Origin: a virus
Direction: 5' to 3' (one strand)
Virus record (IMG/VR): IMGVR_UViG_3300022689_000138
Location: 1 to 52,159 of that record
DNA: 52,159 nucleotides
In this document: positions 1 to 52,159 of the stretch, piece by piece
How the letters are laid out: every line of letters begins with the position of its first letter
How positions within the stretch are numbered: the stretch's first letter is position 1
Program-made: the position numbers and the translations under genes
The notes under the pieces: model-generated
Databases searched by the model: none
The model's input: the letters and a program-made list of their open reading frames with translations, nothing else
What the model was told of the DNA's origin: nothing

Positions 1-18
1 ACTACAAGCCTTTCGGCA

Positions 19-42
19 CACAACAATGTATATAAGTAATAA
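19..42 (+). repeat. Dispersed repeat, copy 1
   Basis: The stretch AACAATGTATATAAGTAAT matches the core of copy 2 at 754-787 with only a few substitutions and in the same orientation. It lies just beyond the 3' end of the first minus-strand gene. It resembles short intergenic repeats I remember from flavobacterial chromosomes, but I cannot verify that here. Confidence 0.45.
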
Positions 43-49
43 AATAAAA

Positions 50-259
50 CTACTTCCACATCCAATCATCACAAAATGGCGTATCATCATAGTTTACCAT
101 ATCCATAGCGTCCTCAATATTGTGTGGACAAGTCTTAGGCACATCTTCACTTCTTCTAATTATTAGTTTAAGCACGTTTCTTAAATGGCTTTCCGTCATA
201 TCATCAACATTTATCTTTTCGCCATTTTTCATAGTCCAAAAGTATTCTTTATTTTTCAT
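50..259 (-). CDS. Small protein of unknown function (69 aa)
   Basis: This 69-residue protein begins MKNKEYFWTMKNGEKI and is rich in acidic residues and tryptophan, with no membrane segment. The 'W-T-M-K-N-G ... D-D-M-T-E-S-H-L-R-N' pattern reads like a small protein common in Bacteroidetes phages, but no function is known to me. It is the last gene of the leftward series inside the window. Confidence 0.6.
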   Translation of the reverse strand: MKNKEYFWTMKNGEKINVDDMTESHLRNVLKLIIRRSEDVPKTCPHNIEDAMDMVNYDDTPFCDDWMWK

Positions 260-295
260 AATTCTGTTTTTTAATTTACCGTTTTATTTTACTAC

Positions 296-457
296 TCATA
301 TACAAGTACAGTTAGCATTACGAGATATAGATAATTGCTCAAGTTCTTCTACATATTCAAGCAGCTTGTTAAATTCAATTAACGCATCGGCTTTTTGATA
401 TATATTTAAATCTCTGCCTTGCATTTGAGCTTTTAAGTTTTCAATTTGTATTTTCAT
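296..457 (-). CDS. Small coiled-coil-like protein (53 aa)
   Basis: An ATG at 457 opens a 53-codon frame beginning MKIQIENLKAQMQGRDLN and ending in CTCI. It is almost wholly helical and charged, with a possible short coiled coil. It fills the space between its two neighbours in the same orientation, which supports it as a real small gene. Function unknown. Confidence 0.5.
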   Translation of the reverse strand: MKIQIENLKAQMQGRDLNIYQKADALIEFNKLLEYVEELEQLSISRNANCTCI

Positions 458-505
458 AATTCTAATTTTATGTTATTTATTCCGCAACTATCCATACCCA
501 AACCG

Positions 506-742
506 TTAGGCACAATAATACCCAACAACACGTTTTCTTTTAACTTTATCGAAATCAATTTTAAAAGCCGTTTTTGCTTTTTCTCTATTGTAAATACTGT
601 TTGCCCACTCAATATCTTTATTGACAAAATCAATAGCTTCTTTTTCAGAATTAGCAAAAACTAATCTACTATAACTTTTATTAATCTCACCTTCGTATGA
701 AGCATCATAAGCAGCTTCTATTTCTACGTTATATAAGTCCAT
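506..742 (-). CDS. Small protein of unknown function (78 aa)
   Basis: The start chosen is the ATG at 742 (MDLYNVEIEAAYDASYEG); an upstream extension would need a non-ATG start inside a repeat element. The protein is soluble and basic at the C terminus, with an alternating Y, F and K pattern. Not recognised. Its upstream flank is occupied by repeat copy 2. Confidence 0.55.
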   Translation of the reverse strand: MDLYNVEIEAAYDASYEGEINKSYSRLVFANSEKEAIDFVNKDIEWANSIYNREKAKTAFKIDFDKVKRKRVVGYYCA

Positions 743-753
743 AAAATTACTAT

Positions 754-787
754 GCCTAACAATGTGTATAAGCAATAGCCGTTAGGC
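754..787 (+). repeat. Dispersed repeat, copy 2, with inverted-repeat ends
   Basis: GCCTAAC at 754-760 and GTTAGGC at 781-787 form perfect 7-bp arms around a core that contains TGTGTATAAGCAATAGCC. The same core occurs inverted in copy 3 with two mismatches, and in copy 1 in the same orientation. The arms could form a hairpin between two leftward genes. Confidence 0.5.
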
Positions 788-841
788 GTTTTTACTATTG
801 CAGTTGTTTAATATTTAATTTCGTTTCTATTTGCTTGGTTC

Positions 842-878
842 GTGTAGGCTACTGCTCATACACAAACCGTTGTAGGCA
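842..878 (-). repeat. Dispersed repeat, copy 3 (inverted)
   Basis: Read on the minus strand, this element contains TGTGTATGAGCAGTAGCC, which differs from the core of copy 2 at two positions. It sits immediately 3' of the stop codon of the 82-aa gene. Copies 2 and 3 are therefore a head-to-head pair about 60 bases apart. Confidence 0.45.
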
Positions 879-879
879 A

Positions 880-1128
880 TTAAAGTGCCTTAACATAATC
901 ACCACACTTTAAGCATTTCTTCATTGCTTTACCTTGTAAAGTACCTGCATTCATATATTGATGATGGCACTTTAACTGTTTGCTTTGTTCTACAACATTG
1001 GGTAACAACAATTGCTTGTATTCGCTTGTCACATCAAGAATAAAATCAATTTTTTCTTGTTCATCATCAAAATTAGTGGTCTTTTCTAAAGCTTGTTTTA
1101 ATAATTCAATTTGTTTATTTAAGTCCAT
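880..1128 (-). CDS. Small putative zinc-binding protein (82 aa)
   Basis: The protein is helical for its first 50 residues and ends in CHHQ plus a C-L-K-C-G motif, so it may bind one zinc ion through its C-terminal third. No family recognised. It lies downstream of the radical-SAM gene in the same orientation, and its stop codon touches repeat copy 3. Confidence 0.55.
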   Translation of the reverse strand: MDLNKQIELLKQALEKTTNFDDEQEKIDFILDVTSEYKQLLLPNVVEQSKQLKCHHQYMNAGTLQGKAMKKCLKCGDYVKAL

Positions 1129-1146
1129 ATTTTTTTGTAACGTATT

Positions 1147-2010
1147 TTAAAATATATATCTTATTGTATTCCAAGGTATAATTTTATTATGTATAAATTT
1201 AAATTGACTTATAAACTTAGCTTTTAACATATATTTATATCTTATATTTTCCCCACCGTACTCAGATATCTTAGCCTCTTGAATTTCTGGGCTCCATAAT
1301 AATCTCTCAGCCTTTTCATTTTTTATTGTATTATTAATATGTTTATTTTTATTGTGTGTTAAAAAGATAACCTCTGCTTTAACCTCATCTTTATTGTCTA
1401 TATATGTATTGACATACTCAAATAATTCCTCATAGTCTTTTAACCAACCATTATACACTATAACAGGACTAAAATTTAAATGTACTTCATACCCAGCATC
1501 AATAAAACCATCTACAGCCTTGATTCGATCAAGAATGCTGGGGGTATTTGGTTCTAATAATGTAGATATTTTCTGAGGCATAAGACTAAATCTAATTCTT
1601 ACTTTTTTTTCAGGATCATAACTCAAAAATGGCTCAGGAATTATCTTAGTGGCTAAAGTTGCTTTAGCTATAGGATGTTCCTTAAAAAAATCAAATATTC
1701 TAACCCAATCATGTTTTTTATGATGTAAAGCAAAATCTTCATTGCAACTTATATCGTAAGTAATATAAGTTGGATCTGTTTGGTTTGGCTTTGGGGTTGT
1801 ATCAAAAAACGCATGGTTATTGATAGCAGTTAATATTTCATTTGTATTTTGAGCTACAGTTAGTCCTGTAGGTGTGTGTCTTTTCATGTAACAATAGAGG
1901 CAATCTAATAAGCAACCATAACCAAAAGAAGGACTGATATAGTCACTACTTCTGCCTGATTTTCTTATTAGCATAGATTTTCTTTGTATAGGTTGAACTA
2001 ATTTAACCAT
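1147..2010 (-). CDS. Radical SAM protein, spore photoproduct lyase type
   Basis: The 287-aa protein carries C-L-L-D-C-L-Y-C near residues 33-40, a CxxxCxxC cluster that binds the 4Fe-4S cluster and S-adenosylmethionine in radical SAM enzymes. The surrounding S-P-S-F-G-Y-G-C ... Y-C-Y-M context resembles the SPL (spore photoproduct lyase) branch, whose known members repair UV thymine lesions in spores. Length is somewhat below the roughly 340 aa of bacterial SPL. A phage of a non-sporulating host should not need spore photoproduct repair, so the substrate is open: another DNA lesion or a modified nucleobase are possibilities. It follows a tiny cysteine-rich frame with only a few bases between them, suggesting translational coupling. 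Confidence 0.75.
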   Translation of the reverse strand: MVKLVQPIQRKSMLIRKSGRSSDYISPSFGYGCLLDCLYCYMKRHTPTGLTVAQNTNEILTAINNHAFFDTTPKPNQTDPTYITYDISCNEDFALHHKKHDWVRIFDFFKEHPIAKATLATKIIPEPFLSYDPEKKVRIRFSLMPQKISTLLEPNTPSILDRIKAVDGFIDAGYEVHLNFSPVIVYNGWLKDYEELFEYVNTYIDNKDEVKAEVIFLTHNKNKHINNTIKNEKAERLLWSPEIQEAKISEYGGENIRYKYMLKAKFISQFKFIHNKIIPWNTIRYIF

Positions 2011-2013
2011 AAT

Positions 2014-2156
2014 TTACTTTTTTAATCTCATATAATTTGCAGCTCTTTTTTTAGCTTCCGAATAAATACAATATTTACAAGGTTTTTCACATGGGGTTTT
2101 TTTGTACTTCTAATACCTTTGGTACTTTCAATGTGTTCTAAACACGGGACTTCCAT
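2014..2156 (-). pseudogene. Tiny cysteine-rich gene, apparently frameshifted at an A7 run
   Basis: An ATG at 2156 overlaps the end of the phosphoesterase gene and opens a frame that reads MEVPCLEHIESTKGIRSTKK. A shift of one base at a run of seven A then gives a 27-residue tail with a CEKPCKYC cluster, ending just before the radical SAM start. Both halves look coding (cysteines, no waste space, touching neighbours), while the unshifted frame continues only to a 42-aa end of unremarkable composition. It could be programmed or transcriptional slippage on the A run, a sequencing error or a broken gene. Confidence 0.45.
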
Positions 2157-2158
2157 AA

Positions 2159-2683
2159 TTATCTTATTATACCTAGTTCTTTTAATGTTTTAGGTTTATA
2201 ATCTACTTGCTCACAGCAAACATTTTTATATCTTTTATCTGGCGTACCCATTTTAGTATCTCTAGTTTTAGGTAATATTTCTTTAGTTACATTATACTCA
2301 TGTAAATGACCATGAATATTGTGATTAACTCTATACTCTAATTCTTGAGGATGAATGGGACAATGGGTGACAAAGATACCTTTATATTTAATTATACCAG
2401 CTACTTTGTCAACATACTTTAATAATTCAGGAACGTCTTTAGCACGATCATGATTACCTAGTATTACCCATTTTCTACCATTCATTTGGTCAAGGTAGAA
2501 ATACCATTTATTTGTTTCCATTGTAATATCACCACATATAATAGTTAAATCTCTTTTATGGACTATTTTATTATGTTCTTTTACAATATGATCATTCATT
2601 TCAAAGGGGTCATCAAACCCACGATATTTAGCTACTACAGCATGACTAAAATGATAGTCACTAATAAATCTAACTTGACTCAT
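2159..2683 (-). CDS. Calcineurin-like metallophosphoesterase
   Basis: This 174-aa protein shows the ordered metal-binding motifs of the superfamily: D-Y-H-F-S-H near residues 9-14, G-D-I-T near 51, G-N-H-D near 76-79, T-H-C-P near 106, and G-H-L-H near 124. Together these coordinate two metals and hydrolyse phosphoesters. Phage members of this size are often found with replication genes, where they may act on nucleotides, 2',3'-cyclic ends or RNA; the substrate cannot be read from the sequence. It lies seven bases downstream of the helicase second exon. Confidence 0.85.
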   Translation of the reverse strand: MSQVRFISDYHFSHAVVAKYRGFDDPFEMNDHIVKEHNKIVHKRDLTIICGDITMETNKWYFYLDQMNGRKWVILGNHDRAKDVPELLKYVDKVAGIIKYKGIFVTHCPIHPQELEYRVNHNIHGHLHEYNVTKEILPKTRDTKMGTPDKRYKNVCCEQVDYKPKTLKELGIIR

Positions 2684-2689
2684 TTTTTT

Positions 2690-3643
2690 TTAATTTCTTA
2701 TTGTATTATTAATAAAATTATAAACATCTTCTAACATTCTTTGATTATTTGGCTCTGGCAATTCTTTGAAATAATTAACAGCGCCGTCAAAATATAATGG
2801 AGATATAGTACCTCCACCTCCTTCACGGCCTCCAAGAATTTCTAAAAATCTAATATTATCTTTAAAAAATTTTATATCATAACCTTGATACATTGGTATT
2901 TCATGTCTAAAAGGACTAAAAACACCTAAAATAACATTAGCGTCTCTTTGTGTTAATTTACAATCACCTAAACCATCTAAAGTAGGTTTTAATCTGTTTG
3001 CTTTCATATTTTCAACAGACTCTTGTGAAGATGCTTGTTGTTGAACTACTACAGGTATATAATTAAAGTTATTTCTTAGTCTAATTAGATAGTCAGAAGA
3101 TAATTGTACAATAGATTCATGTAAATTCATTTGTCTACCATCTTTTTTTTCTGTACTAATTAAACTAATATGATCTATTATCACCATTACATATTCTTCA
3201 GAATCATTTGGTTCATAATAATCATTAACTTTTTTATTATATTTTTCTCCTGTTTTATTATTGACAAATTGAACAGTTTTTTTATGATATGTACCATTCA
3301 TTAGAGCATATTGTTCTACAAATTTAAATATACCTGTAGGGTTTCTAATATCATCAATAAATTCAACAATTTCTTCTATTTTTTTAAAGTACTTTTCATA
3401 CTTTGCAATTAAATATATAACATCGTCTGATAATATATTATCTGCTTTAGTTGATTTTAAGTCTTTAGGAGCCACTCTAATGCCTTCTTTTACATATAAT
3501 ATGTTAGAGAAAGCAGCGAGCATTTTCTCTTCTTTAGACATCTCTAAAGTAAAATAAAATATTTTCAGACGTATGTTTAGATTATTATCAATAACTTGTC
3601 TAATAGTATTATACAGAAACAGCCAATCTGTTATCTGCGTTTT
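2690..3643 (-). CDS. DnaB/RecA-type replicative helicase, exon 2
   Basis: This is the 3' exon (317 codons) of a helicase split by a group I intron. It starts at K-T of the Walker A motif, followed by Q-I-T-D-W-L-F. A Walker B-like V-M-V-I-I-D-H lies near residue 155 of the exon, and V-V-V-Q-Q-Q then L-G-D-C-K match the later sensor regions of SF4 (DnaB-like) ATPases. Joined to exon 1 at 6252-6416 it gives 372 aa with an intact N-S-K-V-G-K-T P-loop. At 372 aa it lacks room for the N-terminal primase-interacting domain of full DnaB, as in several phage helicases. Without splicing the P-loop is destroyed. Confidence 0.85.
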   Translation of the reverse strand, partial: KTQITDWLFLYNTIRQVIDNNLNIRLKIFYFTLEMSKEEKMLAAFSNILYVKEGIRVAPKDLKSTKADNILSDDVIYLIAKYEKYFKKIEEIVEFIDDIRNPTGIFKFVEQYALMNGTYHKKTVQFVNNKTGEKYNKKVNDYYEPNDSEEYVMVIIDHISLISTEKKDGRQMNLHESIVQLSSDYLIRLRNNFNYIPVVVQQQASSQESVENMKANRLKPTLDGLGDCKLTQRDANVILGVFSPFRHEIPMYQGYDIKFFKDNIRFLEILGGREGGGGTISPLYFDGAVNYFKELPEPNNQRMLEDVYNFINNTIRN

Positions 3644-4125
3644 CATTTTGTTACTTCAAGAGTACAGAACCTAACAGCTGCCATTACGCTGGTGTTTTGT
3701 GGATTTTGGTATTGAATATAATTCAAGATTCCACGCAGGGTTACTGATTTGTTCTGGCCTTATCCTAGTACTATTAACCCTTTTTCCTAGTGGGGCTATT
3801 CTCCCCTACAATCAGAGTACTCTTGAGGTGTAATCATTTCTGTTACACTCTATATGTCACCATATAGTTCGGACTATCTCTTCAACCTAATAATTACATT
3901 CATTATGACAACCGATTTTACTTTCATTAGCACAATCGCATTGTTTAGGCTGGCTCTTGTTAGTCTCTACACCGTTTTGTGAATAATATTTAAAAAAAGT
4001 TTAAATACCATCTCTAACACCTTTAAAATAGGTATCTCTTGAATTGTTATCAAACTCACTTATTCTATTTTTTTCAAGTAAATCTTCTATTACTTGTATA
4101 TCATCAAGTGACGGCACGGGATTGT
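3644..4125 (-). ncRNA. 3' catalytic core of the group I intron
   Basis: On the minus strand the segment holds GACAAUCCCGUGC at about 4114-4126, identical to my recollection of the T4 td intron P4 side. Next come GUGUAGAGACUA at 3961-3972 (P7 5' strand) and AGCCUAA paired with UUAGGUU (P8). AGAGAUAGUCC follows at about 3871-3881 (P7 3' strand). A CUAUAUG-GUGA-CAUAUAG hairpin at 3850-3867 and a 9-bp long-range helix CAAGAGUAC/GUACUCUUG make a P9 domain before the 3' splice site. Confidence 0.85.
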
Positions 4126-4141
4126 CTTTAAAATTATACAT
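4001..4141 (-). CDS. Possible 46-aa frame overlapping the intron core
   Basis: An ATG at 4141 overlaps the stop of the 197-aa gene and opens MYNFKDNPVPSLDDIQVIED, ending G-V-R-D-G-I. The start-stop overlap argues for translation, but the frame runs through the P4 3' strand and P6 of the intron, so the bases are also constrained as RNA. It may be chance, or a protein extension tolerated by the ribozyme. Confidence 0.3.
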   Translation of the reverse strand: MYNFKDNPVPSLDDIQVIEDLLEKNRISEFDNNSRDTYFKGVRDGI

Positions 4142-4727
4142 TATAAAAAAAATTATTAACAGAGTTAATACCCTGTTTTTTTACATTAAGAAAATCTTTA
4201 GTACTTTTTATTTTAACTTTGTATGGAGTAAAAGAATGTCCTTCAGCCCAATATTTAATATTTTTATGATCTGTTAATCTAGAATAAAAATCACAAAATC
4301 TTTTTAATTTATTTCTATATTTAGATTTTCCATTTTTTAATAGATTTAAAAATTGTAACGCATAATTAGGATAATCAGTACTTTGATATCCTAACCTTTC
4401 AAATAAAAATCTTACTAAAGTAAGTACTAATAAGTTGAAGTAACGATTTTTAAATGCTTTGAATTCAAAGTAATTTTTTTTAATTGTTACATCTTCTAGT
4501 TTTAACATATCTACAATATATTTTATATAAAAATCTTCATATTTTTCAGTAGTTTTTACAGTAAAATCATGTATATATATTTTTTCTATATCATCAAATG
4601 AATGAGGTAAAGAACTAAAACAATTTCTATTAGTGCCTAATTGTTCTTTTTCACCATTATTAAAAATAATACCGAAATTACAATTTTTACACCATACATG
4701 TTCATTGTGCTTATTAGTTAAACTCAT
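4134..4727 (-). CDS. Intron-borne protein of unknown function (197 aa)
   Basis: A 197-aa basic protein with one early C-K-N-C pair (residues 13-16) and otherwise mixed helix and aromatic content. I see no LAGLIDADG, GIY-YIG or HNH signature, so it is not an obvious homing endonuclease. It lies two bases downstream of the 107-aa gene and with it fills the P5 loop of the group I intron. It could be a degenerate or new intron mobility factor, a maturase-like RNA binder, or a cargo gene. Confidence 0.6.
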   Translation of the reverse strand: MSLTNKHNEHVWCKNCNFGIIFNNGEKEQLGTNRNCFSSLPHSFDDIEKIYIHDFTVKTTEKYEDFYIKYIVDMLKLEDVTIKKNYFEFKAFKNRYFNLLVLTLVRFLFERLGYQSTDYPNYALQFLNLLKNGKSKYRNKLKRFCDFYSRLTDHKNIKYWAEGHSFTPYKVKIKSTKDFLNVKKQGINSVNNFFYNV

Positions 4728-4729
4728 AA

Positions 4730-5053
4730 TTAAAGATTTTTAATATATAATTTTAAATCTCCAGTATTAGGATAACCTACTCTTCTTTCAAAAATATGTT
4801 TATTTTCAAATCCTAAAGATATAAGATTTTTTTCTAACATATGTTCTCCAGGAGAAACTACTGTAAATACAGCTGTTTGTCCATTACCTGTAGTAACACC
4901 TACTTCAGTATTTTTCTTTTTTTCTTCTTTTAATTGAGTTAATATATCTTTTATATCTTGTTTTGAAGTATAATTATTTACTCTACTTAGTTGACAAAAA
5001 GCACAACAATCTGTAGTTGTTTTTACAATGTTATTTTTTAATATTGTTTGCAT
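4730..5053 (-). CDS. Intron-borne protein of unknown function (107 aa)
   Basis: The protein has a C-C-A-F-C cluster near residues 16-20 and a compact C-terminal half with G-N-G-Q-T-A-V-F-T-V-V-S-P-G-E and R-R-V-G-Y-P-N-T-G-D-L-K-L-Y. This reads as a small folded alpha/beta domain. It resembles phage proteins I have seen without known function. It begins about 35 bases after the P4 5' strand of the intron, inside the P5 loop. Confidence 0.6.
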   Translation of the reverse strand: MQTILKNNIVKTTTDCCAFCQLSRVNNYTSKQDIKDILTQLKEEKKKNTEVGVTTGNGQTAVFTVVSPGEHMLEKNLISLGFENKHIFERRVGYPNTGDLKLYIKNL

Positions 5054-5090
5054 AATTTTTTTTATTTTGTTTTAATAAAGAGTTTCCCCG

Positions 5091-6203
5091 TTAGAAAGAT
5101 AATAAACTTATACCTTTATCTTCTTTTTCTTGTCTTTTTTTATGTTCTTTAATTAATTTTTTTTTTAATTTTTCAGTATAAAAAGGCACATATTTTATCT
5201 TCCCTTTTTTTTCGAGCTTTTTAACAAAAAAATATAGAAATATATTATAAGCATTAGAATATTTTAAACATTTTCTATTAGAAACTTCATTATATAAATC
5301 TGTATTATTAAAATAAATCATATTTACATATATAGTACTACTTGTATTAGGATTTATATAATCATATATTCTATTTAATTTTAAATTAAGAATATATTCA
5401 TATAAAAATTCAGCAGATTCTAACTGACACTCAATAAGATGATTAATTAAAGGAGCACGTCCTCTTTTTACAAAAAGATAAGACATAAATTGATCTTGTA
5501 TATCTTCTTTTTCTTTTTTATTAAGATTTTTAAGCTCACTAACATCTACTAAATTATCAGAGTGTCGATACGAAATAGTCTGTCCACAACAATCAGGATG
5601 TTTTTGTAATGTAAATAAAGAATATTTATCTACATAACCTATCTCATTAAGTTTTAACTTATTTGTAAATAAAAATTCAAATGTACGCGTTTCTGATTGT
5701 TTAGATGTATTACAGATTAATAAGTTTTTTAATCTATAATCTGCATTAAATTTTTCACCTGTTATTAAATTTAATTCATAAAGATAACACTCTCTTATTT
5801 TTGATATATTATGAAAATAAACTATATGTTTATTATATAAATCGTCTTCATTAATATATTTCATTTTTAAAATACTATCTTTTACTACAAGATTATTTAC
5901 ATTAGTATTAATTGAAACATTTTTTTCTTTACAGTGATTATAAATTCTCATAACATATCTTAACCGTGTTTCATTAATAAAATAATATGTTTCAGATGAT
6001 CCTTTGCCACATAACTCAAGCTCATAAGCAAAATATACTTTCTCTATAGTTCCTTTATTTTTATTAAATACATGTAAAGGTTCATTTAAATTTTGAGTTA
6101 CATGGTTATTAAAAACATCTATAAAAGAAATTTTATGTTTTATAAAATCTATTTTTACAGGTAGTTGTTTAATACTTTCTAATAAATCGTATGTTATTTC
6201 CAT
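5091..6203 (-). CDS. Intron-borne protein of unknown function (370 aa)
   Basis: This 370-aa frame starts 15 bases after the P2 hairpin of the group I intron and ends where the P4 strand AACGGGG begins, so the stop codon TAA overlaps the ribozyme core. It is lysine and tyrosine rich with a strongly basic C terminus (K-K-K-L-I-K-E-H-K-K-R), which suggests nucleic acid binding. No known endonuclease motif was seen. P-D-C-C-G near residue 204 is the only cysteine cluster. It could be an unrecognised homing or maturase protein, or a phage gene that the intron has engulfed. Confidence 0.65.
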   Translation of the reverse strand: MEITYDLLESIKQLPVKIDFIKHKISFIDVFNNHVTQNLNEPLHVFNKNKGTIEKVYFAYELELCGKGSSETYYFINETRLRYVMRIYNHCKEKNVSINTNVNNLVVKDSILKMKYINEDDLYNKHIVYFHNISKIRECYLYELNLITGEKFNADYRLKNLLICNTSKQSETRTFEFLFTNKLKLNEIGYVDKYSLFTLQKHPDCCGQTISYRHSDNLVDVSELKNLNKKEKEDIQDQFMSYLFVKRGRAPLINHLIECQLESAEFLYEYILNLKLNRIYDYINPNTSSTIYVNMIYFNNTDLYNEVSNRKCLKYSNAYNIFLYFFVKKLEKKGKIKYVPFYTEKLKKKLIKEHKKRQEKEDKGISLLSF

Positions 6204-6251
6204 TTTTTTTGTTTTTACTATAATTATTACTAATTACAGGGGCAAAACTTT

Positions 6252-6416
6252 ACCCACTTTACTATTAGCTGTTATTAAATAATATCTACCTTGTTCTATT
6301 CCTGGTAATTCGTTTTCAAATCTAGGTAACCCCCAAGGTATACAATTAACTAAACCAGATAGTAATCTATCTTTACGTTCAATAATTGAGGTTTTTACTC
6401 TTTCAAATAATGCCAT
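6252..6416 (-). CDS. DnaB/RecA-type replicative helicase, exon 1
   Basis: The 5' exon encodes the first 55 residues, from M-A-L-F-E-R-V to N-S-K-V-G, stopping within the Walker A motif. Translation past the splice site would add only K-V-L-P-L before a stop inside the intron, giving a 60-aa dead product. The exon ends in GGGT, which base-pairs with the intron guide sequence. It starts two bases after the end of the 56-aa gene upstream. Confidence 0.85.
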
Positions 6417-6418
6417 AT

Positions 6419-6589
6419 TTATTTAAATTTGTTATTATATAACTCCTCTAAATATTTATCTAATTTTTTTTGATTAAATTTTCCTTTTATCATAAATTTT
6501 GTTTTTTCTATTCTTATTCTTCTTAGAGGTGGTATTATTATATACTTTTCAGTATAATAAATTGTTTTTTTAAACTCATCAAAACTCAT
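6419..6589 (-). CDS. Small basic protein (56 aa)
   Basis: I chose the ATG at 6589 (MSFDEFKKTIYYTEK), which follows closely the stop of the 203-aa gene; a start eight codons upstream would overlap that gene. The protein is rich in lysine and isoleucine, with no motif I recognise. Its place between the putative loader and the helicase exon suggests a replication-linked role, but that is inference only. Confidence 0.5.
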   Translation of the reverse strand: MSFDEFKKTIYYTEKYIIIPPLRRIRIEKTKFMIKGKFNQKKLDKYLEELYNNKFK

Positions 6590-6591
6590 AA

Positions 6592-7203
6592 TTATACTAA
6601 TTTTGATGTCCAATCATCGGGCTCTGCCATTTCTAACTCATCTATGTAAGCAGATAATCTAGAGGCCTCGTTTTTATGAATATCTTGTTTATATATAAAA
6701 AAGTCAGCTCTTTGTAAAAAAGTAATAGCTTTACCTTCTGTACTTAAATACAAATCAGCAGCTTTTAAAATCTCATCGAAGGTATAATCAGGATTATTTA
6801 TCATCCATCTAACTAATTTTTGAATACAATCTTTTTTTCCACCCATAGACCCAGCTTTTAAGCCACGCCATTTCTCTCTGTATTCATTAATTCTACCCTC
6901 TACTTCTAATTGAATTTGTTGTTTAGATTTTCGTAATACTTTTCTTTCTCTATAAGTACCAAATGTGTCTATTCTTAAATATTCTAATAAATTAATAGCA
7001 GTCTGTCTTAAAATAATTGTATTATCTTCTGTATTAATTTTTATAAAATTTTTATCTAATAAATTATCATATTTATATTTTTTTATTTTTATAGGCTTTT
7101 TATATATATATAAATGAACTAAAAAAATATAATCATTAAATGATAATCCCATTTGATCAAGTATTCTAAAATCTATAACACACGACTTAATAATCGGTTT
7201 CAA
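6592..7203 (-). CDS. Putative replication initiation or helicase-loader protein (203 aa)
   Basis: The N-terminal 90 residues look like a winged-helix style domain (short helices, then a beta-rich D-N-T-I-I-L-R). A basic linker and a helical domain with W-M-I-N-N-P-D-Y-T-F-D-E-I follow. This two-part design plus its position between a polymerase operon and the helicase resembles phage replisome organisers or helicase loaders of the DnaD type. I saw no Walker motif. It overlaps the zinc-ribbon gene upstream by 17 bases. Assignment is by context and shape, not by a recognised signature. Confidence 0.5.
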   Translation of the reverse strand: MKPIIKSCVIDFRILDQMGLSFNDYIFLVHLYIYKKPIKIKKYKYDNLLDKNFIKINTEDNTIILRQTAINLLEYLRIDTFGTYRERKVLRKSKQQIQLEVEGRINEYREKWRGLKAGSMGGKKDCIQKLVRWMINNPDYTFDEILKAADLYLSTEGKAITFLQRADFFIYKQDIHKNEASRLSAYIDELEMAEPDDWTSKLV

Positions 7204-7345
7204 AGTTAAGTGTGTCTAAAAAAGTATTGGCTATATCTGGGTGGACTTCTCCTATACCTTCACATGTTTTACAAATTTTTAATTTTTTTTCTAAGTAAAG
7301 AGTCTCCCCTGCACCTAAGCATTCGGGACAAATTATTTTACTCAT
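7187..7345 (-). CDS. Small zinc-ribbon protein (52 aa)
   Basis: An ATG at 7345 opens a 52-codon frame with C-P-E-C-L-G-A-G and C-K-T-C-E-G-I-G, a pair of DnaJ-like CxxCxGxG knuckles that should bind one zinc. The frame overlaps both neighbours by a few bases, typical of this operon. Such minimal zinc ribbons are common adaptor proteins in phage replication clusters; the partner is unknown. Confidence 0.65.
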   Translation of the reverse strand: MSKIICPECLGAGETLYLEKKLKICKTCEGIGEVHPDIANTFLDTLNFETDY

Positions 7346-7536
7346 GACTCAAATATTTCTTTCATTGTTACTCCTTTATATTTTTTAATCGGATTTTTTA
7401 AATAGTTTACTATTTCAGAAACAGTAAATTCCTCTCCAAAATCATTTAAAACTTGATTAGCTATTTCATAAGGACATGTAAGTTTATGTTCTTCTATTAC
7501 TAAATCTATTGTAAAATAATATAATGGTTTTGTCAT
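7342..7536 (-). CDS. Small protein of unknown function (64 aa)
   Basis: A 64-residue soluble protein beginning MTKPLYYFTIDLVIEEHKL, with a single C-P-Y and acidic helices. It overlaps the zinc-ribbon gene by four bases (ATGA type) and the 85-aa gene by four bases, so the three are translated as a unit just downstream of the DNA polymerase. Not recognised. Confidence 0.6.
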   Translation of the reverse strand: MTKPLYYFTIDLVIEEHKLTCPYEIANQVLNDFGEEFTVSEIVNYLKNPIKKYKGVTMKEIFES

Positions 7537-7790
7537 TTTATTTTTTTAAATTTTGGTGGGAAATACAATTGTACTTTAATACCTCCATTAGGACTAACGT
7601 ATCTATGTCCTAGTGGATAAGGTTTTTTTGCTCTCTTATATTTATGTCTATAAGCATCTTTTAATGATGCTACATATTTGTCTAAAGCTTTAAAAGAAGG
7701 AGTATCTATAAACTCTATTTTTATAGCTTCAGGTATAGAAAACATATGACCTCCATGTGGTACTTCAGTATATGTTAATTTTAATTTCAT
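7533..7790 (-). CDS. Small basic protein downstream of the polymerase (85 aa)
   Basis: The 85-aa protein is beta-rich and ends P-P-K-F-K-K-I-K. It has a basic stretch around H-K-Y-K-R-A-K-K and no membrane segment. It starts one base from the polymerase stop codon and is part of the same leftward unit. A nucleic-acid binding role is possible from charge alone. No family recognised. Confidence 0.6.
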   Translation of the reverse strand: MKLKLTYTEVPHGGHMFSIPEAIKIEFIDTPSFKALDKYVASLKDAYRHKYKRAKKPYPLGHRYVSPNGGIKVQLYFPPKFKKIK

Positions 7791-7791
7791 A

Positions 7792-9747
7792 TTAATGAGT
7801 CCAATATTTTGTTATTACAGCATCTGCAGATAATTTTATAGTTTTACACCATCTATCTGCTGCTTTTTTCATGCATATTTCTAAAGCTCTAGCTGCTTTT
7901 TCTGCATAGTCTTCTCTTACCTCAATATTGATTTCATCATGAACTAGATTAGTGATAAAAACAACATCTTCAAGTTTATTATTAAGTATCCATTTTCTAA
8001 ATAATATAGGAGCAAGTTTAGTAATTGCCCCAGCTTCTCCTTGAATTGGATAATTTAAAGCATTTTTTTTAATTTTATTTATATCTTTATGATCCAATGG
8101 TTTATTAAACCAATTTTTACGTCCTGTAATAGGATCAATTAAAATATAACCTCTTTTTAATGCTTCGTTTTGTACTTTAGTAAAGTAGTTTTTAAGACCT
8201 GGAAATGCTTTAAAATAACTATTATATACTTCATCTCCTTGTGATTCGGGAATACCTAAATTTTCAGCTATAGTATACCCTGTACCACCATAATTAATAG
8301 CAAAACCAGCTGCTTTAGCAATCTGTCTTTTATCTTTATGATTAGCTTTAATTTCATCTAAAGATAATTTATTTAATTCTGGATATATTTTAGATGCTAT
8401 AAAACTATGCATATCTGTATATCCATTTAAATAAAAAGATTGTAAATCTACATCTTCTGATTTATTTGCTAATATTACTTGTTCTTGTCCGCTATAATCA
8501 GCATTTACAATATTCCACCCTTCTGGACTATCAAAGGCCTTTCTAAAATTTAAATCAGAAGGTATATTTTGTAAATTAGGACTACTACTACTTATTCTAC
8601 CAGTATTTAATATTTGTTTATAATTACTGTGTAGTCTATTAGTAATAGGATTAATATATTTAAAGAATTTTGTACCAAACGTAGTTACTGCTTGTTCTGA
8701 CTCTTTAAATTTAAGATATTTAATTGCAAATTCTTTATATTCTTTATTTTCTATGTTTACAAGGTGCGCTCTAACTATATCTGCTTTTACTGTATATGAC
8801 AGTTTTTTTGTTGTTTTAGAGACTTTTTGTGGGCATATATTTAAATATTTAAAGAATTCTATTACTTGTTTAGAACTTGTCCATTTAATATTACATTTTA
8901 GTTCTGTTGAAAATAAATCTAACTGTCTCTCAATGAATTTAGAATCACTATGTTTAAATAGTACATAGTTATCTAACTCACTTTGTCTCTGGTCGAATAC
9001 TAATTTATTAGCATCATATGTTTTTAACCATTGCTGTTGGTTAAAATACATACCTTTATATTCAATGTCCCCTATTGTAGGTATAAACAGCATTTCTAAA
9101 GATATACAATTAATTACATCTTTTTTAATAGCGTCTTTTTCTTGGTAATATTTTATTTTTAGAGGATTAATAATATCTTCAGCGCCATATTTTATCTGTG
9201 CTGTTGAAAATTCTTTATCACCAATATTGTAAAATTCCTCTCTAATTGTCTTATCTACTTTAATGTTTAAGTATCGTTTATTTAAGTCATTTAAACTAAA
9301 AGTATAATTAGATAAACCATTAAATAATATTTGATCAACAATCATTGTATCATAAACATTATTTATTTTAATATTATAATTTAATAGATGTTTATATTCA
9401 AATTTAATATTATGGCCTACTAATTGTATATTTTTATCTTCTAAAATAGGTTTTAAGACAGTAATATCATTAACTCTTACATCAATAATATACTGTCTTT
9501 CTAAATCACCTATTTGAAGCATGACTATTTTAGATAAATATGGATCTAAACCTTCTTTATTTGGGTTAGTGGTTTGGCTACCCCATTTAGATTTAAATTT
9601 ATTATCATATAAACCTTTATACTTAGCAGTAGTCTCGATATCTAAACCAAGACAATCTTGATTTTTTAGATACTTAATGCATTCTTCTATTGTAACTTGT
9701 TTAAAGTTACGGTTTTTTAATGGTTTTCCTACATAATATACATTCAT
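7792..9747 (-). CDS. Family A DNA polymerase
   Basis: The 651-aa protein copies the phage genome. Its N-terminal part has a DEDD 3'-5' proofreading exonuclease (G-L-D-I-E-T near residue 35, G-H-N near 130 and M-I-V-D-Q near 155). The polymerase core shows motif A N-A-D-Y-S-G-Q-E near 413-420, motif B R-Q-I-A-K-A-A-G-F-A-I-N-Y-G-G near 474-488, and motif C V-H-D-E near 603. There is no 5' nuclease domain, as in T7-like and other phage Pol I enzymes. It heads the replication block of small genes and the split helicase. No interruption or frameshift was seen. Confidence 0.95.
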   Translation of the reverse strand: MNVYYVGKPLKNRNFKQVTIEECIKYLKNQDCLGLDIETTAKYKGLYDNKFKSKWGSQTTNPNKEGLDPYLSKIVMLQIGDLERQYIIDVRVNDITVLKPILEDKNIQLVGHNIKFEYKHLLNYNIKINNVYDTMIVDQILFNGLSNYTFSLNDLNKRYLNIKVDKTIREEFYNIGDKEFSTAQIKYGAEDIINPLKIKYYQEKDAIKKDVINCISLEMLFIPTIGDIEYKGMYFNQQQWLKTYDANKLVFDQRQSELDNYVLFKHSDSKFIERQLDLFSTELKCNIKWTSSKQVIEFFKYLNICPQKVSKTTKKLSYTVKADIVRAHLVNIENKEYKEFAIKYLKFKESEQAVTTFGTKFFKYINPITNRLHSNYKQILNTGRISSSSPNLQNIPSDLNFRKAFDSPEGWNIVNADYSGQEQVILANKSEDVDLQSFYLNGYTDMHSFIASKIYPELNKLSLDEIKANHKDKRQIAKAAGFAINYGGTGYTIAENLGIPESQGDEVYNSYFKAFPGLKNYFTKVQNEALKRGYILIDPITGRKNWFNKPLDHKDINKIKKNALNYPIQGEAGAITKLAPILFRKWILNNKLEDVVFITNLVHDEINIEVREDYAEKAARALEICMKKAADRWCKTIKLSADAVITKYWTH

Positions 9748-9782
9748 TAATGAAATTTAATTAATTAAACTATTCTGCTTAA

Positions 9783-9927
9783 TTAATATATTTCATAATT
9801 TAAATGTAAAGGTTTCCAATAACCATATTTTAATAAATGTTTTGCTTTTCTATAAGAGTAAAACCAGTCAGCTGACCATTTGTTTGATTTTAATAACATA
9901 CCCCCTGGTTTTTTTTCTTTTAGACAT
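9783..9927 (-). pseudogene. Small gene with apparent frameshift at an A8 run
   Basis: An ATG at 9927 overlapping the previous stop opens MSKRKK and then meets a run of eight A. In the original frame it ends after 19 residues. In a shifted frame it continues as PGGMLLKSNKWSADWFYSYR and onward to a stop at 9783, a well-composed 38-aa tail that also has its own ATG at 9899. Either the tail alone is the gene, or slippage on the A run joins the two parts. Confidence 0.4.
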
Positions 9928-10192
9928 GATTATTTGATTTATTTATTGCTTTAAAGTTTTTTATATAAAATTGAATAGATATTACTGAGTTTAATATTAA
10001 ATAATAAATTAAAAACTCACTTTTCCATAATTTATTGTATTGTTTGTTTTCTAACATATTAGGAATATCTGGAAAGAGGTTAATTTTAAATAAAAAACTA
10101 ACCTCTATAAATAATAACATAAAAGAAAACATAATTACAAAAATTATTAAATATGTAATAATAATTATACTTATTTTTTCAATTATTTTCAT
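9920..10192 (-). CDS. Small membrane protein (90 aa, two or three segments)
   Basis: Two strongly hydrophobic stretches, about residues 7-37 (long enough for one or two passes) and 60-78, mark this as an inner-membrane protein. Its start overlaps the 103-aa gene by four bases. Function unknown. It belongs to a series of small membrane genes between 9.9 and 13.3 kb. Confidence 0.6.
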   Translation of the reverse strand: MKIIEKISIIIITYLIIFVIMFSFMLLFIEVSFLFKINLFPDIPNMLENKQYNKLWKSEFLIYYLILNSVISIQFYIKNFKAINKSNNHV

Positions 10193-10500
10193 ACAGTTAC
10201 TCTTAATTGATCCTCAGTAAATGTTCTAATCAATTTTGTATAAGGAACTTCTATATTTCTTTTAAATTGTTTAGCATACGTCTTTAAAATAATATCCATA
10301 CATTCTTTAAGTGTACGACCATTAGAATGTTCAGATTTCACATATTGTGCAACTAAAGAATTTAATCCTGCTGGGCTAATAAATTTATTAGGAATAAATA
10401 CATCACCTAACATGTACCCTTTAAGATATGCAATGTGAGCTGAAGTTACTCTTGTACCAATTCTGTAAGCTTTTGGTTTAAAATGTCTGTTTTGTCTCAT
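10189..10500 (-). CDS. Basic protein of unknown function (103 aa)
   Basis: A strongly basic protein beginning MRQNRHFKPKAYRIGTR, with a helical C-terminal half (E-C-M-D-I-I-L-K-T-Y-A-K-Q-F-K-R). Charge and size suit a DNA- or RNA-binding protein, but no motif is diagnostic. It overlaps the membrane gene downstream by four bases. Confidence 0.6.
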   Translation of the reverse strand: MRQNRHFKPKAYRIGTRVTSAHIAYLKGYMLGDVFIPNKFISPAGLNSLVAQYVKSEHSNGRTLKECMDIILKTYAKQFKRNIEVPYTKLIRTFTEDQLRVTV

Positions 10501-10503
10501 TTT

Positions 10504-10695
10504 TTATTGTTTTAACATTTGACTATATGGTTCTACTGTATATAATTTAAATATATACAATTGTGTACTATTTAATTTATAATTTTTTACTGCATTATAA
10601 ATAAATTTTGAAGCAATTCTTCTTTGTATTATATTTTCACAGCTTAAACTTATACGCATTAACCATGAAAATAATAATGGTGGTAATTCTTTCAT
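10504..10695 (-). CDS. Small basic protein (63 aa)
   Basis: A 63-residue helical protein (MKELPPLLFSWLMRISLSC...) with net positive charge and an amphipathic N terminus. It is not clearly membrane-inserted. It lies three bases upstream of the 103-aa gene in the same leftward unit. Function unknown. Confidence 0.5.
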   Translation of the reverse strand: MKELPPLLFSWLMRISLSCENIIQRRIASKFIYNAVKNYKLNSTQLYIFKLYTVEPYSQMLKQ

Positions 10696-10716
10696 TATTT
10701 TATATAATATTTTAAG

Positions 10717-10926
10717 TTATAAGTAATATAAAATTACAATTATATTAATAAAAAACATAATTGTACAAATGAATAATAACCCAATAAATAATTTACCAAG
10801 TATATTAGGTAAATTACCCAGTTTAAATTCATTTACTTTAAATTTTTTATCAACAATAAAATGTCCTAGTAAATAACCTAATAAAAATACCATTATTACG
10901 ATTATAATAGGTATAAAATTATTCAT
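10717..10926 (-). CDS. Small membrane protein (69 aa)
   Basis: It has an N-terminal hydrophobic segment (residues 4-26) and a second near 46-69, separated by a basic and glycine-bearing loop, so both ends are probably on the same side of the membrane. The start overlaps the lipoprotein gene by eight bases. Function unknown. Confidence 0.6.
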   Translation of the reverse strand: MNNFIPIIIVIMVFLLGYLLGHFIVDKKFKVNEFKLGNLPNILGKLFIGLLFICTIMFFINIIVILYYL

Positions 10927-11155
10927 TTTGTTTTGATTTATATATTTTTATTAATATTTTATCTCCAACTTGTACACTATCTTGTGATAATACTACATGT
11001 CCTCTATCCGTTATTAATCTATAATAAGGATGTCCTCTTTTAACTATTAATGTATTATCTATTGCTACAACTGTTTCTGTAGCTACATATCTATATGAAT
11101 TACAAGATAAAATAAATAATATACTAATAAATAAAATTAATTTTGTTTTTTTCAT
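10919..11155 (-). CDS. Small lipoprotein (78 aa)
   Basis: The sequence begins MKKTKLILFISILFILSCNS, a textbook lipoprotein signal with the lipid-bearing cysteine at residue 18. The mature 60-residue part is beta-rich (small all-beta fold, with D-R-G-H-V-V-L-S and V-G-D-K-I-L-I). It should be anchored in the outer or inner membrane of the infected cell before lysis. Surface lipoproteins coded in the early arm of phages often block superinfection; that role is inference here. Confidence 0.65.
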   Translation of the reverse strand: MKKTKLILFISILFILSCNSYRYVATETVVAIDNTLIVKRGHPYYRLITDRGHVVLSQDSVQVGDKILIKIYKSKQNE

Positions 11156-11171
11156 ATGTTTTTAATTTTAA

Positions 11172-11351
11172 TTAGTTTTCTTCTTCATTATATAATAAAT
11201 AAATAACTATACATATACAACCAGACAAACAAGTAATTACTGATACGTATTTACTAAAAATAATATATTCTGCTAATACTGATATAGCACTAACTACAGT
11301 CAATAAAATTGTAATACATATTGTAATTATAAATAATTGAAAATGTTTCAT
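11172..11351 (-). CDS. Small two-pass membrane protein (59 aa)
   Basis: I chose the ATG at 11351 (MKHFQLFIITICITILL); an ATG ten codons upstream at 11381 overlaps the end of the 127-aa gene and is also possible. Two hydrophobic segments (about residues 5-24 and 33-53) leave only short charged tails. Function unknown. Confidence 0.55.
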   Translation of the reverse strand: MKHFQLFIITICITILLTVVSAISVLAEYIIFSKYVSVITCLSGCICIVIYLLYNEEEN

Positions 11352-11368
11352 ATTGTTTAATTTTAAGG

Positions 11369-11752
11369 TTAATAATTCCATGGTATTTTGTACTTTGTAC
11401 CATCTTTTAATGTTAATATAGCATCAATATTACCATGTAATTGACATCCTTTACCTATATGTAGTTGAGATCCAGGATATTTTTGAGCTATTAATTGTAT
11501 TTGTTCTTTAGTAGTGTATTGCCTGATAGTAGGTAGGTAAAACAATGCATATTTTCTTTCCATTTTAATATTGAAAAAGTAAATATATTCCTTGTCAATA
11601 TTTTTACACACAAATTCTTTATTTTTAGTTGTTCTAAATTTTTTACCAATTAATTCACCACTTTTTACTTCGTCTAAATGACTTCTTCTCCAATGATATT
11701 CTTCTGGTTTGAATGTAGAAATACCTAATTCTTGTAGTGTTTTAGTTTCCAC
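11369..11752 (-). CDS. Protein of unknown function (127 aa)
   Basis: A soluble 127-aa protein with an acidic and aromatic N terminus (L-Q-E-L-G-I-S-T-F-K-P-E-E-Y-H-W-R-R) and a beta-rich remainder ending Y-K-I-P-W-N-Y. It follows the hairpin-rich non-coding block and is the first gene of the next leftward cluster. Not recognised. Confidence 0.6.
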   Translation of the reverse strand: METKTLQELGISTFKPEEYHWRRSHLDEVKSGELIGKKFRTTKNKEFVCKNIDKEYIYFFNIKMERKYALFYLPTIRQYTTKEQIQLIAQKYPGSQLHIGKGCQLHGNIDAILTLKDGTKYKIPWNY

Positions 11753-11756
11753 TTAT

Positions 11757-12250
11757 TTACTTTTAAAATTAATAAATAAGTATAAGCTGCCTAACCTATA
11801 CTTTTATAAACGCAATTAACATCACTTGCACTTCTATTTCTAGTCAGTGCTTACCTCTTTAGTTTTTTAACACTATGAGTCAATCAGAGTTGTTTAAGGT
11901 ACAACTCTATAGACCTTTACAATAGTTTATTCATATTGTATAATTCTAATAAAACTACCTAAAAATAAATTATACTCAAACACGCCATTAGTGTTATGAC
12001 TATTAGCACCATCTATAATAGCCATTGGCTTGTTAACTACACGCTGTAGAAACTATTATAAATGGTCACGAGATAATATCCACACCTTACATTTCAGATG
12101 ATTCGTGCTTATCTCTTGCAATAGAACTCCTAACTCTATTAATAAGATGTGTTGTTACACCAAAAGGATAGAACTAAACTTACTAACTTACATGTACAGT
12201 TTTCAGTCTTTAATCATTCTAACTTTCCATTGTTTTACGTTGTATACACG
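11757..12250 (-). other. Hairpin-rich non-coding block
   Basis: There is no convincing gene for about 490 bases. Instead I count perfect inverted repeats in a row. AAGTATA/TATACTT lies at 11778-11803 and AGAGTTGT/ACAACTCT at 11886-11908. TATAATAG/CTATTATA at 12014-12060 encloses a second 5-bp hairpin at 12037-12049. GAGATAA/TTATCTC lies at 12070-12115. A 32-aa frame (11927-12025) is the only ORF with an ATG worth naming. The block could be a set of structured RNAs, processing sites or attenuators in the leftward transcript. No tRNA T-loop consensus was found. Confidence 0.4.
11927..12025 (-). CDS. Possible micro-ORF (32 aa)
   Basis: The frame reads MAIIDGANSHNTNGVFEYNL and ends in I-I-Q-Y-E. 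It lies within the hairpin block and its ATG is inside the stem at 12014-12060, which could hide or expose the start. Composition is plausible for a peptide but length alone cannot support it. Confidence 0.2.
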   Translation of the reverse strand: MAIIDGANSHNTNGVFEYNLFLGSFIRIIQYE

Positions 12251-12523
12251 CTATATAATTTCCCTATTCTTTAAATGATGGCTACTTCTAAGCCTACATT
12301 TCTTATTATTATCCAACATATCCATAAATACAGTTGGTAGAGTTGATAGATTTAATATGTTATTGTTACAGTTATCAGTAGACATTAAAGCCCATTCTAC
12401 ATCTCCATTAAACACGCCCTTAATAAAGAGTATTTCCACAGGGTTTGTTGTGAAACTCTTAAAGCCCTCATATGTTTTCAGACTCTGTGCAATCGTAACA
12501 GTAATGGTACTACAATTTATATT
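12251..12523 (-). pseudogene. Coding-like remnant without an ATG start
   Basis: A 90-codon open frame has balanced, protein-like composition (T-I-T-V-T-I-A-Q-S-L-K-T-Y-E-G-F and V-F-N-G-D-V-E-W-A-L-M-S-T-D-N-C) and somewhat higher GC than its neighbours, but no ATG before mid-frame. A GTG at 12439 would give 62 aa. It may be a decayed or truncated gene of foreign origin, or a gene with an unusual start. No family recognised. Confidence 0.3.
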
Positions 12524-12577
12524 CTATCTTCTAATATTTTAAGTGCTGGTAGGTTTCAGTTCACTTTTAATATAAGA

Positions 12578-13048
12578 TTATTTTATTAATTCACTGATTT
12601 CTTGTATTGCATGCCATTCTGGTGCTATAATATAAGAAACACCCATTGGTAATAGTATAAGTGATCCTATTAATAATAGTGTTGATAAAATTGATAATAT
12701 AATAAGAAAAAATGTTACATTATCTTCATCATAAGGACCGTATCTACTTCCACTTTCTTTTATTTCTTTTTTAACTCTCATGTACTCTTTATAAGTTAAG
12801 AAACACATAAAAAAAGTTAATAATACTACTGTAAGTATTGAAATACCTTGAGCATAGACGTACTTAATAGATATTTCAAAGCCTTGTTGAGCAAGAGGCA
12901 TAGCTTCATCAATAAGATTAGTAAACCCCTCTGTAGTTTTATCAATATATTTATCAATAATACGTTCTGAATTTGAAATTACAGGTTGTTCCTGTGAAAA
13001 TACATTTAGTGATAATACTAATGTTAGAAATAAGAATAATTGTTTCAT
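12578..13048 (-). CDS. Exported two-pass membrane protein (156 aa)
   Basis: A signal peptide (MKQLFLFLTLVLSLNVFSQ) precedes an exported helical stretch with D-K-T-T-E-G-F-T-N-L-I-D-E-A. Two membrane segments follow, near residues 68-86 and 111-137, with a charged loop containing Y-K-E-Y-M-R-V-K-K-E between. This topology would expose the N-terminal part to the periplasm. It overlaps the 70-aa gene by four bases. Role unknown; envelope remodelling or superinfection control would fit its place. Confidence 0.6.
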   Translation of the reverse strand: MKQLFLFLTLVLSLNVFSQEQPVISNSERIIDKYIDKTTEGFTNLIDEAMPLAQQGFEISIKYVYAQGISILTVVLLTFFMCFLTYKEYMRVKKEIKESGSRYGPYDEDNVTFFLIILSILSTLLLIGSLILLPMGVSYIIAPEWHAIQEISELIK

Positions 13049-13257
13049 TGTTTTGTTGTTTTTGAGTTATTATTTAATTTGAAATAGTGTTTTGAATGCT
13101 CTTCTTCTATTGTGTATACAATACTAGATAGTAAAGTAAATATCATACATACTACTAAAGATATTAGTACTTCTTCTTGCATTTTTAATATTGCAAATGT
13201 TAATGCAATAAGTGATGTTAGTAATACTAAGATTACTGATAGTTTAAATCCTCTCAT
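13045..13257 (-). CDS. Small two-pass membrane protein (70 aa)
   Basis: Hydrophobic segments at about residues 6-24 and 29-49 are followed by a soluble charged tail (E-E-E-H-S-K-H-Y-F-K). It lies directly upstream of the 156-aa exported protein with a four-base overlap, so the two may work together in the membrane. Not recognised. Confidence 0.6.
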   Translation of the reverse strand: MRGFKLSVILVLLTSLIALTFAILKMQEEVLISLVVCMIFTLLSSIVYTIEEEHSKHYFKLNNNSKTTKQ

Positions 13258-13268
13258 GGTTTTGTTAT

Positions 13269-13367
13269 TTATATTATTATAATCAATTCTATCTCTCTTA
13301 CTATTTTAAAGATTATAACCTCACCTTCATGTATTTCTACAATCCAGTGAGGTTTAAATATTACCAA
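13269..13367 (-). CDS. Possible small gene with TTG start (32 aa)
   Basis: From a TTG at 13367 the frame reads LVIFKPHWIVEIHEGEVIIF, with F-K-I-V-R-E-I-E-L next, which looks like a folded beta-rich protein, yet it lacks an ATG. It overlaps the end of the 61-aa gene in another frame, so a frameshift joining the two is also possible. Confidence 0.3.
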   Translation of the reverse strand: MVIFKPHWIVEIHEGEVIIFKIVREIELIIII

Positions 13368-13546
13368 ACTAAAAGCAAGTTGTTTTCTAACTTAACTTTA
13401 AACACATAATCAGCAGGTCTTTTGGAATTAATCAACACTCTAGTTAAAGCTGGAGTAATGTAAAATTTTCCAATCATACAATTATGATTTTCCCATAAAT
13501 CGCTTAACAATTCAGTGGCTGTTCCTTGTCTGTCTATATCGTTCAT
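13361..13546 (-). CDS. Small protein of unknown function (61 aa)
   Basis: The 61-aa protein begins MNDIDRQGTATELLSDLWEN and is soluble with mixed charge. Its end overlaps a coding-like frame in another phase, so the true C terminus is uncertain. Codon use is slightly richer in GC than the neighbours. Not recognised. Confidence 0.45.
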   Translation of the reverse strand: MNDIDRQGTATELLSDLWENHNCMIGKFYITPALTRVLINSKRPADYVFKVKLENNLLLVW

Positions 13547-13578
13547 ATTTAACTTATTTTTTATTAGAGTTTAAATTA

Positions 13579-13878
13579 TTATATCCATTTATATGTTAAT
13601 GTATTACCATTTACACCAAAGTATTTATCATCTTTAGTATGTGTCACTTTAACTTCAAAAGCTATCCAAGTTTTATAAAATTCATCATCAGATAAATTTA
13701 AATTTCTTCTAACACTACTATCTAATCCCATTAAACTATTTATAGTTTTCTGGTAATTAAATTCAGATACAAATACTTCTTTTGGAAAATTAGGATAATG
13801 TTTTTCATTTACTTTAATTTCTAATTTGATTACTTCGTTTTCTTCATCAAATAAGTTATTGTCTTTTTTGTATAACAT
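13579..13878 (-). CDS. Small acidic protein (99 aa)
   Basis: A 99-aa protein with an acidic N terminus (D-E-E-N-E-V-I-K-L-E-I-K) and a beta-rich C terminus ending T-Y-K-W-I. No membrane segment and no motif I recognise. It follows the second hairpin-rich block of the leftward transcript. Confidence 0.6.
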   Translation of the reverse strand: MLYKKDNNLFDEENEVIKLEIKVNEKHYPNFPKEVFVSEFNYQKTINSLMGLDSSVRRNLNLSDDEFYKTWIAFEVKVTHTKDDKYFGVNGNTLTYKWI

Positions 13879-14164
13879 GATTATGTTATTTAAATTATTA
13901 AACCTGACATTTTAACTAATAGGATTTTCTCACTATTAAACTTAATACAATAAGGCATCCGTCCTTGCTGTCCTCACAACCATTATGGAATTGTTACATT
14001 TACGTGAGTTTTCTGTACTTTAATTGCATTAAGATGTTTCAACTTTTATTTATACACATTTAAGTCACTCATCAGAGATTTTCTCGTGTTATTAACTTTT
14101 AAATACTCTGCTTCCTCCTACTGCCTATACTGACTGGTAGTTTTCACTAGAGATATTTATAAAG
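13879..14164 (-). other. Non-coding gap with short inverted repeats
   Basis: No convincing frame is present on either strand. Several short hairpins can be drawn, for example AATAG/CTATT around 13918-13937 and AAGG/CCTT near 13952-13966. A CTGATGA ... GAAAC pair on the minus strand looks hammerhead-like but does not fold properly. Nothing firm can be assigned. Confidence 0.35.
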
Positions 14165-14311
14165 TTAATTGTACATCCAACTAATATTACTTTCATCATA
14201 TAATTCATGATGATTAATTCTATTAGATGTTTGTGGAACTGTTGGGCTCATTAAATCAGCTATTTCTAAACTGAAATTATTGAACATTTTCACACTTAGG
14301 TTTTTTTGCAT
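14165..14311 (-). CDS. Small protein of unknown function (48 aa)
   Basis: The ATG at 14311 opens MQKNLSVKMFNNFSLEIADL, and the frame ends S-N-I-S-W-M-Y-N. Composition is normal for a soluble peptide, with no Cys. It stands alone between two structured gaps, so it may be a real orphan gene or chance. Confidence 0.4.
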   Translation of the reverse strand: MQKNLSVKMFNNFSLEIADLMSPTVPQTSNRINHHELYDESNISWMYN

Positions 14312-14380
14312 GACTTCTATATTAAATTAGTAAAACAGCTATAAAATAAAGTAGTCATGATAGTTTTGAGGAATGTAATA

Positions 14381-14465
14381 TGTGTGAAAAGAGGTGCTGG
14401 TGGATTATACACCATTCACTCTCCTAAATAGTCTATCCTAACACCTCTTCTATCAGATTCACACA
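14381..14465. ncRNA. Candidate structured RNA element
   Basis: TGTGTGAA at 14381-14388 pairs with TTCACACA at 14458-14465, and the adjoining AAGAGGTG at 14389-14396 pairs with CACCTCTT at 14442-14449. Inside lies TGGTG/CACCA (14398-14414), a 5-bp stem with a 7-base loop that resembles a tRNA T-arm. The loop lacks the T-loop consensus and the body is too short for a tRNA. The three nested helices suggest a folded element, probably in the leftward transcript. Confidence 0.4.
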
Positions 14466-14583
14466 CATCTAGTAATAACGTAAAAACAAAACTAAGAGTC
14501 ATCAGTTCTGTAGTTAACATTAAACTAGCCTTATGACATAGTCTCCCTTCGGTCGACCACGCTATAAGTTACACCATTAGAAT

Positions 14584-14603
14584 GAAAGGGGGGTTTCCCC
14601 CCC
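14584..14603 (-). terminator. Terminator-like GC hairpin
   Basis: Read leftward, a run of seven G, AAA and a run of six C form a 6-bp stem with a tight loop directly after the 148-aa gene. The following bases are TTTCATT, so the U-run is short. It may stop or attenuate leftward transcription, or protect the 3' end of the upstream message. Confidence 0.55.
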
Positions 14604-14613
14604 TATTGGCTGA

Positions 14614-15060
14614 TTAGTCTACCTCATCAATTACTTCAGCTTTCTTAGCCTTTTTAGCTTTTTTCTTAGTTTTTTTGGCTTTAGGCTCTTCAGGCACTTC
14701 CCAATAGTTGTCTTCCTCACTCTTAATCAAAACTACTACATCTTGGCTGTTCATCATATAGTCTAAAGCCTTTTCCTCAGTAAGTTTGATTTGTTTCTGA
14801 AAGTCAAATTGTCTCACCTCAACTTTGTCGTTAAAACGCTCGTCACCTGGCTCATGCTCAGTAACTTTAAATGCATACACATTGTCAGCTTCAACGCCAG
14901 AATTTTCAGCAGCGGTGCCGTCCATAAGGTTAATACCTCTCGGTGATTTCCCAGCGATTGGGTCAAGTACTAAAGGCAGTACACCATGCTTGTTAGCTCT
15001 AATCTTGTCTGATTCGGAAGTGATCGCTCTTACAGAAGCAATCATGTTAAATACTTTCAT
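14614..15060 (-). CDS. First leftward gene: conserved-looking protein (148 aa)
   Basis: The 148-aa protein begins MKVFNMIASVRAITSESDKI and ends in a lysine-rich tail (K-A-K-K-T-K-K-K-A-K-K-A-K-K-A) before E-V-I-D-E-V-D. Codon use is markedly more GC-rich than in the surrounding genes, as in the capsid genes, which suggests high expression. It is the first gene after the leftward promoter and is closed by a GC hairpin. The basic tail suggests nucleic-acid binding. No family recognised; a single-stranded DNA-binding or nucleoid-like role would be a guess. Confidence 0.65.
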   Translation of the reverse strand: MKVFNMIASVRAITSESDKIRANKHGVLPLVLDPIAGKSPRGINLMDGTAAENSGVEADNVYAFKVTEHEPGDERFNDKVEVRQFDFQKQIKLTEEKALDYMMNSQDVVVLIKSEEDNYWEVPEEPKAKKTKKKAKKAKKAEVIDEVD

Positions 15061-15084
15061 AAGTAATAAAATTTAAAAAGTTAA

Positions 15085-15116
15085 TAAATGTACCCAGGGG
15101 TACGCTCAAAACCAAA
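15085..15116 (-). promoter_or_regulatory. Leftward Bacteroidetes-type promoter
   Basis: On the minus strand TTTG (15113-15116) is followed after exactly 20 bases by TACATTTA (15085-15092), which matches the Bacteroidetes -33/-7 consensus at all but one base. Transcription would start about 20 bases upstream of the 148-aa gene and run through the whole left arm. Confidence 0.65.
15090..15103. promoter_or_regulatory. Palindrome at the leftward promoter, likely operator
   Basis: GTACCC-AG-GGGTAC is a perfect 6-bp-arm inverted repeat that abuts and overlaps the -7 box of the leftward promoter. A dimeric repressor bound here would block the promoter. Its GC content stands out in an AT-rich region. 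The cognate regulator is not identified. Confidence 0.5.
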
Positions 15117-15162
15117 AAAGAGTGGGGGGTGATTGTTAGATTATCCAACGTAACCATCCATG

Positions 15163-15198
15163 AAAAAAAATTTCAAAAAAAATTTTAAAAAAAATTTG
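15163..15198 (+). repeat. Three phased A8T3 repeats upstream of the first rightward promoter
   Basis: Three copies of eight A, three T and one further base follow one another at an exact 12-bp period, and the last copy supplies the TTTG -33 box. Phased A-tracts bend DNA and can act as an UP-like element. They lie between the two divergent promoters. Confidence 0.6.
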
Positions 15199-15226
15199 GA
15201 AATGTCAATTATTTTTTGTACATTTG
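15195..15226 (+). promoter_or_regulatory. Rightward promoter P1
   Basis: TTTG at 15195-15198, 20 bases, then TACATTTG at 15219-15226 is an exact Bacteroidetes-type promoter. TGTCA begins four bases after the TTTG G, as in the promoters at 15.6 and 50.0 kb. It drives the 109-aa gene and probably the early right arm. Confidence 0.75.
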
Positions 15227-15264
15227 TAATATAAAAAATAAAAAAACCAAAATTAAATAAATAA

Positions 15265-15594
15265 ATGGACGAAACCATATTAAAAGGTTGGAAAATTTTA
15301 GCAACAAGTAGGTTTAACCTAAGATATCCTAAAATAGATTTAGGAGTAACACTTCCACACAGTAAACATGGAAGAGGTGATATAAAAATGGAAACTTTTA
15401 TAAGAAGTAAAAATAAAGAAAAATTAATGTTTGTTAGAGATAGTTTTAAATATAGTGTCAATGAAGATGTATTTGAAATCATAGAAACCTTTAAAAAACA
15501 CTTTATAAAAAGGTGTGAATTAACTATAGATAAAGGAATTTTTAATTCCCAAACATCTATAAATGAACCTCATAAACTAAATATTAAAAAATAA
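15265..15594 (+). CDS. First rightward gene (109 aa), unknown function
   Basis: A basic, soluble 109-aa protein (MDETILKGWKILATSRFNLR) with a mixed alpha/beta pattern. Being flanked by two strong, similar promoters suggests very early expression, as for phage takeover proteins. No motif recognised. Confidence 0.6.
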   Translation: MDETILKGWKILATSRFNLRYPKIDLGVTLPHSKHGRGDIKMETFIRSKNKEKLMFVRDSFKYSVNEDVFEIIETFKKHFIKRCELTIDKGIFNSQTSINEPHKLNIKK

Positions 15595-15605
15595 TTACAA
15601 AAAAA

Positions 15606-15637
15606 CTTGCATATGTCAAAAATATTTTGTACCTTTG
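15606..15637 (+). promoter_or_regulatory. Rightward promoter P2
   Basis: CTTG at 15606-15609, 20 bases, then TACCTTTG at 15630-15637. It shares with P1 the TGTCA block at the same place and the extended ATTTTGTACnTTTGTA end. It precedes an AT-only leader and the 108-aa gene, so the early cluster can be transcribed from here too. Confidence 0.7.
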
Positions 15638-15677
15638 TAAAAGTTTTGGAACAAACAAAGAAAAGTAACAAAAGAAA

Positions 15678-15735
15678 TATATAGTTATATATTATATATA
15701 TATTATATATATACTATATTTTTTATATTATAGCT
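15678..15735 (+). other. AT-only leader
   Basis: About 58 bases of nearly pure TATATA repeats lie between promoter P2 and the 108-aa gene. They would melt easily and give an unstructured 5' leader or a weak AU hairpin. No binding motif can be named. Confidence 0.4.
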
Positions 15736-15762
15736 ATTTTGTAAAATACAACTAAAAAGACA

Positions 15763-16089
15763 ATGATTACAGAACAAAACATAATAGACAGAAATTTTAC
15801 TTTATATGCAGATGTTAAAGAAGACATAGTAATTGACACTGGGTGGAAAGAGTACTTAGCAGAAGGCACAAGGACATCTGGAACTAAAAAAAGAGTATCA
15901 GTTATATCACTAACATTATACAATAACAATGAAGTAAAAATTACCAACTGGTTTAATCAACCTTTATTCCCAAGAGAGTTTTTCTTTTTAGGAGAAATCA
16001 CAACGGTTGAAGAATTAGACACAGCGTTAGAAAAAATTAACTTTGATTTAAAAAAAATAAACTTAAATGAATTGCACAAATACAAATAA
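15763..16089 (+). CDS. Protein of unknown function (108 aa)
   Basis: The 108-aa protein begins MITEQNIIDRNFTLYADVKE. A beta-rich first half with K-K-R-V-S-V-I-S-L-T-L-Y is followed by helices. It is the first gene behind P2 and its AT leader. Not recognised. Confidence 0.6.
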   Translation: MITEQNIIDRNFTLYADVKEDIVIDTGWKEYLAEGTRTSGTKKRVSVISLTLYNNNEVKITNWFNQPLFPREFFFLGEITTVEELDTALEKINFDLKKINLNELHKYK

Positions 16090-16113
16090 TAACTTTATAT
16101 ATTTTAATGACGA

Positions 16114-16407
16114 ATGGAATACAGAGAGAGAGTCAGCATAGATGTATTTAATAAATACTTAGAAATAAAACAAGATATACTCTCAAACTTAAAAGAGGTG
16201 TTTTTAAGGCCGAATTATTACACAAGGAAGTATAGAGGTAACCTTAACACAGAAATCAACGTAGCGGTATCTGAAAATGATTTTAGAGAGCATTCTGTAC
16301 AGATCTTCGTAAGACATGATGGAGTATATATAATAGATAACATGTTATATGATAGTAAAGGACTTAAAGAAAGTAAAATTAGAACAAACATATCAGATTA
16401 TGAATAA
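16114..16407 (+). CDS. Protein of unknown function (97 aa)
   Basis: A 97-aa soluble protein (MEYRERVSIDVFNKYLEIKQ) with mixed charge. Its stop codon overlaps the start of the following gene by eight bases, typical of this cluster. Function unknown. Confidence 0.55.
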   Translation: MEYRERVSIDVFNKYLEIKQDILSNLKEVFLRPNYYTRKYRGNLNTEINVAVSENDFREHSVQIFVRHDGVYIIDNMLYDSKGLKESKIRTNISDYE

Positions 16408-16672
16408 TGAAGAAATAAAAGACATATTAGACAATGCTTTTACAGTAATGATCTCAACTAAAGAAAAGGGATTATTAAACGAGCATGGTAGTATTGATAA
16501 ATACAAATTAGAAAAAGCCAAAGAAAAAGCACTTAACTTTGCAAATAAGTATCTAACCAATGAATTTGTAAAAGTAGAGTTTGATGGAGAAGGATTAGGA
16601 TTAAATATAGACATGAAAGTACTAAGTGGAGAAGATTATAACAAATTAATTCAATTATTAGACAATGAGTAG
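16400..16672 (+). CDS. Protein of unknown function (90 aa)
   Basis: I chose the ATG at 16400 (MNNEEIKDILDNAFTVMIST), which overlaps the previous stop; an earlier in-frame start would lie deep inside the upstream gene. Helical with a lysine-rich centre and an acidic end. Not recognised. Confidence 0.55.
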   Translation: MNNEEIKDILDNAFTVMISTKEKGLLNEHGSIDKYKLEKAKEKALNFANKYLTNEFVKVEFDGEGLGLNIDMKVLSGEDYNKLIQLLDNE

Positions 16673-16949
16673 TTTTATGAAGGCTGGTAAAAAACAATCA
16701 GTAAAAAATCTTAATTTAAAAAGAATAAAGGCTATTAAAGGAATTCTAGCTGAATTAGATGATGCAGCATACGATATTATAAAATCAAAGGAGCAAGTCT
16801 CTGAAGATAATATAGAAGAGTTAGCTGAAAAGTATATGGGAAGAAAAATAGATAAAATGGAAAAAAATATACTTCTAGCAAAACTTAAACATTTTGAAAA
16901 AGTATTAGAAGATGAAAGACAAAAACTACAACAAAATAAATCTAAATAA
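16665..16949 (+). CDS. Helical basic protein (94 aa)
   Basis: The 94-aa protein is nearly all helix, with a basic N terminus (M-K-A-G-K-K-Q-S-V-K-N-L-N-L-K-R) and a coiled-coil-like C terminus. It overlaps both neighbours. Function unknown; nucleic-acid binding is possible from charge. Confidence 0.55.
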   Translation: MSSFMKAGKKQSVKNLNLKRIKAIKGILAELDDAAYDIIKSKEQVSEDNIEELAEKYMGRKIDKMEKNILLAKLKHFEKVLEDERQKLQQNKSK

Positions 16950-17214
16950 TGTTAAATCTTTTTTATCAGCTCATTATAGTATGTTTCTTAATATATTTGA
17001 TTTATACCCAGAGCATAAAAAAGAACAAGTAGCATATAGACTAAGTCTTTGTGATGACTGTATAAAAGAAGGGGAATGTCCTTATTGTGGATGTCCACCA
17101 GAAAAAAAAGCTTTTGCTGATAAATCATGTAATAAAGGAGATAGATTTCCAGATATGTTAAACAAAACAGAATGGGAAGAATTTAAAAAAGAAAATAATG
17201 TTCAAACACTATAA
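16912..17214 (+). CDS. Cysteine-cluster zinc protein (100 aa)
   Basis: Residues 47-73 contain C-D-D-C, C-P-Y-C-G-C and a further C in a pattern fit for one or two zinc ions, near a Y-R-L-S-L motif. I remember similar small Y-R-L-S-x-C ... C-x-Y-C-G-C proteins from Bacteroidetes phages, function unknown. The start at 16912 overlaps the previous gene by 38 bases; an internal ATG at 16981 would shorten it but keep the zinc part. Confidence 0.6.
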   Translation: MKDKNYNKINLNNVKSFLSAHYSMFLNIFDLYPEHKKEQVAYRLSLCDDCIKEGECPYCGCPPEKKAFADKSCNKGDRFPDMLNKTEWEEFKKENNVQTL

Positions 17215-17392
17215 AGTAATAAAAGAAAATGTAATTGATTTATTAGACGACTTAGATTATTTTGAAGAAAAAATGGAAGTGTTTAATAAAAAATATAATG
17301 GATATTCTTATGAAATAAAAATAAATAAAGAAGGTAACACCTGGGAAGGTGATGTAAAAATAACTAAAAATGAAAAAACTAAAACTACTTAA
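17198..17392 (+). CDS. Small protein of unknown function (64 aa)
   Basis: A 64-aa protein (MFKHYKVIKENVIDLLDDLD) with an acidic helix then a beta-hairpin-like C terminus rich in K and T. It overlaps both neighbours by 17 to 23 bases. Not recognised. Confidence 0.5.
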   Translation: MFKHYKVIKENVIDLLDDLDYFEEKMEVFNKKYNGYSYEIKINKEGNTWEGDVKITKNEKTKTT

Positions 17393-17681
17393 AGAGGCAC
17401 TTGATCATATGGAGTATTATAATAATATGGCTCCTTTTCCAATATATGACACAGGTGTTGTTGAAGAACTAAAAGACTATATTAAAATAATGGAAAAAGC
17501 ACCTAAAGAAGAATACGATAATATTCCAGTTGCTTCGTGTAGACATTGTTTAAGTGCATTTATTATTGTAGATGAAAATAACAATGATATATGTGGTAGA
17601 TGTGGCTCTGTTAATGAAATAGAAATATATAAAAATATACATGATTATTTATTAATGAGAGATAACGTAGACGAAGAATAA
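17370..17681 (+). CDS. Zinc-ribbon protein (103 aa)
   Basis: C-R-H-C near residues 52-55 and C-G-R-C-G near 70-74 form a classic zinc ribbon. The flanks are acidic helices. It ends one base before the PhoH-like gene, which suggests co-translation with it. Zinc ribbons of this kind often bind nucleic acid or RNA polymerase; no specific partner can be named. Confidence 0.6.
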   Translation: MKKLKLLKEALDHMEYYNNMAPFPIYDTGVVEELKDYIKIMEKAPKEEYDNIPVASCRHCLSAFIIVDENNNDICGRCGSVNEIEIYKNIHDYLLMRDNVDEE

Positions 17682-17682
17682 T

Positions 17683-19401
17683 ATGAAGGAAAATAAACAA
17701 AAAAGAAGATTAAAAACAGAGCCTAGACTAAAAGTAAAATTATCAGAGGATCAAAAAGAAGTTGTTAAAAATTTTTACGAGTATGATGTAAATTTTGTTC
17801 TAGGAGATTTTGGTTGCTTGTCATTAGGGACTAAAGTACTTATGTATAATGGAGAATTTAAAGAAGTACAAAATGTAGAAGTAGGGGATCTCTTAATGGG
17901 AGTAGATTCTACCCCTAGAAAAGTAAAGTCTTTAAAAAGAGGTAAAGAGCAAATGTATGTCGTTAAACAAAAATCTGGAGAGAATTATAAAGTAAACGCT
18001 TCTCATATTTTATCTTTAAATGAAAAGACTCAAAAAAGAATGCATCGTACTACTGATACAAATGGTAATAGAGTAATTGACTACTCTAAGCCACCATTGC
18101 ACCCAGTAAAAGAGTTTATTACAAATATATCAGTAAAAGAATACTTAAAATTAACCAAGAGTAGAAAAAGTAAATTAAAAGGGTATATAGCTCCTTGTCT
18201 TGAGTTTAAAGAAACGACTCTACCAATAGACCCTTATTATTTAGGATTATGGTTAGGAGATGGTTCAAAGCATGATATACGTTCTATAACAAATGTAGAT
18301 CCAGAAATTAAGCAGTATCTAGAAAATGCGTTTGAAGGTAGGTGGAAAAATATAACATATATAGCGGATTCTAATTCTACAATCGATTTAAAAGAAGCAT
18401 TTAAATCTTTATATAATTTAACAAATTGTACTAAACTATTTCATAAGTATATACCAAAAGAGTATTTAATAAATAGTAAGAAAAATCGACTACAATTGTT
18501 AGCAGGATTAATAGATTCAGACGGGTATTATAATAATAAAGGAGGGTATGAAATAATTCAAAAAGAAAAAGAATTAGCAGACAATATAGTATATTTATGC
18601 AGAAGTTTAGGATTTAGAACAAATATTTATACTAAGACCGCTACTTTAAAACGAAAAGGAAAACCTACTTATCATTGTGACGTATATAGAATTTCTTTTA
18701 GACCTGACATTGAGTTACCTATTAAAATAAGTAGAAAGAAAAGTAACTATATTAGGAAGCAGATAAAGGATGATAAAATACATGGTATAGAGGTAGTAAA
18801 AGATACTGTGGATAATTTCTACGGGTTCGAGCTAGATAAAGACAATTTATTTATACTAGAAGATTTTACAGTGACACATAACTCAGGTAAATCATTGTCA
18901 GCTATATATACTGCAATAGCAGCATTTAGAAAAAAACAGTTTAATAAAATATGGATTACTAGACCTATAACTAAAAATAGTTTATCTACTTTACCTGGAG
19001 ATATCAATGAAAAAATGTACCCTTATATATTTCCTTTACTACAAAACCTAGATGTATGTCAAGGTAAAGAAAATACACAGTCAATGAGAAAAAAAGGAGA
19101 GATAGAGATTATGCCTATATCAGTTGCAAAAGGGGTCACATTTATGGAATCAGTTGTTATTGTAGATGAATTTCAAGATATGACGTATGAAGATTTTAGA
19201 ACTATACTTACCAGACTTGGTAAGGAAAGTAAGGTTATCTTTTGCGGCTCTTGGCAGCAAATAGATAAATCTATAGGAAAAAGCTCTTGCATGCATATAG
19301 TAAAAGCTTTAAAAGATTCTAAATTAGTAGGATGGACAGAATTAACTGCTAATCACAGAAATACAGTATTAACAGATATAATTAATTATTTAGAAAAGTG
19401 A
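17683..19401 (+). CDS. phoH: PhoH-like ATPase with an intein in its P-loop
   Basis: The 572-aa precursor is a 216-aa PhoH-like ATPase broken by a 356-aa intein. The N-extein ends F-V-L-G-D-F-G, and the C-extein resumes S-G-K-S-L-S-A, so splicing restores the Walker A motif G-D-F-G-S-G-K-S. Walker B V-V-I-V-D-E-F-Q-D-M and the following I-F-C-G-S-W-Q-Q-I-D are typical of PhoH. Family members are common in marine phages; roles in RNA or phosphate-starvation metabolism are proposed but not settled. Without splicing the ATP site would be disrupted. It follows the zinc-ribbon gene by one base and its TGA overlaps the GTG start of the next gene. Confidence 0.9.
   Translation: MKENKQKRRLKTEPRLKVKLSEDQKEVVKNFYEYDVNFVLGDFGCLSLGTKVLMYNGEFKEVQNVEVGDLLMGVDSTPRKVKSLKRGKEQMYVVKQKSGENYKVNASHILSLNEKTQKRMHRTTDTNGNRVIDYSKPPLHPVKEFITNISVKEYLKLTKSRKSKLKGYIAPCLEFKETTLPIDPYYLGLWLGDGSKHDIRSITNVDPEIKQYLENAFEGRWKNITYIADSNSTIDLKEAFKSLYNLTNCTKLFHKYIPKEYLINSKKNRLQLLAGLIDSDGYYNNKGGYEIIQKEKELADNIVYLCRSLGFRTNIYTKTATLKRKGKPTYHCDVYRISFRPDIELPIKISRKKSNYIRKQIKDDKIHGIEVVKDTVDNFYGFELDKDNLFILEDFTVTHNSGKSLSAIYTAIAAFRKKQFNKIWITRPITKNSLSTLPGDINEKMYPYIFPLLQNLDVCQGKENTQSMRKKGEIEIMPISVAKGVTFMESVVIVDEFQDMTYEDFRTILTRLGKESKVIFCGSWQQIDKSIGKSSCMHIVKALKDSKLVGWTELTANHRNTVLTDIINYLEK
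17815..18882 (+). mobile_element. Intein with LAGLIDADG homing endonuclease
   Basis: The element starts with Cys (C-L-S-L-G-T-K-V) and ends V-T-H-N before an extein Ser, the standard splicing ends. N-A-S-H near its residue 60 matches the block B histidine. Two DOD endonuclease motifs, L-G-L-W-L-G-D-G and L-L-A-G-L-I-D-S-D-G, lie in the middle. F-Y-G-F-E-L-D closes the Hint domain. All parts look intact, so both splicing and homing may be active. It is in frame and has no stop. Confidence 0.92.
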
Positions 19402-19661
19402 AAGAAAAATACCCACCATTTACAAAAAGAAAACTGGTTAAGATACTTGAAAGCATTCATGCACATGATCCAAAAGGTAGTGAGTTTGAAATGACTACTG
19501 GTAAACTAGGAGCTATAGACTATTTAGTACATTTTAGAAAATATATACATGAACTAACTGGCAGTAAATATAATGAAAAAGCATATAGAGCTGAACTAGA
19601 AAATAAACTAACAGAGGGCCCATATAGGATTACAGAGAAGGGCTTAGAAATACTACACTAA
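19398..19661 (+). CDS. Protein of unknown function (87 aa), GTG start
   Basis: The start is GTG in the GTGA overlap with the PhoH stop. The protein is basic and helical with a centre H-A-H-D-P-K-G-S-E-F-E and an end T-E-K-G-L-E-I-L-H. The stop overlaps the next ATG. Not recognised. Confidence 0.55.
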   Translation: MKEKYPPFTKRKLVKILESIHAHDPKGSEFEMTTGKLGAIDYLVHFRKYIHELTGSKYNEKAYRAELENKLTEGPYRITEKGLEILH

Positions 19662-20041
19662 TGAAAAATATAAAAGCAGTAAGCCTAAACATCAAATTAA
19701 AACAGCTTTTTAAAACATGGTTACAAATTACTAGAGTATTTCATAAACTGACAAAACAACAAATTGATGTATTAGCTTTATTGTTATATTATCATTACAA
19801 ATTACAAAAACAAATAACTAATAAAAAAATACTTTGGAAAGTTGTATTTGATTATGACACTAAAGCTAAAATAAAAGAAGAGTTAGATATAACAGATCAA
19901 AGTTTACAAAATGTTTTAACTCAGTTAAGAAAGAAGAATATAATAATTAATAATGAGATTGTATCAACTTATATTCCAAACTTAGAAAAAAAGAGCAAGG
20001 AATTTAAGATAATATTTAATTTTAATATCATAGATGAATAA
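19661..20041 (+). CDS. Putative winged-helix DNA-binding protein (126 aa)
   Basis: The middle part L-T-K-Q-Q-I-D-V-L-A-L-L-L-Y-Y, followed by L-D-I-T-D-Q-S-L-Q-N-V-L-T-Q-L-R-K-K, reads as a winged helix-turn-helix with its recognition helix near residues 85-100. It may regulate phage transcription, for example at the palindrome near the divergent promoters; that link is inference. It overlaps neighbours on both sides. Confidence 0.5.
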   Translation: MKNIKAVSLNIKLKQLFKTWLQITRVFHKLTKQQIDVLALLLYYHYKLQKQITNKKILWKVVFDYDTKAKIKEELDITDQSLQNVLTQLRKKNIIINNEIVSTYIPNLEKKSKEFKIIFNFNIIDE

Positions 20042-20339
20042 AAAGGACGATAAAAAAATAAAAAAATTAATGCATAGTTTGGGATTAAAATATAATTTAC
20101 CAGACCATGTAGTTAAACAAATAGTAGAGTCACCTTATGAATTCGCATATGAGCAACTAAAAAAATTAACGCTAGATGGTATTCAATCTGAAGAAGAATT
20201 AAATAAACTAAAAACAAATTTTAATTTTAAAGGTTTAGGTAAACTATATGTTAGTTACCCTCATATTAAAAAAAGGGAGAATCAAAAAAAACTTATGAAT
20301 CGCATAAACAATAAAAAAAATGGAAGAAGAGACAATTAA
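20034..20339 (+). CDS. Basic helical protein (101 aa)
   Basis: The 101-aa protein contains L-G-L-K-Y-N-L-P-D-H-V-V-K-Q-I-V-E-S-P and a basic C terminus (K-K-L-M-N-R-I-N-N-K-K-N-G-R-R). I associate this pattern with small conserved proteins near the terminase in Bacteroidetes phages; no function is known to me. It overlaps the GroES-like gene by 20 bases. Confidence 0.55.
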   Translation: MNKKDDKKIKKLMHSLGLKYNLPDHVVKQIVESPYEFAYEQLKKLTLDGIQSEEELNKLKTNFNFKGLGKLYVSYPHIKKRENQKKLMNRINNKKNGRRDN

Positions 20340-20694
20340 AAACTTAACACAGAATGACGTATTAGAACTAATCAAGGACTTTCCTGTTAAACCTCTAAGA
20401 AATAGAGTAATTATTACTACTAATACTGAAGAAATTGAGGAAGATGAAGTAGACTATACTGGTAGTGCATTTTCTCCTGTTCAGTATGTTTTAGCTGTTG
20501 GAAGCTATAATGAAGATGTTTTTAAACCAGGTCAAAAAGTACATTTAGATTTAGAATCTATGACCGTAAATAATCCTAATAGAGAAGACGTTTATAATCC
20601 AGTACAACAAATTAAAATTAAACCTGTAGAAGTAGGTGATAAATTTTATGGTATGATTACTGACGATAAAATTGATTTTATTTATAATGGTTAG
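20320..20694 (+). CDS. groES: GroES-like co-chaperonin
   Basis: The 124-aa protein keeps the order of GroES landmarks: K-P-L-R-N-R-V-I-I near residues 24-32, an acidic mobile-loop region, V-L-A-V-G-S near 57, K-P-G-Q-K-V near 68-73 and the final D-D-K-I-D-F-I-Y. It is longer than the usual 95 aa because of an N-terminal helix and an insertion. It should cap the GroEL-like ring encoded 0.9 kb downstream. Three short genes separate the two, unlike the bacterial groES-groEL pair. The mobile loop lacks the G-G-I-V-L motif, which fits a specialised partner. Confidence 0.7.
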   Translation: MEEETIKNLTQNDVLELIKDFPVKPLRNRVIITTNTEEIEEDEVDYTGSAFSPVQYVLAVGSYNEDVFKPGQKVHLDLESMTVNNPNREDVYNPVQQIKIKPVEVGDKFYGMITDDKIDFIYNG

Positions 20695-20869
20695 TATTAG
20701 ATTTGGAATTAAAGAGTCACTATTGGGACTTCTAATAGCCCAGGACTTACCAGTACAAAACACATTAACAGATGAATTTTTAAAAGGAGATCTTATATCT
20801 ATAGGATTTATATTTTTAAGATTAGACATATTTTTTAACATAGAAAAATTAAACACCAATGAACAATAA
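20687..20869 (+). CDS. Small protein of unknown function (60 aa)
   Basis: I chose the ATG at 20687 (MVSIRFGIKESLLGLLIAQD), overlapping the GroES stop by eight bases. The protein has hydrophobic stretches but no clear transmembrane helix. It lies between the chaperonin genes. Not recognised. Confidence 0.45.
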   Translation: MVSIRFGIKESLLGLLIAQDLPVQNTLTDEFLKGDLISIGFIFLRLDIFFNIEKLNTNEQ

Positions 20870-21077
20870 TAAATCAGAAAACAAAGTAGAAGATGCTTTT
20901 AAAATTCTAAGTCAAAGCTTAGAAATGGCTAACTCAAGGGGGGCTTTTAGTATTTTAAAGGGAGAGACAAAAGTTATTTTTGAGTCTTTAGTCATATTAG
21001 AACAAGAATTAAAAAAGTGTAAGGAGTGCAATATGCACCTAGCCAAAGAAGAGCCTAAGTCAAATAAAGACATATAA
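20859..21077 (+). CDS. Small helical protein (72 aa)
   Basis: A 72-aa helical protein (MNNNKSENKVEDAFKILSQS) with a single C-K-E-C pair near residues 54-57. It overlaps the preceding gene by 11 bases. Function unknown. Confidence 0.5.
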   Translation: MNNNKSENKVEDAFKILSQSLEMANSRGAFSILKGETKVIFESLVILEQELKKCKECNMHLAKEEPKSNKDI

Positions 21078-21079
21078 AA

Positions 21080-21640
21080 ATGAAACTTTTTGAGTTTAAA
21101 AATTGGAAGTTAACAGTCTCTGAGGAAGCTTGGGGACTGCTTCCATTTAAAAAAATACTAGATAGAGATAAAACCAAAGAAAAAGAAAATGCATTAAAAG
21201 AAATGTTATTTATATTTTTTTGGTCTGATATTAGGTCTAATTATATAAATATGCCTGACAGTCAAAAACTAGAAGAAATAAAAAAGGATGTTGGTCTATC
21301 TAGTAAGTGGAAAAAAGACAGTGTAATAAATGAAGCTATCACTTTATATGAAAAACTAGGACAAAGTGTAATAGAAACTTTATATAAGCAATCCTTAAAG
21401 GGAGCTCAAGCAGTAGGTAATTATTTGGAAAACTCTGAAGCACTATTATATGAAAGAGATAATAATGGTAAACCAGTAAATGACATTTCTAAAATTACAA
21501 CCGCACTGCAAAAAGTACCAAACTTAATGAAGGATTTAAAAAATGCTTATAAAGAAGTAGTTAGAGAAAGAGAAGACAACGACAATAAGAAAAAAGGTAG
21601 TAAACAATTTAATACATTTGAAGATGGCCTTACATTATAA
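21080..21640 (+). CDS. Conserved-looking protein before the terminase; small terminase candidate (186 aa)
   Basis: The N-terminal 60 residues (F-E-F-K-N-W-K-L-T-V-S-E-E-A-W) are rich in aromatic residues, followed by a long helical body and a basic end. I recall proteins with this opening near terminase genes of Bacteroidetes phages, but they carry no assigned function. Position just upstream of the GroEL-like and large terminase genes makes a small terminase or packaging role possible, not shown. It overlaps the GroEL-like gene by 17 bases. Confidence 0.5.
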   Translation: MKLFEFKNWKLTVSEEAWGLLPFKKILDRDKTKEKENALKEMLFIFFWSDIRSNYINMPDSQKLEEIKKDVGLSSKWKKDSVINEAITLYEKLGQSVIETLYKQSLKGAQAVGNYLENSEALLYERDNNGKPVNDISKITTALQKVPNLMKDLKNAYKEVVREREDNDNKKKGSKQFNTFEDGLTL

Positions 21641-23072
21641 AGAAAGAAATTTAGAAGTAACTAATTTTATACAAAACGTAGTAAAAGAAATAGCAGAATA
21701 TGTTACTTTAACTATGGGACCAAATGGTCGTTATGCTGTACTAGCGGAGTTATATAACCCACCAGTAGTAACTAAAGACGGTGTATCTGTTATTAAAGCC
21801 ATAGCTGACAATGATCCATATAAAGATGCTATTATAAAACTACTATTACAAGTATCAGAGCAGACATTAGAAGAAGCTGGTGATGGTACAACTACTGCTA
21901 TATGTTTAGCAGAAGCACTGCTAGATTATGGATGTAATCAATTGGATAAGGGTAAACTTTATAAAGACGTAGAAAAAGATTTTAATAGACTTGAAAAAAA
22001 TGTATTAAAAGAACTAAATAAAATGTCTGAAGAGTTAAACCAAGAAGACATAAAAGAAGTAGCTACTATATCTGCAAATGGTGATATTAAAATGGGAGAG
22101 TTAATTCAAAAGGCCTTTGATCATTCTGACAATGTTAAAATAGAGGAAGGTACTAAAACTGAAGATGAGGTAGAAACTATAAATGGTATGATTTTAAATA
22201 CTGGTTATTTAGATAATGCTTTTATTACCAACCCAGAAAAAGACGCTATAATGTATAAAGACCCACTTGTATTTATAGTAGAGGGTACATTAAATAATTT
22301 AAAGCCACTGGCTAAAGCTGTTGATGAATCTAATGGTAAACCAGTTATAATTATAGCTGATGATGTTAATCCTAATACTCAGATATTGTTAAGAGATAAT
22401 TTTAATAAAGGTGTATTACAAATAGGTTTAATGAAAACACCAGGTTTTGGTGGACATAGAAAAAATTTAGTTAATGATTTAATAAGATATACAGGTGCTA
22501 GATTAGTAAGACATGATACTGTTCATGCTATTCCTGGGAAAATTGATAGTATTTCTATATCCAAAGAGAAGACTATTATAACAAAAAAGTATTTGTCAAC
22601 AGAATGCAAAGTATATGTAGATAAATTAAAAGAACTATATAAAAATAAAAAAGATGATTTACTTGCTAAAAGAATAAGTAATCTAAATGGCTCTATTTCA
22701 ATAATTAAAGTTGGTGGACTTACTCCAGCAGAAGTCAAAGAGAAATTTGATAGATATGACGATGCAGTAAAAGCAGTAGCTTGTGCTATTGAAGAGGGTA
22801 TAGTACCTGGTGGAGGACAGGCTCTTTCTTTAGTATCTTATAATCTAAGAGGTAAAATAAAGGCAGAGTTATTAGAGGCTTTAGATGCTCCTATAAATAC
22901 AATAGAAAAAAATTCAGATTACTCATTAAAAATCTCTTCTAGGGATATGATGAGTGAAAAAATATTTGATCCTACAAAAGTAACAAAAACAGCTATTAAA
23001 AACGCACTATCTGTGTCAAAACTACTTTTAAACTCTGGATCTATAATATTAGATAGAGCTTTATGGAAGTAA
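21624..23072 (+). CDS. groEL: GroEL-like chaperonin
   Basis: The 482-aa protein keeps the chaperonin ATP site: T-M-G-P-N-G-R near residues 32-38, V-T-K-D-G-V-S-V near 51-58, G-D-G-T-T-T-A near 88-94, and V-P-G-G-G-Q near 396-401. It is about 65 residues shorter than bacterial GroEL. Loss of that length comes from the C-terminal part and parts of the middle and apical domains; the E. coli-type G-G-M tail is absent. The ATG at 21624 is chosen; a TTG two codons earlier is less likely. It sits between a small packaging-linked gene and the large terminase, so capsid or terminase folding is the likely job. The presence of its own GroES-like gene supports a complete phage chaperonin. Confidence 0.92.
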   Translation: MALHYKERNLEVTNFIQNVVKEIAEYVTLTMGPNGRYAVLAELYNPPVVTKDGVSVIKAIADNDPYKDAIIKLLLQVSEQTLEEAGDGTTTAICLAEALLDYGCNQLDKGKLYKDVEKDFNRLEKNVLKELNKMSEELNQEDIKEVATISANGDIKMGELIQKAFDHSDNVKIEEGTKTEDEVETINGMILNTGYLDNAFITNPEKDAIMYKDPLVFIVEGTLNNLKPLAKAVDESNGKPVIIIADDVNPNTQILLRDNFNKGVLQIGLMKTPGFGGHRKNLVNDLIRYTGARLVRHDTVHAIPGKIDSISISKEKTIITKKYLSTECKVYVDKLKELYKNKKDDLLAKRISNLNGSISIIKVGGLTPAEVKEKFDRYDDAVKAVACAIEEGIVPGGGQALSLVSYNLRGKIKAELLEALDAPINTIEKNSDYSLKISSRDMMSEKIFDPTKVTKTAIKNALSVSKLLLNSGSIILDRALWK

Positions 23073-23080
23073 AATATAAA

Positions 23081-25363
23081 ATGAATTCATACCAATCTCC
23101 TTTATCTAAAGAATTAAAGGAGTCATTACCTAAAGAAATTTGGAACGATTTAATTGAATATATATCTCAAGTTCAGTTTATTCAAAATCTTATAGCCCCA
23201 GAAGAAGTAAGAGGCTTTATAAAGGATAGACCTGTAATGACTTATGTTAATGATAAAGGAGAGGAAGTAGAATATGAAGACGGTAGGAGAGTTGTAGATT
23301 TAGCTAAGCCACATATATTAGAAGACATGGATTATTTTAGAGAAAGGGCTCTATTCTTTCAAAAAAATAATAGATATACAAATCTTATACCTAATCCCAA
23401 CCCTAAATCTGACTATGCACAATTTTGGAGAAATGAATTAAAAAAATGGAAGAATGGTTTAGTAAGACCAGATGGAGAGTGGATACCAGGTGAATTATAT
23501 TTTTATTGGAATTATGCTCCAATTTGGATTACAAAAAGATCTGGTAAAAGTAAAAAAAGAGCTGACAGGGTAAGGGAGTTTCCAAAACCTTGGCTAGGTG
23601 ATTATCTATTTCATCATTATGTGCATGCAGCTAAGGAAGCTGGTAAACATGGTAAGCTTCTAAAAACAAGGGGTGTTGGTTTTAGTTTTAAGGCTGGTGC
23701 TTGGTCTCCTAGAAATATGTATGTACATACTGGATCAGGTAATCCTAATTTTCACTTAGCATCAGAAAAAACATTTTTAGTAGGAGACAAAGGTATATGG
23801 GGTAAAGTATTAGATACCTTAGACTGGATAGCAGAGCATACACCATTTCCAAAACTAAGGCTTGTAGATGGTAAAAGGGCTATGGAAGTTCAATTAGGAT
23901 ATGAAGATGAATATGGTGTAAGAAAAGGTATATTATCATCTGTATTTGGTATATCACTAAAAGATAACCCAGACAAAGCAAGGGGTATTAGAGGACCATT
24001 AATTCATTATGAAGAAGACGGTCTATTTCCCAATCTTGAAAAAGCTTGGAACGTTAACAGAAAAGCAGTAGAGGATGGTGATATATCATTTGGATTTATG
24101 CTTGCTGGTGGTACAGGGGGTGTTGAGGGCGCTTCATTTGAAGGCTCTGAAAAATTATTTTATAAACCCTCTGCTTATAATATATATCCCATAAAAAATG
24201 TATTTGATAAGAATACTAACGGGGAGACAGAATGTGGATTTTTTTGGGGAGCTTATATGAATCGTAACCTATGTTATGATGAGTCTACAGGGGAACCAGA
24301 CGTAATTAAATCACTAGTAGAAATATTAAAAGGTAGACATACTGTTAAGTACAATTCTACAGATGCACTAGCTTTAACACAGAAAAAAGCAGAAGAACCG
24401 ATTACACCACAAGAGGCTGTAATGAGAACTTCTGGTACAGTTTTTCCAGTAGCAGATTTAAAAGATTATTTAGAAGATATATCTATAAATAGAGATAATT
24501 TTTTATCAAAGCATTATGTTGGAAGATTAGTTATTGACCCACAAGATGGATCAGTACATTGGAAATTAGACCCTGATTTATATCCTTTAAGAAGTTATGA
24601 ACATTCTGGAGCAGATAGATCTGGAGCATTGGAAATTTTTGAAATGCCAAGAAAAAATGCAGAAGGTAAAATTGCTAGAGGAAGATATATAGCAGGTATT
24701 GACCCTATAGATTCAGATACTGGTGGTTCTCTATTTAGTATATTAGTAATGGATACTTTTACAGATAGGATAGTAGCTGAATACTCAGGAAGACCTAGAA
24801 CTGCTAAAGAGGCATATGAAATAGCTTATAGAACTTTACTATTTTATAATGCAGAAGCTAATTACGAAGCAAACTTAAAAGGTTTATTTTCTTTCTTTGA
24901 TCAGAAAAATGCATTACATTTATTGTGTGATGTACCTCAAATATTAAAAGACATGGATTTTGTAAAAGGTACTAACTTATATGGAAATAAAGCTAAAGGT
25001 ACACATCCTAATAAACTAATAAATGCATGGGGTAGATTATTACAGGCTGATTGGATGAGGGAAAGTATAAGTACTCCTACTGGGGAAGAAGATGAGAATA
25101 AATTAAATTTACATACTTTAAGAAGTTTAGCTTATATAGAAGAATGTATAAAATGGAATGCAGATGGTAACTTTGATAGGGTATCTGCAGGAGGTATGCT
25201 ATTTATACTTAGAGAAGACAGATATAAAAGAATACAAAGTGCTAAAAATAACCAAGATGAAGGAATAAAAAGTTTAGCGGATGATCCCTTTTTTAGAAAA
25301 AACTATGGTTCTTTTACTGAAAATAAGCAATTTAAGTCTAACACAGAGTTAAATTTAAAATAG
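23081..25363 (+). CDS. terL: Large terminase subunit (DNA packaging ATPase-nuclease)
   Basis: The protein is 760 aa from the ATG at 23081 (MNSYQSPLSKEL); an ATG six codons earlier overlaps the GroEL stop. The ATPase domain has K-T-R-G-V-G-F-S-F-K near residues 194-203 at the place of Walker A, with S-F-K instead of the canonical G-K-T/S, and L-I-H-Y-E-E-D near 305-311 at the place of Walker B. The nuclease domain begins with A-G-I-D-P-I-D-S-D near 538 and has N-Y-E-A-N near 594. The length and the gene order terminase-portal-scaffold-capsid agree with crAss-like and related phages. The odd P-loop may be a feature of this branch. Confidence 0.88.
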   Translation: MNSYQSPLSKELKESLPKEIWNDLIEYISQVQFIQNLIAPEEVRGFIKDRPVMTYVNDKGEEVEYEDGRRVVDLAKPHILEDMDYFRERALFFQKNNRYTNLIPNPNPKSDYAQFWRNELKKWKNGLVRPDGEWIPGELYFYWNYAPIWITKRSGKSKKRADRVREFPKPWLGDYLFHHYVHAAKEAGKHGKLLKTRGVGFSFKAGAWSPRNMYVHTGSGNPNFHLASEKTFLVGDKGIWGKVLDTLDWIAEHTPFPKLRLVDGKRAMEVQLGYEDEYGVRKGILSSVFGISLKDNPDKARGIRGPLIHYEEDGLFPNLEKAWNVNRKAVEDGDISFGFMLAGGTGGVEGASFEGSEKLFYKPSAYNIYPIKNVFDKNTNGETECGFFWGAYMNRNLCYDESTGEPDVIKSLVEILKGRHTVKYNSTDALALTQKKAEEPITPQEAVMRTSGTVFPVADLKDYLEDISINRDNFLSKHYVGRLVIDPQDGSVHWKLDPDLYPLRSYEHSGADRSGALEIFEMPRKNAEGKIARGRYIAGIDPIDSDTGGSLFSILVMDTFTDRIVAEYSGRPRTAKEAYEIAYRTLLFYNAEANYEANLKGLFSFFDQKNALHLLCDVPQILKDMDFVKGTNLYGNKAKGTHPNKLINAWGRLLQADWMRESISTPTGEEDENKLNLHTLRSLAYIEECIKWNADGNFDRVSAGGMLFILREDRYKRIQSAKNNQDEGIKSLADDPFFRKNYGSFTENKQFKSNTELNLK

Positions 25364-25405
25364 CTATTAAAAACGTAAAAATAAATTAAATATTTCATAA
25401 TTTTA

Positions 25406-25437
25406 ATTGATTTTAATACTTTTTATTTGTATATTTA
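25406..25437 (+). promoter_or_regulatory. Weak promoter candidate before the portal gene
   Basis: ATTG at 25406-25409, 20 bases, then TATATTTA at 25430-25437 fits the spacing of the other promoters but misses one base in each box. It lies in the 92-base gap between terminase and portal genes. Confidence 0.4.
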
Positions 25438-25455
25438 TAGATTATATAATAAGAT

Positions 25456-27849
25456 ATGTCAAGAATAAAAAATTTACAAATGCCTCAGCAGAGGTTAGCT
25501 TACGTCAAAAAAAATAAAGAATGGCGTATAAAAAACTTAGATGCTGCTGACAGGTATTCTTTTTATTATAATGAGTCAGTAAGACAAACTCTTAGGAATA
25601 AAGTAGTTAATCTAAACTTGTATAATGGTATTGTAGATATTAGAGATTTAACTAGTACTGTTAATCCTAATAATATAGAGGCAAGCTTTATACCAGATAA
25701 TTTACCTCACCATCCTATTGCTGTACCTAAAATAGAATTACTAGTAGGCGAAGAAAGTAAAAGAAGATTTGATTGGAAAGTTATAGTTACAAATCAAAAT
25801 GCAATAACTGAAAAAGAAAATAATAAAAAACAATTACTTGAGCAAAAACTTATAGAGTTTCTACAAGCTAATTATCCAGAAGAAGAATTAGAAGGAAGAC
25901 TTAAAGAAATAGAAGACTATTTTAAATATGACTGGCAAGACGTTCGTGAAAAGATGGCCAATCAAATATTAAGACATTATTGGAAAGAACAAGACTTTGA
26001 TATGATATTTCTGCTTGCATTTAAAGATGCTCTTATTATGGCAGAATCTATTGTACAAGTAGATATTATAGCTGATGAGCCAGTTTTAACAAAGTTAAAT
26101 CCATTAAAAGTACACTCTGTTAGATCTGGTAACAGTGAAAGAATAGAAGACTCGTCTATAATTATAATTGAAGATCATTGGTCTCCTGGAAAAATTGTAG
26201 ATTATTTTTATGAGGATTTAAAACCAGATGATATTGATTATATAACAGAGTATAGTTTTAAAACATCACACGCTTCTTTTAATGATGATATGGATAACCA
26301 TACATTATTAAGAGATAATGTATTAGGTGCAAACAATGGTATATTATCTAATTCTGTAGAAAATATATTTTCTTTGGCTGAAATAAACGGTCATCATTTT
26401 GGTTCTAACTTTACTGATGAAAACGGTAATATTAGAGTATTAAGAGTTTATTGGAAATCCTTAAAGAAAATAAAAAAAGTAAAATATTATACAGAAGATG
26501 GGGAAGTTGAATACAAAATTAAATCTGAAGAGTATATACCTAATAAAGAATTGGGCGAAGAATCAAAGGATTTATGGGTTAATGAATGGTGGGAAGGTAC
26601 AAAAATTGGTAAAGACATTTATATACAAATGCGACCTCGCCCTGTACAATTCAATAGAATTAATAACCCTTCTTACTGCCACCCAGGTATAATAGGAGAA
26701 ATATACAATACTAATCAAGGTAGAGCTGTCTCTTTAATGGATAGAATGAAAAACTACCAATATATGTATGATGTAATTTGGGACAGATTAAATAAAGCCA
26801 TTGCTACTAATTATGGTAAAATATTTGAATTAGATTTAGCTAAAGTACCTGCTAATTGGGAAATAGAGAAATGGTTACATTTTGCAGTAGTTAATAAAAT
26901 AGCAGTAGTAGACTCTTTTAAAGAAGGTAATAAAGGAGCAGCCACTGGTAAGTTAGCAGGAGGTTTTAATGGCCAAGGTGGCAGAGCTATTGATATGGAA
27001 ACTGGTAGTTATATACAACAGCATATCCAATTATTAGAATTTATTAAAATGGAAATGTCTGAAATTGCTGGTGTAACTAAACAAAGAGAAGGGGCTATCC
27101 ATCAAAATGAGACTGCTTCTGGTGTAGAAAGATCTGTAAATCAATCATCACATATTACAGAGTATTGGTTTTTTAAACATGAGAAGTTTAAAATAAGAGT
27201 TTTACAAGCCTTTCTAGAAACTGCTAAAATAGCTTTAAGAGGCAACAATAAAAAAGTACAATATATATTAGACGACCAAACTATTCAAATGTTGAATATA
27301 GAAGGTAATGAATTTGCTGAAGCAGATTATGGTCTAGTAGCTACTAGTTCTTCTAAAGCAGTAGAATTAGAGCAAATGCTAAAGATGAATGCACAAACAT
27401 TTATGCAAAACGGTGGAAGCATGGGTACTATTATGGATATATTTTTTAGTCCATCTCTTGCGGATATGCGTAAGAAACTTGAGATTGCAGAGGAAAAAAT
27501 CAGATCTCAAAATAGCGCTCAAGCTGAACAGGCAAATAAACTTGCTGCAGAAAAACAGCAACAGGAGTATCAATTAGAAATGGAAAAACTACTGTTAGAT
27601 GAAAGAAAGAATATTAGAGATAATGAAACAAAACTTTTAATAGCAGAAACTAAAAATGATTTAGATGTAGATGGTATTGAAGACCCTTTACAAGAACAAA
27701 AATTTCAGTTGGACTCAGAAAAAATCAAGAATGATCATCTACAAAAAATGATAAAACTTGACCAAGAAATGAAAATGCATAACGATAAAATGCAGAGAGA
27801 AGATAAAAAAATACAAGTGTCAAAACAAAAGAAAACTGAATCAAAATAG
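25456..27849 (+). CDS. Portal protein
   Basis: The 797-aa protein follows the terminase and precedes the scaffold and capsid genes, the fixed place of a portal. The centre (residues 120-560) is a mixed fold with S-E-I-A-G-V-T-K-Q-R-E-G-A and E-T-A-S-G-V-E-R-S-V, a stretch typical of phage portals near the clip and wing. The last 130 residues are a long charged coiled coil (E-E-K-I-R-S-Q-N-S-A-Q-A-E-Q) like the barrel helices of podovirus portals. Length is close to that of crAss-like portals. A stable AT-rich inverted repeat follows the gene. Confidence 0.8.
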   Translation: MSRIKNLQMPQQRLAYVKKNKEWRIKNLDAADRYSFYYNESVRQTLRNKVVNLNLYNGIVDIRDLTSTVNPNNIEASFIPDNLPHHPIAVPKIELLVGEESKRRFDWKVIVTNQNAITEKENNKKQLLEQKLIEFLQANYPEEELEGRLKEIEDYFKYDWQDVREKMANQILRHYWKEQDFDMIFLLAFKDALIMAESIVQVDIIADEPVLTKLNPLKVHSVRSGNSERIEDSSIIIIEDHWSPGKIVDYFYEDLKPDDIDYITEYSFKTSHASFNDDMDNHTLLRDNVLGANNGILSNSVENIFSLAEINGHHFGSNFTDENGNIRVLRVYWKSLKKIKKVKYYTEDGEVEYKIKSEEYIPNKELGEESKDLWVNEWWEGTKIGKDIYIQMRPRPVQFNRINNPSYCHPGIIGEIYNTNQGRAVSLMDRMKNYQYMYDVIWDRLNKAIATNYGKIFELDLAKVPANWEIEKWLHFAVVNKIAVVDSFKEGNKGAATGKLAGGFNGQGGRAIDMETGSYIQQHIQLLEFIKMEMSEIAGVTKQREGAIHQNETASGVERSVNQSSHITEYWFFKHEKFKIRVLQAFLETAKIALRGNNKKVQYILDDQTIQMLNIEGNEFAEADYGLVATSSSKAVELEQMLKMNAQTFMQNGGSMGTIMDIFFSPSLADMRKKLEIAEEKIRSQNSAQAEQANKLAAEKQQQEYQLEMEKLLLDERKNIRDNETKLLIAETKNDLDVDGIEDPLQEQKFQLDSEKIKNDHLQKMIKLDQEMKMHNDKMQREDKKIQVSKQKKTESK

Positions 27850-27851
27850 CT

Positions 27852-27900
27852 ATTGTTTATTGATTCATAATAAAAAAAATTATAAACAATGTTTGTTTTA
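27852..27900 (+). terminator. AT-rich inverted repeat after the portal gene
   Basis: ATTGTTTAT at 27852-27860 and ATAAACAAT at 27882-27890 are perfect 9-bp arms, followed by GTTTGTTTT. The stem has few GC pairs, so termination would be weak. It overlaps the upstream edge of the promoter for the scaffold and capsid genes. Confidence 0.4.
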
Positions 27901-27923
27901 ACATTGTAATTATAGTATATTTG
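27892..27923 (+). promoter_or_regulatory. Promoter for the scaffold and capsid genes
   Basis: TTTG at 27892-27895, exactly 20 bases, then TATATTTG at 27916-27923 matches the Bacteroidetes consensus in full. It lacks the TGTCA block of the promoters at 15.2, 15.6 and 50.0 kb, so it may belong to a different class. It would give extra transcript for the abundant capsid proteins. Confidence 0.75.
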
Positions 27924-27943
27924 TAAAATTAAGGGAGAAAAGT

Positions 27944-29083
27944 ATGAAACAAAATGAAAACAGTGACGAGCTAGATATGAGCTTGTTTGCAAATGCTGAT
28001 CTAGAATTAAACTTAGATTTAGATCCAGTAGATTTAAAAAATCTAGAAGAAGAAGAAGGTGGTACTCCACCTGATGTAGATCCAAAAGAGGATCCAGAAG
28101 AAGATCCAAAAAAAGATGAAATTATCAGTGAGGAGGAGACTCCAGAGGAAGTAGCTGAGGAAGAAGGTGAAGAAGAAGAGGGTGATGATCCAAAAGACGA
28201 TTCTCCCAATTTATATTCTTCCTTTGCAAGTGTTCTAAATGAACAAGGCTTATTACCCTCTCTTGACCTTCAAAAAGATAGTATTCAAACTGAAGAAGAT
28301 TTAGTAAATGCTGTAAAATCAGAGATATCAAATCAAGCAAAACAGTATTTACTAAGTAAAGTAGGAGAGGATGGTTACGAGGCATTGGAAAAAGGTATTT
28401 CTTTAGCTGAATATCAACAGTATCAAAATACTGTTAATTCGTTAGAAAATATTAATGAAGATACTCTAACTGAAAATATTGATTTAGCTAAAAAGATTAT
28501 TTTACAAGATTATATTAATCAAGGAATGTCTGAATCTAAAGCAATGCGTATTTTAAACAAATCTGTAGATTTAGGAGAAGAATCAGTATTAGAAGATGCA
28601 AGAGACTCTTTAGAAAGTTTAAAAGCATTTGAGCAACAAAGACTAGCTAAACAAATAGAAACTAGACAAGCTGAAGAACTTGCTCTAGCAAAACAACAAG
28701 AAAAAATTGACAACGACTTAAAAAATGCTATTTATAATAGTGAAGAGTTAGTACCTGGTCTGGGTAAAGTCAATAAAAATATGCAAGACAAAGTGTATCA
28801 GAGCATCACTAAAATTGTAGGTGAACATAATGGGGTTGCTGAGAATAAGTTAATGAAAACTAGAAGAGAAAACCCTATTGACTTTGATACAAAATTATAT
28901 TACCTATTTGAGTTAACTGATGGATTTAATAAATTCGATAAAATAGTTAACAAATCTACTTCAAAAGCATCTGAAAAATTAGAAAGAGCTTTAAGATCAA
29001 ATAAATTTACTGGAAGTGATAGACCAGCATTTTTAGACGATAAAGAAAGTTATGGTGGAATAGGTTCTGAATTAGTATTTTAA
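27944..29083 (+). CDS. Acidic scaffold-like protein (379 aa)
   Basis: An extremely acidic, low-complexity N-terminal third (D-P-K-E-D-P-E-E-D-P-K-K-D, then E-E-E-G-E-E-E-E-G) leads into a long helical and coiled-coil body rich in Q and E, then a small basic C terminus. Together with its place between portal and major capsid, this is the usual picture of a capsid scaffolding protein, whose basic tail binds the capsid protein. No protease domain was seen. Function is from position and composition. Confidence 0.7.
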   Translation: MKQNENSDELDMSLFANADLELNLDLDPVDLKNLEEEEGGTPPDVDPKEDPEEDPKKDEIISEEETPEEVAEEEGEEEEGDDPKDDSPNLYSSFASVLNEQGLLPSLDLQKDSIQTEEDLVNAVKSEISNQAKQYLLSKVGEDGYEALEKGISLAEYQQYQNTVNSLENINEDTLTENIDLAKKIILQDYINQGMSESKAMRILNKSVDLGEESVLEDARDSLESLKAFEQQRLAKQIETRQAEELALAKQQEKIDNDLKNAIYNSEELVPGLGKVNKNMQDKVYQSITKIVGEHNGVAENKLMKTRRENPIDFDTKLYYLFELTDGFNKFDKIVNKSTSKASEKLERALRSNKFTGSDRPAFLDDKESYGGIGSELVF

Positions 29084-29115
29084 TCAAAAATAAATAAACA
29101 GAAATTAATTAAATT

Positions 29116-30627
29116 ATGAGTATTGGTAAATTTGTAATGACCAAAGGTAAAGCTTGGTCAGGATTAACACTAAAGAATCATATTGGTGCTATTTTTGGTA
29201 GTCAACCGCAATTAGTTTCGCCATTGACTACTGTTCTTTTACAGAACTCTGGGATGAAAAACTTGGATACTACGTTATCACTTTTCCCTGAGAAAGTACT
29301 AGAATCTGCCGACGATTTTGTTTGGAAGGTTGTAGGTAGTGATGAGCGTAATATTGCACTTGTGGCTGCTGAGTACCAAGGTTCTGTAGTACAGTCTAGC
29401 GATTCAAACGTTGGGGCTGGTAGAACTGTAATTGACCTAATCTTTGCTGAGAAGTACTTTACTAAAGTACAAGTTATTGGTGGTAATAAGCCTGACTTAT
29501 ATCAGTATCGTATCTTAGGTGAACCAACAGAAGATGGAGGTAACTATCGTTACCAAGTAGAAATTTTTGGAGGTCAAGAAACTTTAGGTGGTGTACCTGG
29601 AAGTGACTTAGTATCTGGAGTTAGATTTAGTGTTGAATCAGCTTATGTTGAGGATGAACTATCTACTGAAGGTGCTGGTATTGCATTCACATCTCCTTAC
29701 TTACTTAGAAATAGTGTATCTACACTACGTTTTGAGCATAAAGTATCAGGGGCAATGATTGATTGTAAAGTTAAGCCAGTTTTCTTTACAGGTATTGAGA
29801 CTAGAGACCCAGACAGTGGTAAAGTTCATTCATCCGTAACTTGGATGCAGGAAGTATACTGGCAGTTTGAAAAAATGATGTCAAGAGTAAAAGCTCGTAC
29901 ATTAATGTTTGGTAAAACTAACAGAGATGAAAACGGACGCTTTTTAAATAAAGGTAAATCTAACATTGAAATCAAAGCTGGTTCTGGTATTAGAGAGCAA
30001 ATGGAAGTTAGTAATACTACTTCTTATAACCGCTTCTCTATTGCTATGCTAGAAGATTTATTATCTGAGTTATCAGAAGGTAAATTAGATTTTGGTGAAA
30101 GAAAATTTATGCTAAGAACTGGAGAGCGTGGTGCTATCCAATTCCATAGAGCAGTAACTAACGAAGCATCTGGATGGACTTCTGTAGGATTTGATAATAC
30201 AAATCAAAATGCTATTCAATCAACAAGTAGCAAATTCCACAGTAATTCATTCTCTGCTGGATTCCAATTTACAGAGTGGAAAGCTCCTAATGGTATCCAT
30301 GTAATGTTAGAGATCGACCCAATGTATGATGATAAAGTAAGAAACAAGATATTCCATCCAAATGGAGGTGTAGCTGAGTCTTATCGTTATGATATCCTTT
30401 ATATTGGATCTATGGAAGAGCCTAATATCCAAAAAATCAAAGTCCGTGGTGATGATGAAATGAGAGGATATAAAGCAGGTATTAGAGACCCATTCTCTGG
30501 TAGAAAAGGTGGTATTATGCAGCATATGGAAGATTCTGCTATCATGACAGCAATGTGTGGTACAGGAGCAATGGTTAAAGACCCTTCTAGAACTGCTACT
30601 CTAAAACCAAATCTTTTAGCAGCTTAA
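29116..30627 (+). CDS. Major capsid protein
   Basis: The 503-aa protein lies directly after the scaffold and its codon use is more GC-rich and regular than in the neighbours, as expected for the most abundant virion protein. The length and parts such as F-H-P-N-G-G-V-A-E-S-Y-R-Y-D-I-L near residues 413-428 recall crAss-like major capsid proteins of the HK97 fold. There is no N-terminal prohead protease domain. A terminator-like hairpin follows within 25 bases. Confidence 0.82.
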   Translation: MSIGKFVMTKGKAWSGLTLKNHIGAIFGSQPQLVSPLTTVLLQNSGMKNLDTTLSLFPEKVLESADDFVWKVVGSDERNIALVAAEYQGSVVQSSDSNVGAGRTVIDLIFAEKYFTKVQVIGGNKPDLYQYRILGEPTEDGGNYRYQVEIFGGQETLGGVPGSDLVSGVRFSVESAYVEDELSTEGAGIAFTSPYLLRNSVSTLRFEHKVSGAMIDCKVKPVFFTGIETRDPDSGKVHSSVTWMQEVYWQFEKMMSRVKARTLMFGKTNRDENGRFLNKGKSNIEIKAGSGIREQMEVSNTTSYNRFSIAMLEDLLSELSEGKLDFGERKFMLRTGERGAIQFHRAVTNEASGWTSVGFDNTNQNAIQSTSSKFHSNSFSAGFQFTEWKAPNGIHVMLEIDPMYDDKVRNKIFHPNGGVAESYRYDILYIGSMEEPNIQKIKVRGDDEMRGYKAGIRDPFSGRKGGIMQHMEDSAIMTAMCGTGAMVKDPSRTATLKPNLLAA

Positions 30628-30644
30628 TTGTAAAAGATATATAA

Positions 30645-30680
30645 GTATAGGGGGTCTATATGACTCCCTTTACTTTATTT
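30645..30680 (+). terminator. Terminator after the capsid gene
   Basis: AGGGGGTC at 30649-30656 pairs with GACTCCCT at 30662-30669 around a 5-base loop, with one G.T pair, followed by TTACTTTATTT. The stem is solid but the T run is broken, so partial read-through into the next genes is likely. Confidence 0.6.
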
Positions 30681-30706
30681 AATTTAAATTATAAAAGGGA
30701 GAAAAA

Positions 30707-31558
30707 ATGGAAGAAACAACTAAAAGTGCTTTTACTTTACCACATGAAAAAGTAATTGTAAAATTTATTCCTCGTAAGAGAGGCATGGCAGCCAATGTTG
30801 GTAAGAATCATGTTATATCTGGAGGACTATTAAACAAAGCAGTGATTAAATATCAAGCACCTATCCAAAGAAATGGTAAGATTGCTAATGTTTTAACTGC
30901 AGAAGAAAAAGAATACTTAGAAAGAGTAACTGGTTTAAAATTATCAGTATATAACGACTTTTTCTATGATTTCTTTGTAACATTAAGAAAAGATGATTCA
31001 AGTAATCATTTTGATCTATCTGATCCGATGGATTATATTTCTTATAAAATTTTAATGGCTACTGAAGAAGTTGCCCCTGATTGGGAATCTAGAAACTTAG
31101 ATCAAGTATATAAGTTTGCTATTACCAGAGAAGGAGAAGTTAAAGAAGAGAAAAAGAAAGGCTTGGATGATAAAATGGAAGCTTTTAAAATGTATGGTAA
31201 AATTGAAGATGATCATGAAAAACTTCTATCTGTACTAAGATTAGTTTCTAATAGAGCTATTGCTAAATCAACTAAACTAAAATGGTTACAAGCAGAAGTT
31301 CAAACTATTGTTGATGAGCAACCTTCTAAGTTTTTATCAGTTATTAAAGATAGTAACTTTGAAATTAAAAGCATGTTAAATAAAGCTATTGATGCCAAAG
31401 TTGTAATCAAAGAGGGTAATCAATATGTTACTGTAGACGGTTTACAACTATGCAAAAACGGTGAAATAGCAACATTTGATACAGCTGTTAGATTTTTAGC
31501 TGAGGATAAAAACCAAGAAGTATATCATCTTATCCAAGCAAGACTAGAAGATAAATAA
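30707..31558 (+). CDS. Protein downstream of capsid (283 aa), unknown structural role
   Basis: A basic beta-rich first part (K-V-I-V-K-F-I-P-R-K-R-G-M) precedes a charged helical body. In related Bacteroidetes phages the gene after the capsid often encodes a head or connector accessory; this is a positional guess. The stop overlaps the next ATG. Confidence 0.5.
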   Translation: MEETTKSAFTLPHEKVIVKFIPRKRGMAANVGKNHVISGGLLNKAVIKYQAPIQRNGKIANVLTAEEKEYLERVTGLKLSVYNDFFYDFFVTLRKDDSSNHFDLSDPMDYISYKILMATEEVAPDWESRNLDQVYKFAITREGEVKEEKKKGLDDKMEAFKMYGKIEDDHEKLLSVLRLVSNRAIAKSTKLKWLQAEVQTIVDEQPSKFLSVIKDSNFEIKSMLNKAIDAKVVIKEGNQYVTVDGLQLCKNGEIATFDTAVRFLAEDKNQEVYHLIQARLEDK

Positions 31559-32298
31559 TGACAAATCTAGAATTCAGTAACGAGTTTGATATTAGATATA
31601 ATAGTATAGCCAGTAATGCTGCGCCTAACTTAGATTTATATGAAAAATCTGTATATCTAACAAGAGCCCAATTGCAAATCATTAAAAACTATTTTAATCC
31701 ATTAGGTAATAAATATCAAGATGGATTTGAAGCAAGTAGTAAAAGAAGAAATGATTTAAATCAATTAATAAAAGGCGCAACCTCTGTTACTGAAATTAAT
31801 CTAGATGAAGGAATTTCAACTAACTCTCAATTTTTTAGAATTAATAATGATGTGTTTATTATTTTACAAGAAAAAGCAGAAGTTAGTAATTCTGACAAAT
31901 GTGTAAATGGTACTGAGATTAGTGTCAAAGTAAAAACTCATGATGAGTATAATAACCAAAAAGATAACCCATTTAAAAGACCAGATAAGTCTGTTATATG
32001 GAGATTAGATTATCAAGATCAAGGTATTTATAAGAATGTTGAGTTAATATCACCTTACACTATAACAAAGTATAAATATAGATATGTACAGTATCCCAGC
32101 CCAATTATATTGACTGATTTACTGACGGAGTTTCCTGATGAATCTCTATCTATAGATAACATTACTAGTGAGGTAGAATGTGCTCTTTCTCCTAGTATAC
32201 ATCCAGAAATACTGGATAGAGCTGTAGAATTAGCTACTGCTGACTACCGAAAGGAAGACTTAGCAGCTAAAGTACAGATAAATAATAGAAATGAATAA
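31558..32298 (+). CDS. Putative head-tail connector protein (246 aa)
   Basis: Begins MTNLEFSNEFDIRYNSIASN; D-L-Y-E-K-S-V-Y-L-T-R-A-Q near residues 26-38 and a later R-K-E-D-L-A-A-K-V-Q near the C terminus give a helix-beta-helix layout like adaptor or ring proteins of podoviruses. No diagnostic motif. It overlaps the preceding stop by one base. Confidence 0.5.
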   Translation: MTNLEFSNEFDIRYNSIASNAAPNLDLYEKSVYLTRAQLQIIKNYFNPLGNKYQDGFEASSKRRNDLNQLIKGATSVTEINLDEGISTNSQFFRINNDVFIILQEKAEVSNSDKCVNGTEISVKVKTHDEYNNQKDNPFKRPDKSVIWRLDYQDQGIYKNVELISPYTITKYKYRYVQYPSPIILTDLLTEFPDESLSIDNITSEVECALSPSIHPEILDRAVELATADYRKEDLAAKVQINNRNE

Positions 32299-32323
32299 TA
32301 ATAATCAATAAATTAATTTTAAA

Positions 32324-33346
32324 ATGAGTGTATTTGGACCAAACCAAGTAGAAGAGCTTATTATTGGTAATGCGGTAGCTGCAGAAACTACCTTAGCTGA
32401 TTTTATAGCTTCTGCTTCAGACCAAGAGATTAAAATCCTTTCATCTGATGGAACTGCCCCAGCTGCTGGCGTAAACTTTAAAGTTCTACAAAAGACTGCT
32501 GGTAACAGTTCAAAGGGCTTAGACTATGAATTTTCAGACGTAGTAGAAGCTGATAAGGTAGAGGATGTAATCCTTAAAACGTATGCCCCAGAAGTACAGA
32601 AATCTGTACGTGTTGAGGGCTTTGATGGGAACCTTGTAGCTAACTCTACTTATGTAGTAGAAATTAGACTATTTCAAGATGGGGGAACTTTATCTCCTGA
32701 AAATTTTGCAATTATCTCTGGGTATTTTGTATCTGGTGCTACTGCCCCTGCTTCAGCTGCTGAAGTAAGAGATGGTATTGTAGCTTCTTTAAATTACAAT
32801 TTACAAAAAAGAGGGCAAGGAGAGTTTGTTATTACTACTCCTGATACTACTGAAACTGATATCCTTATTACAGGGGCATTTCAACCAGTAGTAAAAGGTA
32901 AAATAGTAGGTCGTCAAATTGAATTTGATGTTACTGCTAAAGTATTTGACAATGCTTCTATTGCAAGAGAAAACTTAGGTACTTTAAGTACTACTATTGA
33001 ATCTGGTAATAATCCAGGTGCAGGTACTGGTAAGTATGCTGTTAATCTTGAATGGTTTACTAAAGGCTATAAATATGAAGTTTATAGACAAACAGGTTAT
33101 CCTGTAGACTTTACTGAAAGAACTCCTTTTTATGCATCTGCTGATGGTGTATACAATGTAATTCATATTAAGTACAAGTCTAGCAGACGTTCTCCTTCAG
33201 TTGAGGAGCAACCAAAAGTAATTACTATTCTAGTAGATAAAGGCACTGATGTATTAGCTAACAACGCTGCTACTAATGCTGTACTAGCAGATCTTAGAAC
33301 TATTCTAGGAGCTGGTAATGTACCTGCTGATTTACCTGTAGCATAA
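32324..33346 (+). CDS. Major structural protein candidate (340 aa)
   Basis: A beta-rich protein with high Ala, Gly, Thr and Val and the same regular, GC-richer codon use as the capsid gene, so probably abundant in the virion. Repeated stretches such as V-V-K-G-K-I-V-G-R-Q-I-E-F-D-V suggest tandem beta-sandwich domains, which would suit a tail or tube subunit or a capsid decoration. It is closed by the strongest terminator of the window. Exact role unknown. Confidence 0.55.
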   Translation: MSVFGPNQVEELIIGNAVAAETTLADFIASASDQEIKILSSDGTAPAAGVNFKVLQKTAGNSSKGLDYEFSDVVEADKVEDVILKTYAPEVQKSVRVEGFDGNLVANSTYVVEIRLFQDGGTLSPENFAIISGYFVSGATAPASAAEVRDGIVASLNYNLQKRGQGEFVITTPDTTETDILITGAFQPVVKGKIVGRQIEFDVTAKVFDNASIARENLGTLSTTIESGNNPGAGTGKYAVNLEWFTKGYKYEVYRQTGYPVDFTERTPFYASADGVYNVIHIKYKSSRRSPSVEEQPKVITILVDKGTDVLANNAATNAVLADLRTILGAGNVPADLPVA

Positions 33347-33375
33347 TAAAAAGGTAAAACAATTAATATTAATAT

Positions 33376-33406
33376 AAGGGGTGGAGGGAAACCTCTGCCC
33401 TTTTTT
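33376..33406 (+). terminator. Strong intrinsic terminator
   Basis: AAGGG and GTGGAGG pair with CCTCTGCCC and following T around a GAAA tetraloop, then six T in a row. This is a textbook Rho-independent terminator and marks the end of the head gene block. It also shows that the GTG within it is not a gene start. Confidence 0.85.
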
Positions 33407-33419
33407 ATTTAAAATAAAG

Positions 33420-33950
33420 ATGCAAATTACACAATTTGAAATATCTTCTGATAGAAGTCAGATAGATGTGACTATTACGGATGCTGCTACTGTATCTACT
33501 TTAAGATTTTGGACAGATTCTACATATAAAGATTACAGTAAATCCATAGACTTGTCTTCAAAATTAACTGCATCTGCTACTGAAAATATCACTATAACCC
33601 TATCAGATGTAAGTTTACCTTTCTTTGATGGGGTTTATTTTTTAGAAGCTGAAGATCCAGATGAACTATCTAATGTAGCTGTAGCAGACCTTACAAGATA
33701 TAATGAGTGTTTAATTAATAAAGTAAAAGAAATTACTAATTGTAACACTTGTTTACAAGAAGATAATGAAGAATTACTATATTTAAACAGTTTAATACGA
33801 GCTTTAGAAATAGCTGTCAGCAAAGGATTTATAAATGAAATTCTTACATTTATAGATGCTATAAAAGTATTCTGCTCTAATGAATGTGAAAACTGTGGCT
33901 CATATGGTAATACAATAAATACAAATTATTATACTACTCCTAATGCATAA
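33420..33950 (+). CDS. Structural protein of the tail module (177 aa)
   Basis: The ATG at 33420 (MQITQFEISSDRSQIDVTIT) is chosen because an upstream GTG lies inside the terminator. A beta-sandwich-like first half is followed by helices with cysteines, for example N-C-N-T-C-L-Q and C-S-N-E-C-E-N-C-G. The cysteine group may bind metal or cross-link. First gene after the terminator. Not recognised. Confidence 0.55.
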   Translation: MQITQFEISSDRSQIDVTITDAATVSTLRFWTDSTYKDYSKSIDLSSKLTASATENITITLSDVSLPFFDGVYFLEAEDPDELSNVAVADLTRYNECLINKVKEITNCNTCLQEDNEELLYLNSLIRALEIAVSKGFINEILTFIDAIKVFCSNECENCGSYGNTINTNYYTTPNA

Positions 33951-34920
33951 CGAAAAAGTATATATAGCTAGTATGAGTAAAGCTGTTAAAGCAGCTAAAA
34001 AATTAGGTAAATTTAATCCTAAAAGGGTTTTAATGTACGGTATGGTAGCTGACTTAGTAGAATTTATGACTAATGTTCAGCAATTAGGTAATACAGTATT
34101 TGATGAAGATATAGTAGAGTTTAAAAGATGCTTAGATAAATTACAAAATAGTACTAAGGATCTTTGTAACTATAAAGTAATAGTTGCAGATAACTCTAAT
34201 ATTAATGAAACTCAAAATTTACCACCTGTAGTTTTAAATCAATCAGAGGATCTAGAAGAAAATTTATCTTATACTTTTATTCTAGATGACTTCATAGCTG
34301 GTTTTTCAGATCCTAATGGTGATTCATATAAAAATTTAATTATAAATCCAGGAGCAAATGTAAATGGAGAATTGAGGTATAATAATATTATAATAGATTC
34401 TCCAATAACTATAAATATTAGTGGGTTATCACAACTAAGTACTATTGGTTTAACTTATGTTAGAACAACTAATGATATCTTTACAGAAGATTTTACATTT
34501 AGAATATCAGATAATAATACTAATTTTTTATATTCAAATTTAGCAACCTTTACAATGTTTAGTAATGTAGTTGCTGATACAGGTAATTTACCTCCTAATG
34601 ATATTGGAGATAATACTATATATGTTCCAAACAGGGCAGAAACTATTTTAACACTAACTATGTTCACTGCAGGCCTCACTCCTCCATATAATGATCCAGA
34701 AAATGATCTAATAGATGCTATTAAAATAGTAGATATATCTAATGCAAATAGAGGTCAGTATTTACTTGGGGGAATACCTATAACTGTTGGAACAATTATT
34801 ACAAGAGAACAAATATTAAATAATGAATTTACTCATGTTGCACCAGATGAAGATGCAATAGCTTCTGATGTATTTGAATTTGAAGCTAGAGATGAAGGTT
34901 CAGGAATATGGATAGGATAA
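33943..34920 (+). CDS. Tail-module protein with tandem cadherin/Ig-like repeats (325 aa)
   Basis: A helical N-terminal 90 residues precede two repeats of about 110 residues. Each starts near N-L-P-P and has D-D-F-I-A-G-F-S-D-P-N-G-D or M-F-T-A-G-L-T-P-P-Y-N-D-P-E-N-D, a calcium-site-like pattern. The C terminus D-E-G-S-G-I-W-I-G matches D-S-G-S-G-I-F-V-S at the end of the protein at 41006-41749, so the two share a module. Likely adhesin-like tail decoration. Confidence 0.6.
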   Translation: MHNEKVYIASMSKAVKAAKKLGKFNPKRVLMYGMVADLVEFMTNVQQLGNTVFDEDIVEFKRCLDKLQNSTKDLCNYKVIVADNSNINETQNLPPVVLNQSEDLEENLSYTFILDDFIAGFSDPNGDSYKNLIINPGANVNGELRYNNIIIDSPITINISGLSQLSTIGLTYVRTTNDIFTEDFTFRISDNNTNFLYSNLATFTMFSNVVADTGNLPPNDIGDNTIYVPNRAETILTLTMFTAGLTPPYNDPENDLIDAIKIVDISNANRGQYLLGGIPITVGTIITREQILNNEFTHVAPDEDAIASDVFEFEARDEGSGIWIG

Positions 34921-34921
34921 A

Positions 34922-35089
34922 ATGGCTTTATTTAATATAACATCTGCAAAAAATCCTGCAATAGGAAATAGAAATAGATTTCATATGGTATCTAATGAAA
35001 ACATGACTGTAGATACTATCGATAATACAGAACTAACAATATCACAACTAGAAATAACAGAAGAGCAGTGGCTCGGTAATGAAATATAA
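34922..35089 (+). CDS. Small tail-module protein (55 aa)
   Basis: The ATG at 34922 lies one base after the preceding stop and opens MALFNITSAKNPAIGNRNRF, ending E-E-Q-W-L-G-N-E-I. It fills the gap before the large fibre gene with no waste, which supports it as a gene. Function unknown; a small adaptor or chaperone for the fibre is possible. Confidence 0.55.
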   Translation: MALFNITSAKNPAIGNRNRFHMVSNENMTVDTIDNTELTISQLEITEEQWLGNEI

Positions 35090-35091
35090 TA

Positions 35092-38000
35092 ATGGCACAA
35101 GAAATTATTAATTTAGGAACACCTAATGGCCAAGATGGTGACTTTCATAGAAATGCATGGCTTAAAGCACAGAGTAATTTTAATGAGTTATATGCCTTGC
35201 AGTTTTTTACAGATAGAATTATAGCTGGTAGAGCTGCTTGGAGAGAGGGTCTTATTTTTGATGTATCAGTAGATTTATATGTATTTGATGGTCAAGTATT
35301 ACCTCCATCAGACCCTACTACTGGTGAGATATCTCCTATAGTAGCAGAAATAACTTTACCTGCTGCAGACCCATCTAACCCAAGGTTTGATATTATTACT
35401 ATAGATAATGAAGGCGTTATTTCTTTTACTGAAGGTACTCCAGCAGTAAACCCACAAATACCAAGTCCTGATTTTGATAGTCAGTTAGTTATTACTGAAG
35501 TACTTATACCAGCAGGAGCAACTGAGCCAGCAGGTGTATCAAAAATAACAATATTTAATGAAAACTTAGGAGAACCTACAGAATGGACTGCAACTGAAAC
35601 AACAGGTGGTACTAGAATTGATTTACAATCTACTGAAGACCCATCTTTAGGTACAAATAATATAGATGTATTTTTTGGTGTTAGAAATGATAGAATAGAT
35701 TTTATAAATGACATACCAGTTAACGTAGAAGACATGTCTGCGTTATCTTTAAAAATAAAAAAGAAATTTACACAGAACAGATTTTCAGTTAGAGTAAGAG
35801 CATTTAATGGTGCCAGAAGAGTATCTGGAAATATAAACATATCAAATAATAGATTTGGCTTTATAGATAGTTCTAGTGATTATCAAACTATATTAATATC
35901 AAAAGCAGATCTTAATTTAACTTCTGATGAAATAACTAGAATTTCAATAGATCTTAGAAATAATAACTCTCAGTGTTTTATTGATGATGTATCTATAGTA
36001 TTTGGAACACAAAATCCTGCTGGTACATTAGATCAAAATAATATACCTAAAGTAATAAGTAGAGTTGTAAGTAATTTAGAACCTGCTACTTTAGTTACTG
36101 AAATAAATGATGGTGATTCTTTTTTTATAGCAGATGACGAAGTTTTATTTGTAGAGTTTATTGATAATTCAGGGGATAGCCCTATTACTGAAGTATATGT
36201 TTTAGAAGGATTTGGTAAAGGTACTTATGGTACAGGAGGTCAAAATCAAATCAGTCAAAAAAATCTTAGAAAAATATCCAGACAAGTTACTCAAGAGGTA
36301 CCAGAAGTCACAGGTATTGACTTAGGAGGTCAACCTCAACAACTAATAGTATCTGGCTTTCTTAATGTATCAGGATCTATTACAACAGAGTTTGTAGGTA
36401 CTTATGATTTAATGCCTAATAAAGGTCGTATAAATCAATCAGGGGCTGATTACATTTTTGAAGAAGATGCACAATGGAATGGTTTTTATAGAGAAACTAC
36501 CCCTGGTAACTGGCAAGTAGCAATCAGAGTAGGATTTAGTGGTAATACTTGGATAATGGGTAATTACGATACTGATCCCACTACTTGGGCTACTTCTGAT
36601 CTAGTAGGTACTTCTGCTGATAAAGGAGTTTTAGCAACTGCCTCTCAAACTTTATCAGATGGTAGTTTTATACCATCTGCTTTAGACTCTAATGTAAGTT
36701 ATACAGAAGGAGGAAGTGGTGGAGAAGCTATTTTTAAACAAAAGGTAGACGATGTATTAGAATTTAAATCTATTGATGTATCAGGAGAATCTACTATTAC
36801 TAGTAATGGAAGTAGAATTTTAATTGATGTACCACAGCAAACTACTGCATGGGAAGATATAATAGGAAATCAAAAGTCAGTTACTTTAGAAGGATTTTCA
36901 GATAATACTGTTGTTAATTTAGATGCTAATTATTTTCCTGTAGTAAATGACGCTGAATGGAACGATATAGCTTTTGGTAATAATACTTATGTGGCTGTTA
37001 CTGGAAGTCCTATAACTGAGAATTTTTCTGCTTTAGATTATGTAATGACATCATCAGATGGAGAGAGTTGGACACCAAGAACTTTACCATCCCAAGTACT
37101 TCCAAGATCTGTAGCCTTTGGAAATGGAGTGTTTGTATTAGTAGGAACTGATAGATTTGATACAGTAACGCGTGTAATGACTTCTACTGATGGTATTACA
37201 TGGATAGAAAGAGCAGATACGTTAGGTAAAGATTTAGAAGGGATTACATTTGGAAATGGTTTATTTGTAGCTGTAAGTGATGAAAACAGTGGTGTAACTG
37301 GAGAAAGAGTCGTCACTTCATCAGATGGTATTACATGGACTGTAAGAACTGCTCCTGTACAACCTTGGACTGGTATAATATATGGAGATAATCTATATGT
37401 TGCTTATTCTTTTTTTCCTTCAAGTACACCAAATGTAAATGGTATTATGACATCTCCAGATGGTATAAACTGGACTCAACGAACTTTACCAAGTGCAGTT
37501 AGGATAAGTGATATGGCTTATGGTAATGGTACTTATGTAGCAACGCTTGATTCAGATGTCATTTTAATTTCTGAAGATAACGGAGTTAATTGGCAAGAGA
37601 TTACTTTACCTGTAGCAAATATTACTACAGTGACTTTTGGAAATGGTGTTTTTTTAGCATTTGCTGGAGATTACCAAACATTTAATACTATTCTTACTTC
37701 TAATGATGGTATAAATTGGACAAATTCATTTGACGCTGGTGGAGGATTAAGCATGAGAAGAGGTGTATTTGCACAAGATAAATTTGTTATAGTTGGATCT
37801 GAGGATAGTCTTGGTGGTGGTAATAACTCTAGTTTAGATGTAAATAATTTAGAATTTAAAGTTTTTGAAAACATTGTAAATCAATATAGAGTAAATGGAA
37901 TTCCAGTAACTCCAAGTAATAAAATTCTAGATATACCTATAGGACCATCGGGTATTAACGCAGTTGTTGAAGATACTTCCCCACAACTAGGTGAAAATCT

Positions 38001-38910
38001 TGATGTACAAGGTTTTAGCCTTTTTACAAATGAAAATGTTTTTGGCTTTACTGTTGATGCCGATAATAATAGTGCAGGGCAGTTTAGGTTTTCTTCAGGA
38101 CCATTACAAGTAGCATCAATTGGTAGAGGAGGAAATGAGGGAATTATTTATGTTGGTAATAGCTTAACCAACCGAGGACGCTTTGTGGCTTACGGTGATG
38201 ATTTTTTCTCTGGGGGTACGTTGCTTCTTCACAATAGTGAACTTAGAAACAATACCATTGGTGCTTGGAACATAGTTGCAGATGATGGATTAAGAATTCA
38301 GTCTGATTTAAGTACTAACCGACTTTTTCTAAAAAATACTGGACAATTACAACTTGACAATTATACACTGGATGCTTTCACAGGTACTGCTAGCAACTAC
38401 TTAGCGGTAGATGCCTCTGGAAATGTAATTACAGAACCAATTCCAAGTGGTGGAGGTAGCAGTTTTACTTATATAACTGAATCAGGTAGCCCTGGAACTA
38501 ATAACTTAGTTAATACTTTTGGTAATATTGCTGGAGGTAGAGCTGGGTTACTTATAGAAGATTATGGTGTAGGAAGTACTTCTAATATAATCAATGCAAT
38601 ATCTACTAATATACTTTTTCAAACAGATGATTTTGTAAATTCAATAACTATTTCCGCACCTAATACATTTGCAGGGATTAATGGAACAGGAGGAATAACT
38701 ATAGACTCTCCTAATTCTATTTGGATGGGTGATAATTCTGGAATGGGAGGTTTTCCAGTAAATCTTCATATAGATTCTGATAACGGTGAAATTGTTATTG
38801 ATGCTAATTTAACAACTCAAATAGTTAAAATAAATAACTTACCAACAAGTGACCCAGGTGTTTCTGGAGCTTTATGGAATGATGGTGGTTTTCTAGCTAT
38901 ATCACCGTAA
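35092..38910 (+). CDS. Large tail fibre with beta-propeller (1272 aa)
   Basis: The first 60 residues (D-G-D-F-H-R-N-A-W-L-K-A-Q-S-N-F-N-E-L) look like a virion-attachment domain. Residues about 620-905 hold six repeats of the S-S/T-D-G-I-T-W-T type, each followed by a beta stretch F-G-N-G-x-F/Y-V, the Asp-box blade pattern of sialidase-like beta-propellers. Next comes V-E-D-T-S-P-Q-L-G, a module shared with the 1044-aa fibre, then a C-terminal fibre part. Such propellers bind or cut glycans, so receptor recognition is likely; no catalytic residues can be claimed. Confidence 0.75.
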   Translation: MAQEIINLGTPNGQDGDFHRNAWLKAQSNFNELYALQFFTDRIIAGRAAWREGLIFDVSVDLYVFDGQVLPPSDPTTGEISPIVAEITLPAADPSNPRFDIITIDNEGVISFTEGTPAVNPQIPSPDFDSQLVITEVLIPAGATEPAGVSKITIFNENLGEPTEWTATETTGGTRIDLQSTEDPSLGTNNIDVFFGVRNDRIDFINDIPVNVEDMSALSLKIKKKFTQNRFSVRVRAFNGARRVSGNINISNNRFGFIDSSSDYQTILISKADLNLTSDEITRISIDLRNNNSQCFIDDVSIVFGTQNPAGTLDQNNIPKVISRVVSNLEPATLVTEINDGDSFFIADDEVLFVEFIDNSGDSPITEVYVLEGFGKGTYGTGGQNQISQKNLRKISRQVTQEVPEVTGIDLGGQPQQLIVSGFLNVSGSITTEFVGTYDLMPNKGRINQSGADYIFEEDAQWNGFYRETTPGNWQVAIRVGFSGNTWIMGNYDTDPTTWATSDLVGTSADKGVLATASQTLSDGSFIPSALDSNVSYTEGGSGGEAIFKQKVDDVLEFKSIDVSGESTITSNGSRILIDVPQQTTAWEDIIGNQKSVTLEGFSDNTVVNLDANYFPVVNDAEWNDIAFGNNTYVAVTGSPITENFSALDYVMTSSDGESWTPRTLPSQVLPRSVAFGNGVFVLVGTDRFDTVTRVMTSTDGITWIERADTLGKDLEGITFGNGLFVAVSDENSGVTGERVVTSSDGITWTVRTAPVQPWTGIIYGDNLYVAYSFFPSSTPNVNGIMTSPDGINWTQRTLPSAVRISDMAYGNGTYVATLDSDVILISEDNGVNWQEITLPVANITTVTFGNGVFLAFAGDYQTFNTILTSNDGINWTNSFDAGGGLSMRRGVFAQDKFVIVGSEDSLGGGNNSSLDVNNLEFKVFENIVNQYRVNGIPVTPSNKILDIPIGPSGINAVVEDTSPQLGENLDVQGFSLFTNENVFGFTVDADNNSAGQFRFSSGPLQVASIGRGGNEGIIYVGNSLTNRGRFVAYGDDFFSGGTLLLHNSELRNNTIGAWNIVADDGLRIQSDLSTNRLFLKNTGQLQLDNYTLDAFTGTASNYLAVDASGNVITEPIPSGGGSSFTYITESGSPGTNNLVNTFGNIAGGRAGLLIEDYGVGSTSNIINAISTNILFQTDDFVNSITISAPNTFAGINGTGGITIDSPNSIWMGDNSGMGGFPVNLHIDSDNGEIVIDANLTTQIVKINNLPTSDPGVSGALWNDGGFLAISP

Positions 38911-38926
38911 GTCTAAGTATCCTTAT

Positions 38927-39343
38927 ATGAGAAATATTAAATTTTTATATTTTATTTTATTCATTTTAATGTCGCTACCATTAAATGCACAAAGACTTCT
39001 TGAAGAAGATAAGCAATTTCATTATGTAGCAACAGGATTGTTTGCTGTACCCACTTACTACTTCACAGTAGAGCAACTTAATCTAACTCCTTCTGAGGGA
39101 GTAATTGTTACAACAGCTTTAGGTGCATTAGGTAGTTGGGGATTTGAACATTTACAAAAAACCACAGGTAATGGTGTATATGATAAATATGACATCTTAG
39201 CAGGAACAGTTGGAGCATTTACAGGAGCTATGTTTGCTGAGGTTATTAGATATAAGCCAAGCTCTTACAAACAAAGGATGCTTAGAAAACAAAAAAGAAA
39301 AGAGAAAAGACTTAGAAAAAAACTAACTAAACATGAAAATTAA
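38927..39343 (+). CDS. Signal-peptide protein of the YfiM-like type (138 aa)
   Basis: A Sec signal peptide (MRNIKFLYFILFILMSLPLNAQ) precedes D-K-Q-F-H-Y-V-A-T-G. Hydrophobic stretches follow around residues 57-75 and 95-110 (G-T-V-G-A-F-T-G-A-M-F-A), then a very basic tail (K-Q-K-R-K-E-K-R-L-R-K-K). The D-K-x-x-H-x-x-x-G opening recalls YfiM-like envelope proteins of unknown role. It is inserted, with the protease gene, in a run of fibre genes. It overlaps the protease gene by 11 bases. Confidence 0.5.
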   Translation: MRNIKFLYFILFILMSLPLNAQRLLEEDKQFHYVATGLFAVPTYYFTVEQLNLTPSEGVIVTTALGALGSWGFEHLQKTTGNGVYDKYDILAGTVGAFTGAMFAEVIRYKPSSYKQRMLRKQKRKEKRLRKKLTKHEN

Positions 39344-41006
39344 ATTTTTATTAATTACCTTTTTTATTAGCTTGGCTACATGGTCACAATCCTGTGGTGT
39401 AATTGATGAGGAAATTAATACTAGACACGCTCAATATATTGACAGTTTACAAAGACCCGTATTATCATTTGATGTACATAATGACGTGCCTAATTTTTAC
39501 CCATTAACTATACATATAATTAGAGATAACAATGGTAATACAAACTTAAATCTAAATAATCTTTTATCTGAGATAGATTTAATGAATGACTATTATTTAC
39601 CAGCAGGTATTCAATTTTTTATATGTCAAGAAATAAACTATATTGATAACTCTAATTATTATTTTTTTAATCAGGGCCTTGAAGAAACAGAGATAGGTAA
39701 TGCATATGATATACCTAATACTATTAATATTTATTTTGCTAGTAATGTAACAAGCTCTAACGGCTCCTCATTATGTGGTTATGCTTATTATCCTGGTGGC
39801 CCATTAAGAATTATTATGTCTAATTCGTGTGCTACTAATGGAAGTACTTTAACTCATGAAATGGGGCATTTTTTTGGTTTATTACATACTCATGGTACAA
39901 GTAATACTAAAAATGCTACAAATGAACTAGCAGACGGTTCTAATGGTGCCACTGAAGGAGATAGAGTACAAGACACTCCCAGTGATCCACAACTAACTGG
40001 AGAAGTTAATTTTAATTGTATATATACCAATAATTATTTAGATAACAATGGACAACCACATAATCCAGACCCACACAACATCATGTCTTATTCAAGAAAA
40101 GAATGTCGTGATTTTATAAGTATTGGACAACTAACAGTAGTAAATCTAGTAGCTAATTCTTCTAGAAGTACTTTGATATGTTCAAATTTTAATGCTAATT
40201 TCACAGCTGACACTACTAAAATATGTGAAGGTCCATTAGAGGTTAATTTTATAGATACTAGTGTAGGAGCAGTTAATTGGGAATGGGATATTAATGCTGA
40301 TGGTAATATAGATTATATTGGACAAAATATAACTCATATTTACAATGAGTCTGGAAGCTATAATGTAGCTTTAACTATTACAAACAATGAAGGTAAAAAA
40401 ATATCTAAGGTTAAAAATAATTTTATTAATATAGGAGGGGAGATTATAGATACAGATATAATAAAATTAGAAATAACATTAGATAATTGGCCTACAGAAA
40501 CTACTTGGAAATTTGTAGATTCTAATAATAATATTCTTCTAGAAGAAAATAACTATCAACAAGCAGATAGAAATAAAACATTTAACTATGAATTAAATCT
40601 TACTAATAATGAATGTTATTCATTTATAATTACAGACCGTTTTGGAGATGGTATTTGTTGTAGTCAAGGTCCTGGTAATTATAAACTTTTAGATAATAAT
40701 GATAATATATTATTTGAAGGTGGTAGTTTTGGTAGTATAGAAGAAATTAATTTTAAAACATTAGAAAATGTTCTTTCAATAGATAATAATATTTTTTATA
40801 ATTTTAAAATGTATCCTAACCCATTTAGTAATACAATAAACCTAAATGATTTTATAGATAGTTACAAATTATATTCTATTACAGGTCAGCTTGTTTTAGA
40901 AGGAACAAATAAAGTAATCAATACAAATTCTATTAATAAAGGGTTTTATATTTTAGTAATAAAAAAAGAAAATAAAACAAAGCGCTTTAAAATAATAAAA
41001 AAATAA
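39333..41006 (+). CDS. Secreted M43-type metalloprotease with T9SS sorting domain
   Basis: The 557-aa protein has a signal peptide (residues 1-19), and a zinc protease domain with H-E-M-G-H-F-F-G-L-L-H at 175-185 and the Met-turn N-I-M-S-Y-S, as in the pappalysin/cytophagalysin M43 family. A PKD domain follows at about 290-345 (W-E-W-D-I-N-A-D-G-N). Next is a domain with D-R-F-G-D-G-I-C-C, common in marine secreted enzymes. The C-terminal type A T9SS sorting domain has Y-P-N-P-F and ends in K-R-F-K-I-I-K-K. All parts needed for export through the host's type IX machinery are present. In a phage tail module this is very unusual. It has phage-like AT content, and its stop overlaps the next fibre gene, so it is integrated in the operon. 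Confidence 0.9.
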   Translation: MKIKFLLITFFISLATWSQSCGVIDEEINTRHAQYIDSLQRPVLSFDVHNDVPNFYPLTIHIIRDNNGNTNLNLNNLLSEIDLMNDYYLPAGIQFFICQEINYIDNSNYYFFNQGLEETEIGNAYDIPNTINIYFASNVTSSNGSSLCGYAYYPGGPLRIIMSNSCATNGSTLTHEMGHFFGLLHTHGTSNTKNATNELADGSNGATEGDRVQDTPSDPQLTGEVNFNCIYTNNYLDNNGQPHNPDPHNIMSYSRKECRDFISIGQLTVVNLVANSSRSTLICSNFNANFTADTTKICEGPLEVNFIDTSVGAVNWEWDINADGNIDYIGQNITHIYNESGSYNVALTITNNEGKKISKVKNNFINIGGEIIDTDIIKLEITLDNWPTETTWKFVDSNNNILLEENNYQQADRNKTFNYELNLTNNECYSFIITDRFGDGICCSQGPGNYKLLDNNDNILFEGGSFGSIEEINFKTLENVLSIDNNIFYNFKMYPNPFSNTINLNDFIDSYKLYSITGQLVLEGTNKVINTNSINKGFYILVIKKENKTKRFKIIKK

Positions 41007-41749
41007 TGGCAACTTTTACTGTAACAGTCAATTCAAAAGATAATCAACCTCCTAATCAAATAGGTAATAATTTAATAGGTTTGGATCATAACACTGAGTA
41101 TGTATTTACGATAGATGATTTTACTACTAATACTACTCCGTCTTATTCAGACCCAGAGGATGATCCTGCAAGTAGTATTCGTATATTAGCTCTACCAGAC
41201 ATTGGCAATTTAGAATTTAACAATACACCAATTACAATTGTACCTAGAGATGTTACAAGTGTAGAATTATTAGCTGGACTACTAACTTATCAAGCTGATC
41301 CATTAAATACTGATGGGTATATATCAGGTACTTTTAAATTTGATGTGGCTGACAGTGGGTCACTACAGTACTCTGGATTAGAGGCATTTATGACTTTTAA
41401 AGTGGCCCCAGTTTCAAATTCTCCTGCTACAGAAGTAGGTGATAACTCTGTTACTATAGAATATGGAGAAGTTATTGTATTTACATCAGCAGATTTTACT
41501 ACTAATACTACACCTGCGTATAGTGATCCTGAAAATGATAACCCTGCCTTATTAAGAATAGACAGTTTACCTTCTTCTGGAACATTACTACTTAATAATG
41601 TACCAGTAGTAATTAATCAAGTTATTTTATTTTCTGATATAGCCGCTGGTAATCTTACTTTTGAAAATGATCCCACTGATACTGACGGAGAGACAACTAA
41701 TTTTAATTTTTCAATTGCTGATTCTGGATCAGGTATTTTTGTAAGCTAA
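41006..41749 (+). CDS. Tail-module protein with two cadherin/Ig-like repeats (247 aa)
   Basis: Two repeats of about 120 residues each contain D-F-T-T-N-T-T-P-x-Y-S-D-P-E-D/N-D and a following L-P-x-x-G-x-L pattern. This corresponds to the repeats of the protein at 33943-34920 without its helical N terminus. Start and stop codons overlap both neighbours. A calcium-dependent adhesin or fibre spacer is the most likely role. Confidence 0.6.
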   Translation: MATFTVTVNSKDNQPPNQIGNNLIGLDHNTEYVFTIDDFTTNTTPSYSDPEDDPASSIRILALPDIGNLEFNNTPITIVPRDVTSVELLAGLLTYQADPLNTDGYISGTFKFDVADSGSLQYSGLEAFMTFKVAPVSNSPATEVGDNSVTIEYGEVIVFTSADFTTNTTPAYSDPENDNPALLRIDSLPSSGTLLLNNVPVVINQVILFSDIAAGNLTFENDPTDTDGETTNFNFSIADSGSGIFVS

Positions 41750-42330
41750 TGGCACAATTTGGAATTACTATAAACCCAGGTGAGTTTAGTATATCTAGAC
41801 CTACAATAACTAATGGTAGTTGTACTACTAAAGTAGTATTTGAAATATTTTCCACTAATGGTAATTTAATTAATATTGCTTTTTCAGGTGGGACAGTAGA
41901 AAATGAATTTTATACTTCTAATGGAATACAAACGTTTTTTACTGGTAGTACTAATGTATCATTTAATAATTCTTTAATAGTAGAATTTGAATTACCTAAT
42001 ACTGGAATAAATGGTGTTTTTAATGAGGTAACAACAACTATTACAGATAATACAATGGCACAGCCAGTCAATAGTTATAATTTTGAAGTTATAAGATTTG
42101 ATGACAGTGCTCCGTGTAATTCTGGTATTATAGGAGATAAAAATTTTACTTTTAGTCAGAACACACCTTCTGCTCTTTGGACAATACAACATGACTTAAA
42201 CAAGTTTCCCTCTGTATCAGTTATAGATACATCTGGTAACATTGTATTAGGAAGTGTTAATCACATAGATGTAAATAATTTAACAATATCTTTTACAGCT
42301 CCCTTTTCAGGGACTGCAACATTAAACTAA
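41749..42330 (+). CDS. Tail-module protein of unknown function (193 aa)
   Basis: A beta-rich 193-aa protein. The C-terminal part (W-T-I-Q-H-D-L-N-K-F-P-S-V-S-V-I-D-T-S-G-N) resembles receptor-proximal ends of phage fibres, and a like segment (V-T-H-N-L-G-N-Q-Y-V-L-T-Q-V-F-D) ends the next protein. Likely a fibre tip or adaptor. Confidence 0.55.
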   Translation: MAQFGITINPGEFSISRPTITNGSCTTKVVFEIFSTNGNLINIAFSGGTVENEFYTSNGIQTFFTGSTNVSFNNSLIVEFELPNTGINGVFNEVTTTITDNTMAQPVNSYNFEVIRFDDSAPCNSGIIGDKNFTFSQNTPSALWTIQHDLNKFPSVSVIDTSGNIVLGSVNHIDVNNLTISFTAPFSGTATLN

Positions 42331-42336
42331 TAAAAA

Positions 42337-43635
42337 ATGGCTCAAATAACAGTTTTAAGCAATTTAAATTTATCACAAAATCAATTACTTAATGTAGCTA
42401 TTCAAGTATTGGCTACTCCCCCTGCTACACCAGTTTTAGGACAAGTATATTACAATAGTGCAGATACAACTTTTTATGGTTGGAATGGAACATCTTGGTT
42501 AGATTTAGGAAATCAAGGTACAGGAGGTACTGATTTATCTTTTAGTACTGATGGTACTACAGTTACTATTATCTCTAATACTGGAGCTAATGCGGTGTTA
42601 CCTTCTGCTACTTCTACAGATGCTGGTGTTATGTCAGCTGCTGATAAAAATAAATTAGATGGTATAGAAGCTAATGCTAAGGACGATCAGAATGCAAGTG
42701 AAGTACCAGTCAGTCCCGCAGTTAATACTCAAACTAATGTACAAGGAGCTTTAGAAGATCATGAAACTAGAATTGATACCGTAGAAGGTCAATCACATGA
42801 TGCTGTAACATTAAATGCTGGAGATGCAACTCAACAATCTGCTAGTCTTTCAGGACAAGAAATTACTCTTAATCAAGCTACAACAACTACTGATGGGGTA
42901 ATGTCTTCTGAGGATAAGACTAAATTAGATGGAGTAGAAGTAGGAGCAACAGCAGACCAAAATGCTTCAGAAGTACCTGTAACACCTTCTGGTAATCTAG
43001 CTTCTACAGATGTACAAGCTGCTCTAGAAGAGTTACAAACAGATATAGATGCATTTTCTGGTGGTCTTGTTTATAAGGGTTCTTATAATGCATCTACTAA
43101 TACTCCTAATTTAGAGTCTGGTACAGGAGTAGTTACTGGAGATACATATACAGTAACTGTAGCTGGGACTTTCTATACAGAAGATGTAGAAGTAGGAGAT
43201 GTTATAATAGCGGAAGTAGACGGGGCTAGTACGTTAGCTAATTGGACTGTAGTTAATAAAAATATACCAGAAATAGTAGATGCTTCAGAAACAGAGAAAG
43301 GATTAGTTGAAGAAGCAACTCAAGCAGAAGTAAATGCTGGTACAGATGTAGGAGGGTCAGGAGCAAAACTATTTGTAACCCCAAGTAAATTAGCTGCGTA
43401 TGTTGGAGGTTCTAATGCAGCTCAAACTTTTACACAATTAATTGGAAATGGTGTAGCTACTGATATAGTAGTAACTCATAACTTAGGAAATCAATATGTA
43501 TTAACTCAAGTGTTTGATGCTAGTACAAATGATGTAGTTCTTACAGAAGTAGAAAATACTTCTTCTAATACAGTTACAATTAGTTTTAATACAGCTCCAT
43601 CAACAAATTCTTATAGAGTAGTAATACAAGGATAA
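42337..43635 (+). CDS. Tail fibre protein (432 aa)
   Basis: It contains two copies of the shaft repeat D-G-V-M-S-x-x-D-K-x-K-L-D-G-I/V-E followed by N-A-S-E-V-P-V, a pattern widespread in phage tail fibres, near residues 90-125 and 185-215. The C terminus has the H-N-L-G-N-Q-Y-V tip motif noted in the preceding protein. Likely trimeric receptor-binding fibre. Confidence 0.75.
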   Translation: MAQITVLSNLNLSQNQLLNVAIQVLATPPATPVLGQVYYNSADTTFYGWNGTSWLDLGNQGTGGTDLSFSTDGTTVTIISNTGANAVLPSATSTDAGVMSAADKNKLDGIEANAKDDQNASEVPVSPAVNTQTNVQGALEDHETRIDTVEGQSHDAVTLNAGDATQQSASLSGQEITLNQATTTTDGVMSSEDKTKLDGVEVGATADQNASEVPVTPSGNLASTDVQAALEELQTDIDAFSGGLVYKGSYNASTNTPNLESGTGVVTGDTYTVTVAGTFYTEDVEVGDVIIAEVDGASTLANWTVVNKNIPEIVDASETEKGLVEEATQAEVNAGTDVGGSGAKLFVTPSKLAAYVGGSNAAQTFTQLIGNGVATDIVVTHNLGNQYVLTQVFDASTNDVVLTEVENTSSNTVTISFNTAPSTNSYRVVIQG

Positions 43636-43636
43636 T

Positions 43637-46600
43637 ATGCCAAAAGTAGTAGGTAATTTAACAGTAGAAAACGGAAACGTTGCTTTTACTGATTATGGAC
43701 AAAATAATATTACAGGTACTCCTGCTACAAATGCAGTATTTGATACTAATGGTAATATTATAGAAGCTCCTTTATCTGTAGGTTCTTCTACATTTGCATT
43801 AGTTACTGCACGGATAAGTGTTCAAGCTGATGGTACAGTAAATGGTTCTGATGGGATATCTGTAACTAAAGGTAGTACAGGTATTTATAATTATACATTT
43901 GATACACCTCAACCTAATGCTAATTACGCAGTTAGTGGAGTTATGACTATGGGTGTTGGTTGGACTGATACTAACATTAATGTTAGAAATAAAACTACTA
44001 CTGGCTTTACAGTTGATATAGGACAGGGTGACAATGGTACAACTGCTGATACATTAGTTGACCAACCTCATGATTTAATTATAGTTGGTGATACATTAGG
44101 TGATGAAGTCACAGCAACTTGGGGTACTATTCAAGGTACACTATCAAATCAAACAGATTTACAAAATGCTCTAAATGATAAAGCCGATAACGTTCATACA
44201 CATGTAGCATCTGAAATTACTGATTTTGATACTGAAGTAAGTAATAATAGTTCTGTAGTTGCTAATACAGCTAAAGTATCTTTTCCTGGATTTAGTACTC
44301 TTTTAGCTGACTATGGGTTTACTGATAATAGTACAAATTGGAATACTGCATTTAGTTGGGGTGATCACGCATTGGCTGGGTATTTAACAAGTTTTACTGA
44401 AACAGACCCAATATTTACAGCAAGTCAAGCATCTAATATTACTGCAACTGATATTACTAACCTTAGTAATTTATCAGGTGTAAATACAGGAGACCAGACA
44501 TCTATAGTAGGTATAACTGGTACTAAAGCTCAGTTTGATACTGCACTTACAGATGGTGATTTTTTATATGTTGGAGATGTAACCTCTTTTCCTGGGTTTG
44601 GTACACTAACTAGTGATTACGGTATAACTCTAGCTACAGTAGCTACAACAGGAGATTACTCAGATTTAATTGGTACACCATCTATACCAAGTTCTTTAGT
44701 AAATTTAACAGATGTAGTTTCAGCTACTAATACCAATAGATTTGCTTTAATGGCTAATGGCACTACTGGTTATGTAGGAAGGGCTTTAGTAGAAGCTGAT
44801 ATTAGTGATTTACAAGCATATTTGCTATCTGTAAATATATCTGATATAAATGCTACTGGTACTGCTGATGCTACTACATATCTTAGAGGCGATGGCACTT
44901 GGGCTACTGTATCTGGTGGAGGTGGATTAAATAATATAGTAGAAGATACTAGCCCACAATTAGGAGGTAACTTAGACGCTCAAAATTTTGATATAACAGG
45001 TGTAGATTCTATTACATCTAGAGCTGCATTATTTGGAACTGGGGTATCTAATCTTAGAGCTTTTAATATTTATGGAACTGGATTAGATGGTAGATTGTCA
45101 TTACAAGGAGGACCTGGAGATAACCCAGGACTTGAGATGACTACTAGTGCTAATGCACAAAGAGTACTTTTAAGATTACAAGAAAGAGGAGCTGACGGTA
45201 CTTCATTAGAATGTTATATAGAGCCAATAGGGGGTGGTATATCAAGAGCTTGGACTACTGATGAAGATTCTACTTTTTGGATGTTTCCATCAAATGCAGG
45301 TACATCTCCTACAAATAATGCTGGTATTAGAAATAATGCTGGTGTAATGCAATTTAAAGATGCAGCAGGAACTTGGACAAATATATTACAAGCTGGAGGT
45401 GGTTCTACTGATTATATCTCTGGAGGTTCATTTAATTCTACTACTGGTGATTTATTATTAACAGGTGTTGGTTTAGCTGGGGCTACTATTAGTTTAGATG
45501 GTAGGTATTTAACTTCAGAACTTAATGATTTAACTCAGGCTGTTACATGGGCTAATGTACCAGATGCCAATATAACTCAATCTAGTGTTACTCAACACCA
45601 AGGAGCTTTATCTATAACTGAATCTCAGATAAGTGACTTACAGTCTTATGTAACATCGGTTAATTTAAGTTCTGTACCATTAACCAATTTAGTTAACATA
45701 ACTAATTCTGCTGGAGGTAATGCAACTATATCCAGTTTTTCTACTGCTTTAGCTGGTGTAGTTCCAGCATCTGGTGGAGGTACAACTAACTTTCTTAGAG
45801 CAGATGGGACATGGGCAGCTCCTTCTGGAGGAGGTAGTGGAGGATACTCTATGATTTGGGCTGAAATGAATAATGACTTAAATCCATCCGAAAATGGAGG
45901 TTTACAATGGTCATTTGGTAATGGTGCCACTAATGGACAAGGAGTTGTAGTAGGATTTGATTGTACAGGAATAGAACTTTCAGCTACTTTTCAAGCAGCT
46001 CCTACAGGTACCGTTAGAATAGCTTTAGTTAAAAATGGTGTAGACACTGTTCATGAAATAACTGGTAATACTACAGAACAAAGAGTTACCATAAGTGAAT
46101 CATTTGTAGCTGGAGATACAATTACTTTTAGAACTATCAGTGGTGCTGGGGGTACTGTATGTACCATAGGACTAGCATTACTTACAGGTTCTGTACCAGA
46201 CCAATTAATTAATGATACTACTCCACAACTAGGGGGAGATTTAGATTTAAATGGTTTTGATATAATAGGACTGAACGTTGATTTATCTTTAGCTACTTCT
46301 ACTAATTTATTAAGAATAGATAATACTGCTGGTAATGGAGTTTTACTTGAACCCTATACTACAGCTGCTGCTGGATTAGTACCTGCAACAGAAGGGACAA
46401 CTAATAGATATTTAAGGTCAGATGGTGGATGGACTATTCTTCCAACTCAATCCAAATCTATTTCAATAAAAGACCCTCAAGTAGAAGAAATTACTTTATT
46501 TGCTACAAATGAAGCAATAACAATCACTAAAATAGTGTTAAGTAGAAAAGGTACTGGAACAGTTAGCGTAGATTTTGCACATGGTACTGATTCAACATCT

Positions 46601-46771
46601 ACTAATAATACTATCTTAGCAACACAAAATGTAACAGCTAGTACATTAACATCTGTAACAACAGGATTTACAGATAATACAATACCAATTAATAGTTTTG
46701 TTAACATGGATATAACAGCAGTAGGAAGTGCTACTGAATTTAATGTAACAATATTTTATAGACCAGACTAA
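43637..46771 (+). CDS. Large tail fibre protein (1044 aa)
   Basis: The shaft is built of tandem Bacteroidetes-phage fibre repeats such as F-S-W-G-D-H-A-L-A-G-Y-L, S-F-P-G-F-G-T-L-T-S-D-Y-G-I and L-R-G/A-D-G-T-W-A. Two copies of D-T-S/T-P-Q-L-G-G-D/N-L-D link it to the propeller fibre. The last 150 residues are beta-rich with T and S, a likely receptor-binding end. No peptidase S74 chaperone domain was seen. The stop overlaps the next ATG. Confidence 0.75.
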   Translation: MPKVVGNLTVENGNVAFTDYGQNNITGTPATNAVFDTNGNIIEAPLSVGSSTFALVTARISVQADGTVNGSDGISVTKGSTGIYNYTFDTPQPNANYAVSGVMTMGVGWTDTNINVRNKTTTGFTVDIGQGDNGTTADTLVDQPHDLIIVGDTLGDEVTATWGTIQGTLSNQTDLQNALNDKADNVHTHVASEITDFDTEVSNNSSVVANTAKVSFPGFSTLLADYGFTDNSTNWNTAFSWGDHALAGYLTSFTETDPIFTASQASNITATDITNLSNLSGVNTGDQTSIVGITGTKAQFDTALTDGDFLYVGDVTSFPGFGTLTSDYGITLATVATTGDYSDLIGTPSIPSSLVNLTDVVSATNTNRFALMANGTTGYVGRALVEADISDLQAYLLSVNISDINATGTADATTYLRGDGTWATVSGGGGLNNIVEDTSPQLGGNLDAQNFDITGVDSITSRAALFGTGVSNLRAFNIYGTGLDGRLSLQGGPGDNPGLEMTTSANAQRVLLRLQERGADGTSLECYIEPIGGGISRAWTTDEDSTFWMFPSNAGTSPTNNAGIRNNAGVMQFKDAAGTWTNILQAGGGSTDYISGGSFNSTTGDLLLTGVGLAGATISLDGRYLTSELNDLTQAVTWANVPDANITQSSVTQHQGALSITESQISDLQSYVTSVNLSSVPLTNLVNITNSAGGNATISSFSTALAGVVPASGGGTTNFLRADGTWAAPSGGGSGGYSMIWAEMNNDLNPSENGGLQWSFGNGATNGQGVVVGFDCTGIELSATFQAAPTGTVRIALVKNGVDTVHEITGNTTEQRVTISESFVAGDTITFRTISGAGGTVCTIGLALLTGSVPDQLINDTTPQLGGDLDLNGFDIIGLNVDLSLATSTNLLRIDNTAGNGVLLEPYTTAAAGLVPATEGTTNRYLRSDGGWTILPTQSKSISIKDPQVEEITLFATNEAITITKIVLSRKGTGTVSVDFAHGTDSTSTNNTILATQNVTASTLTSVTTGFTDNTIPINSFVNMDITAVGSATEFNVTIFYRPD

Positions 46772-48225
46772 TGAAGATATTTAGATTTGAAGGAGGTACA
46801 TCTACAAATTTTCCTGCAACTACAGCTTATGCAGTAATACCTTCTAATACGTTTACTAATCAAGTAAGTCTTAGAAATGATGACCCTACTATTTTTACTA
46901 ATTTTGGAAGTGATGGCACATTAACAATTACTAATATACCAACTGATTGTATTTTAGTATATACACATTCTATAAATTTCCAGACTACTAATAATAACAG
47001 AACTAATATTTTAGTAGGACAAGGAGCCATTGCTACTGGTGGAGGTACTGGAAATCAACCAGGTTTGGCTGTTACAAATGGTAGTTACTCTAGAAACACT
47101 GCAAATTCACAACAAGTAGTAAGATGTACTAGTATTCAAAAACCTAATGCTTCTGTTACAGACCTAATCATGGATATCCAGTGGCTTAGAACAGGTGAAG
47201 GTACTTTAGGTGGTTCTATATTAAATACTACAATGGAGTGTATTATATTTGAACAAAATGACTATGCTAACATCGCTGCTTATTTTCATAACGATACTTT
47301 CAATCTTTATGGTGGTGTTACTCCTAATACTGTAACTATAAACGAACTTAATATTAATAACCCTGCGATACCTCTGTCAAGTAATGCTATTACATTAAGT
47401 TCTAATAAAAAATATTTAGTGTCTATTTGGGATTATAGTGAGGGTAGAGCAGCATCTGGAGCAAGAACTCAAAGATGGGTAGCAGCAGCCTTAGATGGAG
47501 TAGTGCAAAGAGATACAATGATGTGTCTTTATTATAGAAATGCTGTTTCTGATGCTATAGGGAGACAAGTTATAACTTTAATTGAACCTTCTACAAATCA
47601 AGACTTGACTGTTGTTAAATGGAGGGGAGATGGTATTTCTCCAACTACATTAGGTGGTGCAGATATTGATGGTGATATACCCACTAGTGAAACAATTGCA
47701 GTAACCGTAGTAGAATTAAATGACGGTGTAGAAACTTTTAAATCAAAAGATGGTACTGGAGTACAGTCATTATCTGGTACAACACCTACTGTAATAAATG
47801 CAGTTAGAGATGTAGAACAAAATGATTCAGCAGCTTTTGTAAAAGGTAATGACACTACTATAACAGCTCAAAAAACTATGAATGTTTTTGCTGGATTTAA
47901 CATAAGTGCTTCTTATGATTCTGCTAGTGGTACTAGATTTACCAGAGAGGGAAAACTTAGAAAAAATTCTACTGACTTAGAAATAAGTAAGAACTCAAAT
48001 TATGGTAGAGGAAATCAAGGTACTCAAGATACTTATGGTTTTTCAGTTAATTCTACTTCAACTGTTGATGTAGTATCCAATGATACATTAAGTGTAGTTA
48101 CTACTGATACTGGTGATAATGGTCCAGTAAGTACTAGAGCTGACTGGGTTGGATTTTGGGGAATAAATTTAGATACACTTCAAGGAGTAACTACTCCAAC
48201 TAGAAGATTATACATGATAACTTAA
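46771..48225 (+). CDS. Putative receptor-binding protein (484 aa)
   Basis: A beta-rich protein with high T, N and S, and no repeats, beginning MKIFRFEGGTSTNFPATTAY. It is the last gene of the fibre run before the lysis cassette. The two-part layout, with a break near residue 300 (D-G-V-E-T-F-K-S-K-D), suggests two jelly-roll-like domains. Receptor binding is inferred from place and composition only. Confidence 0.5.
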   Translation: MKIFRFEGGTSTNFPATTAYAVIPSNTFTNQVSLRNDDPTIFTNFGSDGTLTITNIPTDCILVYTHSINFQTTNNNRTNILVGQGAIATGGGTGNQPGLAVTNGSYSRNTANSQQVVRCTSIQKPNASVTDLIMDIQWLRTGEGTLGGSILNTTMECIIFEQNDYANIAAYFHNDTFNLYGGVTPNTVTINELNINNPAIPLSSNAITLSSNKKYLVSIWDYSEGRAASGARTQRWVAAALDGVVQRDTMMCLYYRNAVSDAIGRQVITLIEPSTNQDLTVVKWRGDGISPTTLGGADIDGDIPTSETIAVTVVELNDGVETFKSKDGTGVQSLSGTTPTVINAVRDVEQNDSAAFVKGNDTTITAQKTMNVFAGFNISASYDSASGTRFTREGKLRKNSTDLEISKNSNYGRGNQGTQDTYGFSVNSTSTVDVVSNDTLSVVTTDTGDNGPVSTRADWVGFWGINLDTLQGVTTPTRRLYMIT

Positions 48226-48251
48226 TATAAATTTAAAATTAATACATTAAA

Positions 48252-48554
48252 ATGAAAAGTGAGCTACCTAATGAAATCGACCCTACTAAATTTACAACGG
48301 AGGAGCTAATTAAACATAATTATAGACATATCCAAATTATAGAAAAAAATCAAGAGGATATGAATAATAAATTTTCAGAAAAATTAGACAATCTTTCTTT
48401 ATCTTTAGCTGAACTAAATCAAAAGTATTTTGCAGAAGAAACTCAAAAAGAAGATTCTAAAAATAGAAAGTATTTAACTTGGACTATTATTGCTTCTTTA
48501 GCGGCAGTATTAACCGTTATAATAGAGGGACTAGTAGGGTTATTTGAAAAATAA
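48252..48554 (+). CDS. Holin or lysis-linked membrane protein (100 aa)
   Basis: A charged helical N-terminal 70 residues with a coiled coil (S-E-K-L-D-N-L-S-L-S-L-A-E-L) precede a single C-terminal membrane helix (residues 76-96). It lies at the head of the lysis cassette. Topology would suit a pinholin- or antiholin-like role; not proven. Confidence 0.55.
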   Translation: MKSELPNEIDPTKFTTEELIKHNYRHIQIIEKNQEDMNNKFSEKLDNLSLSLAELNQKYFAEETQKEDSKNRKYLTWTIIASLAAVLTVIIEGLVGLFEK

Positions 48555-48555
48555 A

Positions 48556-48720
48556 ATGATAATAACTAATAAAGACATAGAATTAATAACTAATATACTT
48601 TTAAGTATATGGTCTATAGTTGGTATTTTTAGTGAGATAAAAGCCTTTTTAAAAAATAAATCTCAAAAAAAATTAGCAGATAGACAACTAGAAGAAGAAA
48701 TAGCAGATGGCTTTGACTAA
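48556..48720 (+). CDS. Small holin candidate (54 aa)
   Basis: The ATG at 48556 is one base after the previous stop. MIITNKDIELITNILLSIWS leads into a hydrophobic helix (residues 9-28) and an acidic and basic tail. The 14-base overlap with the endolysin gene is typical for holin-endolysin pairs. Confidence 0.6.
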   Translation: MIITNKDIELITNILLSIWSIVGIFSEIKAFLKNKSQKKLADRQLEEEIADGFD

Positions 48721-49357
48721 AAAAATTAAAAGAGGTATAATAGCTTTAACTGCTTCAGCGGCTATAGCTATAGGTATTACTGTGTCTATAGAAGACACAA
48801 TAAATAATAATACAGCAGAACACTGTGATTGTATATATCCAGAACCAAAAAACTCTAATTTAAATATGTTTAGAGATGTTAGTGAGTGGGTAGATCCAAA
48901 TGATTTAAGGAGGCTTAGAAAACTAGCTAAGTCAGATGGTGCTACTCCTATATATATAGTATTTCACCACACTGTTACGTCAGAAGGCACAACTGGTAAA
49001 GAGTTATGTACTATTACAGATAATAGATTTAATCTAGGTTGTTCCTATGCTATATCTGTTCATACTAATGGAGTAGTATTACAATTAAATAATTTTCAAG
49101 ATCACACTCCTAGTGTAGGTGGAAAAAACAGTATAGTTATTTCAATAGCATTTGTTGGTAATTTTCAAAATAAAGAGTTACCACCAATAATGTTAAAAAG
49201 AGCCTGTCAAATAAGAGCTGCTTTAGAGCAGTTTGATGAACAAGAGGAAGACTTTGAAATTAAAGCATTTACTTCCCATAGGCATTTTAAAAATACTAAA
49301 TGCCCTGGAGAAAAAGCATATCAACAACTTTGTGATCACAATATAATAGATTTTTAA
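48707..49357 (+). CDS. Endolysin: zinc N-acetylmuramoyl-L-alanine amidase
   Basis: The 216-aa protein cleaves the amide bond between muramic acid and the stem peptide. An N-terminal membrane helix (residues 9-27) may be a signal-anchor, so export without a holin is possible. The amidase_2/PGRP domain shows F-H-H-T-V near 86-90, S-H-R-H near 190-193 and K-C-P-G near 198-201; H87 or H88, H191 and C199 are the likely zinc ligands, as in T7 lysozyme. It is flanked by a holin candidate and a spanin-like pair. Confidence 0.9.
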   Translation: MALTKKIKRGIIALTASAAIAIGITVSIEDTINNNTAEHCDCIYPEPKNSNLNMFRDVSEWVDPNDLRRLRKLAKSDGATPIYIVFHHTVTSEGTTGKELCTITDNRFNLGCSYAISVHTNGVVLQLNNFQDHTPSVGGKNSIVISIAFVGNFQNKELPPIMLKRACQIRAALEQFDEQEEDFEIKAFTSHRHFKNTKCPGEKAYQQLCDHNIIDF

Positions 49358-49358
49358 T

Positions 49359-49748
49359 ATGATATCTTTAATATATAATTATATAAAAAACCAATCTATA
49401 CAATTTAAAATTTTATTAGGAGTTTTTATTATCTCATTCTTAGTAGGTTTAGGACTTTTTATAAATTTAGCAATTGTAAAATATAAATACTATAAACAAT
49501 TAGAAAATAACCATGAAAAGTTAATATCTGATTATGATACTCTTAGAGAAGAAAGAGAAGTAAAAGTAGAAACTTTGTATGTTTTTACTAAAGCAACTAA
49601 AGAAAAAAGCGATAATTATGATAAAGAATACGATGATGCTGTTAAAAAAATTTACAATACTAAGTATACTGATGATGAGCTTATCCAGTTTTTCGCAGAG
49701 TACGAAAGAAGGGCTGACAGTATCAAGAGAGGCAGCGGTTCTAATTAA
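49359..49748 (+). CDS. Inner-membrane spanin-like protein (129 aa)
   Basis: One membrane helix (residues 17-39) near the N terminus is followed by a long periplasmic helix with heptad-like pattern (Q-L-E-N-N-H-E-K-L-I-S-D-Y-D-T-L-R-E-E). This is the i-spanin (Rz) layout. It follows the endolysin by one base and overlaps the next gene in another frame over about 130 bases, as spanin pairs often do. Confidence 0.65.
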   Translation: MISLIYNYIKNQSIQFKILLGVFIISFLVGLGLFINLAIVKYKYYKQLENNHEKLISDYDTLREEREVKVETLYVFTKATKEKSDNYDKEYDDAVKKIYNTKYTDDELIQFFAEYERRADSIKRGSGSN

Positions 49749-49989
49749 AAAAGATTTAGAAAAAGCTAAACTTACTGAGATTACATTAGCAAAAAAAAGT
49801 AAGCTCTTAGATGAGTTAATAGTTTCTAATCTTAAAACAATACAAGAGTTAGAAGAGTCTTTTAAAAAAGAAAAAGAGCTTAGTGAAGATATTAAAAAAT
49901 CAGCTAAAAAATTAAGGAGAGCTAAGACTGCTAATTGGATTTTACCTGGCGCTGCATTTTTATTAGGGTTTGTACTAGGCTCTAACTAA
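49618..49989 (+). CDS. Exported coiled-coil protein overlapping the i-spanin (123 aa)
   Basis: The ATG at 49618 lies within the i-spanin gene in the +1 frame; the signal peptide is M-M-L-L-K-K-F-T-I-L-S-I-L-M-M-S-L-S-S-F. The mature part is a long coiled coil (residues 35-100) and ends in a C-terminal hydrophobic helix W-I-L-P-G-A-A-F-L-L-G-F-V-L-G. The position fits an o-spanin, but there is no lipobox, so attachment would be through the C-terminal helix. A start five codons downstream is also possible. Confidence 0.6.
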   Translation: MIKNTMMLLKKFTILSILMMSLSSFSQSTKEGLTVSREAAVLIKKDLEKAKLTEITLAKKSKLLDELIVSNLKTIQELEESFKKEKELSEDIKKSAKKLRRAKTANWILPGAAFLLGFVLGSN

Positions 49990-50016
49990 ATTAATTATAA
50001 AATAATCCCTAATTAA

Positions 50017-50048
50017 TTTGGAATTGTCATATATTTTTCTTATCTTTG
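50017..50048 (+). promoter_or_regulatory. Rightward promoter P3
   Basis: TTTG at 50017-50020, 20 bases, then TATCTTTG at 50041-50048. The TGTCA block begins four bases after the TTTG G, the same as in P1 and P2 at 15 kb, so the three form one class. It restarts transcription for the exonuclease gene after the lysis cassette. Confidence 0.75.
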
Positions 50049-50104
50049 TATAGATTTTGATACAAAATCTAAAGGAAAAATATAAACATATTAAATATTA
50101 ATAT

Positions 50105-51037
50105 ATGGAATTAAATGAAATTAAAGAGTTTTTAAGACAAAAACCTGGTTATCTTAAAGAAGGAGGAAAGAGACTTAGAGACACTTTATTTAAAAAGGGC
50201 TTTACTACTACAACTAAAAATTGTAAATTAGCTTTAAAACAGGTAAGAGATGAATTAAAAGCTAGACCGACTTTTAAACCTGTAGATGAAACTAAAATAT
50301 TATTTTATGATATAGAAGTTTCTTATGGATTAGCAAGGGCATGGAGACCTACATATAAAGGAGTTATTCACTACAGTGATTTTAAAGTACATCCAAAAAT
50401 TATATGTATATCATGGAAATGGTCTGGAGAAGATGAAGTTAGTACAGTACGATGGGATAAAAACCATGATGACACAGAATTATTAAAACAGTTTATTCCA
50501 GAAATGAATAAAGCTGATTTTATTGTAGCACATAATGGAGATAGATTTGATTTACCTTGGATTAAAACAAGAGCCTTGGCAAATAATATTAATATACATC
50601 CATCTTACAGTACAGTAGACACTTTAAAATTAGCAAGGTATGGGCATAAGTTTCCTTCAAATAGGCTAGATGATATAGGAGATTACTTGGGTATTGGTCG
50701 TAAGATTAAAACTGATATGCAATTATGGGATGATGTATTTGAAGGTAATGAAGAAGCTTTAGAAAAAATGATTGTGTATTGTGAACAAGACGTTAGATTA
50801 TTAGAAGATGTTTACAATGAATTATCTAAGCAAACTTTAGCACCATTACATAAAGGTGTATTAAATGGAGAAGTAAAAGCCACATCACCGTATACAGGTG
50901 GAGAAAATTTAGAATTAGTTAAGACTACTACTACAAGTTCAGGTACAGTAAGGCATTTAATGAAATGTTTAGATACTAACAAGTACTTTAAAATGTCTAA
51001 TACTAATTATAAAAAATGGAAAGAAATATATAATTAA
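50105..51037 (+). CDS. DEDDy-type 3'-5' exonuclease
   Basis: The 310-aa protein has L-F-Y-D-I-E-V-S near residues 60-67 (Exo I), I-V-A-H-N-G-D-R-F-D-L near 140-150 (Exo II) and Y-C-E-Q-D-V-R-L-L near 223-231 (Exo III with the Tyr of the DEDDy type). This set is closest to the exonuclease domains of family B polymerases and their stand-alone relatives. It would degrade single-strand DNA or trim ends. The last 60 residues may form a small separate domain. The phage polymerase has its own proofreading domain, so this enzyme is likely to serve recombination, host DNA breakdown or packaging. Confidence 0.85.
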   Translation: MELNEIKEFLRQKPGYLKEGGKRLRDTLFKKGFTTTTKNCKLALKQVRDELKARPTFKPVDETKILFYDIEVSYGLARAWRPTYKGVIHYSDFKVHPKIICISWKWSGEDEVSTVRWDKNHDDTELLKQFIPEMNKADFIVAHNGDRFDLPWIKTRALANNINIHPSYSTVDTLKLARYGHKFPSNRLDDIGDYLGIGRKIKTDMQLWDDVFEGNEEALEKMIVYCEQDVRLLEDVYNELSKQTLAPLHKGVLNGEVKATSPYTGGENLELVKTTTTSSGTVRHLMKCLDTNKYFKMSNTNYKKWKEIYN

Positions 51038-51041
51038 TAGT

Positions 51042-51058
51042 ATCTACTAGGAGTAGAT
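51042..51058 (+). repeat. Perfect hairpin upstream of the terminator
   Basis: ATCTACT-AGG-AGTAGAT has perfect 7-bp arms and a 3-base loop. It lies between the exonuclease stop and the terminator at 51071, so the transcript ends in two tandem stem-loops. Confidence 0.5.
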
Positions 51059-51070
51059 CTTTTACTAATT

Positions 51071-51098
51071 CCCTCTCTTCGGGGAGGGATTATTTTTT
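51071..51098 (+). terminator. Intrinsic terminator after the exonuclease gene
   Basis: CCCTCTC-TTCG-GGGAGGG forms a 7-bp stem (one T.G) with a TTCG tetraloop, followed by ATTA and six T. This is a strong Rho-independent terminator. It ends the P3 transcript, so P3 drives a single-gene unit. Confidence 0.85.
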
Positions 51099-51105
51099 AA
51101 ATAAT

Positions 51106-51792
51106 ATGGCAAAGTTAGAAGAAATAGTCTATGATGTAAGAGAGGCTTTAAAGGAGTATGCAGATGATTCTGAATTAGATAACAGATACATTGTATATTT
51201 ATATAATATAAAAAGAGCTAAATATCTTAGACAACAATTAAATAACTATCAACAAAAAACTGATATATCTATTCAACAAACTTTTTGTTTGAGTATGGAA
51301 TTAGTTAGTGGCGATGAATGTAATGGCGATTGTCCTAAAATATTAAAAAGTACACAGCCTATTCCTATACCTTTAGAGTTACATTCTAGAGTTGCTATAA
51401 CAAGTGTAAAACCAACTGGAAGAACTGATATACCATTTAATTTTACTACTAAAGAGCGTATTCCTTTTTTAGAAGGTAGTTTATTTTCTAGAGGAATATA
51501 TGCTTTTCTAGATGTAGATAATCATATATATGCTACTAGTTTAAGTAATGCTTATAAATTACTTAGTTGTGTTACAGTTACTGGGGTATTTGAAAATCCA
51601 CTAGATTTAAAAGATTATAAAAATTGCTGTGATTGTAACCAAGAAAGTGAGGATATTTGTTTTGATGAATTAAACTCAGAATATCCATTACAACCTCATT
51701 TTATAGATCTTATTAAAAATGAAATAGTACAAGAATTAGCAGGTTTAAAACAAATCCCAGAAGATAGGGAAAATAACAGTACAGATTTATAA
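51106..51792 (+). CDS. Putative virion ring or connector protein (228 aa)
   Basis: The N-terminal Y-D-V-R-E-A-L-K-E-Y-A-D-D-S-E-L-D-N-R-Y-I-V-Y-L pattern, a basic helix R-A-K-Y-L-R-Q-Q-L, and paired cysteines (C-N-G-D-C, N-C-C-D-C) resemble a conserved structural protein of crAss-like phages that I remember as a tail ring or connector. There is no promoter visible between the terminator and its start, so read-through may be needed. Moderate certainty. Confidence 0.5.
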   Translation: MAKLEEIVYDVREALKEYADDSELDNRYIVYLYNIKRAKYLRQQLNNYQQKTDISIQQTFCLSMELVSGDECNGDCPKILKSTQPIPIPLELHSRVAITSVKPTGRTDIPFNFTTKERIPFLEGSLFSRGIYAFLDVDNHIYATSLSNAYKLLSCVTVTGVFENPLDLKDYKNCCDCNQESEDICFDELNSEYPLQPHFIDLIKNEIVQELAGLKQIPEDRENNSTDL

Positions 51793-52159
51793 TGCAAAGA
51801 AACCATAGATTTAAATGTCATTTTGGCATGAATGATTACTATAAAAATTATACTAAAAAATACGGATATATAGAAAGATCTAAATATAGTAATTTAATTA
51901 CAGATTTTAATAAAGAAGTTGGTAAATTAATTACAGAAGAGAATTTAGAATATATAATACCTAAGTTAGGTTTTGAGCTACTTCTTATGAAGGATAAAAG
52001 AAAGCCTAGAATAGTTAATGGTAAACTTATAAATAATATACCTGTTGATTGGAAAAAAACTAATGGGCTTTGGGAAAGGGACTCAGACGCTAAAAAGAAA
52101 CAATTACTTGTAAGGGTTAATAATTCACATACATCTGGATATGTATATAGAATATATTT
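51792..52159 (+). CDS. Conserved phage protein, truncated by the window edge
   Basis: The ATG at 51792 overlaps the preceding stop (TAATG). The visible 122 residues begin MQRNHRFKCHFGMNDYYKNY and contain R-S-K-Y near 29-32 and L-P/I-x-D-W-K-K-T-N-G-L-W later. I associate this opening with a protein conserved next to the ring-type gene in crAss-like and Cellulophaga phages, with unclear function. The 3' end lies outside the window. Confidence 0.55.
   Translation, partial: MQRNHRFKCHFGMNDYYKNYTKKYGYIERSKYSNLITDFNKEVGKLITEENLEYIIPKLGFELLLMKDKRKPRIVNGKLINNIPVDWKKTNGLWERDSDAKKKQLLVRVNNSHTSGYVYRIY

Follow-up and report, generated by a model that had tools for sequence, protein, structure and literature searches.

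We are interested in what interrupts the helicase gene of a crAss-like phage within its P-loop and in what the interrupting DNA carries. The gene lies on the minus strand of an IMG/VR virus contig of 52,159 bases, which was analysed as a whole and is called the window hereafter. Two minus-strand open reading frames (ORFs), 6416-6234 (beginning MALFERVKTS...) and 3646-2690, flank 2.6 kb of DNA. An initial annotation had interpreted this DNA as a group I intron and a homing element, leaving unreported the three ORFs in the intron loops and a reading frame running through the ribozyme core. The usual description of a phage group I intron is that of a ribozyme together with one endonuclease ORF. 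The T4 td-type introns with I-TevI resemble the present case in having a group I core within a phage gene of nucleotide or DNA metabolism and an ORF in a peripheral loop (PMC2988022), but whereas td has one endonuclease ORF, the window has several ORFs in several loops, none of them a known endonuclease. Group I introns that likewise interrupt core genes within the order Crassvirales have been found in Delta/Zeta gut crAss-like phages (PMC7886860); this prior work by Yutin et al. is repeated in a review (PMC10136315). This helicase site, multi-gene introns and the 9-nt exon presented below were all undescribed in our literature search, which is weak evidence as subscription journals mostly, and bioRxiv wholly, lay outside its scope.

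A Group I Intron in the Helicase P-Loop

Joining 6416-6252 to 3643-2690 results in a single open DnaB-like helicase frame containing ...ANSKVGKTQITDW..., and a cut at 6251 and 3644 gives the single frame ...YYLITANSKVGKTQITDWLFLYN... and an insert of 2,608 nt with a terminal G (Table 1). The DnaB-like nature of exon 2 is indicated by Pfam DnaB_C (E 4e-5) and the PHROG DnaB helicase family (E 7e-7). The insert is located between the Gly and Lys codons of the helicase P-loop. This placement, proposed in the initial annotation, is borne out by the empty alleles, the same-site relatives, the covarying helices and the complete core of the window described below. Its splice boundaries, with 6251 as the first and 3644 (G) as the last intron base on the minus strand, hold as well, and joining the exons restores NSKVGKT as claimed within one open helicase frame. 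An intein, considered as another reading of the insert, was ruled out: the insert is out of frame and encodes several ORFs. The intron stands far above chance because 27 other non-redundant loci carry an insertion at the same place, every intron ending in G. The group I intron at this helicase site is real.

Table 1. Coordinates of the helicase exons, the intron, its core elements and its reading frames in the window.
Feature	Position	Strand	Basis or remark
Exon 1, DnaB-like helicase gene, ends ...NSKVG	6252-6416	-	ORF; in-frame splice to exon 2; similar exon 1 in relatives
Exon 2, helicase gene, starts KTQITDW...	2690-3643	-	Pfam DnaB_C, PHROG DnaB helicase; 66 viral loci with relatives
Group I intron of 2,608 nt, ending with G at 3644	3644-6251	-	Splice frame, relatives, core pairs; sub-threshold RF00028 at 3850-4001
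Internal guide GUUUUGCCC	6240-6248	-	GCCC with exon GGGU (P1), GUUUU with exon 2 AAAAC (P10)
P2 hairpin, GUAA loop	6220-6237	-	7/7 pairs covary across introns
370-aa ORF, new family cl7, between P2 and P4	5091-6203	-	Homologues in L003, L007, L015 and L066 introns
P3 5' strand GCUC (probable), within 370-aa ORF	5214-5217	-	Pairs with GAGC 3956-3953; P3 covaries in family
P4 5' strand ACGGGG	5086-5091	-	Core pairing, family alignment
P5 5' strand CUUU	5077-5080	-	Core pairing, family alignment
107-aa ORF, family cl3, P5 loop	4730-5053	-	Clustering; model resembles half of GNAT fold
197-aa ORF, new family f197, P5 loop	4134-4727	-	Also free-standing beside helicase in relatives
46-aa remnant of through-core ORF	4001-4141	-	Ends at stop codon in P6; intact copies in relatives
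P5 3' strand AAAG	4126-4129	-	Core pairing, family alignment
P4 3' strand UCCCGU	4116-4121	-	Core pairing, family alignment
P6 5' strand GCCGU	4111-4115	-	Core pairing, family alignment
P6 3' strand ACGGU	3971-3975	-	Core pairing, family alignment
P7 5' strand GACUA	3961-3965	-	Last pair covaries A-U / G-C / U-A
P3 3' strand GAGC	3953-3956	-	Core pairing, family alignment
P8 5' strand	3945-3951	-	Core pairing, family alignment
P8 3' strand, contains stop codon TAG of through-core frame	3884-3890	-	Core pairing, family alignment
P7 3' strand UAGUC	3872-3876	-	Core pairing, family alignment
P9 hairpin	3850-3867	-	Sequence

The Ribozyme Core and Its Covariation

The guide pairs with both exons, forming P1 with a U.G pair at the 5' splice site and P10, both as previously claimed. 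The P2, P4, P5, P7 and P8 pairs could be found where they had been reported or were easily located, as was P6, and P3, which had not been listed, could be added. All 47 scored pairs of P1, P2, P3, P4, P5, P6, P7, P8 and P10 form in the window. Among 18 same-site introns (alignment A2), 94.6% of the cells are paired and 25 of the 47 pairs have changed on both sides. The 500 shuffles all gave lower values, and slid partners give 4–8 changed pairs. The core alignment was joined by hand from segments cut at conserved anchors; invariant anchored pairs therefore carry no weight, and the varying pairs alone count. P10 covaries with the exon, as GAUUU with AAAUC in phage phi14:2 and in two further loci (L053 and L057). 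P3 occurs as CUCA/UGAG, UUCC/GGAA and CUCC/GGAG in relatives and as GCUC/GAGC in the window. The P3 5' motif of the window, GCUCGAA, is expected by chance in 1% of shuffles as an exact motif and in 25% with wobble tolerance, and its assignment within the 370-aa ORF is probably correct. We saw no P7.1/P7.2 in the window core because the 3' strand of P3 directly follows the 5' strand of P7.

The Rfam model RF00028 matched the record at 3850-4001 with 37.1 bits and an E-value of 1.4e-9, but this score lies below the curated cut-off of 50 bits, and cmscan with Rfam reported nothing on the window. The gathering score is a rule for annotation and no defining feature of group I introns. The core represented in Rfam is compact, and the score drops with kilobase inserts; in the window, the core helices are spread over kilobases, and the weak RF00028 score is probably due to the kilobase-scale cargo in P3/P4 and P5. 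Rfam at the gathering cut-off found no matches on eight related loci, either. Annotation relying on Rfam or on endonucleases consequently overlooks such introns, and the split helicases stay “hypothetical proteins”, as in phi14:2.

Filled and Empty Sites in Related Phages

The closest named genome is that of Cellulophaga phage phi14:2 (KC821624; Crassvirales, Steigviridae), in which an intron, unannotated in the record, divides the helicase between the same two codons (...AAAGTGGGT/AGACAGATTTGCCCC ... AACGATAG/AAATCACAAATT, slashes marking the splits). With the guide GAUUUGCCC and an exon 2 beginning AAAUC, its P10 has changed together with the exon. The phi14:2 intron thus shares with that of the window the site, the core, a co-varied guide and the reading frame from P4 to P8, but differs in that its cargo comes from other families, with no similarity between the two cargos by BLASTP, and in that its through-core ORF is open. 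A sub-threshold group I match (41.5 bits) was also observed in phi14:2 between gp029 and gp031 (KC821624.1, 10677-10983; L001 3737-4043). Both genes are annotated as DNA polymerase, which is probably intron-split, too.

Scanning helicase-bearing viral contigs yielded 66 loci, with 27 filled (phi14:2 and 26 environmental) and 25 empty non-redundant alleles, these calls being made by projecting both exons by protein alignment alone. The empty alleles are uninterrupted, e.g., AAAGTAGGT/AAAACACAA in L008, and a terminal G was found in every same-site intron. The homologues of the window intron, called intron B, range from 761 to 3,574 nt in length; L017 has the longest projected insert (4,091 nt), which includes another intron as well. 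In L028, the intron (at about 3295) resides 4 nt upstream of the usual site (AAAGGT/.../AGGAAA), with a partly adapted guide and a terminal G. In L059 (2506-2540), either the 5' splice site is shifted or it is separated from the guide by about 30 additional bases, and the record of L030 (G011) contains a helicase match with one internal TAA at 57632-58561.

On a helicase tree built without the P-loop columns, the distribution of filled and empty sites takes 6 changes, three of them forced by well-supported branches, vs. 17.7 in shuffles. Occupancy of the site is clustered, yet patchy. The exon 2 proteins of L009 and L017 are 96% identical, and only L017 has a long version of the other intron, intron A, and, between the P7 strands, a LAGLIDADG gene. 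This difference is a recent gain or loss.

Intron A, another group I intron situated 9 nt upstream of intron B, was recognized in eight loci (L009, L015, L017, L018, L026, L033, L038 and L042), where exon 1 ends at AATAGT and is followed by intron A (302–1,241 nt), by a 9-nt exon such as AAAGTGGGT (KVG) bearing the P1 bases of intron B, and then by intron B. Intron A, located at 2300-2601 in L009, is absent from the window. RF00028 reaches up to 99.5 bits in intron A records, and matches at the position of intron A in L009 and L010.

Genes in the Intron Loops and Beside the Helicase

Clustering of the ORFs across the same-site introns gave about ten families, located in P2-P4, P5, P6-P8 and after P7, with up to six loop genes in one intron. 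The three loop ORFs of the window have no significant match in Pfam, PHROGs or NCBIfam (the 370-aa ORF has a non-significant PHROG match only), and no homing endonuclease of a known family was found among them with these libraries. Single-sequence pattern scans found no relatives of the 370- and 197-aa ORFs; these emerged only from the helicase loci. Families cl1, cl5 and cl8 are mutually related (hhalign probability 73–95%), and Pfam and PHROGs searches with 32 members of cl1 returned only scattered marginal matches. LAGLIDADG_2 genes are present in three introns only (L016, L017 and L052), in P8 between the P7 strands, with Pfam E-values of 3e-38 for L017 and 2e-19 for L052, the two that were searched with Pfam; that of L016 was assigned by clustering.

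Between close relatives, dN/dS is 0.11 for the 107-aa family (one pair) and 0.28 for the 197-aa family. The cargo genes show mostly 0.1–0.6, and the helicase 0.08–0.17 in intron-bearing pairs where it was computable. Values for cl4 and cl2 reach up to 0.9 (cl4, 0.89), so clear maintenance is not general to all cargo genes. The model of the 107-aa protein (pLDDT 82.5 from 18 sequences, with low confidence at residues 53-57) is similar to GNAT acetyltransferases in their C-terminal half (Z 9.0 across 80 residues; Foldseek E 5e-3 with probability 1.0), a predicted half-fold resemblance that demonstrates no function. The confident model of the 197-aa protein (pLDDT 89.7, pTM 0.88) had no confident match in fold searches of the PDB; its top two Foldseek hits are LAGLIDADG enzymes at non-significant E-values (0.12 and 0.19; TM 0.16–0.18), and the best row in VIA-align scored Z 4.6 in a list without LAGLIDADG enzymes.

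The cargo families also occur outside introns. The uninterrupted helicases of L084 and L081 (P-loop SSKIGKS) are immediately preceded by a cl8 gene and immediately followed by 107-aa and cl1 genes. In 19 of the 25 empty alleles, free-standing members are found no farther than 2.5 kb from the helicase; members inside the intron occur in 27 of the 27 filled alleles, only seven of which have them also outside the intron within that distance. The 27/27 is partly by construction, as the families were defined from introns, unlike the free-standing copies in empty alleles, and these counts represent non-independent events, the empty loci being clustered on the helicase tree. In genomes of 77–105 kb, 35 of 36 cl1, 9 of 9 f197 and 4 of 4 cl3 (107-aa) genes lie within 12 kb of the helicase. 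The pattern fits free-standing genes and the intron having exchanged material in the manner of collaborative homing (PMC2988022), with a putative nuclease activity of the genes involved.

A Reading Frame Through the Core

Among the introns, 22 have a long P6, and in these a reading frame starts before the 3' strand of P4 (KDNPVPS) and crosses P6, the 5' strand of P7 (NGVET), the 3' strand of P3, and P8. The spacing between its anchors takes many values from 104 to 194 nt, in one codon phase; L018 is an exception to this count owing to a misplaced anchor, and its frame still reads through. The frame is open beyond the 5' strand of P7 in 21 of the 22 introns, the sole exception being that of the window with its stop in P6 after 46 residues. 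The loop part of the frame is unconserved in sequence, with dN/dS above 1 in two distant pairs, so selection may act on the continuity of the frame, on its cysteine-rich C-terminal part, or on both. ORFs that extend into group I cores are already known (PMC3984707), so the through-core frame is a variant and introduces no new principle. In intron B of L018, the P4/P7 coding motif occurs twice in one open through-core frame (intron positions 937-1389), like a partial duplication of the core.

Inferred Splicing and Mobility, and the Possible Role of the Cargo

We consider it very probable that 3644-6251 is a group I intron able to splice, and most likely one that is mobile at a single fixed site. 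Both activities are inferred from the anatomy described above, with the chemistry taken from group I introns generally. The guide in the transcript would line up the end of exon 1 (GGGU) with AAAAC at the start of exon 2. A P7-bound guanosine would attack after the U, the freed exon 1 would then attack after the terminal G, and exon joining would restore the P-loop. The location between Gly and Lys protects the intron, because nothing short of precise excision restores the helicase. A decayed or non-splicing intron, with the helicase made as two polypeptides or dead in this phage, would agree with the very large insert and the broken through-core ORF of the window; we regard it as quite improbable, given that every scored core pair is intact, that purifying selection on the helicase exons is strong in the intron-bearing relatives, and that a split of the P-loop between G and K is expected to wreck both halves. 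An assembly chimera or contamination, which the metagenomic origin of the contig could suggest, is hardly credible, as the cultured phage phi14:2 and many independent assemblies have the same arrangement.

The intron would presumably spread by a homing endonuclease cleaving empty alleles, such as the LAGLIDADG type in some relatives. The earlier designation as a homing element agrees with the patchy occupancy of the site and with these LAGLIDADG genes, but the intron ORFs of the window match no known endonuclease family, and we therefore do not class the window copy as a homing intron. Carrying no recognizable endonuclease, it might be mobilized in trans, might encode an endonuclease of an unfamiliar kind, or might now be inherited vertically. 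The loops of these introns have turned into docking places for other phage genes, i.e., those of 370, 107 and 197 residues here and other families in relatives, most of which are under purifying selection and come from a pool otherwise free beside the helicase. Such a pool is expected if free-standing homing-type or accessory genes exchange material with the intron.

As for the cargo itself, we see an even chance that it consists of ordinary accessory genes of the replication module that recombined locally into tolerant loops and play no role in mobility. The same families standing free around the helicase, the absence of nuclease family matches and the GNAT-like half-fold of the 107-aa model point in this direction, yet the association with a single target, the fast evolution and the repeated entry into introns would also suit homing-type genes, and a true LAGLIDADG gene resides in P8 of three introns. 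That cl1/cl5/cl8, f197, cl3, cl2 and cl7 include new homing endonucleases, or partners in collaborative or intronless homing, is a possibility that we take seriously while leaning against it. The families reside either in the intron or next to the empty target, the 197-aa model has LAGLIDADG enzymes as its two, albeit non-significant, top hits, and T4-like phages provide established cases of both free-standing and collaborative homing (PMC2988022); against this, no catalytic motif was recognized, VIA-align placed no LAGLIDADG enzyme in its list, and the 107-aa fold is unlike a nuclease. A more speculative and rather unlikely reading would be that these introns are composite mobile gene cassettes, in which the ribozyme gathers new homing-associated families near its target and its core also codes for a small, often cysteine-rich protein (P4-P6-P7-P3-P8). 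If true, this would couple ribozyme folding to translation.

The multi-gene cargo, the free-standing counterparts at the empty site and the through-core frame are the points of special interest. One site exists in 27 natural versions, whose loop genes number as many as six and belong to about ten families, and in 25 empty ones often with related families adjacent. This natural series lends itself to tests of how an intron acquires free-standing genes, of whether the unfamiliar proteins encoded in these introns are homing enzymes of a new kind, and of the extent to which a ribozyme core tolerates serving as a reading frame. Elsewhere in the window, we observed a spore photoproduct lyase-like radical SAM protein at 1147-2010 (Pfam E 3e-23) in this phage genome.

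Follow-up and report, generated by a model that had tools for sequence, protein, structure and literature searches.

A GroES-fold lid and a GroEL-like protein, predicted to be single-ring, encoded beside the terminase gene of a Steigviridae-like crassvirus

A window of 52,159 nucleotides, covering positions 1 to 52,159 of IMG/VR record IMGVR_UViG_3300022689_000138, carries on one strand a GroES-like and a GroEL-like gene directly before the gene coding for the large terminase subunit. We asked whether the two products are genuine chaperonin components, whether they are likely to act together and apart from the GroEL of the host, and which proteins they may fold.

Source phage and gene block

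Analyses of the capsid protein, TerL and the gene order all indicated that the 52-kb window is a genome fragment from a phage in the Crassvirales, near the family Steigviridae. In the human gut, crassviruses rank among the most abundant phages. The nearest isolate is Cellulophaga phage phi14:2 (Steigviridae), whose MCP is 62% identical to the window MCP (503 aa, 29116..30627, plus strand as are all genes given here; Pfam Crass_capsid 1.8e-170), a candidate client of the chaperonin.

The block begins with homologues of crAss001 gp13 (19661..20041, annotated 'VpsT-like transcriptional regulator', hhalign 4e-41) and gp14 (20034..20339, annotated 'protein HU', hhalign 2.1e-29), the latter overlapping the start of the GroES-like gene (20320..20694, 124 aa). 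This is followed by a 60-aa ORF deduced from the sequence (20687..20869, only about 10 related ORFs), a 72-aa ORF with relatives in the window clade and phi14:2 (20859..21077, 33 related ORFs), and a 186-aa homologue of crAss001 gp16 (21080..21640, hhalign 2.2e-43, PHROG 16390 at 7e-5), which overlaps the start of the GroEL-like gene. The latter spans 21618..23072 from a TTG start (484 aa) or begins at an ATG at 21624 (482 aa), and its stop overlaps the start of the terminase large subunit gene (23063..25363, PHROG 6681 at 6e-103), followed by the portal protein gene (25456..27849, PHROG 6547 at 5e-160). Since the 60-aa ORF fills most of the gap behind the GroES-like gene, the chaperonin block is a contiguous series of overlapping or abutting genes running into the terminase. 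Promoter and terminator scans gave chance-level results only.

A preliminary description, made from the letters alone, had placed a GroES/GroEL pair next to the packaging genes, and this placement is supported. The 0.9 kb that it gave between the two genes was measured as 927 nt, its 482-aa chaperonin corresponds to the ATG start, and its motifs (TMGPNGR, GDGTTTA and VPGGG in the GroEL-like ORF, KPLRNRVI and VLAVG in the 124-aa ORF) all lie where it had located them.

The lid and the ring

The GroES-like protein, or lid, alone gave nothing significant in Pfam, PHROG, NCBIfam or PDB by single-sequence and HMMER-profile searches, and it did not match Pfam Cpn10 (PF00166) at the gathering score. 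A scan of viral contigs with the lid alone found zero relatives; collecting relatives of the window phage via the terminase succeeded. Alignment of the 35 lid members to Cpn10 (71 sequences) by hhalign revealed an end-to-end match with E 4.4e-6 and a score of 39.1, while the best of 60 column-shuffled control alignments scored 16.8. The AF2 model (pLDDT 82.8, with low confidence limited to residues 1-5 and 40-48) showed a GroES beta-barrel with a Foldseek probability of 1.00 to GroES and a VIA Z of up to 9.5; the above-background Foldseek matches were exclusively GroES, Cpn10, T4 gp31 and the Cpn subunit of a ClpP complex, and VIA also matched Hsp10. It is thus profile-profile and predicted-structure comparison that recognised the lid as Cpn10 where the other searches failed. 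The product of 20320-20694 is a GroES-fold protein (Cpn10), and the preliminary description, which had staked its reading on this fold, is upheld on that point.

The alignments placed the mobile loop at about residues 36-55, an insertion of about 25 residues after the KVHLD strand, and a roof segment of 9 residues, where E. coli has 17 and many Bacteroidota 12. The lid family was linked at E 5.6e-11 to crAss001 gp15, annotated 'putative 10kDa chaperonin', which itself scores 17.3 bits against Pfam Cpn10, below the cut-off of 21.1. This protein and its Steigviridae orthologues are orthologous to the window lid and have the same insertion and short roof loop, and in crAss001 and the window the lid gene shares the neighbours gp13, gp14, gp16 and terminase. 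Unlike the window phage, however, crAss001 has no GroEL, and the mobile loop of its lid is longer, near neutral and host-like. Phage phi14:2 encodes both proteins, the lid g096 (35% identical to the window lid, annotated 'hypothetical protein') and the GroEL g105 (33% identical to the window GroEL), but its GroEL gene precedes the lid gene by 2.3 kb while that of the window lies between the gp16 homologue and the terminase.

T4 gp31 and RB49 CocO share with the window lid the GroES fold (VIA Z 7.3 to gp31, 1g31), the shortened roof loop and a proposed role in capsid folding, with no sequence relationship detected. In T4, gp31, which is devoid of roof loops, folds the 56-kDa capsid protein (PMC6318259); its partner is the host GroEL, whereas the window phage encodes a GroEL of its own.

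The GroEL-like protein was a group I chaperonin by Pfam Cpn60 (9e-42, 143.8 bits against a cut-off of 34.3), PHROG chaperonin (1e-98) and matches to PDB GroELs down to 3e-71. Its AF2 model (pLDDT 89.8) retained the whole three-domain fold, with a VIA Z of 38.3 over 473 residues, the top match being the single-ring human Hsp60, tied with GroEL. The score against the NCBIfam GroEL equivalog TIGR02348 was 288.6 bits, under the 582-bit cut-off, and by its sequence the window protein is a divergent relative of cellular GroEL and no equivalog. The ATP-site residues are complete; T30, G32, P33, K51, D52, G53, D87, G88, T89, D398 and D495 are invariant in all 37 GroEL relatives, while T90 and T91 are each altered in one of the 37. 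The C-terminal GGM tail is absent.

Ring contacts, groove and mobile loop

The inter-ring salt bridges of GroEL are K105-D435 and E461-R452, and they are missing in mtHsp60 (PMC5575113). The window GroEL likewise is without K105, R452 and D435, and the inter-ring segment 461-478 is absent. Among the 37 relatives, E461 is missing in every one, position 435 is never Asp, and A109 is replaced by Lys or Arg in 28; gaps at 461, 463 and 464 occurred in none of 80 cellular GroELs, and the GroEL of phage AR9, unlike that of the window, retains residues at 461-464. The alignment at about 430-480 is uncertain, and in one alignment 5 of the 37 carried residues there, none with Glu or Asp at 461. Judged from these residues the window chaperonin is probably single-ring, a ring state that is a prediction, although the rings could still pair through other surfaces. 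For a single-ring GroEL to work, weakened GroES loops are needed (PMC5575113).

The apical lid-binding groove of the window GroEL, at the positions of Y199, Y203, F204, L234, L237, L259, V263 and V264, reads YAFAVQRD and departs from the canonical hydrophobic pattern. Virtually every one of the 80 cellular GroELs has hydrophobic residues at L234, V263 and V264, a property lost in the window clade, where mean groove hydropathy is about 0 versus 2.5 in 70 cellular pairs; the groove of phi14:2 is less polar than that of the window. The mobile loop of the window-clade lids is shorter and strongly acidic. Mean loop charge was -5.2 in crassviruses with GroEL versus +0.4 in those without (p = 3e-6 when descent is ignored, the contrast being largely between clades), while the charge of the lid outside the loop was equal (-4.4 versus -4.7). 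A simple electrostatic match of loop to groove was rejected as an explanation, since the net charge of the groove is mixed. The GroEL-bearing cr108_1 and cr111_1 retain host-like hydrophobic stretches in the lid loop.

The lid does have a disordered mobile loop with hydrophobic anchors, as indicated by the low model confidence at 40-48 and by the Val and Tyr that replace GroES I25 and L27; position 26 is Asp. Since anchors 25 and 27 are still hydrophobic, the lid may retain some affinity for host GroEL. Nevertheless, the remodelled loop and groove make independence of the pair from host GroEL more likely, and the loop composition suggests that in the window clade the lid does not use host GroEL in the manner of gp31.

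Distribution, rival explanations and significance

Of 45 window-clade contigs that extend 4.2 kb or more upstream of the terminase, 41 carry both chaperonin genes. In nearly all the relatives the GroEL stop overlaps the start of the terminase gene; in phi14:2, cr108_1 and cr111_1 the gene order differs and GroEL lies several genes away. The rarity that the preliminary description ascribed to phage GroEL holds in general (this GroEL has matches in 287 of 50,697 phage records) but not within the clade, where the pair is the norm. As for a matching GroES, which it called rarer still, pairs are annotated in other phages too, namely phi38:1, elemo, immuto and ctfjg026. In the Bacteroidota phages phi38:1, elemo and immuto the two genes are close together as in the window, but the GroES is annotated Cpn10/GroES and the gene contexts are other than the crassvirus block; immuto, unlike the window pair, retains a cellular-type groove and loop. 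One phage fetched with the clade (L082) has a GroEL that groups with that of phi38:1 and no detectable lid.

The GroES-like gene was present in all eight Steigviridae genomes searched and GroEL in two of the eight, with a further GroEL in cr111_1. The lid is therefore taken as the older component, being in every genome searched, most of them without GroEL, and this patchy GroEL beside a universal lid, set on the terminase tree, implies at least four gains or losses of GroEL. An AU test of a single origin of the crassvirus GroELs gave p 0.34, on long branches. GroES and GroEL distances co-vary beyond the terminase, with a partial r of 0.34 (p 5e-4 by permutation). Since the genes at the corresponding position in Suoliviridae, Fipvunavirus and p-crAssphage gave no support as GroES candidates, the lid is claimed for Steigviridae and the window clade only. 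A cr50_1 protein showed one weak 37-column match to Cpn10.

Both folds, the ATP site, the gene order, the loss of ring contacts and the non-cellular groove and loop follow directly from the computations. We regard as the probable explanation a cognate crassvirus GroES/GroEL pair, predicted single-ring and uncoupled from host GroEL, that serves virion-protein folding. The two proteins might also not cooperate, the lid capping host GroEL as T4 gp31 does and the phage GroEL acting without a lid as in EL, OBP and AR9, whose chaperonins work without a co-chaperonin (PMC7185714, PMC9598537); the OBP and AR9 GroELs, which are single-ring chaperonins, have no known lid, unlike that of the window phage. 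Such separate working would fit the lid orthologues of GroEL-less phages, the patchy GroEL and the hydrophobic loop anchors, but it is precisely the clade possessing a GroEL that has lost the host-like loop pattern while keeping the charge of the rest of the lid, the distances co-vary, and one conserved block holds both genes, so that we consider it unlikely.

A general host-takeover or stress set, keeping infected-cell proteins folded at a late stage of infection rather than dedicated to the virion, would be in line with the groES-groEL pairs that sit outside structural modules in other phages. The position in a late block between a gp16-type gene and the terminase argues against it, as do the late genes of crAss001, which include the terminase and the chaperone (PMC8375218), and this reading appears very improbable. 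Even less credence is given to a GroEL-like packaging or assembly factor, for instance a terminase or procapsid partner, with the GroES-like protein as a separate beta-barrel assembly factor: the overlap with the terminase gene and the polar groove would agree with this, whereas the constant ATP site, the entire three-domain fold and the distant GroEL genes of phi14:2, cr108_1 and cr111_1 speak against it. An anti-phage-defence reading was also checked, and PADLOC gave no match.

Under the favoured reading of a cognate pair, a ring of seven GroEL subunits would bind a non-native phage protein, ATP would let the roof-poor GroES heptamer cap the ring via its acidic mobile loop, and the client would fold inside. 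The complex would then open without a second ring, like mitochondrial Hsp60/Hsp10 or the engineered single-ring GroEL whose lid has been weakened. The late virion proteins encoded in this region are the putative clients, foremost the 503-aa capsid protein; this role is suggested by the gene position and by analogy with T4 gp31. Historically the lid would have come first, presumably working with host GroEL, like T4 gp31 and presumably crAss001 gp15; a GroEL would then have been added in the window clade, after which the lid loop diverged from the host type. Tentatively, and at somewhat less than even confidence, we propose a partner switch, in which an ancestral lid of host GroEL was recruited to a new phage GroEL and the second ring and the host-type interface were then lost, giving an orthogonal single-ring capsid system.

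Phage GroEL/GroES pairs are already known, while the proposed partner switch and the predicted single-ring architecture are new; crassvirus chaperonin genes received mere passing mentions in the literature searched. Since lid-only and lid-plus-ring phages occur in one virus family, the identity of the capsid-folding chaperonin and the way in which a lid changes partner can be tested by comparison. If single-ring and orthogonal, the pair would be a compact natural counterpart of the engineered single-ring GroEL and of mitochondrial Hsp60/Hsp10.

Genome organization of the crassvirus

The 52,159-base sequence, which makes up an entire IMG/VR record, was assigned to a Crassvirales phage because the 503-aa protein encoded at 29116-30624 matched the crassvirus capsid family (Pfam, 1.8e-170), the terminase and portal matched crassvirus PHROGs and the nearest isolate by capsid was Cellulophaga phage phi14:2 (62%, family Steigviridae). 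Near position 15000 the coding strand, GC skew and AT skew change abruptly, dividing a replication half (-) from a late half (+). The replication half encodes a DnaB-like helicase, PolA and a spore photoproduct lyase-like protein (1150-2010, -; Pfam SPL 2.8e-23). The small protein at 16912-17214 (+), with a zinc-ribbon-like cysteine run (CDDCIKEGECPYCGC), is possibly the counterpart of the crAss001 zinc-finger transcription factor, and the PhoH-like ATPase gene at 17683-19401 (+) is split by an intein of LAGLIDADG type, recognised from its Hint and homing-endonuclease matches and inserted within the Walker A motif, whose joined flanks read GDFG-SGKS. In the virion-gene half, the protein at 39333-41006 (+) combines M43-type metallopeptidase and PKD domains with a C-terminal sorting domain of the kind used in Bacteroidota type 9 secretion (Por_Secre_tail, 6e-8); this is atypical of phages, and the protein is worth a look as a candidate secreted or virion-borne protease.

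The gene order is gp13 homologue (start 19661; numbering of crAss001 gene products), gp14 homologue (20034), GroES-like gene or lid (20320), a 60-aa ORF (20687), a 72-aa ORF (20859), gp16 homologue (21080), GroEL gene (21624) and terminase (23063). The block is contiguous, and neighbouring genes overlap or lie a few bases apart throughout.

Identity of the GroES-like and GroEL-like proteins

The open reading frames, motifs and coordinates of the preliminary description were all confirmed in the sequence. The 124-aa lid (20320-20694, +) alone gave nothing significant against curated families or PDB sequences. The alignment of 35 lid relatives matched 71 Cpn10 sequences (70 cellular and E. coli) end to end with an E value of 4.4e-6 and a score of 39.1, while the best of 60 column-shuffled controls scored 16.8 and reversed alignments 13.5-14.9; a wider set including phi14:2, the GroEL-bearing crassviruses cr108_1 and cr111_1 and crAss001-type proteins gave 3.5e-10. 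In the predicted lid structure (pLDDT 82.8) confidence was low at residues 1-5 and 40-48 alone, and the second of these stretches is the GroES mobile-loop position. Foldseek matches above background were exclusively GroES, mitochondrial Hsp10, Cpn10, T4 gp31 and the chloroplast ClpP-complex Cpn subunit, and VIA structure comparison gave Z scores of 9.5 for Hsp10, 8.8 for the GroES of 1AON and 7.3 for gp31. Proteins of the alcohol dehydrogenase type, one domain of which is GroES-like, stayed below 6. The GroES fold proposed earlier was thus borne out by profile comparison (hhalign), model, Foldseek and VIA. The lid family profile also matched crAss001 gp15 (5.6e-11), labelled 'putative 10kDa chaperonin' in its record and scoring 17.3 bits with Pfam Cpn10, slightly below the cut-off; this link is independent sequence support for the GroES identity.

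The GroEL-like reading frame (+) starts at TTG 21618 (484 aa) or ATG 21624 (482 aa). Sequence matches and the predicted structure (pLDDT 89.8) identify its product unambiguously, with VIA Z scores of 38.3 for single-ring human Hsp60 and 38.1 for E. coli GroEL. Its score of 288.6 bits did not reach the NCBI GroEL equivalog cut-off of 582 bits and the protein is therefore a divergent relative. It keeps the full set of ATP-site residues; in 37 relatives T30, G32, P33, K51, D52, G53, D87, G88, T89, D398 and D495 were invariant, and T90 and T91 were each altered in one.

Distribution and phylogeny of the pair

GroEL was found in 55 of the 58 terminase-fetched viral contigs with enough sequence, and in almost every case the last few bases of its gene overlapped the start of the terminase gene. 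Both genes occurred in 41 of 45 contigs having at least 4.2 kb upstream of the terminase, so the rarity formerly ascribed to the pair does not hold within this clade. In phi14:2, cr108_1 and cr111_1 GroEL lies several genes distant and the lid is still between the gp14 and gp16 homologues. The lid was present in all eight Steigviridae genomes searched and GroEL in only two of them, as well as in cr111_1 beyond that set; three metagenomic relatives, two of them fragments under 40 kb, carried the lid without GroEL, and the terminase tree implied at least four GroEL gains or losses. From this pattern of presence and absence we infer that the lid is the older component in the group and GroEL the later or more labile one. 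Close relatives without GroEL (contigs L084:3498-4043, L085:8670-9209 and L086:8497-9021) have longer lids of 174-181 aa, which are extended at the C terminus and whose loop is host-like.

The GroEL maximum likelihood tree placed the clade apart from cellular GroELs. It was also separate from phage copies of recent acquisition, for example in Vibrio phage Va1 and Bacteroides phage DAC23, which nest among bacteria. A single clade for all crassvirus GroELs was neither supported nor rejected (p 0.34), long branches being limiting. A related crassvirus contig yielded no detectable GroES-like gene; its GroEL (L082:7426-9030) clustered with that of phi38:1 and is possibly an independent acquisition.

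The preliminary description was right in its observation and, in outline, in its phage GroES/GroEL interpretation; rarity and history needed correction. Phages with GroES only, both genes or GroEL only are described in a passage of PMC7185714 citing Marine et al. 2017, and GroEL was recorded previously in marine Bacteroidetes phages (PMC5332604). Terminase and chaperone are among the crAss001 late genes (PMC8375218); in the freely accessible papers searched no discussion of the crassvirus pair was found, PMC8375218 only mentioning the late-gene chaperone, and sequence-record annotation goes no further than 'chaperonin groEL' and 'putative 10kDa chaperonin'.

Ring architecture, lid contact and candidate client

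Residue-checked alignment revealed that GroEL residues 461-478 are absent from the phage protein and that E461, S463 and V464 are absent in all 37 relatives, while none of 80 cellular GroELs lacked 461, 463 or 464; when a larger alignment was used, 32 of 37 were gapped and none of the others had Glu or Asp at 461. Of the two inter-ring salt bridges of GroEL, K105-D435 and R452-E461 (PMC5575113), all four residues are lost in the phage protein (Asn, gap, Asn and gap at K105, D435, R452 and E461), no family member has Asp at 435, and in 28 of 37 Lys or Arg replaces Ala109. The phage protein further lacks the C-terminal GGM tail. The lost inter-ring residues and tail predict a single ring.

The groove positions L234, L237, L259, V263 and V264, almost always hydrophobic in the 80 cellular GroELs, are A, V, Q, R and D in this phage. 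Groove hydropathy averages about 0 across the clade, compared with 2.5 in cellular pairs. The lid mobile loop averages 17 residues with a charge of -5.2 in the clade; in nine crassviruses that lack GroEL the averages are 22 residues and +0.4 (nominal p 3e-6 for the loop difference, which ignores shared descent); mean charge outside the loop is alike (-4.4 versus -4.7, p 0.93). The I25 and L27 equivalents are still hydrophobic (Val and Tyr in this phage), the V26 equivalent is Asp and the Gly-Gly just before is Asp-Glu. GroES and GroEL distances were correlated after terminase distances were removed (partial r 0.34, permutation p 5e-4, 37 distinct pairs).

The GroES roof segment of this phage has 9 residues; the E. 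coli segment has 17 and that of many Bacteroidota 12. T4 gp31 is without roof loops, a lack believed to help it to fold the 56-kDa T4 capsid protein (PMC6318259), which the 503-aa crassvirus capsid protein resembles in size; because of the short roof and this similarity, the capsid protein is a plausible client of the pair. In E. coli, normal GroES arrests single-ring GroEL, which functions once the I25 contacts of the lid have been weakened in part (PMC5575113); it would thus be mechanistically coherent for the second ring to be lost along with a weakening or alteration of the lid contact.

Follow-up and report, generated by a model that had tools for sequence, protein, structure and literature searches.

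A T9SS-addressed M43 metalloprotease and a VanZ-like protein form a putative gene cassette in two unrelated phage families

The window analysed here, a stretch of 52,159 bases that makes up the whole of virus record IMGVR_UViG_3300022689_000138, carries among its virion genes a gene for a 557-aa metalloprotease (39333–41006) with a C-terminal sorting domain of the type IX secretion system (T9SS), preceded by a gene for a small VanZ-like protein. Judged from the predicted proteins, the pair is a recurring cassette found in two unrelated phage families rather than a one-off, and it hints at a reusable means by which phages change the surface of the infected cell late in infection. The reading put forward here, to which we assign a probability of about 0.5, is that a late, host-exported protease trims the surface of the infected cell, which would aid virion release and block re-adsorption. 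Within this reading, the T9SS-dependent export of the protease is highly probable, and the proposed substrate and benefit stand at roughly even odds.

The record is linear, lacks end repeats and probably represents about half of a genome. By its gene content it is a Crassvirales phage, of a kind known from the infection of Flavobacteriaceae. The terminase, portal and major capsid protein (MCP) belong to crAss-like families (phrog_6681, phrog_6547 and phrog_11589, respectively). The best matches of the terminase (TerL) are in Steigviridae phages, at 42% identity, and the portal and MCP are 58% and 62% identical to those of Cellulophaga phage phi14:2 (Steigviridae, Asinivirinae). Gene kinship and relatives such as phi14:2 point to marine-type bacteria of the Flavobacteriaceae as the probable host. 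Elsewhere, the record encodes a protein of 572 aa that is terminase-like in its N-terminal half and resembles PhoH in the C-terminal one (17683–19401), as well as a GroEL-type chaperonin (21618–23072) whose gene lies immediately 5′ of the terminase gene and overlaps it.

The protease is encoded on the plus strand, as are the VanZ-like gene, the genes at 35092 and 41006 and the lysis region, in a frame without internal stop. It starts with a Sec-type signal peptide of about residues 1–19 (39333–39389), called from sequence reading and hydropathy alone: a hydrophobic stretch with a mean Kyte–Doolittle value of 2.4 over 12 residues is followed by a 'WSQ|S' c-region, and the segment lines up with the corresponding signal region in bacterial homologues. 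The signal is followed by an M43 (pappalysin) metzincin domain (39483–40199; PF05572, Peptidase_M43, 25.3 bits, cut-off 23), which also matches ulilysin by sequence (E=6e-6), and by a PKD domain (40209–40403; PF18911, PKD_4, 37.1 bits, cut-off 27; PF00801, 33 bits). In addition to the domains named in the initial annotation, a GDGICC-type beta domain of about residues 374–474 (40452–40754), a kind also found in secreted bacterial proteins, sits between the PKD and sorting domains, recognized by tblastn matches to Persicobacter and Vibrio plasmid sequences and present collinearly in the bacterial homologues. The extreme C-terminus (residues 493–557; 40809–41003) is a T9SS type A sorting domain according to both NCBIfam (TIGR04183, positions 1–72 of 72, 39.8 bits, cut-off 23) and Pfam (Por_Secre_tail, 33.3 bits, cut-off 27). 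A TIGR04183 scan of the whole record returned this domain as its sole T9SS match (45.3 bits, E = 4e-13), which places the match far beyond chance. The zinc motif, Met-turn and YPNP...KRFKIIKK tail described in the initial annotation are thus all present in the translated frame, its Sec signal is visible in sequence and hydropathy, and its M43, PKD and T9SS assignments each exceed the curated cut-off; a C-terminus unrelated to the T9SS family, which it had considered, is contradicted by the match over the full 72 positions.

On the basis of sequence and a structural model, the 557-aa protein is an M43 peptidase with an intact predicted active site. In the zinc site HEMGHFFGLLH (39855–39887) the ligands H175, H179 and H185, the catalytic E176 and the glycine column are invariant among 36 M43 homologues, and M251 of the Met-turn NIMSY (40077–40091) is nearly so (at least 90% conserved). 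An AlphaFold model of the M43 domain built with the 36 homologues reached a pLDDT of 92.3, and a Foldseek search with it gave ulilysin as the best match (E 1.5e-13), with PAPP-A and mirolysin also found. A model of the full-length protease was discarded (pLDDT 55), and the M43 domain was modelled alone instead. The C229/C258 pair is intact as well. The preservation of the zinc site, the Met-turn, this pair and the sorting domain despite phage-like codons argues that the protease retains its function and is not a recent accident.

The nearest bacterial kin are proteases encoded on Flavobacteriaceae chromosomes. Their domains follow the same order over the whole length, from the signal through to the sorting domain, and their end-to-end identity is 40–43% and at best 48%; the gene was therefore captured from Flavobacteriaceae-type hosts. 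SprA, the T9SS translocon, is encoded in all seven tested genomes with the closest homologues. In named phages, no relatives of the protease were found at E≤1e-5. The codon use of the gene diverges from that of the rest of the phage by 0.034 (GC3 0.125), compared to 0.077–0.20 for seven bacterial homologues; together with the gene overlaps, the synteny of the flanks and the second phage described below, this places the protease gene in the phage genome. For a phage gene that combines an intact M43 domain with a complete type A address, and whose closest bacterial carriers encode SprA, the natural interpretation is that the host machine is used. The earlier proposal of a phage protease addressed to the host T9SS is backed by the same type A domain and SprA counts and by the location of the gene in the virion operon.

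The two genes lie exactly between a gene for a 1272-aa fibre (35092–38910) and a gene for a virion protein (41006–41749; phrog_22884, 43% identity to phi14:2 g080) that starts within the protease stop codon. The fibre has a conserved N-terminal anchor, its first 35–39 residues being common to fibres in relatives G006 and G007 and weakly to phi14:2 g081. The fibre gene ends 16 bases before the VanZ-like gene, which overlaps the protease gene by 11 bases; the protease gene in turn overlaps the 41006 gene by 1 base (TAATG). This short gap and the overlaps suggest co-transcription. A start/stop overlap with fibre genes had been described; the 3′ overlap is indeed with a virion gene, but the 5′ overlap is with the VanZ-like gene. 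A scan for a flavobacterial-type promoter 5′ of the pair, which phage-specific promoters would escape, found none. In phi14:2, g083 and g080 are the orthologues of the 33943 and 41006 genes, and g081 is a fibre whose N-terminal anchor resembles that of the 35092 fibre (weakly, E=0.01); all three proteins were detected in virions by MS/MS. Between the homologues of the 33943 and 41006 genes, the slot is empty in relative G002 and filled by two fibre/beta-helix genes in G006. Because phi14:2, G002 and G006 differ at this position, the pair is considered to occupy a variable host-interaction slot in the virion operon. The virion genes at the borders of the slot (33943–34920 and 41006–41749) both match phrog_22884, and g083 and g080 of phi14:2 show the same cross-similarity, as expected if an old duplication flanks the variable fibre slot. 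The lysis region (48252–49989) contains an Amidase_2 endolysin gene (48707–49357; 39.3 bits, phrog_822) along with holin-like, Rz-like and o-spanin-like genes, these three roles being assigned from size and membrane segments.

The first gene of the cassette (38927–39343) encodes a 138-aa VanZ-like protein that is predicted to be secreted from its signal-like N-terminus and has a strongly basic C-terminal tail. The VanZ profile scores 21 bits, below its cut-off of 30, and sequence profiles gave no TIMP family match. The protein has no match at E≤1e-6 in 300 Flavobacteriaceae genomes, as expected for a phage gene. Its one relative in IMG/VR (L278:227-619; 58.6% identity over 116 residues) is encoded by a second phage, G351 (IMGVR_UViG_3300040801_001406, locus L278). 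The very basic tail (RKQKRKEKRLRK) is common to both VanZ-like proteins and could act on the envelope. Directly 3′ of the VanZ-like gene in G351, and overlapping it, lies a gene whose 356-aa product combines a signal-like N-terminus with a metzincin domain (35% identity to the M43 region of the window) and a T9SS domain above cut-off (TIGR04183 33.8 bits; PF18962 35.8 bits) and lacks PKD and GDGICC domains. The G351 terminase is 52% identical to those of Pachyviridae Cellulophaga phages and has no significant pairwise match to the window terminase. In G351, the pair is followed by an Amidase_2 endolysin gene and spanin-like genes, which points to an action of the cassette at the end of infection. 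In a tree, the proteases of the two phages both lie on long branches and do not make up a proven clade; either one capture with loss or two captures may lie behind them.

The G351 protease has no relatives in named phages at E≤1e-3. In IMG/VR, neither the scans with single proteins nor the first profile scans picked up G351 itself, which was found via the neighbouring gene and confirmed with a phage-aware profile; 'no relative' outcomes of those scans are therefore weak. Among the records searched, only two phages have the cassette, which counts against the reading put forward here, although scans of this kind depend on short conserved peptides and may overlook relatives. A survey of Bacteroidetes phages for T9SS domains had been suggested by the initial annotation. 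TIGR04183 scores above cut-off in 3 of 99 crAss-like or related virus records, including the window, a count that is not an unbiased rate as many records are fragments and G351 was chosen for its VanZ-like gene; among ten named phages there is no match above cut-off. In the crAss-like relative G031, an HYR-type protein of 863 aa (L086 1540–4131; G031:C1:19540-22131, minus strand) combines a signal-like N-terminus with a T9SS sorting domain; its gene lies far from the virion genes and has a G+C content of 0.36 versus 0.31 for the contig; this match is real, but unrelated to the VanZ-like/protease cassette. T9SS matches in G014, G376 and DAC15 were discarded, as they score 12–14 bits, below cut-off.

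In the proposed mechanism, the cassette would be transcribed late, together with the tail genes. The protease would leave the cytoplasm by Sec via its signal peptide and then, as its tag implies, pass through the host's own T9SS to the cell surface or medium. There it would cut surface proteins of the infected cell, for instance adhesins that the T9SS exports and that serve as phage receptors, or envelope proteins standing in the way of lysis. The progeny virions could then depart freely, without re-binding to the dying cell, debris or infected neighbours. The small VanZ-like protein would be the second exported product of the cassette. A point against this scheme is that T9SS export, folding and surface cleavage would all have to take place before lysis. 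The gld/spr T9SS genes are where phage resistance of F. columnare has been mapped (PMC9233685). For C. baltica, the literature considers that SprB and RemA, both exported by the T9SS, may be receptors (PMC13288928). Given these observations, late removal of T9SS-exported proteins would be expected to prevent re-adsorption. Furthermore, the Mtz/Tim metzincin pair of Listeria, which is of phage origin, increases virions about 5-fold (PMC8235301). A role at release is favoured because the G351 pair adjoins lysis genes and the Listeria pair raises virion release.

Other roles have to be weighed against this late surface trimming. The protease might be an auxiliary nutrition gene, digesting outside protein and thereby feeding virus production. 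This is unlikely, even though the homology to secreted proteases of Flavobacteriaceae, found at E≤1e-40 in 47 of the 300 genomes of the family, extends over the full length of the protein, and polysaccharide-degrading enzymes are among the T9SS cargo published for Cryophage. If these bacterial proteases serve to scavenge nutrients, as they may, a metabolic role would gain weight over surface trimming. However, the gene is located in a virion operon and not with early or metabolic genes, and the G351 copy precedes lysis genes, so that a late enzyme would leave little time for nutrient payback. A literature search found, with the terms chosen, no report of viral secreted peptidases as metabolic genes.

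A carrier state, in which a long-lived infected host gains a surface enzyme for competition or superinfection exclusion, is improbable. For the Cryophage cargo, Bellas et al. suggested a part in excluding superinfection or in competition between strains (PMC7468147), but the location within structural genes suggests expression only during virion production, and the promoter scan, with its blindness to phage-specific promoters, gave no sign of separate expression of the pair. It is similarly doubtful that the protease is a virion component that removes surface layers or matrix when infection begins. Its gene is surrounded by fibre genes, and where the slot is otherwise filled it holds fibre or beta-helix proteins; some virion proteins of Cellulophaga phage phi18:3 detected by MS/MS have signal-like N-termini; yet the signal and the complete T9SS tag would route the protease away from cytoplasmic assembly, it has no PHROGs match at E≤0.1 and no virion attachment domain was found in it. 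The phi18:3 proteins are the structural proteins gp085 and gp087 (KC821620, L283; 525–2168 and 4538–6217), whose Sec-signal-like N-termini (e.g. MKHTFSIVLFFILSIGLNAQ) are unexpected for cytoplasm-assembled proteins. Finally, an assembly chimera or host contamination, a risk raised at the outset and suggested by the clear similarity to bacterial proteins and nothing further, was rejected as extremely improbable, since the genes overlap on both sides, the flanks are syntenic with other phages, codon use is phage-like, identity to known bacterial copies is just 40–48% and the same gene pair occurs in another phage contig.

T9SS cargo had been taken for an undescribed phage strategy, but reports of it date from 2019 and 2020. 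In one cluster of crAss-like phages with BACON domains, de Jonge et al. (2019) noted that proteins carrying T9SS sorting domains are encoded near the head genes (PMC6949934), and in Cryophage Bellas et al. (2020) described three genes for T9SS type A cargo and proposed hijacking of the host system and superinfection exclusion (PMC7468147). The BACON cluster 2 phages resemble the window in their crAss-like context and in the proximity of T9SS-tagged proteins to head genes, but their cargo consists of BACON-domain proteins with no assigned role instead of a protease cassette. Cryophage likewise has Bacteroidetes phage enzymes ending in a T9SS type A domain at variable genome positions; as far as its description goes, however, its cargo is an endoglucanase, a GH39 and a PA14 protein, with no M43 domain and no VanZ-like partner.

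The chromosomal M43–PKD–T9SS proteases of Psychroserpens and other Flavobacteriaceae share the domain order of the phage protein end to end (40–48% identity), but are cellular and come without the VanZ-like partner in the 300 genomes of the family. The M43 pappalysins ulilysin and mirolysin share the catalytic fold and metal site; they are not phage-encoded, and the PKD and T9SS parts of the window protein lie outside the matched stretch. The Listeria Mtz/Tim pair is comparable as an adjacent secreted metzincin and small secreted partner of phage origin that aids lysis and release, but it belongs to a Gram-positive host without T9SS and its partner is TIMP-like instead of VanZ-like (PMC8235301). 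Maribacter phage Colly_1, an isolated Flavobacteriaceae phage, also encodes an apparently exported metzincin, gp9 (MT732450; L295 3407–4006). In contrast to the window protease, gp9 is a 199-aa matrixin-type lipoprotein without T9SS domain, and its export route is deduced from the CSKEE after its lipobox, which fits K-(D/E)2, a surface-export signal of Bacteroidetes lipoproteins (PMC5080379). Colly_1 gp9 may thus represent a second, convergent phage route for placing a metzincin on the host surface. Relative to the papers searched, the M43 protease as phage T9SS cargo, the two-gene cassette with a VanZ-like partner that recurs across two phage families, and its fibre-slot and lysis-module contexts are new.

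A broader proposal is tentative and rather less likely than the reading for this phage: unrelated flavobacterial phages may share a mobile late two-gene module of a basic secreted VanZ-like protein and a T9SS-exported metzincin that remodels the cell exterior, providing a new outer step of release together with receptor removal, with other flavophages such as Colly_1 achieving this via a surface lipoprotein. Phage lysis is usually described as proceeding from the inside out, by holin, endolysin and spanin. A protease exported by the host machine would, if true, add an outside-in step to lysis and explain why a host-derived protease is retained among phage tail genes. In the Flavobacteriaceae, the same T9SS would then deliver both the candidate receptor and the phage enzyme able to remove it.
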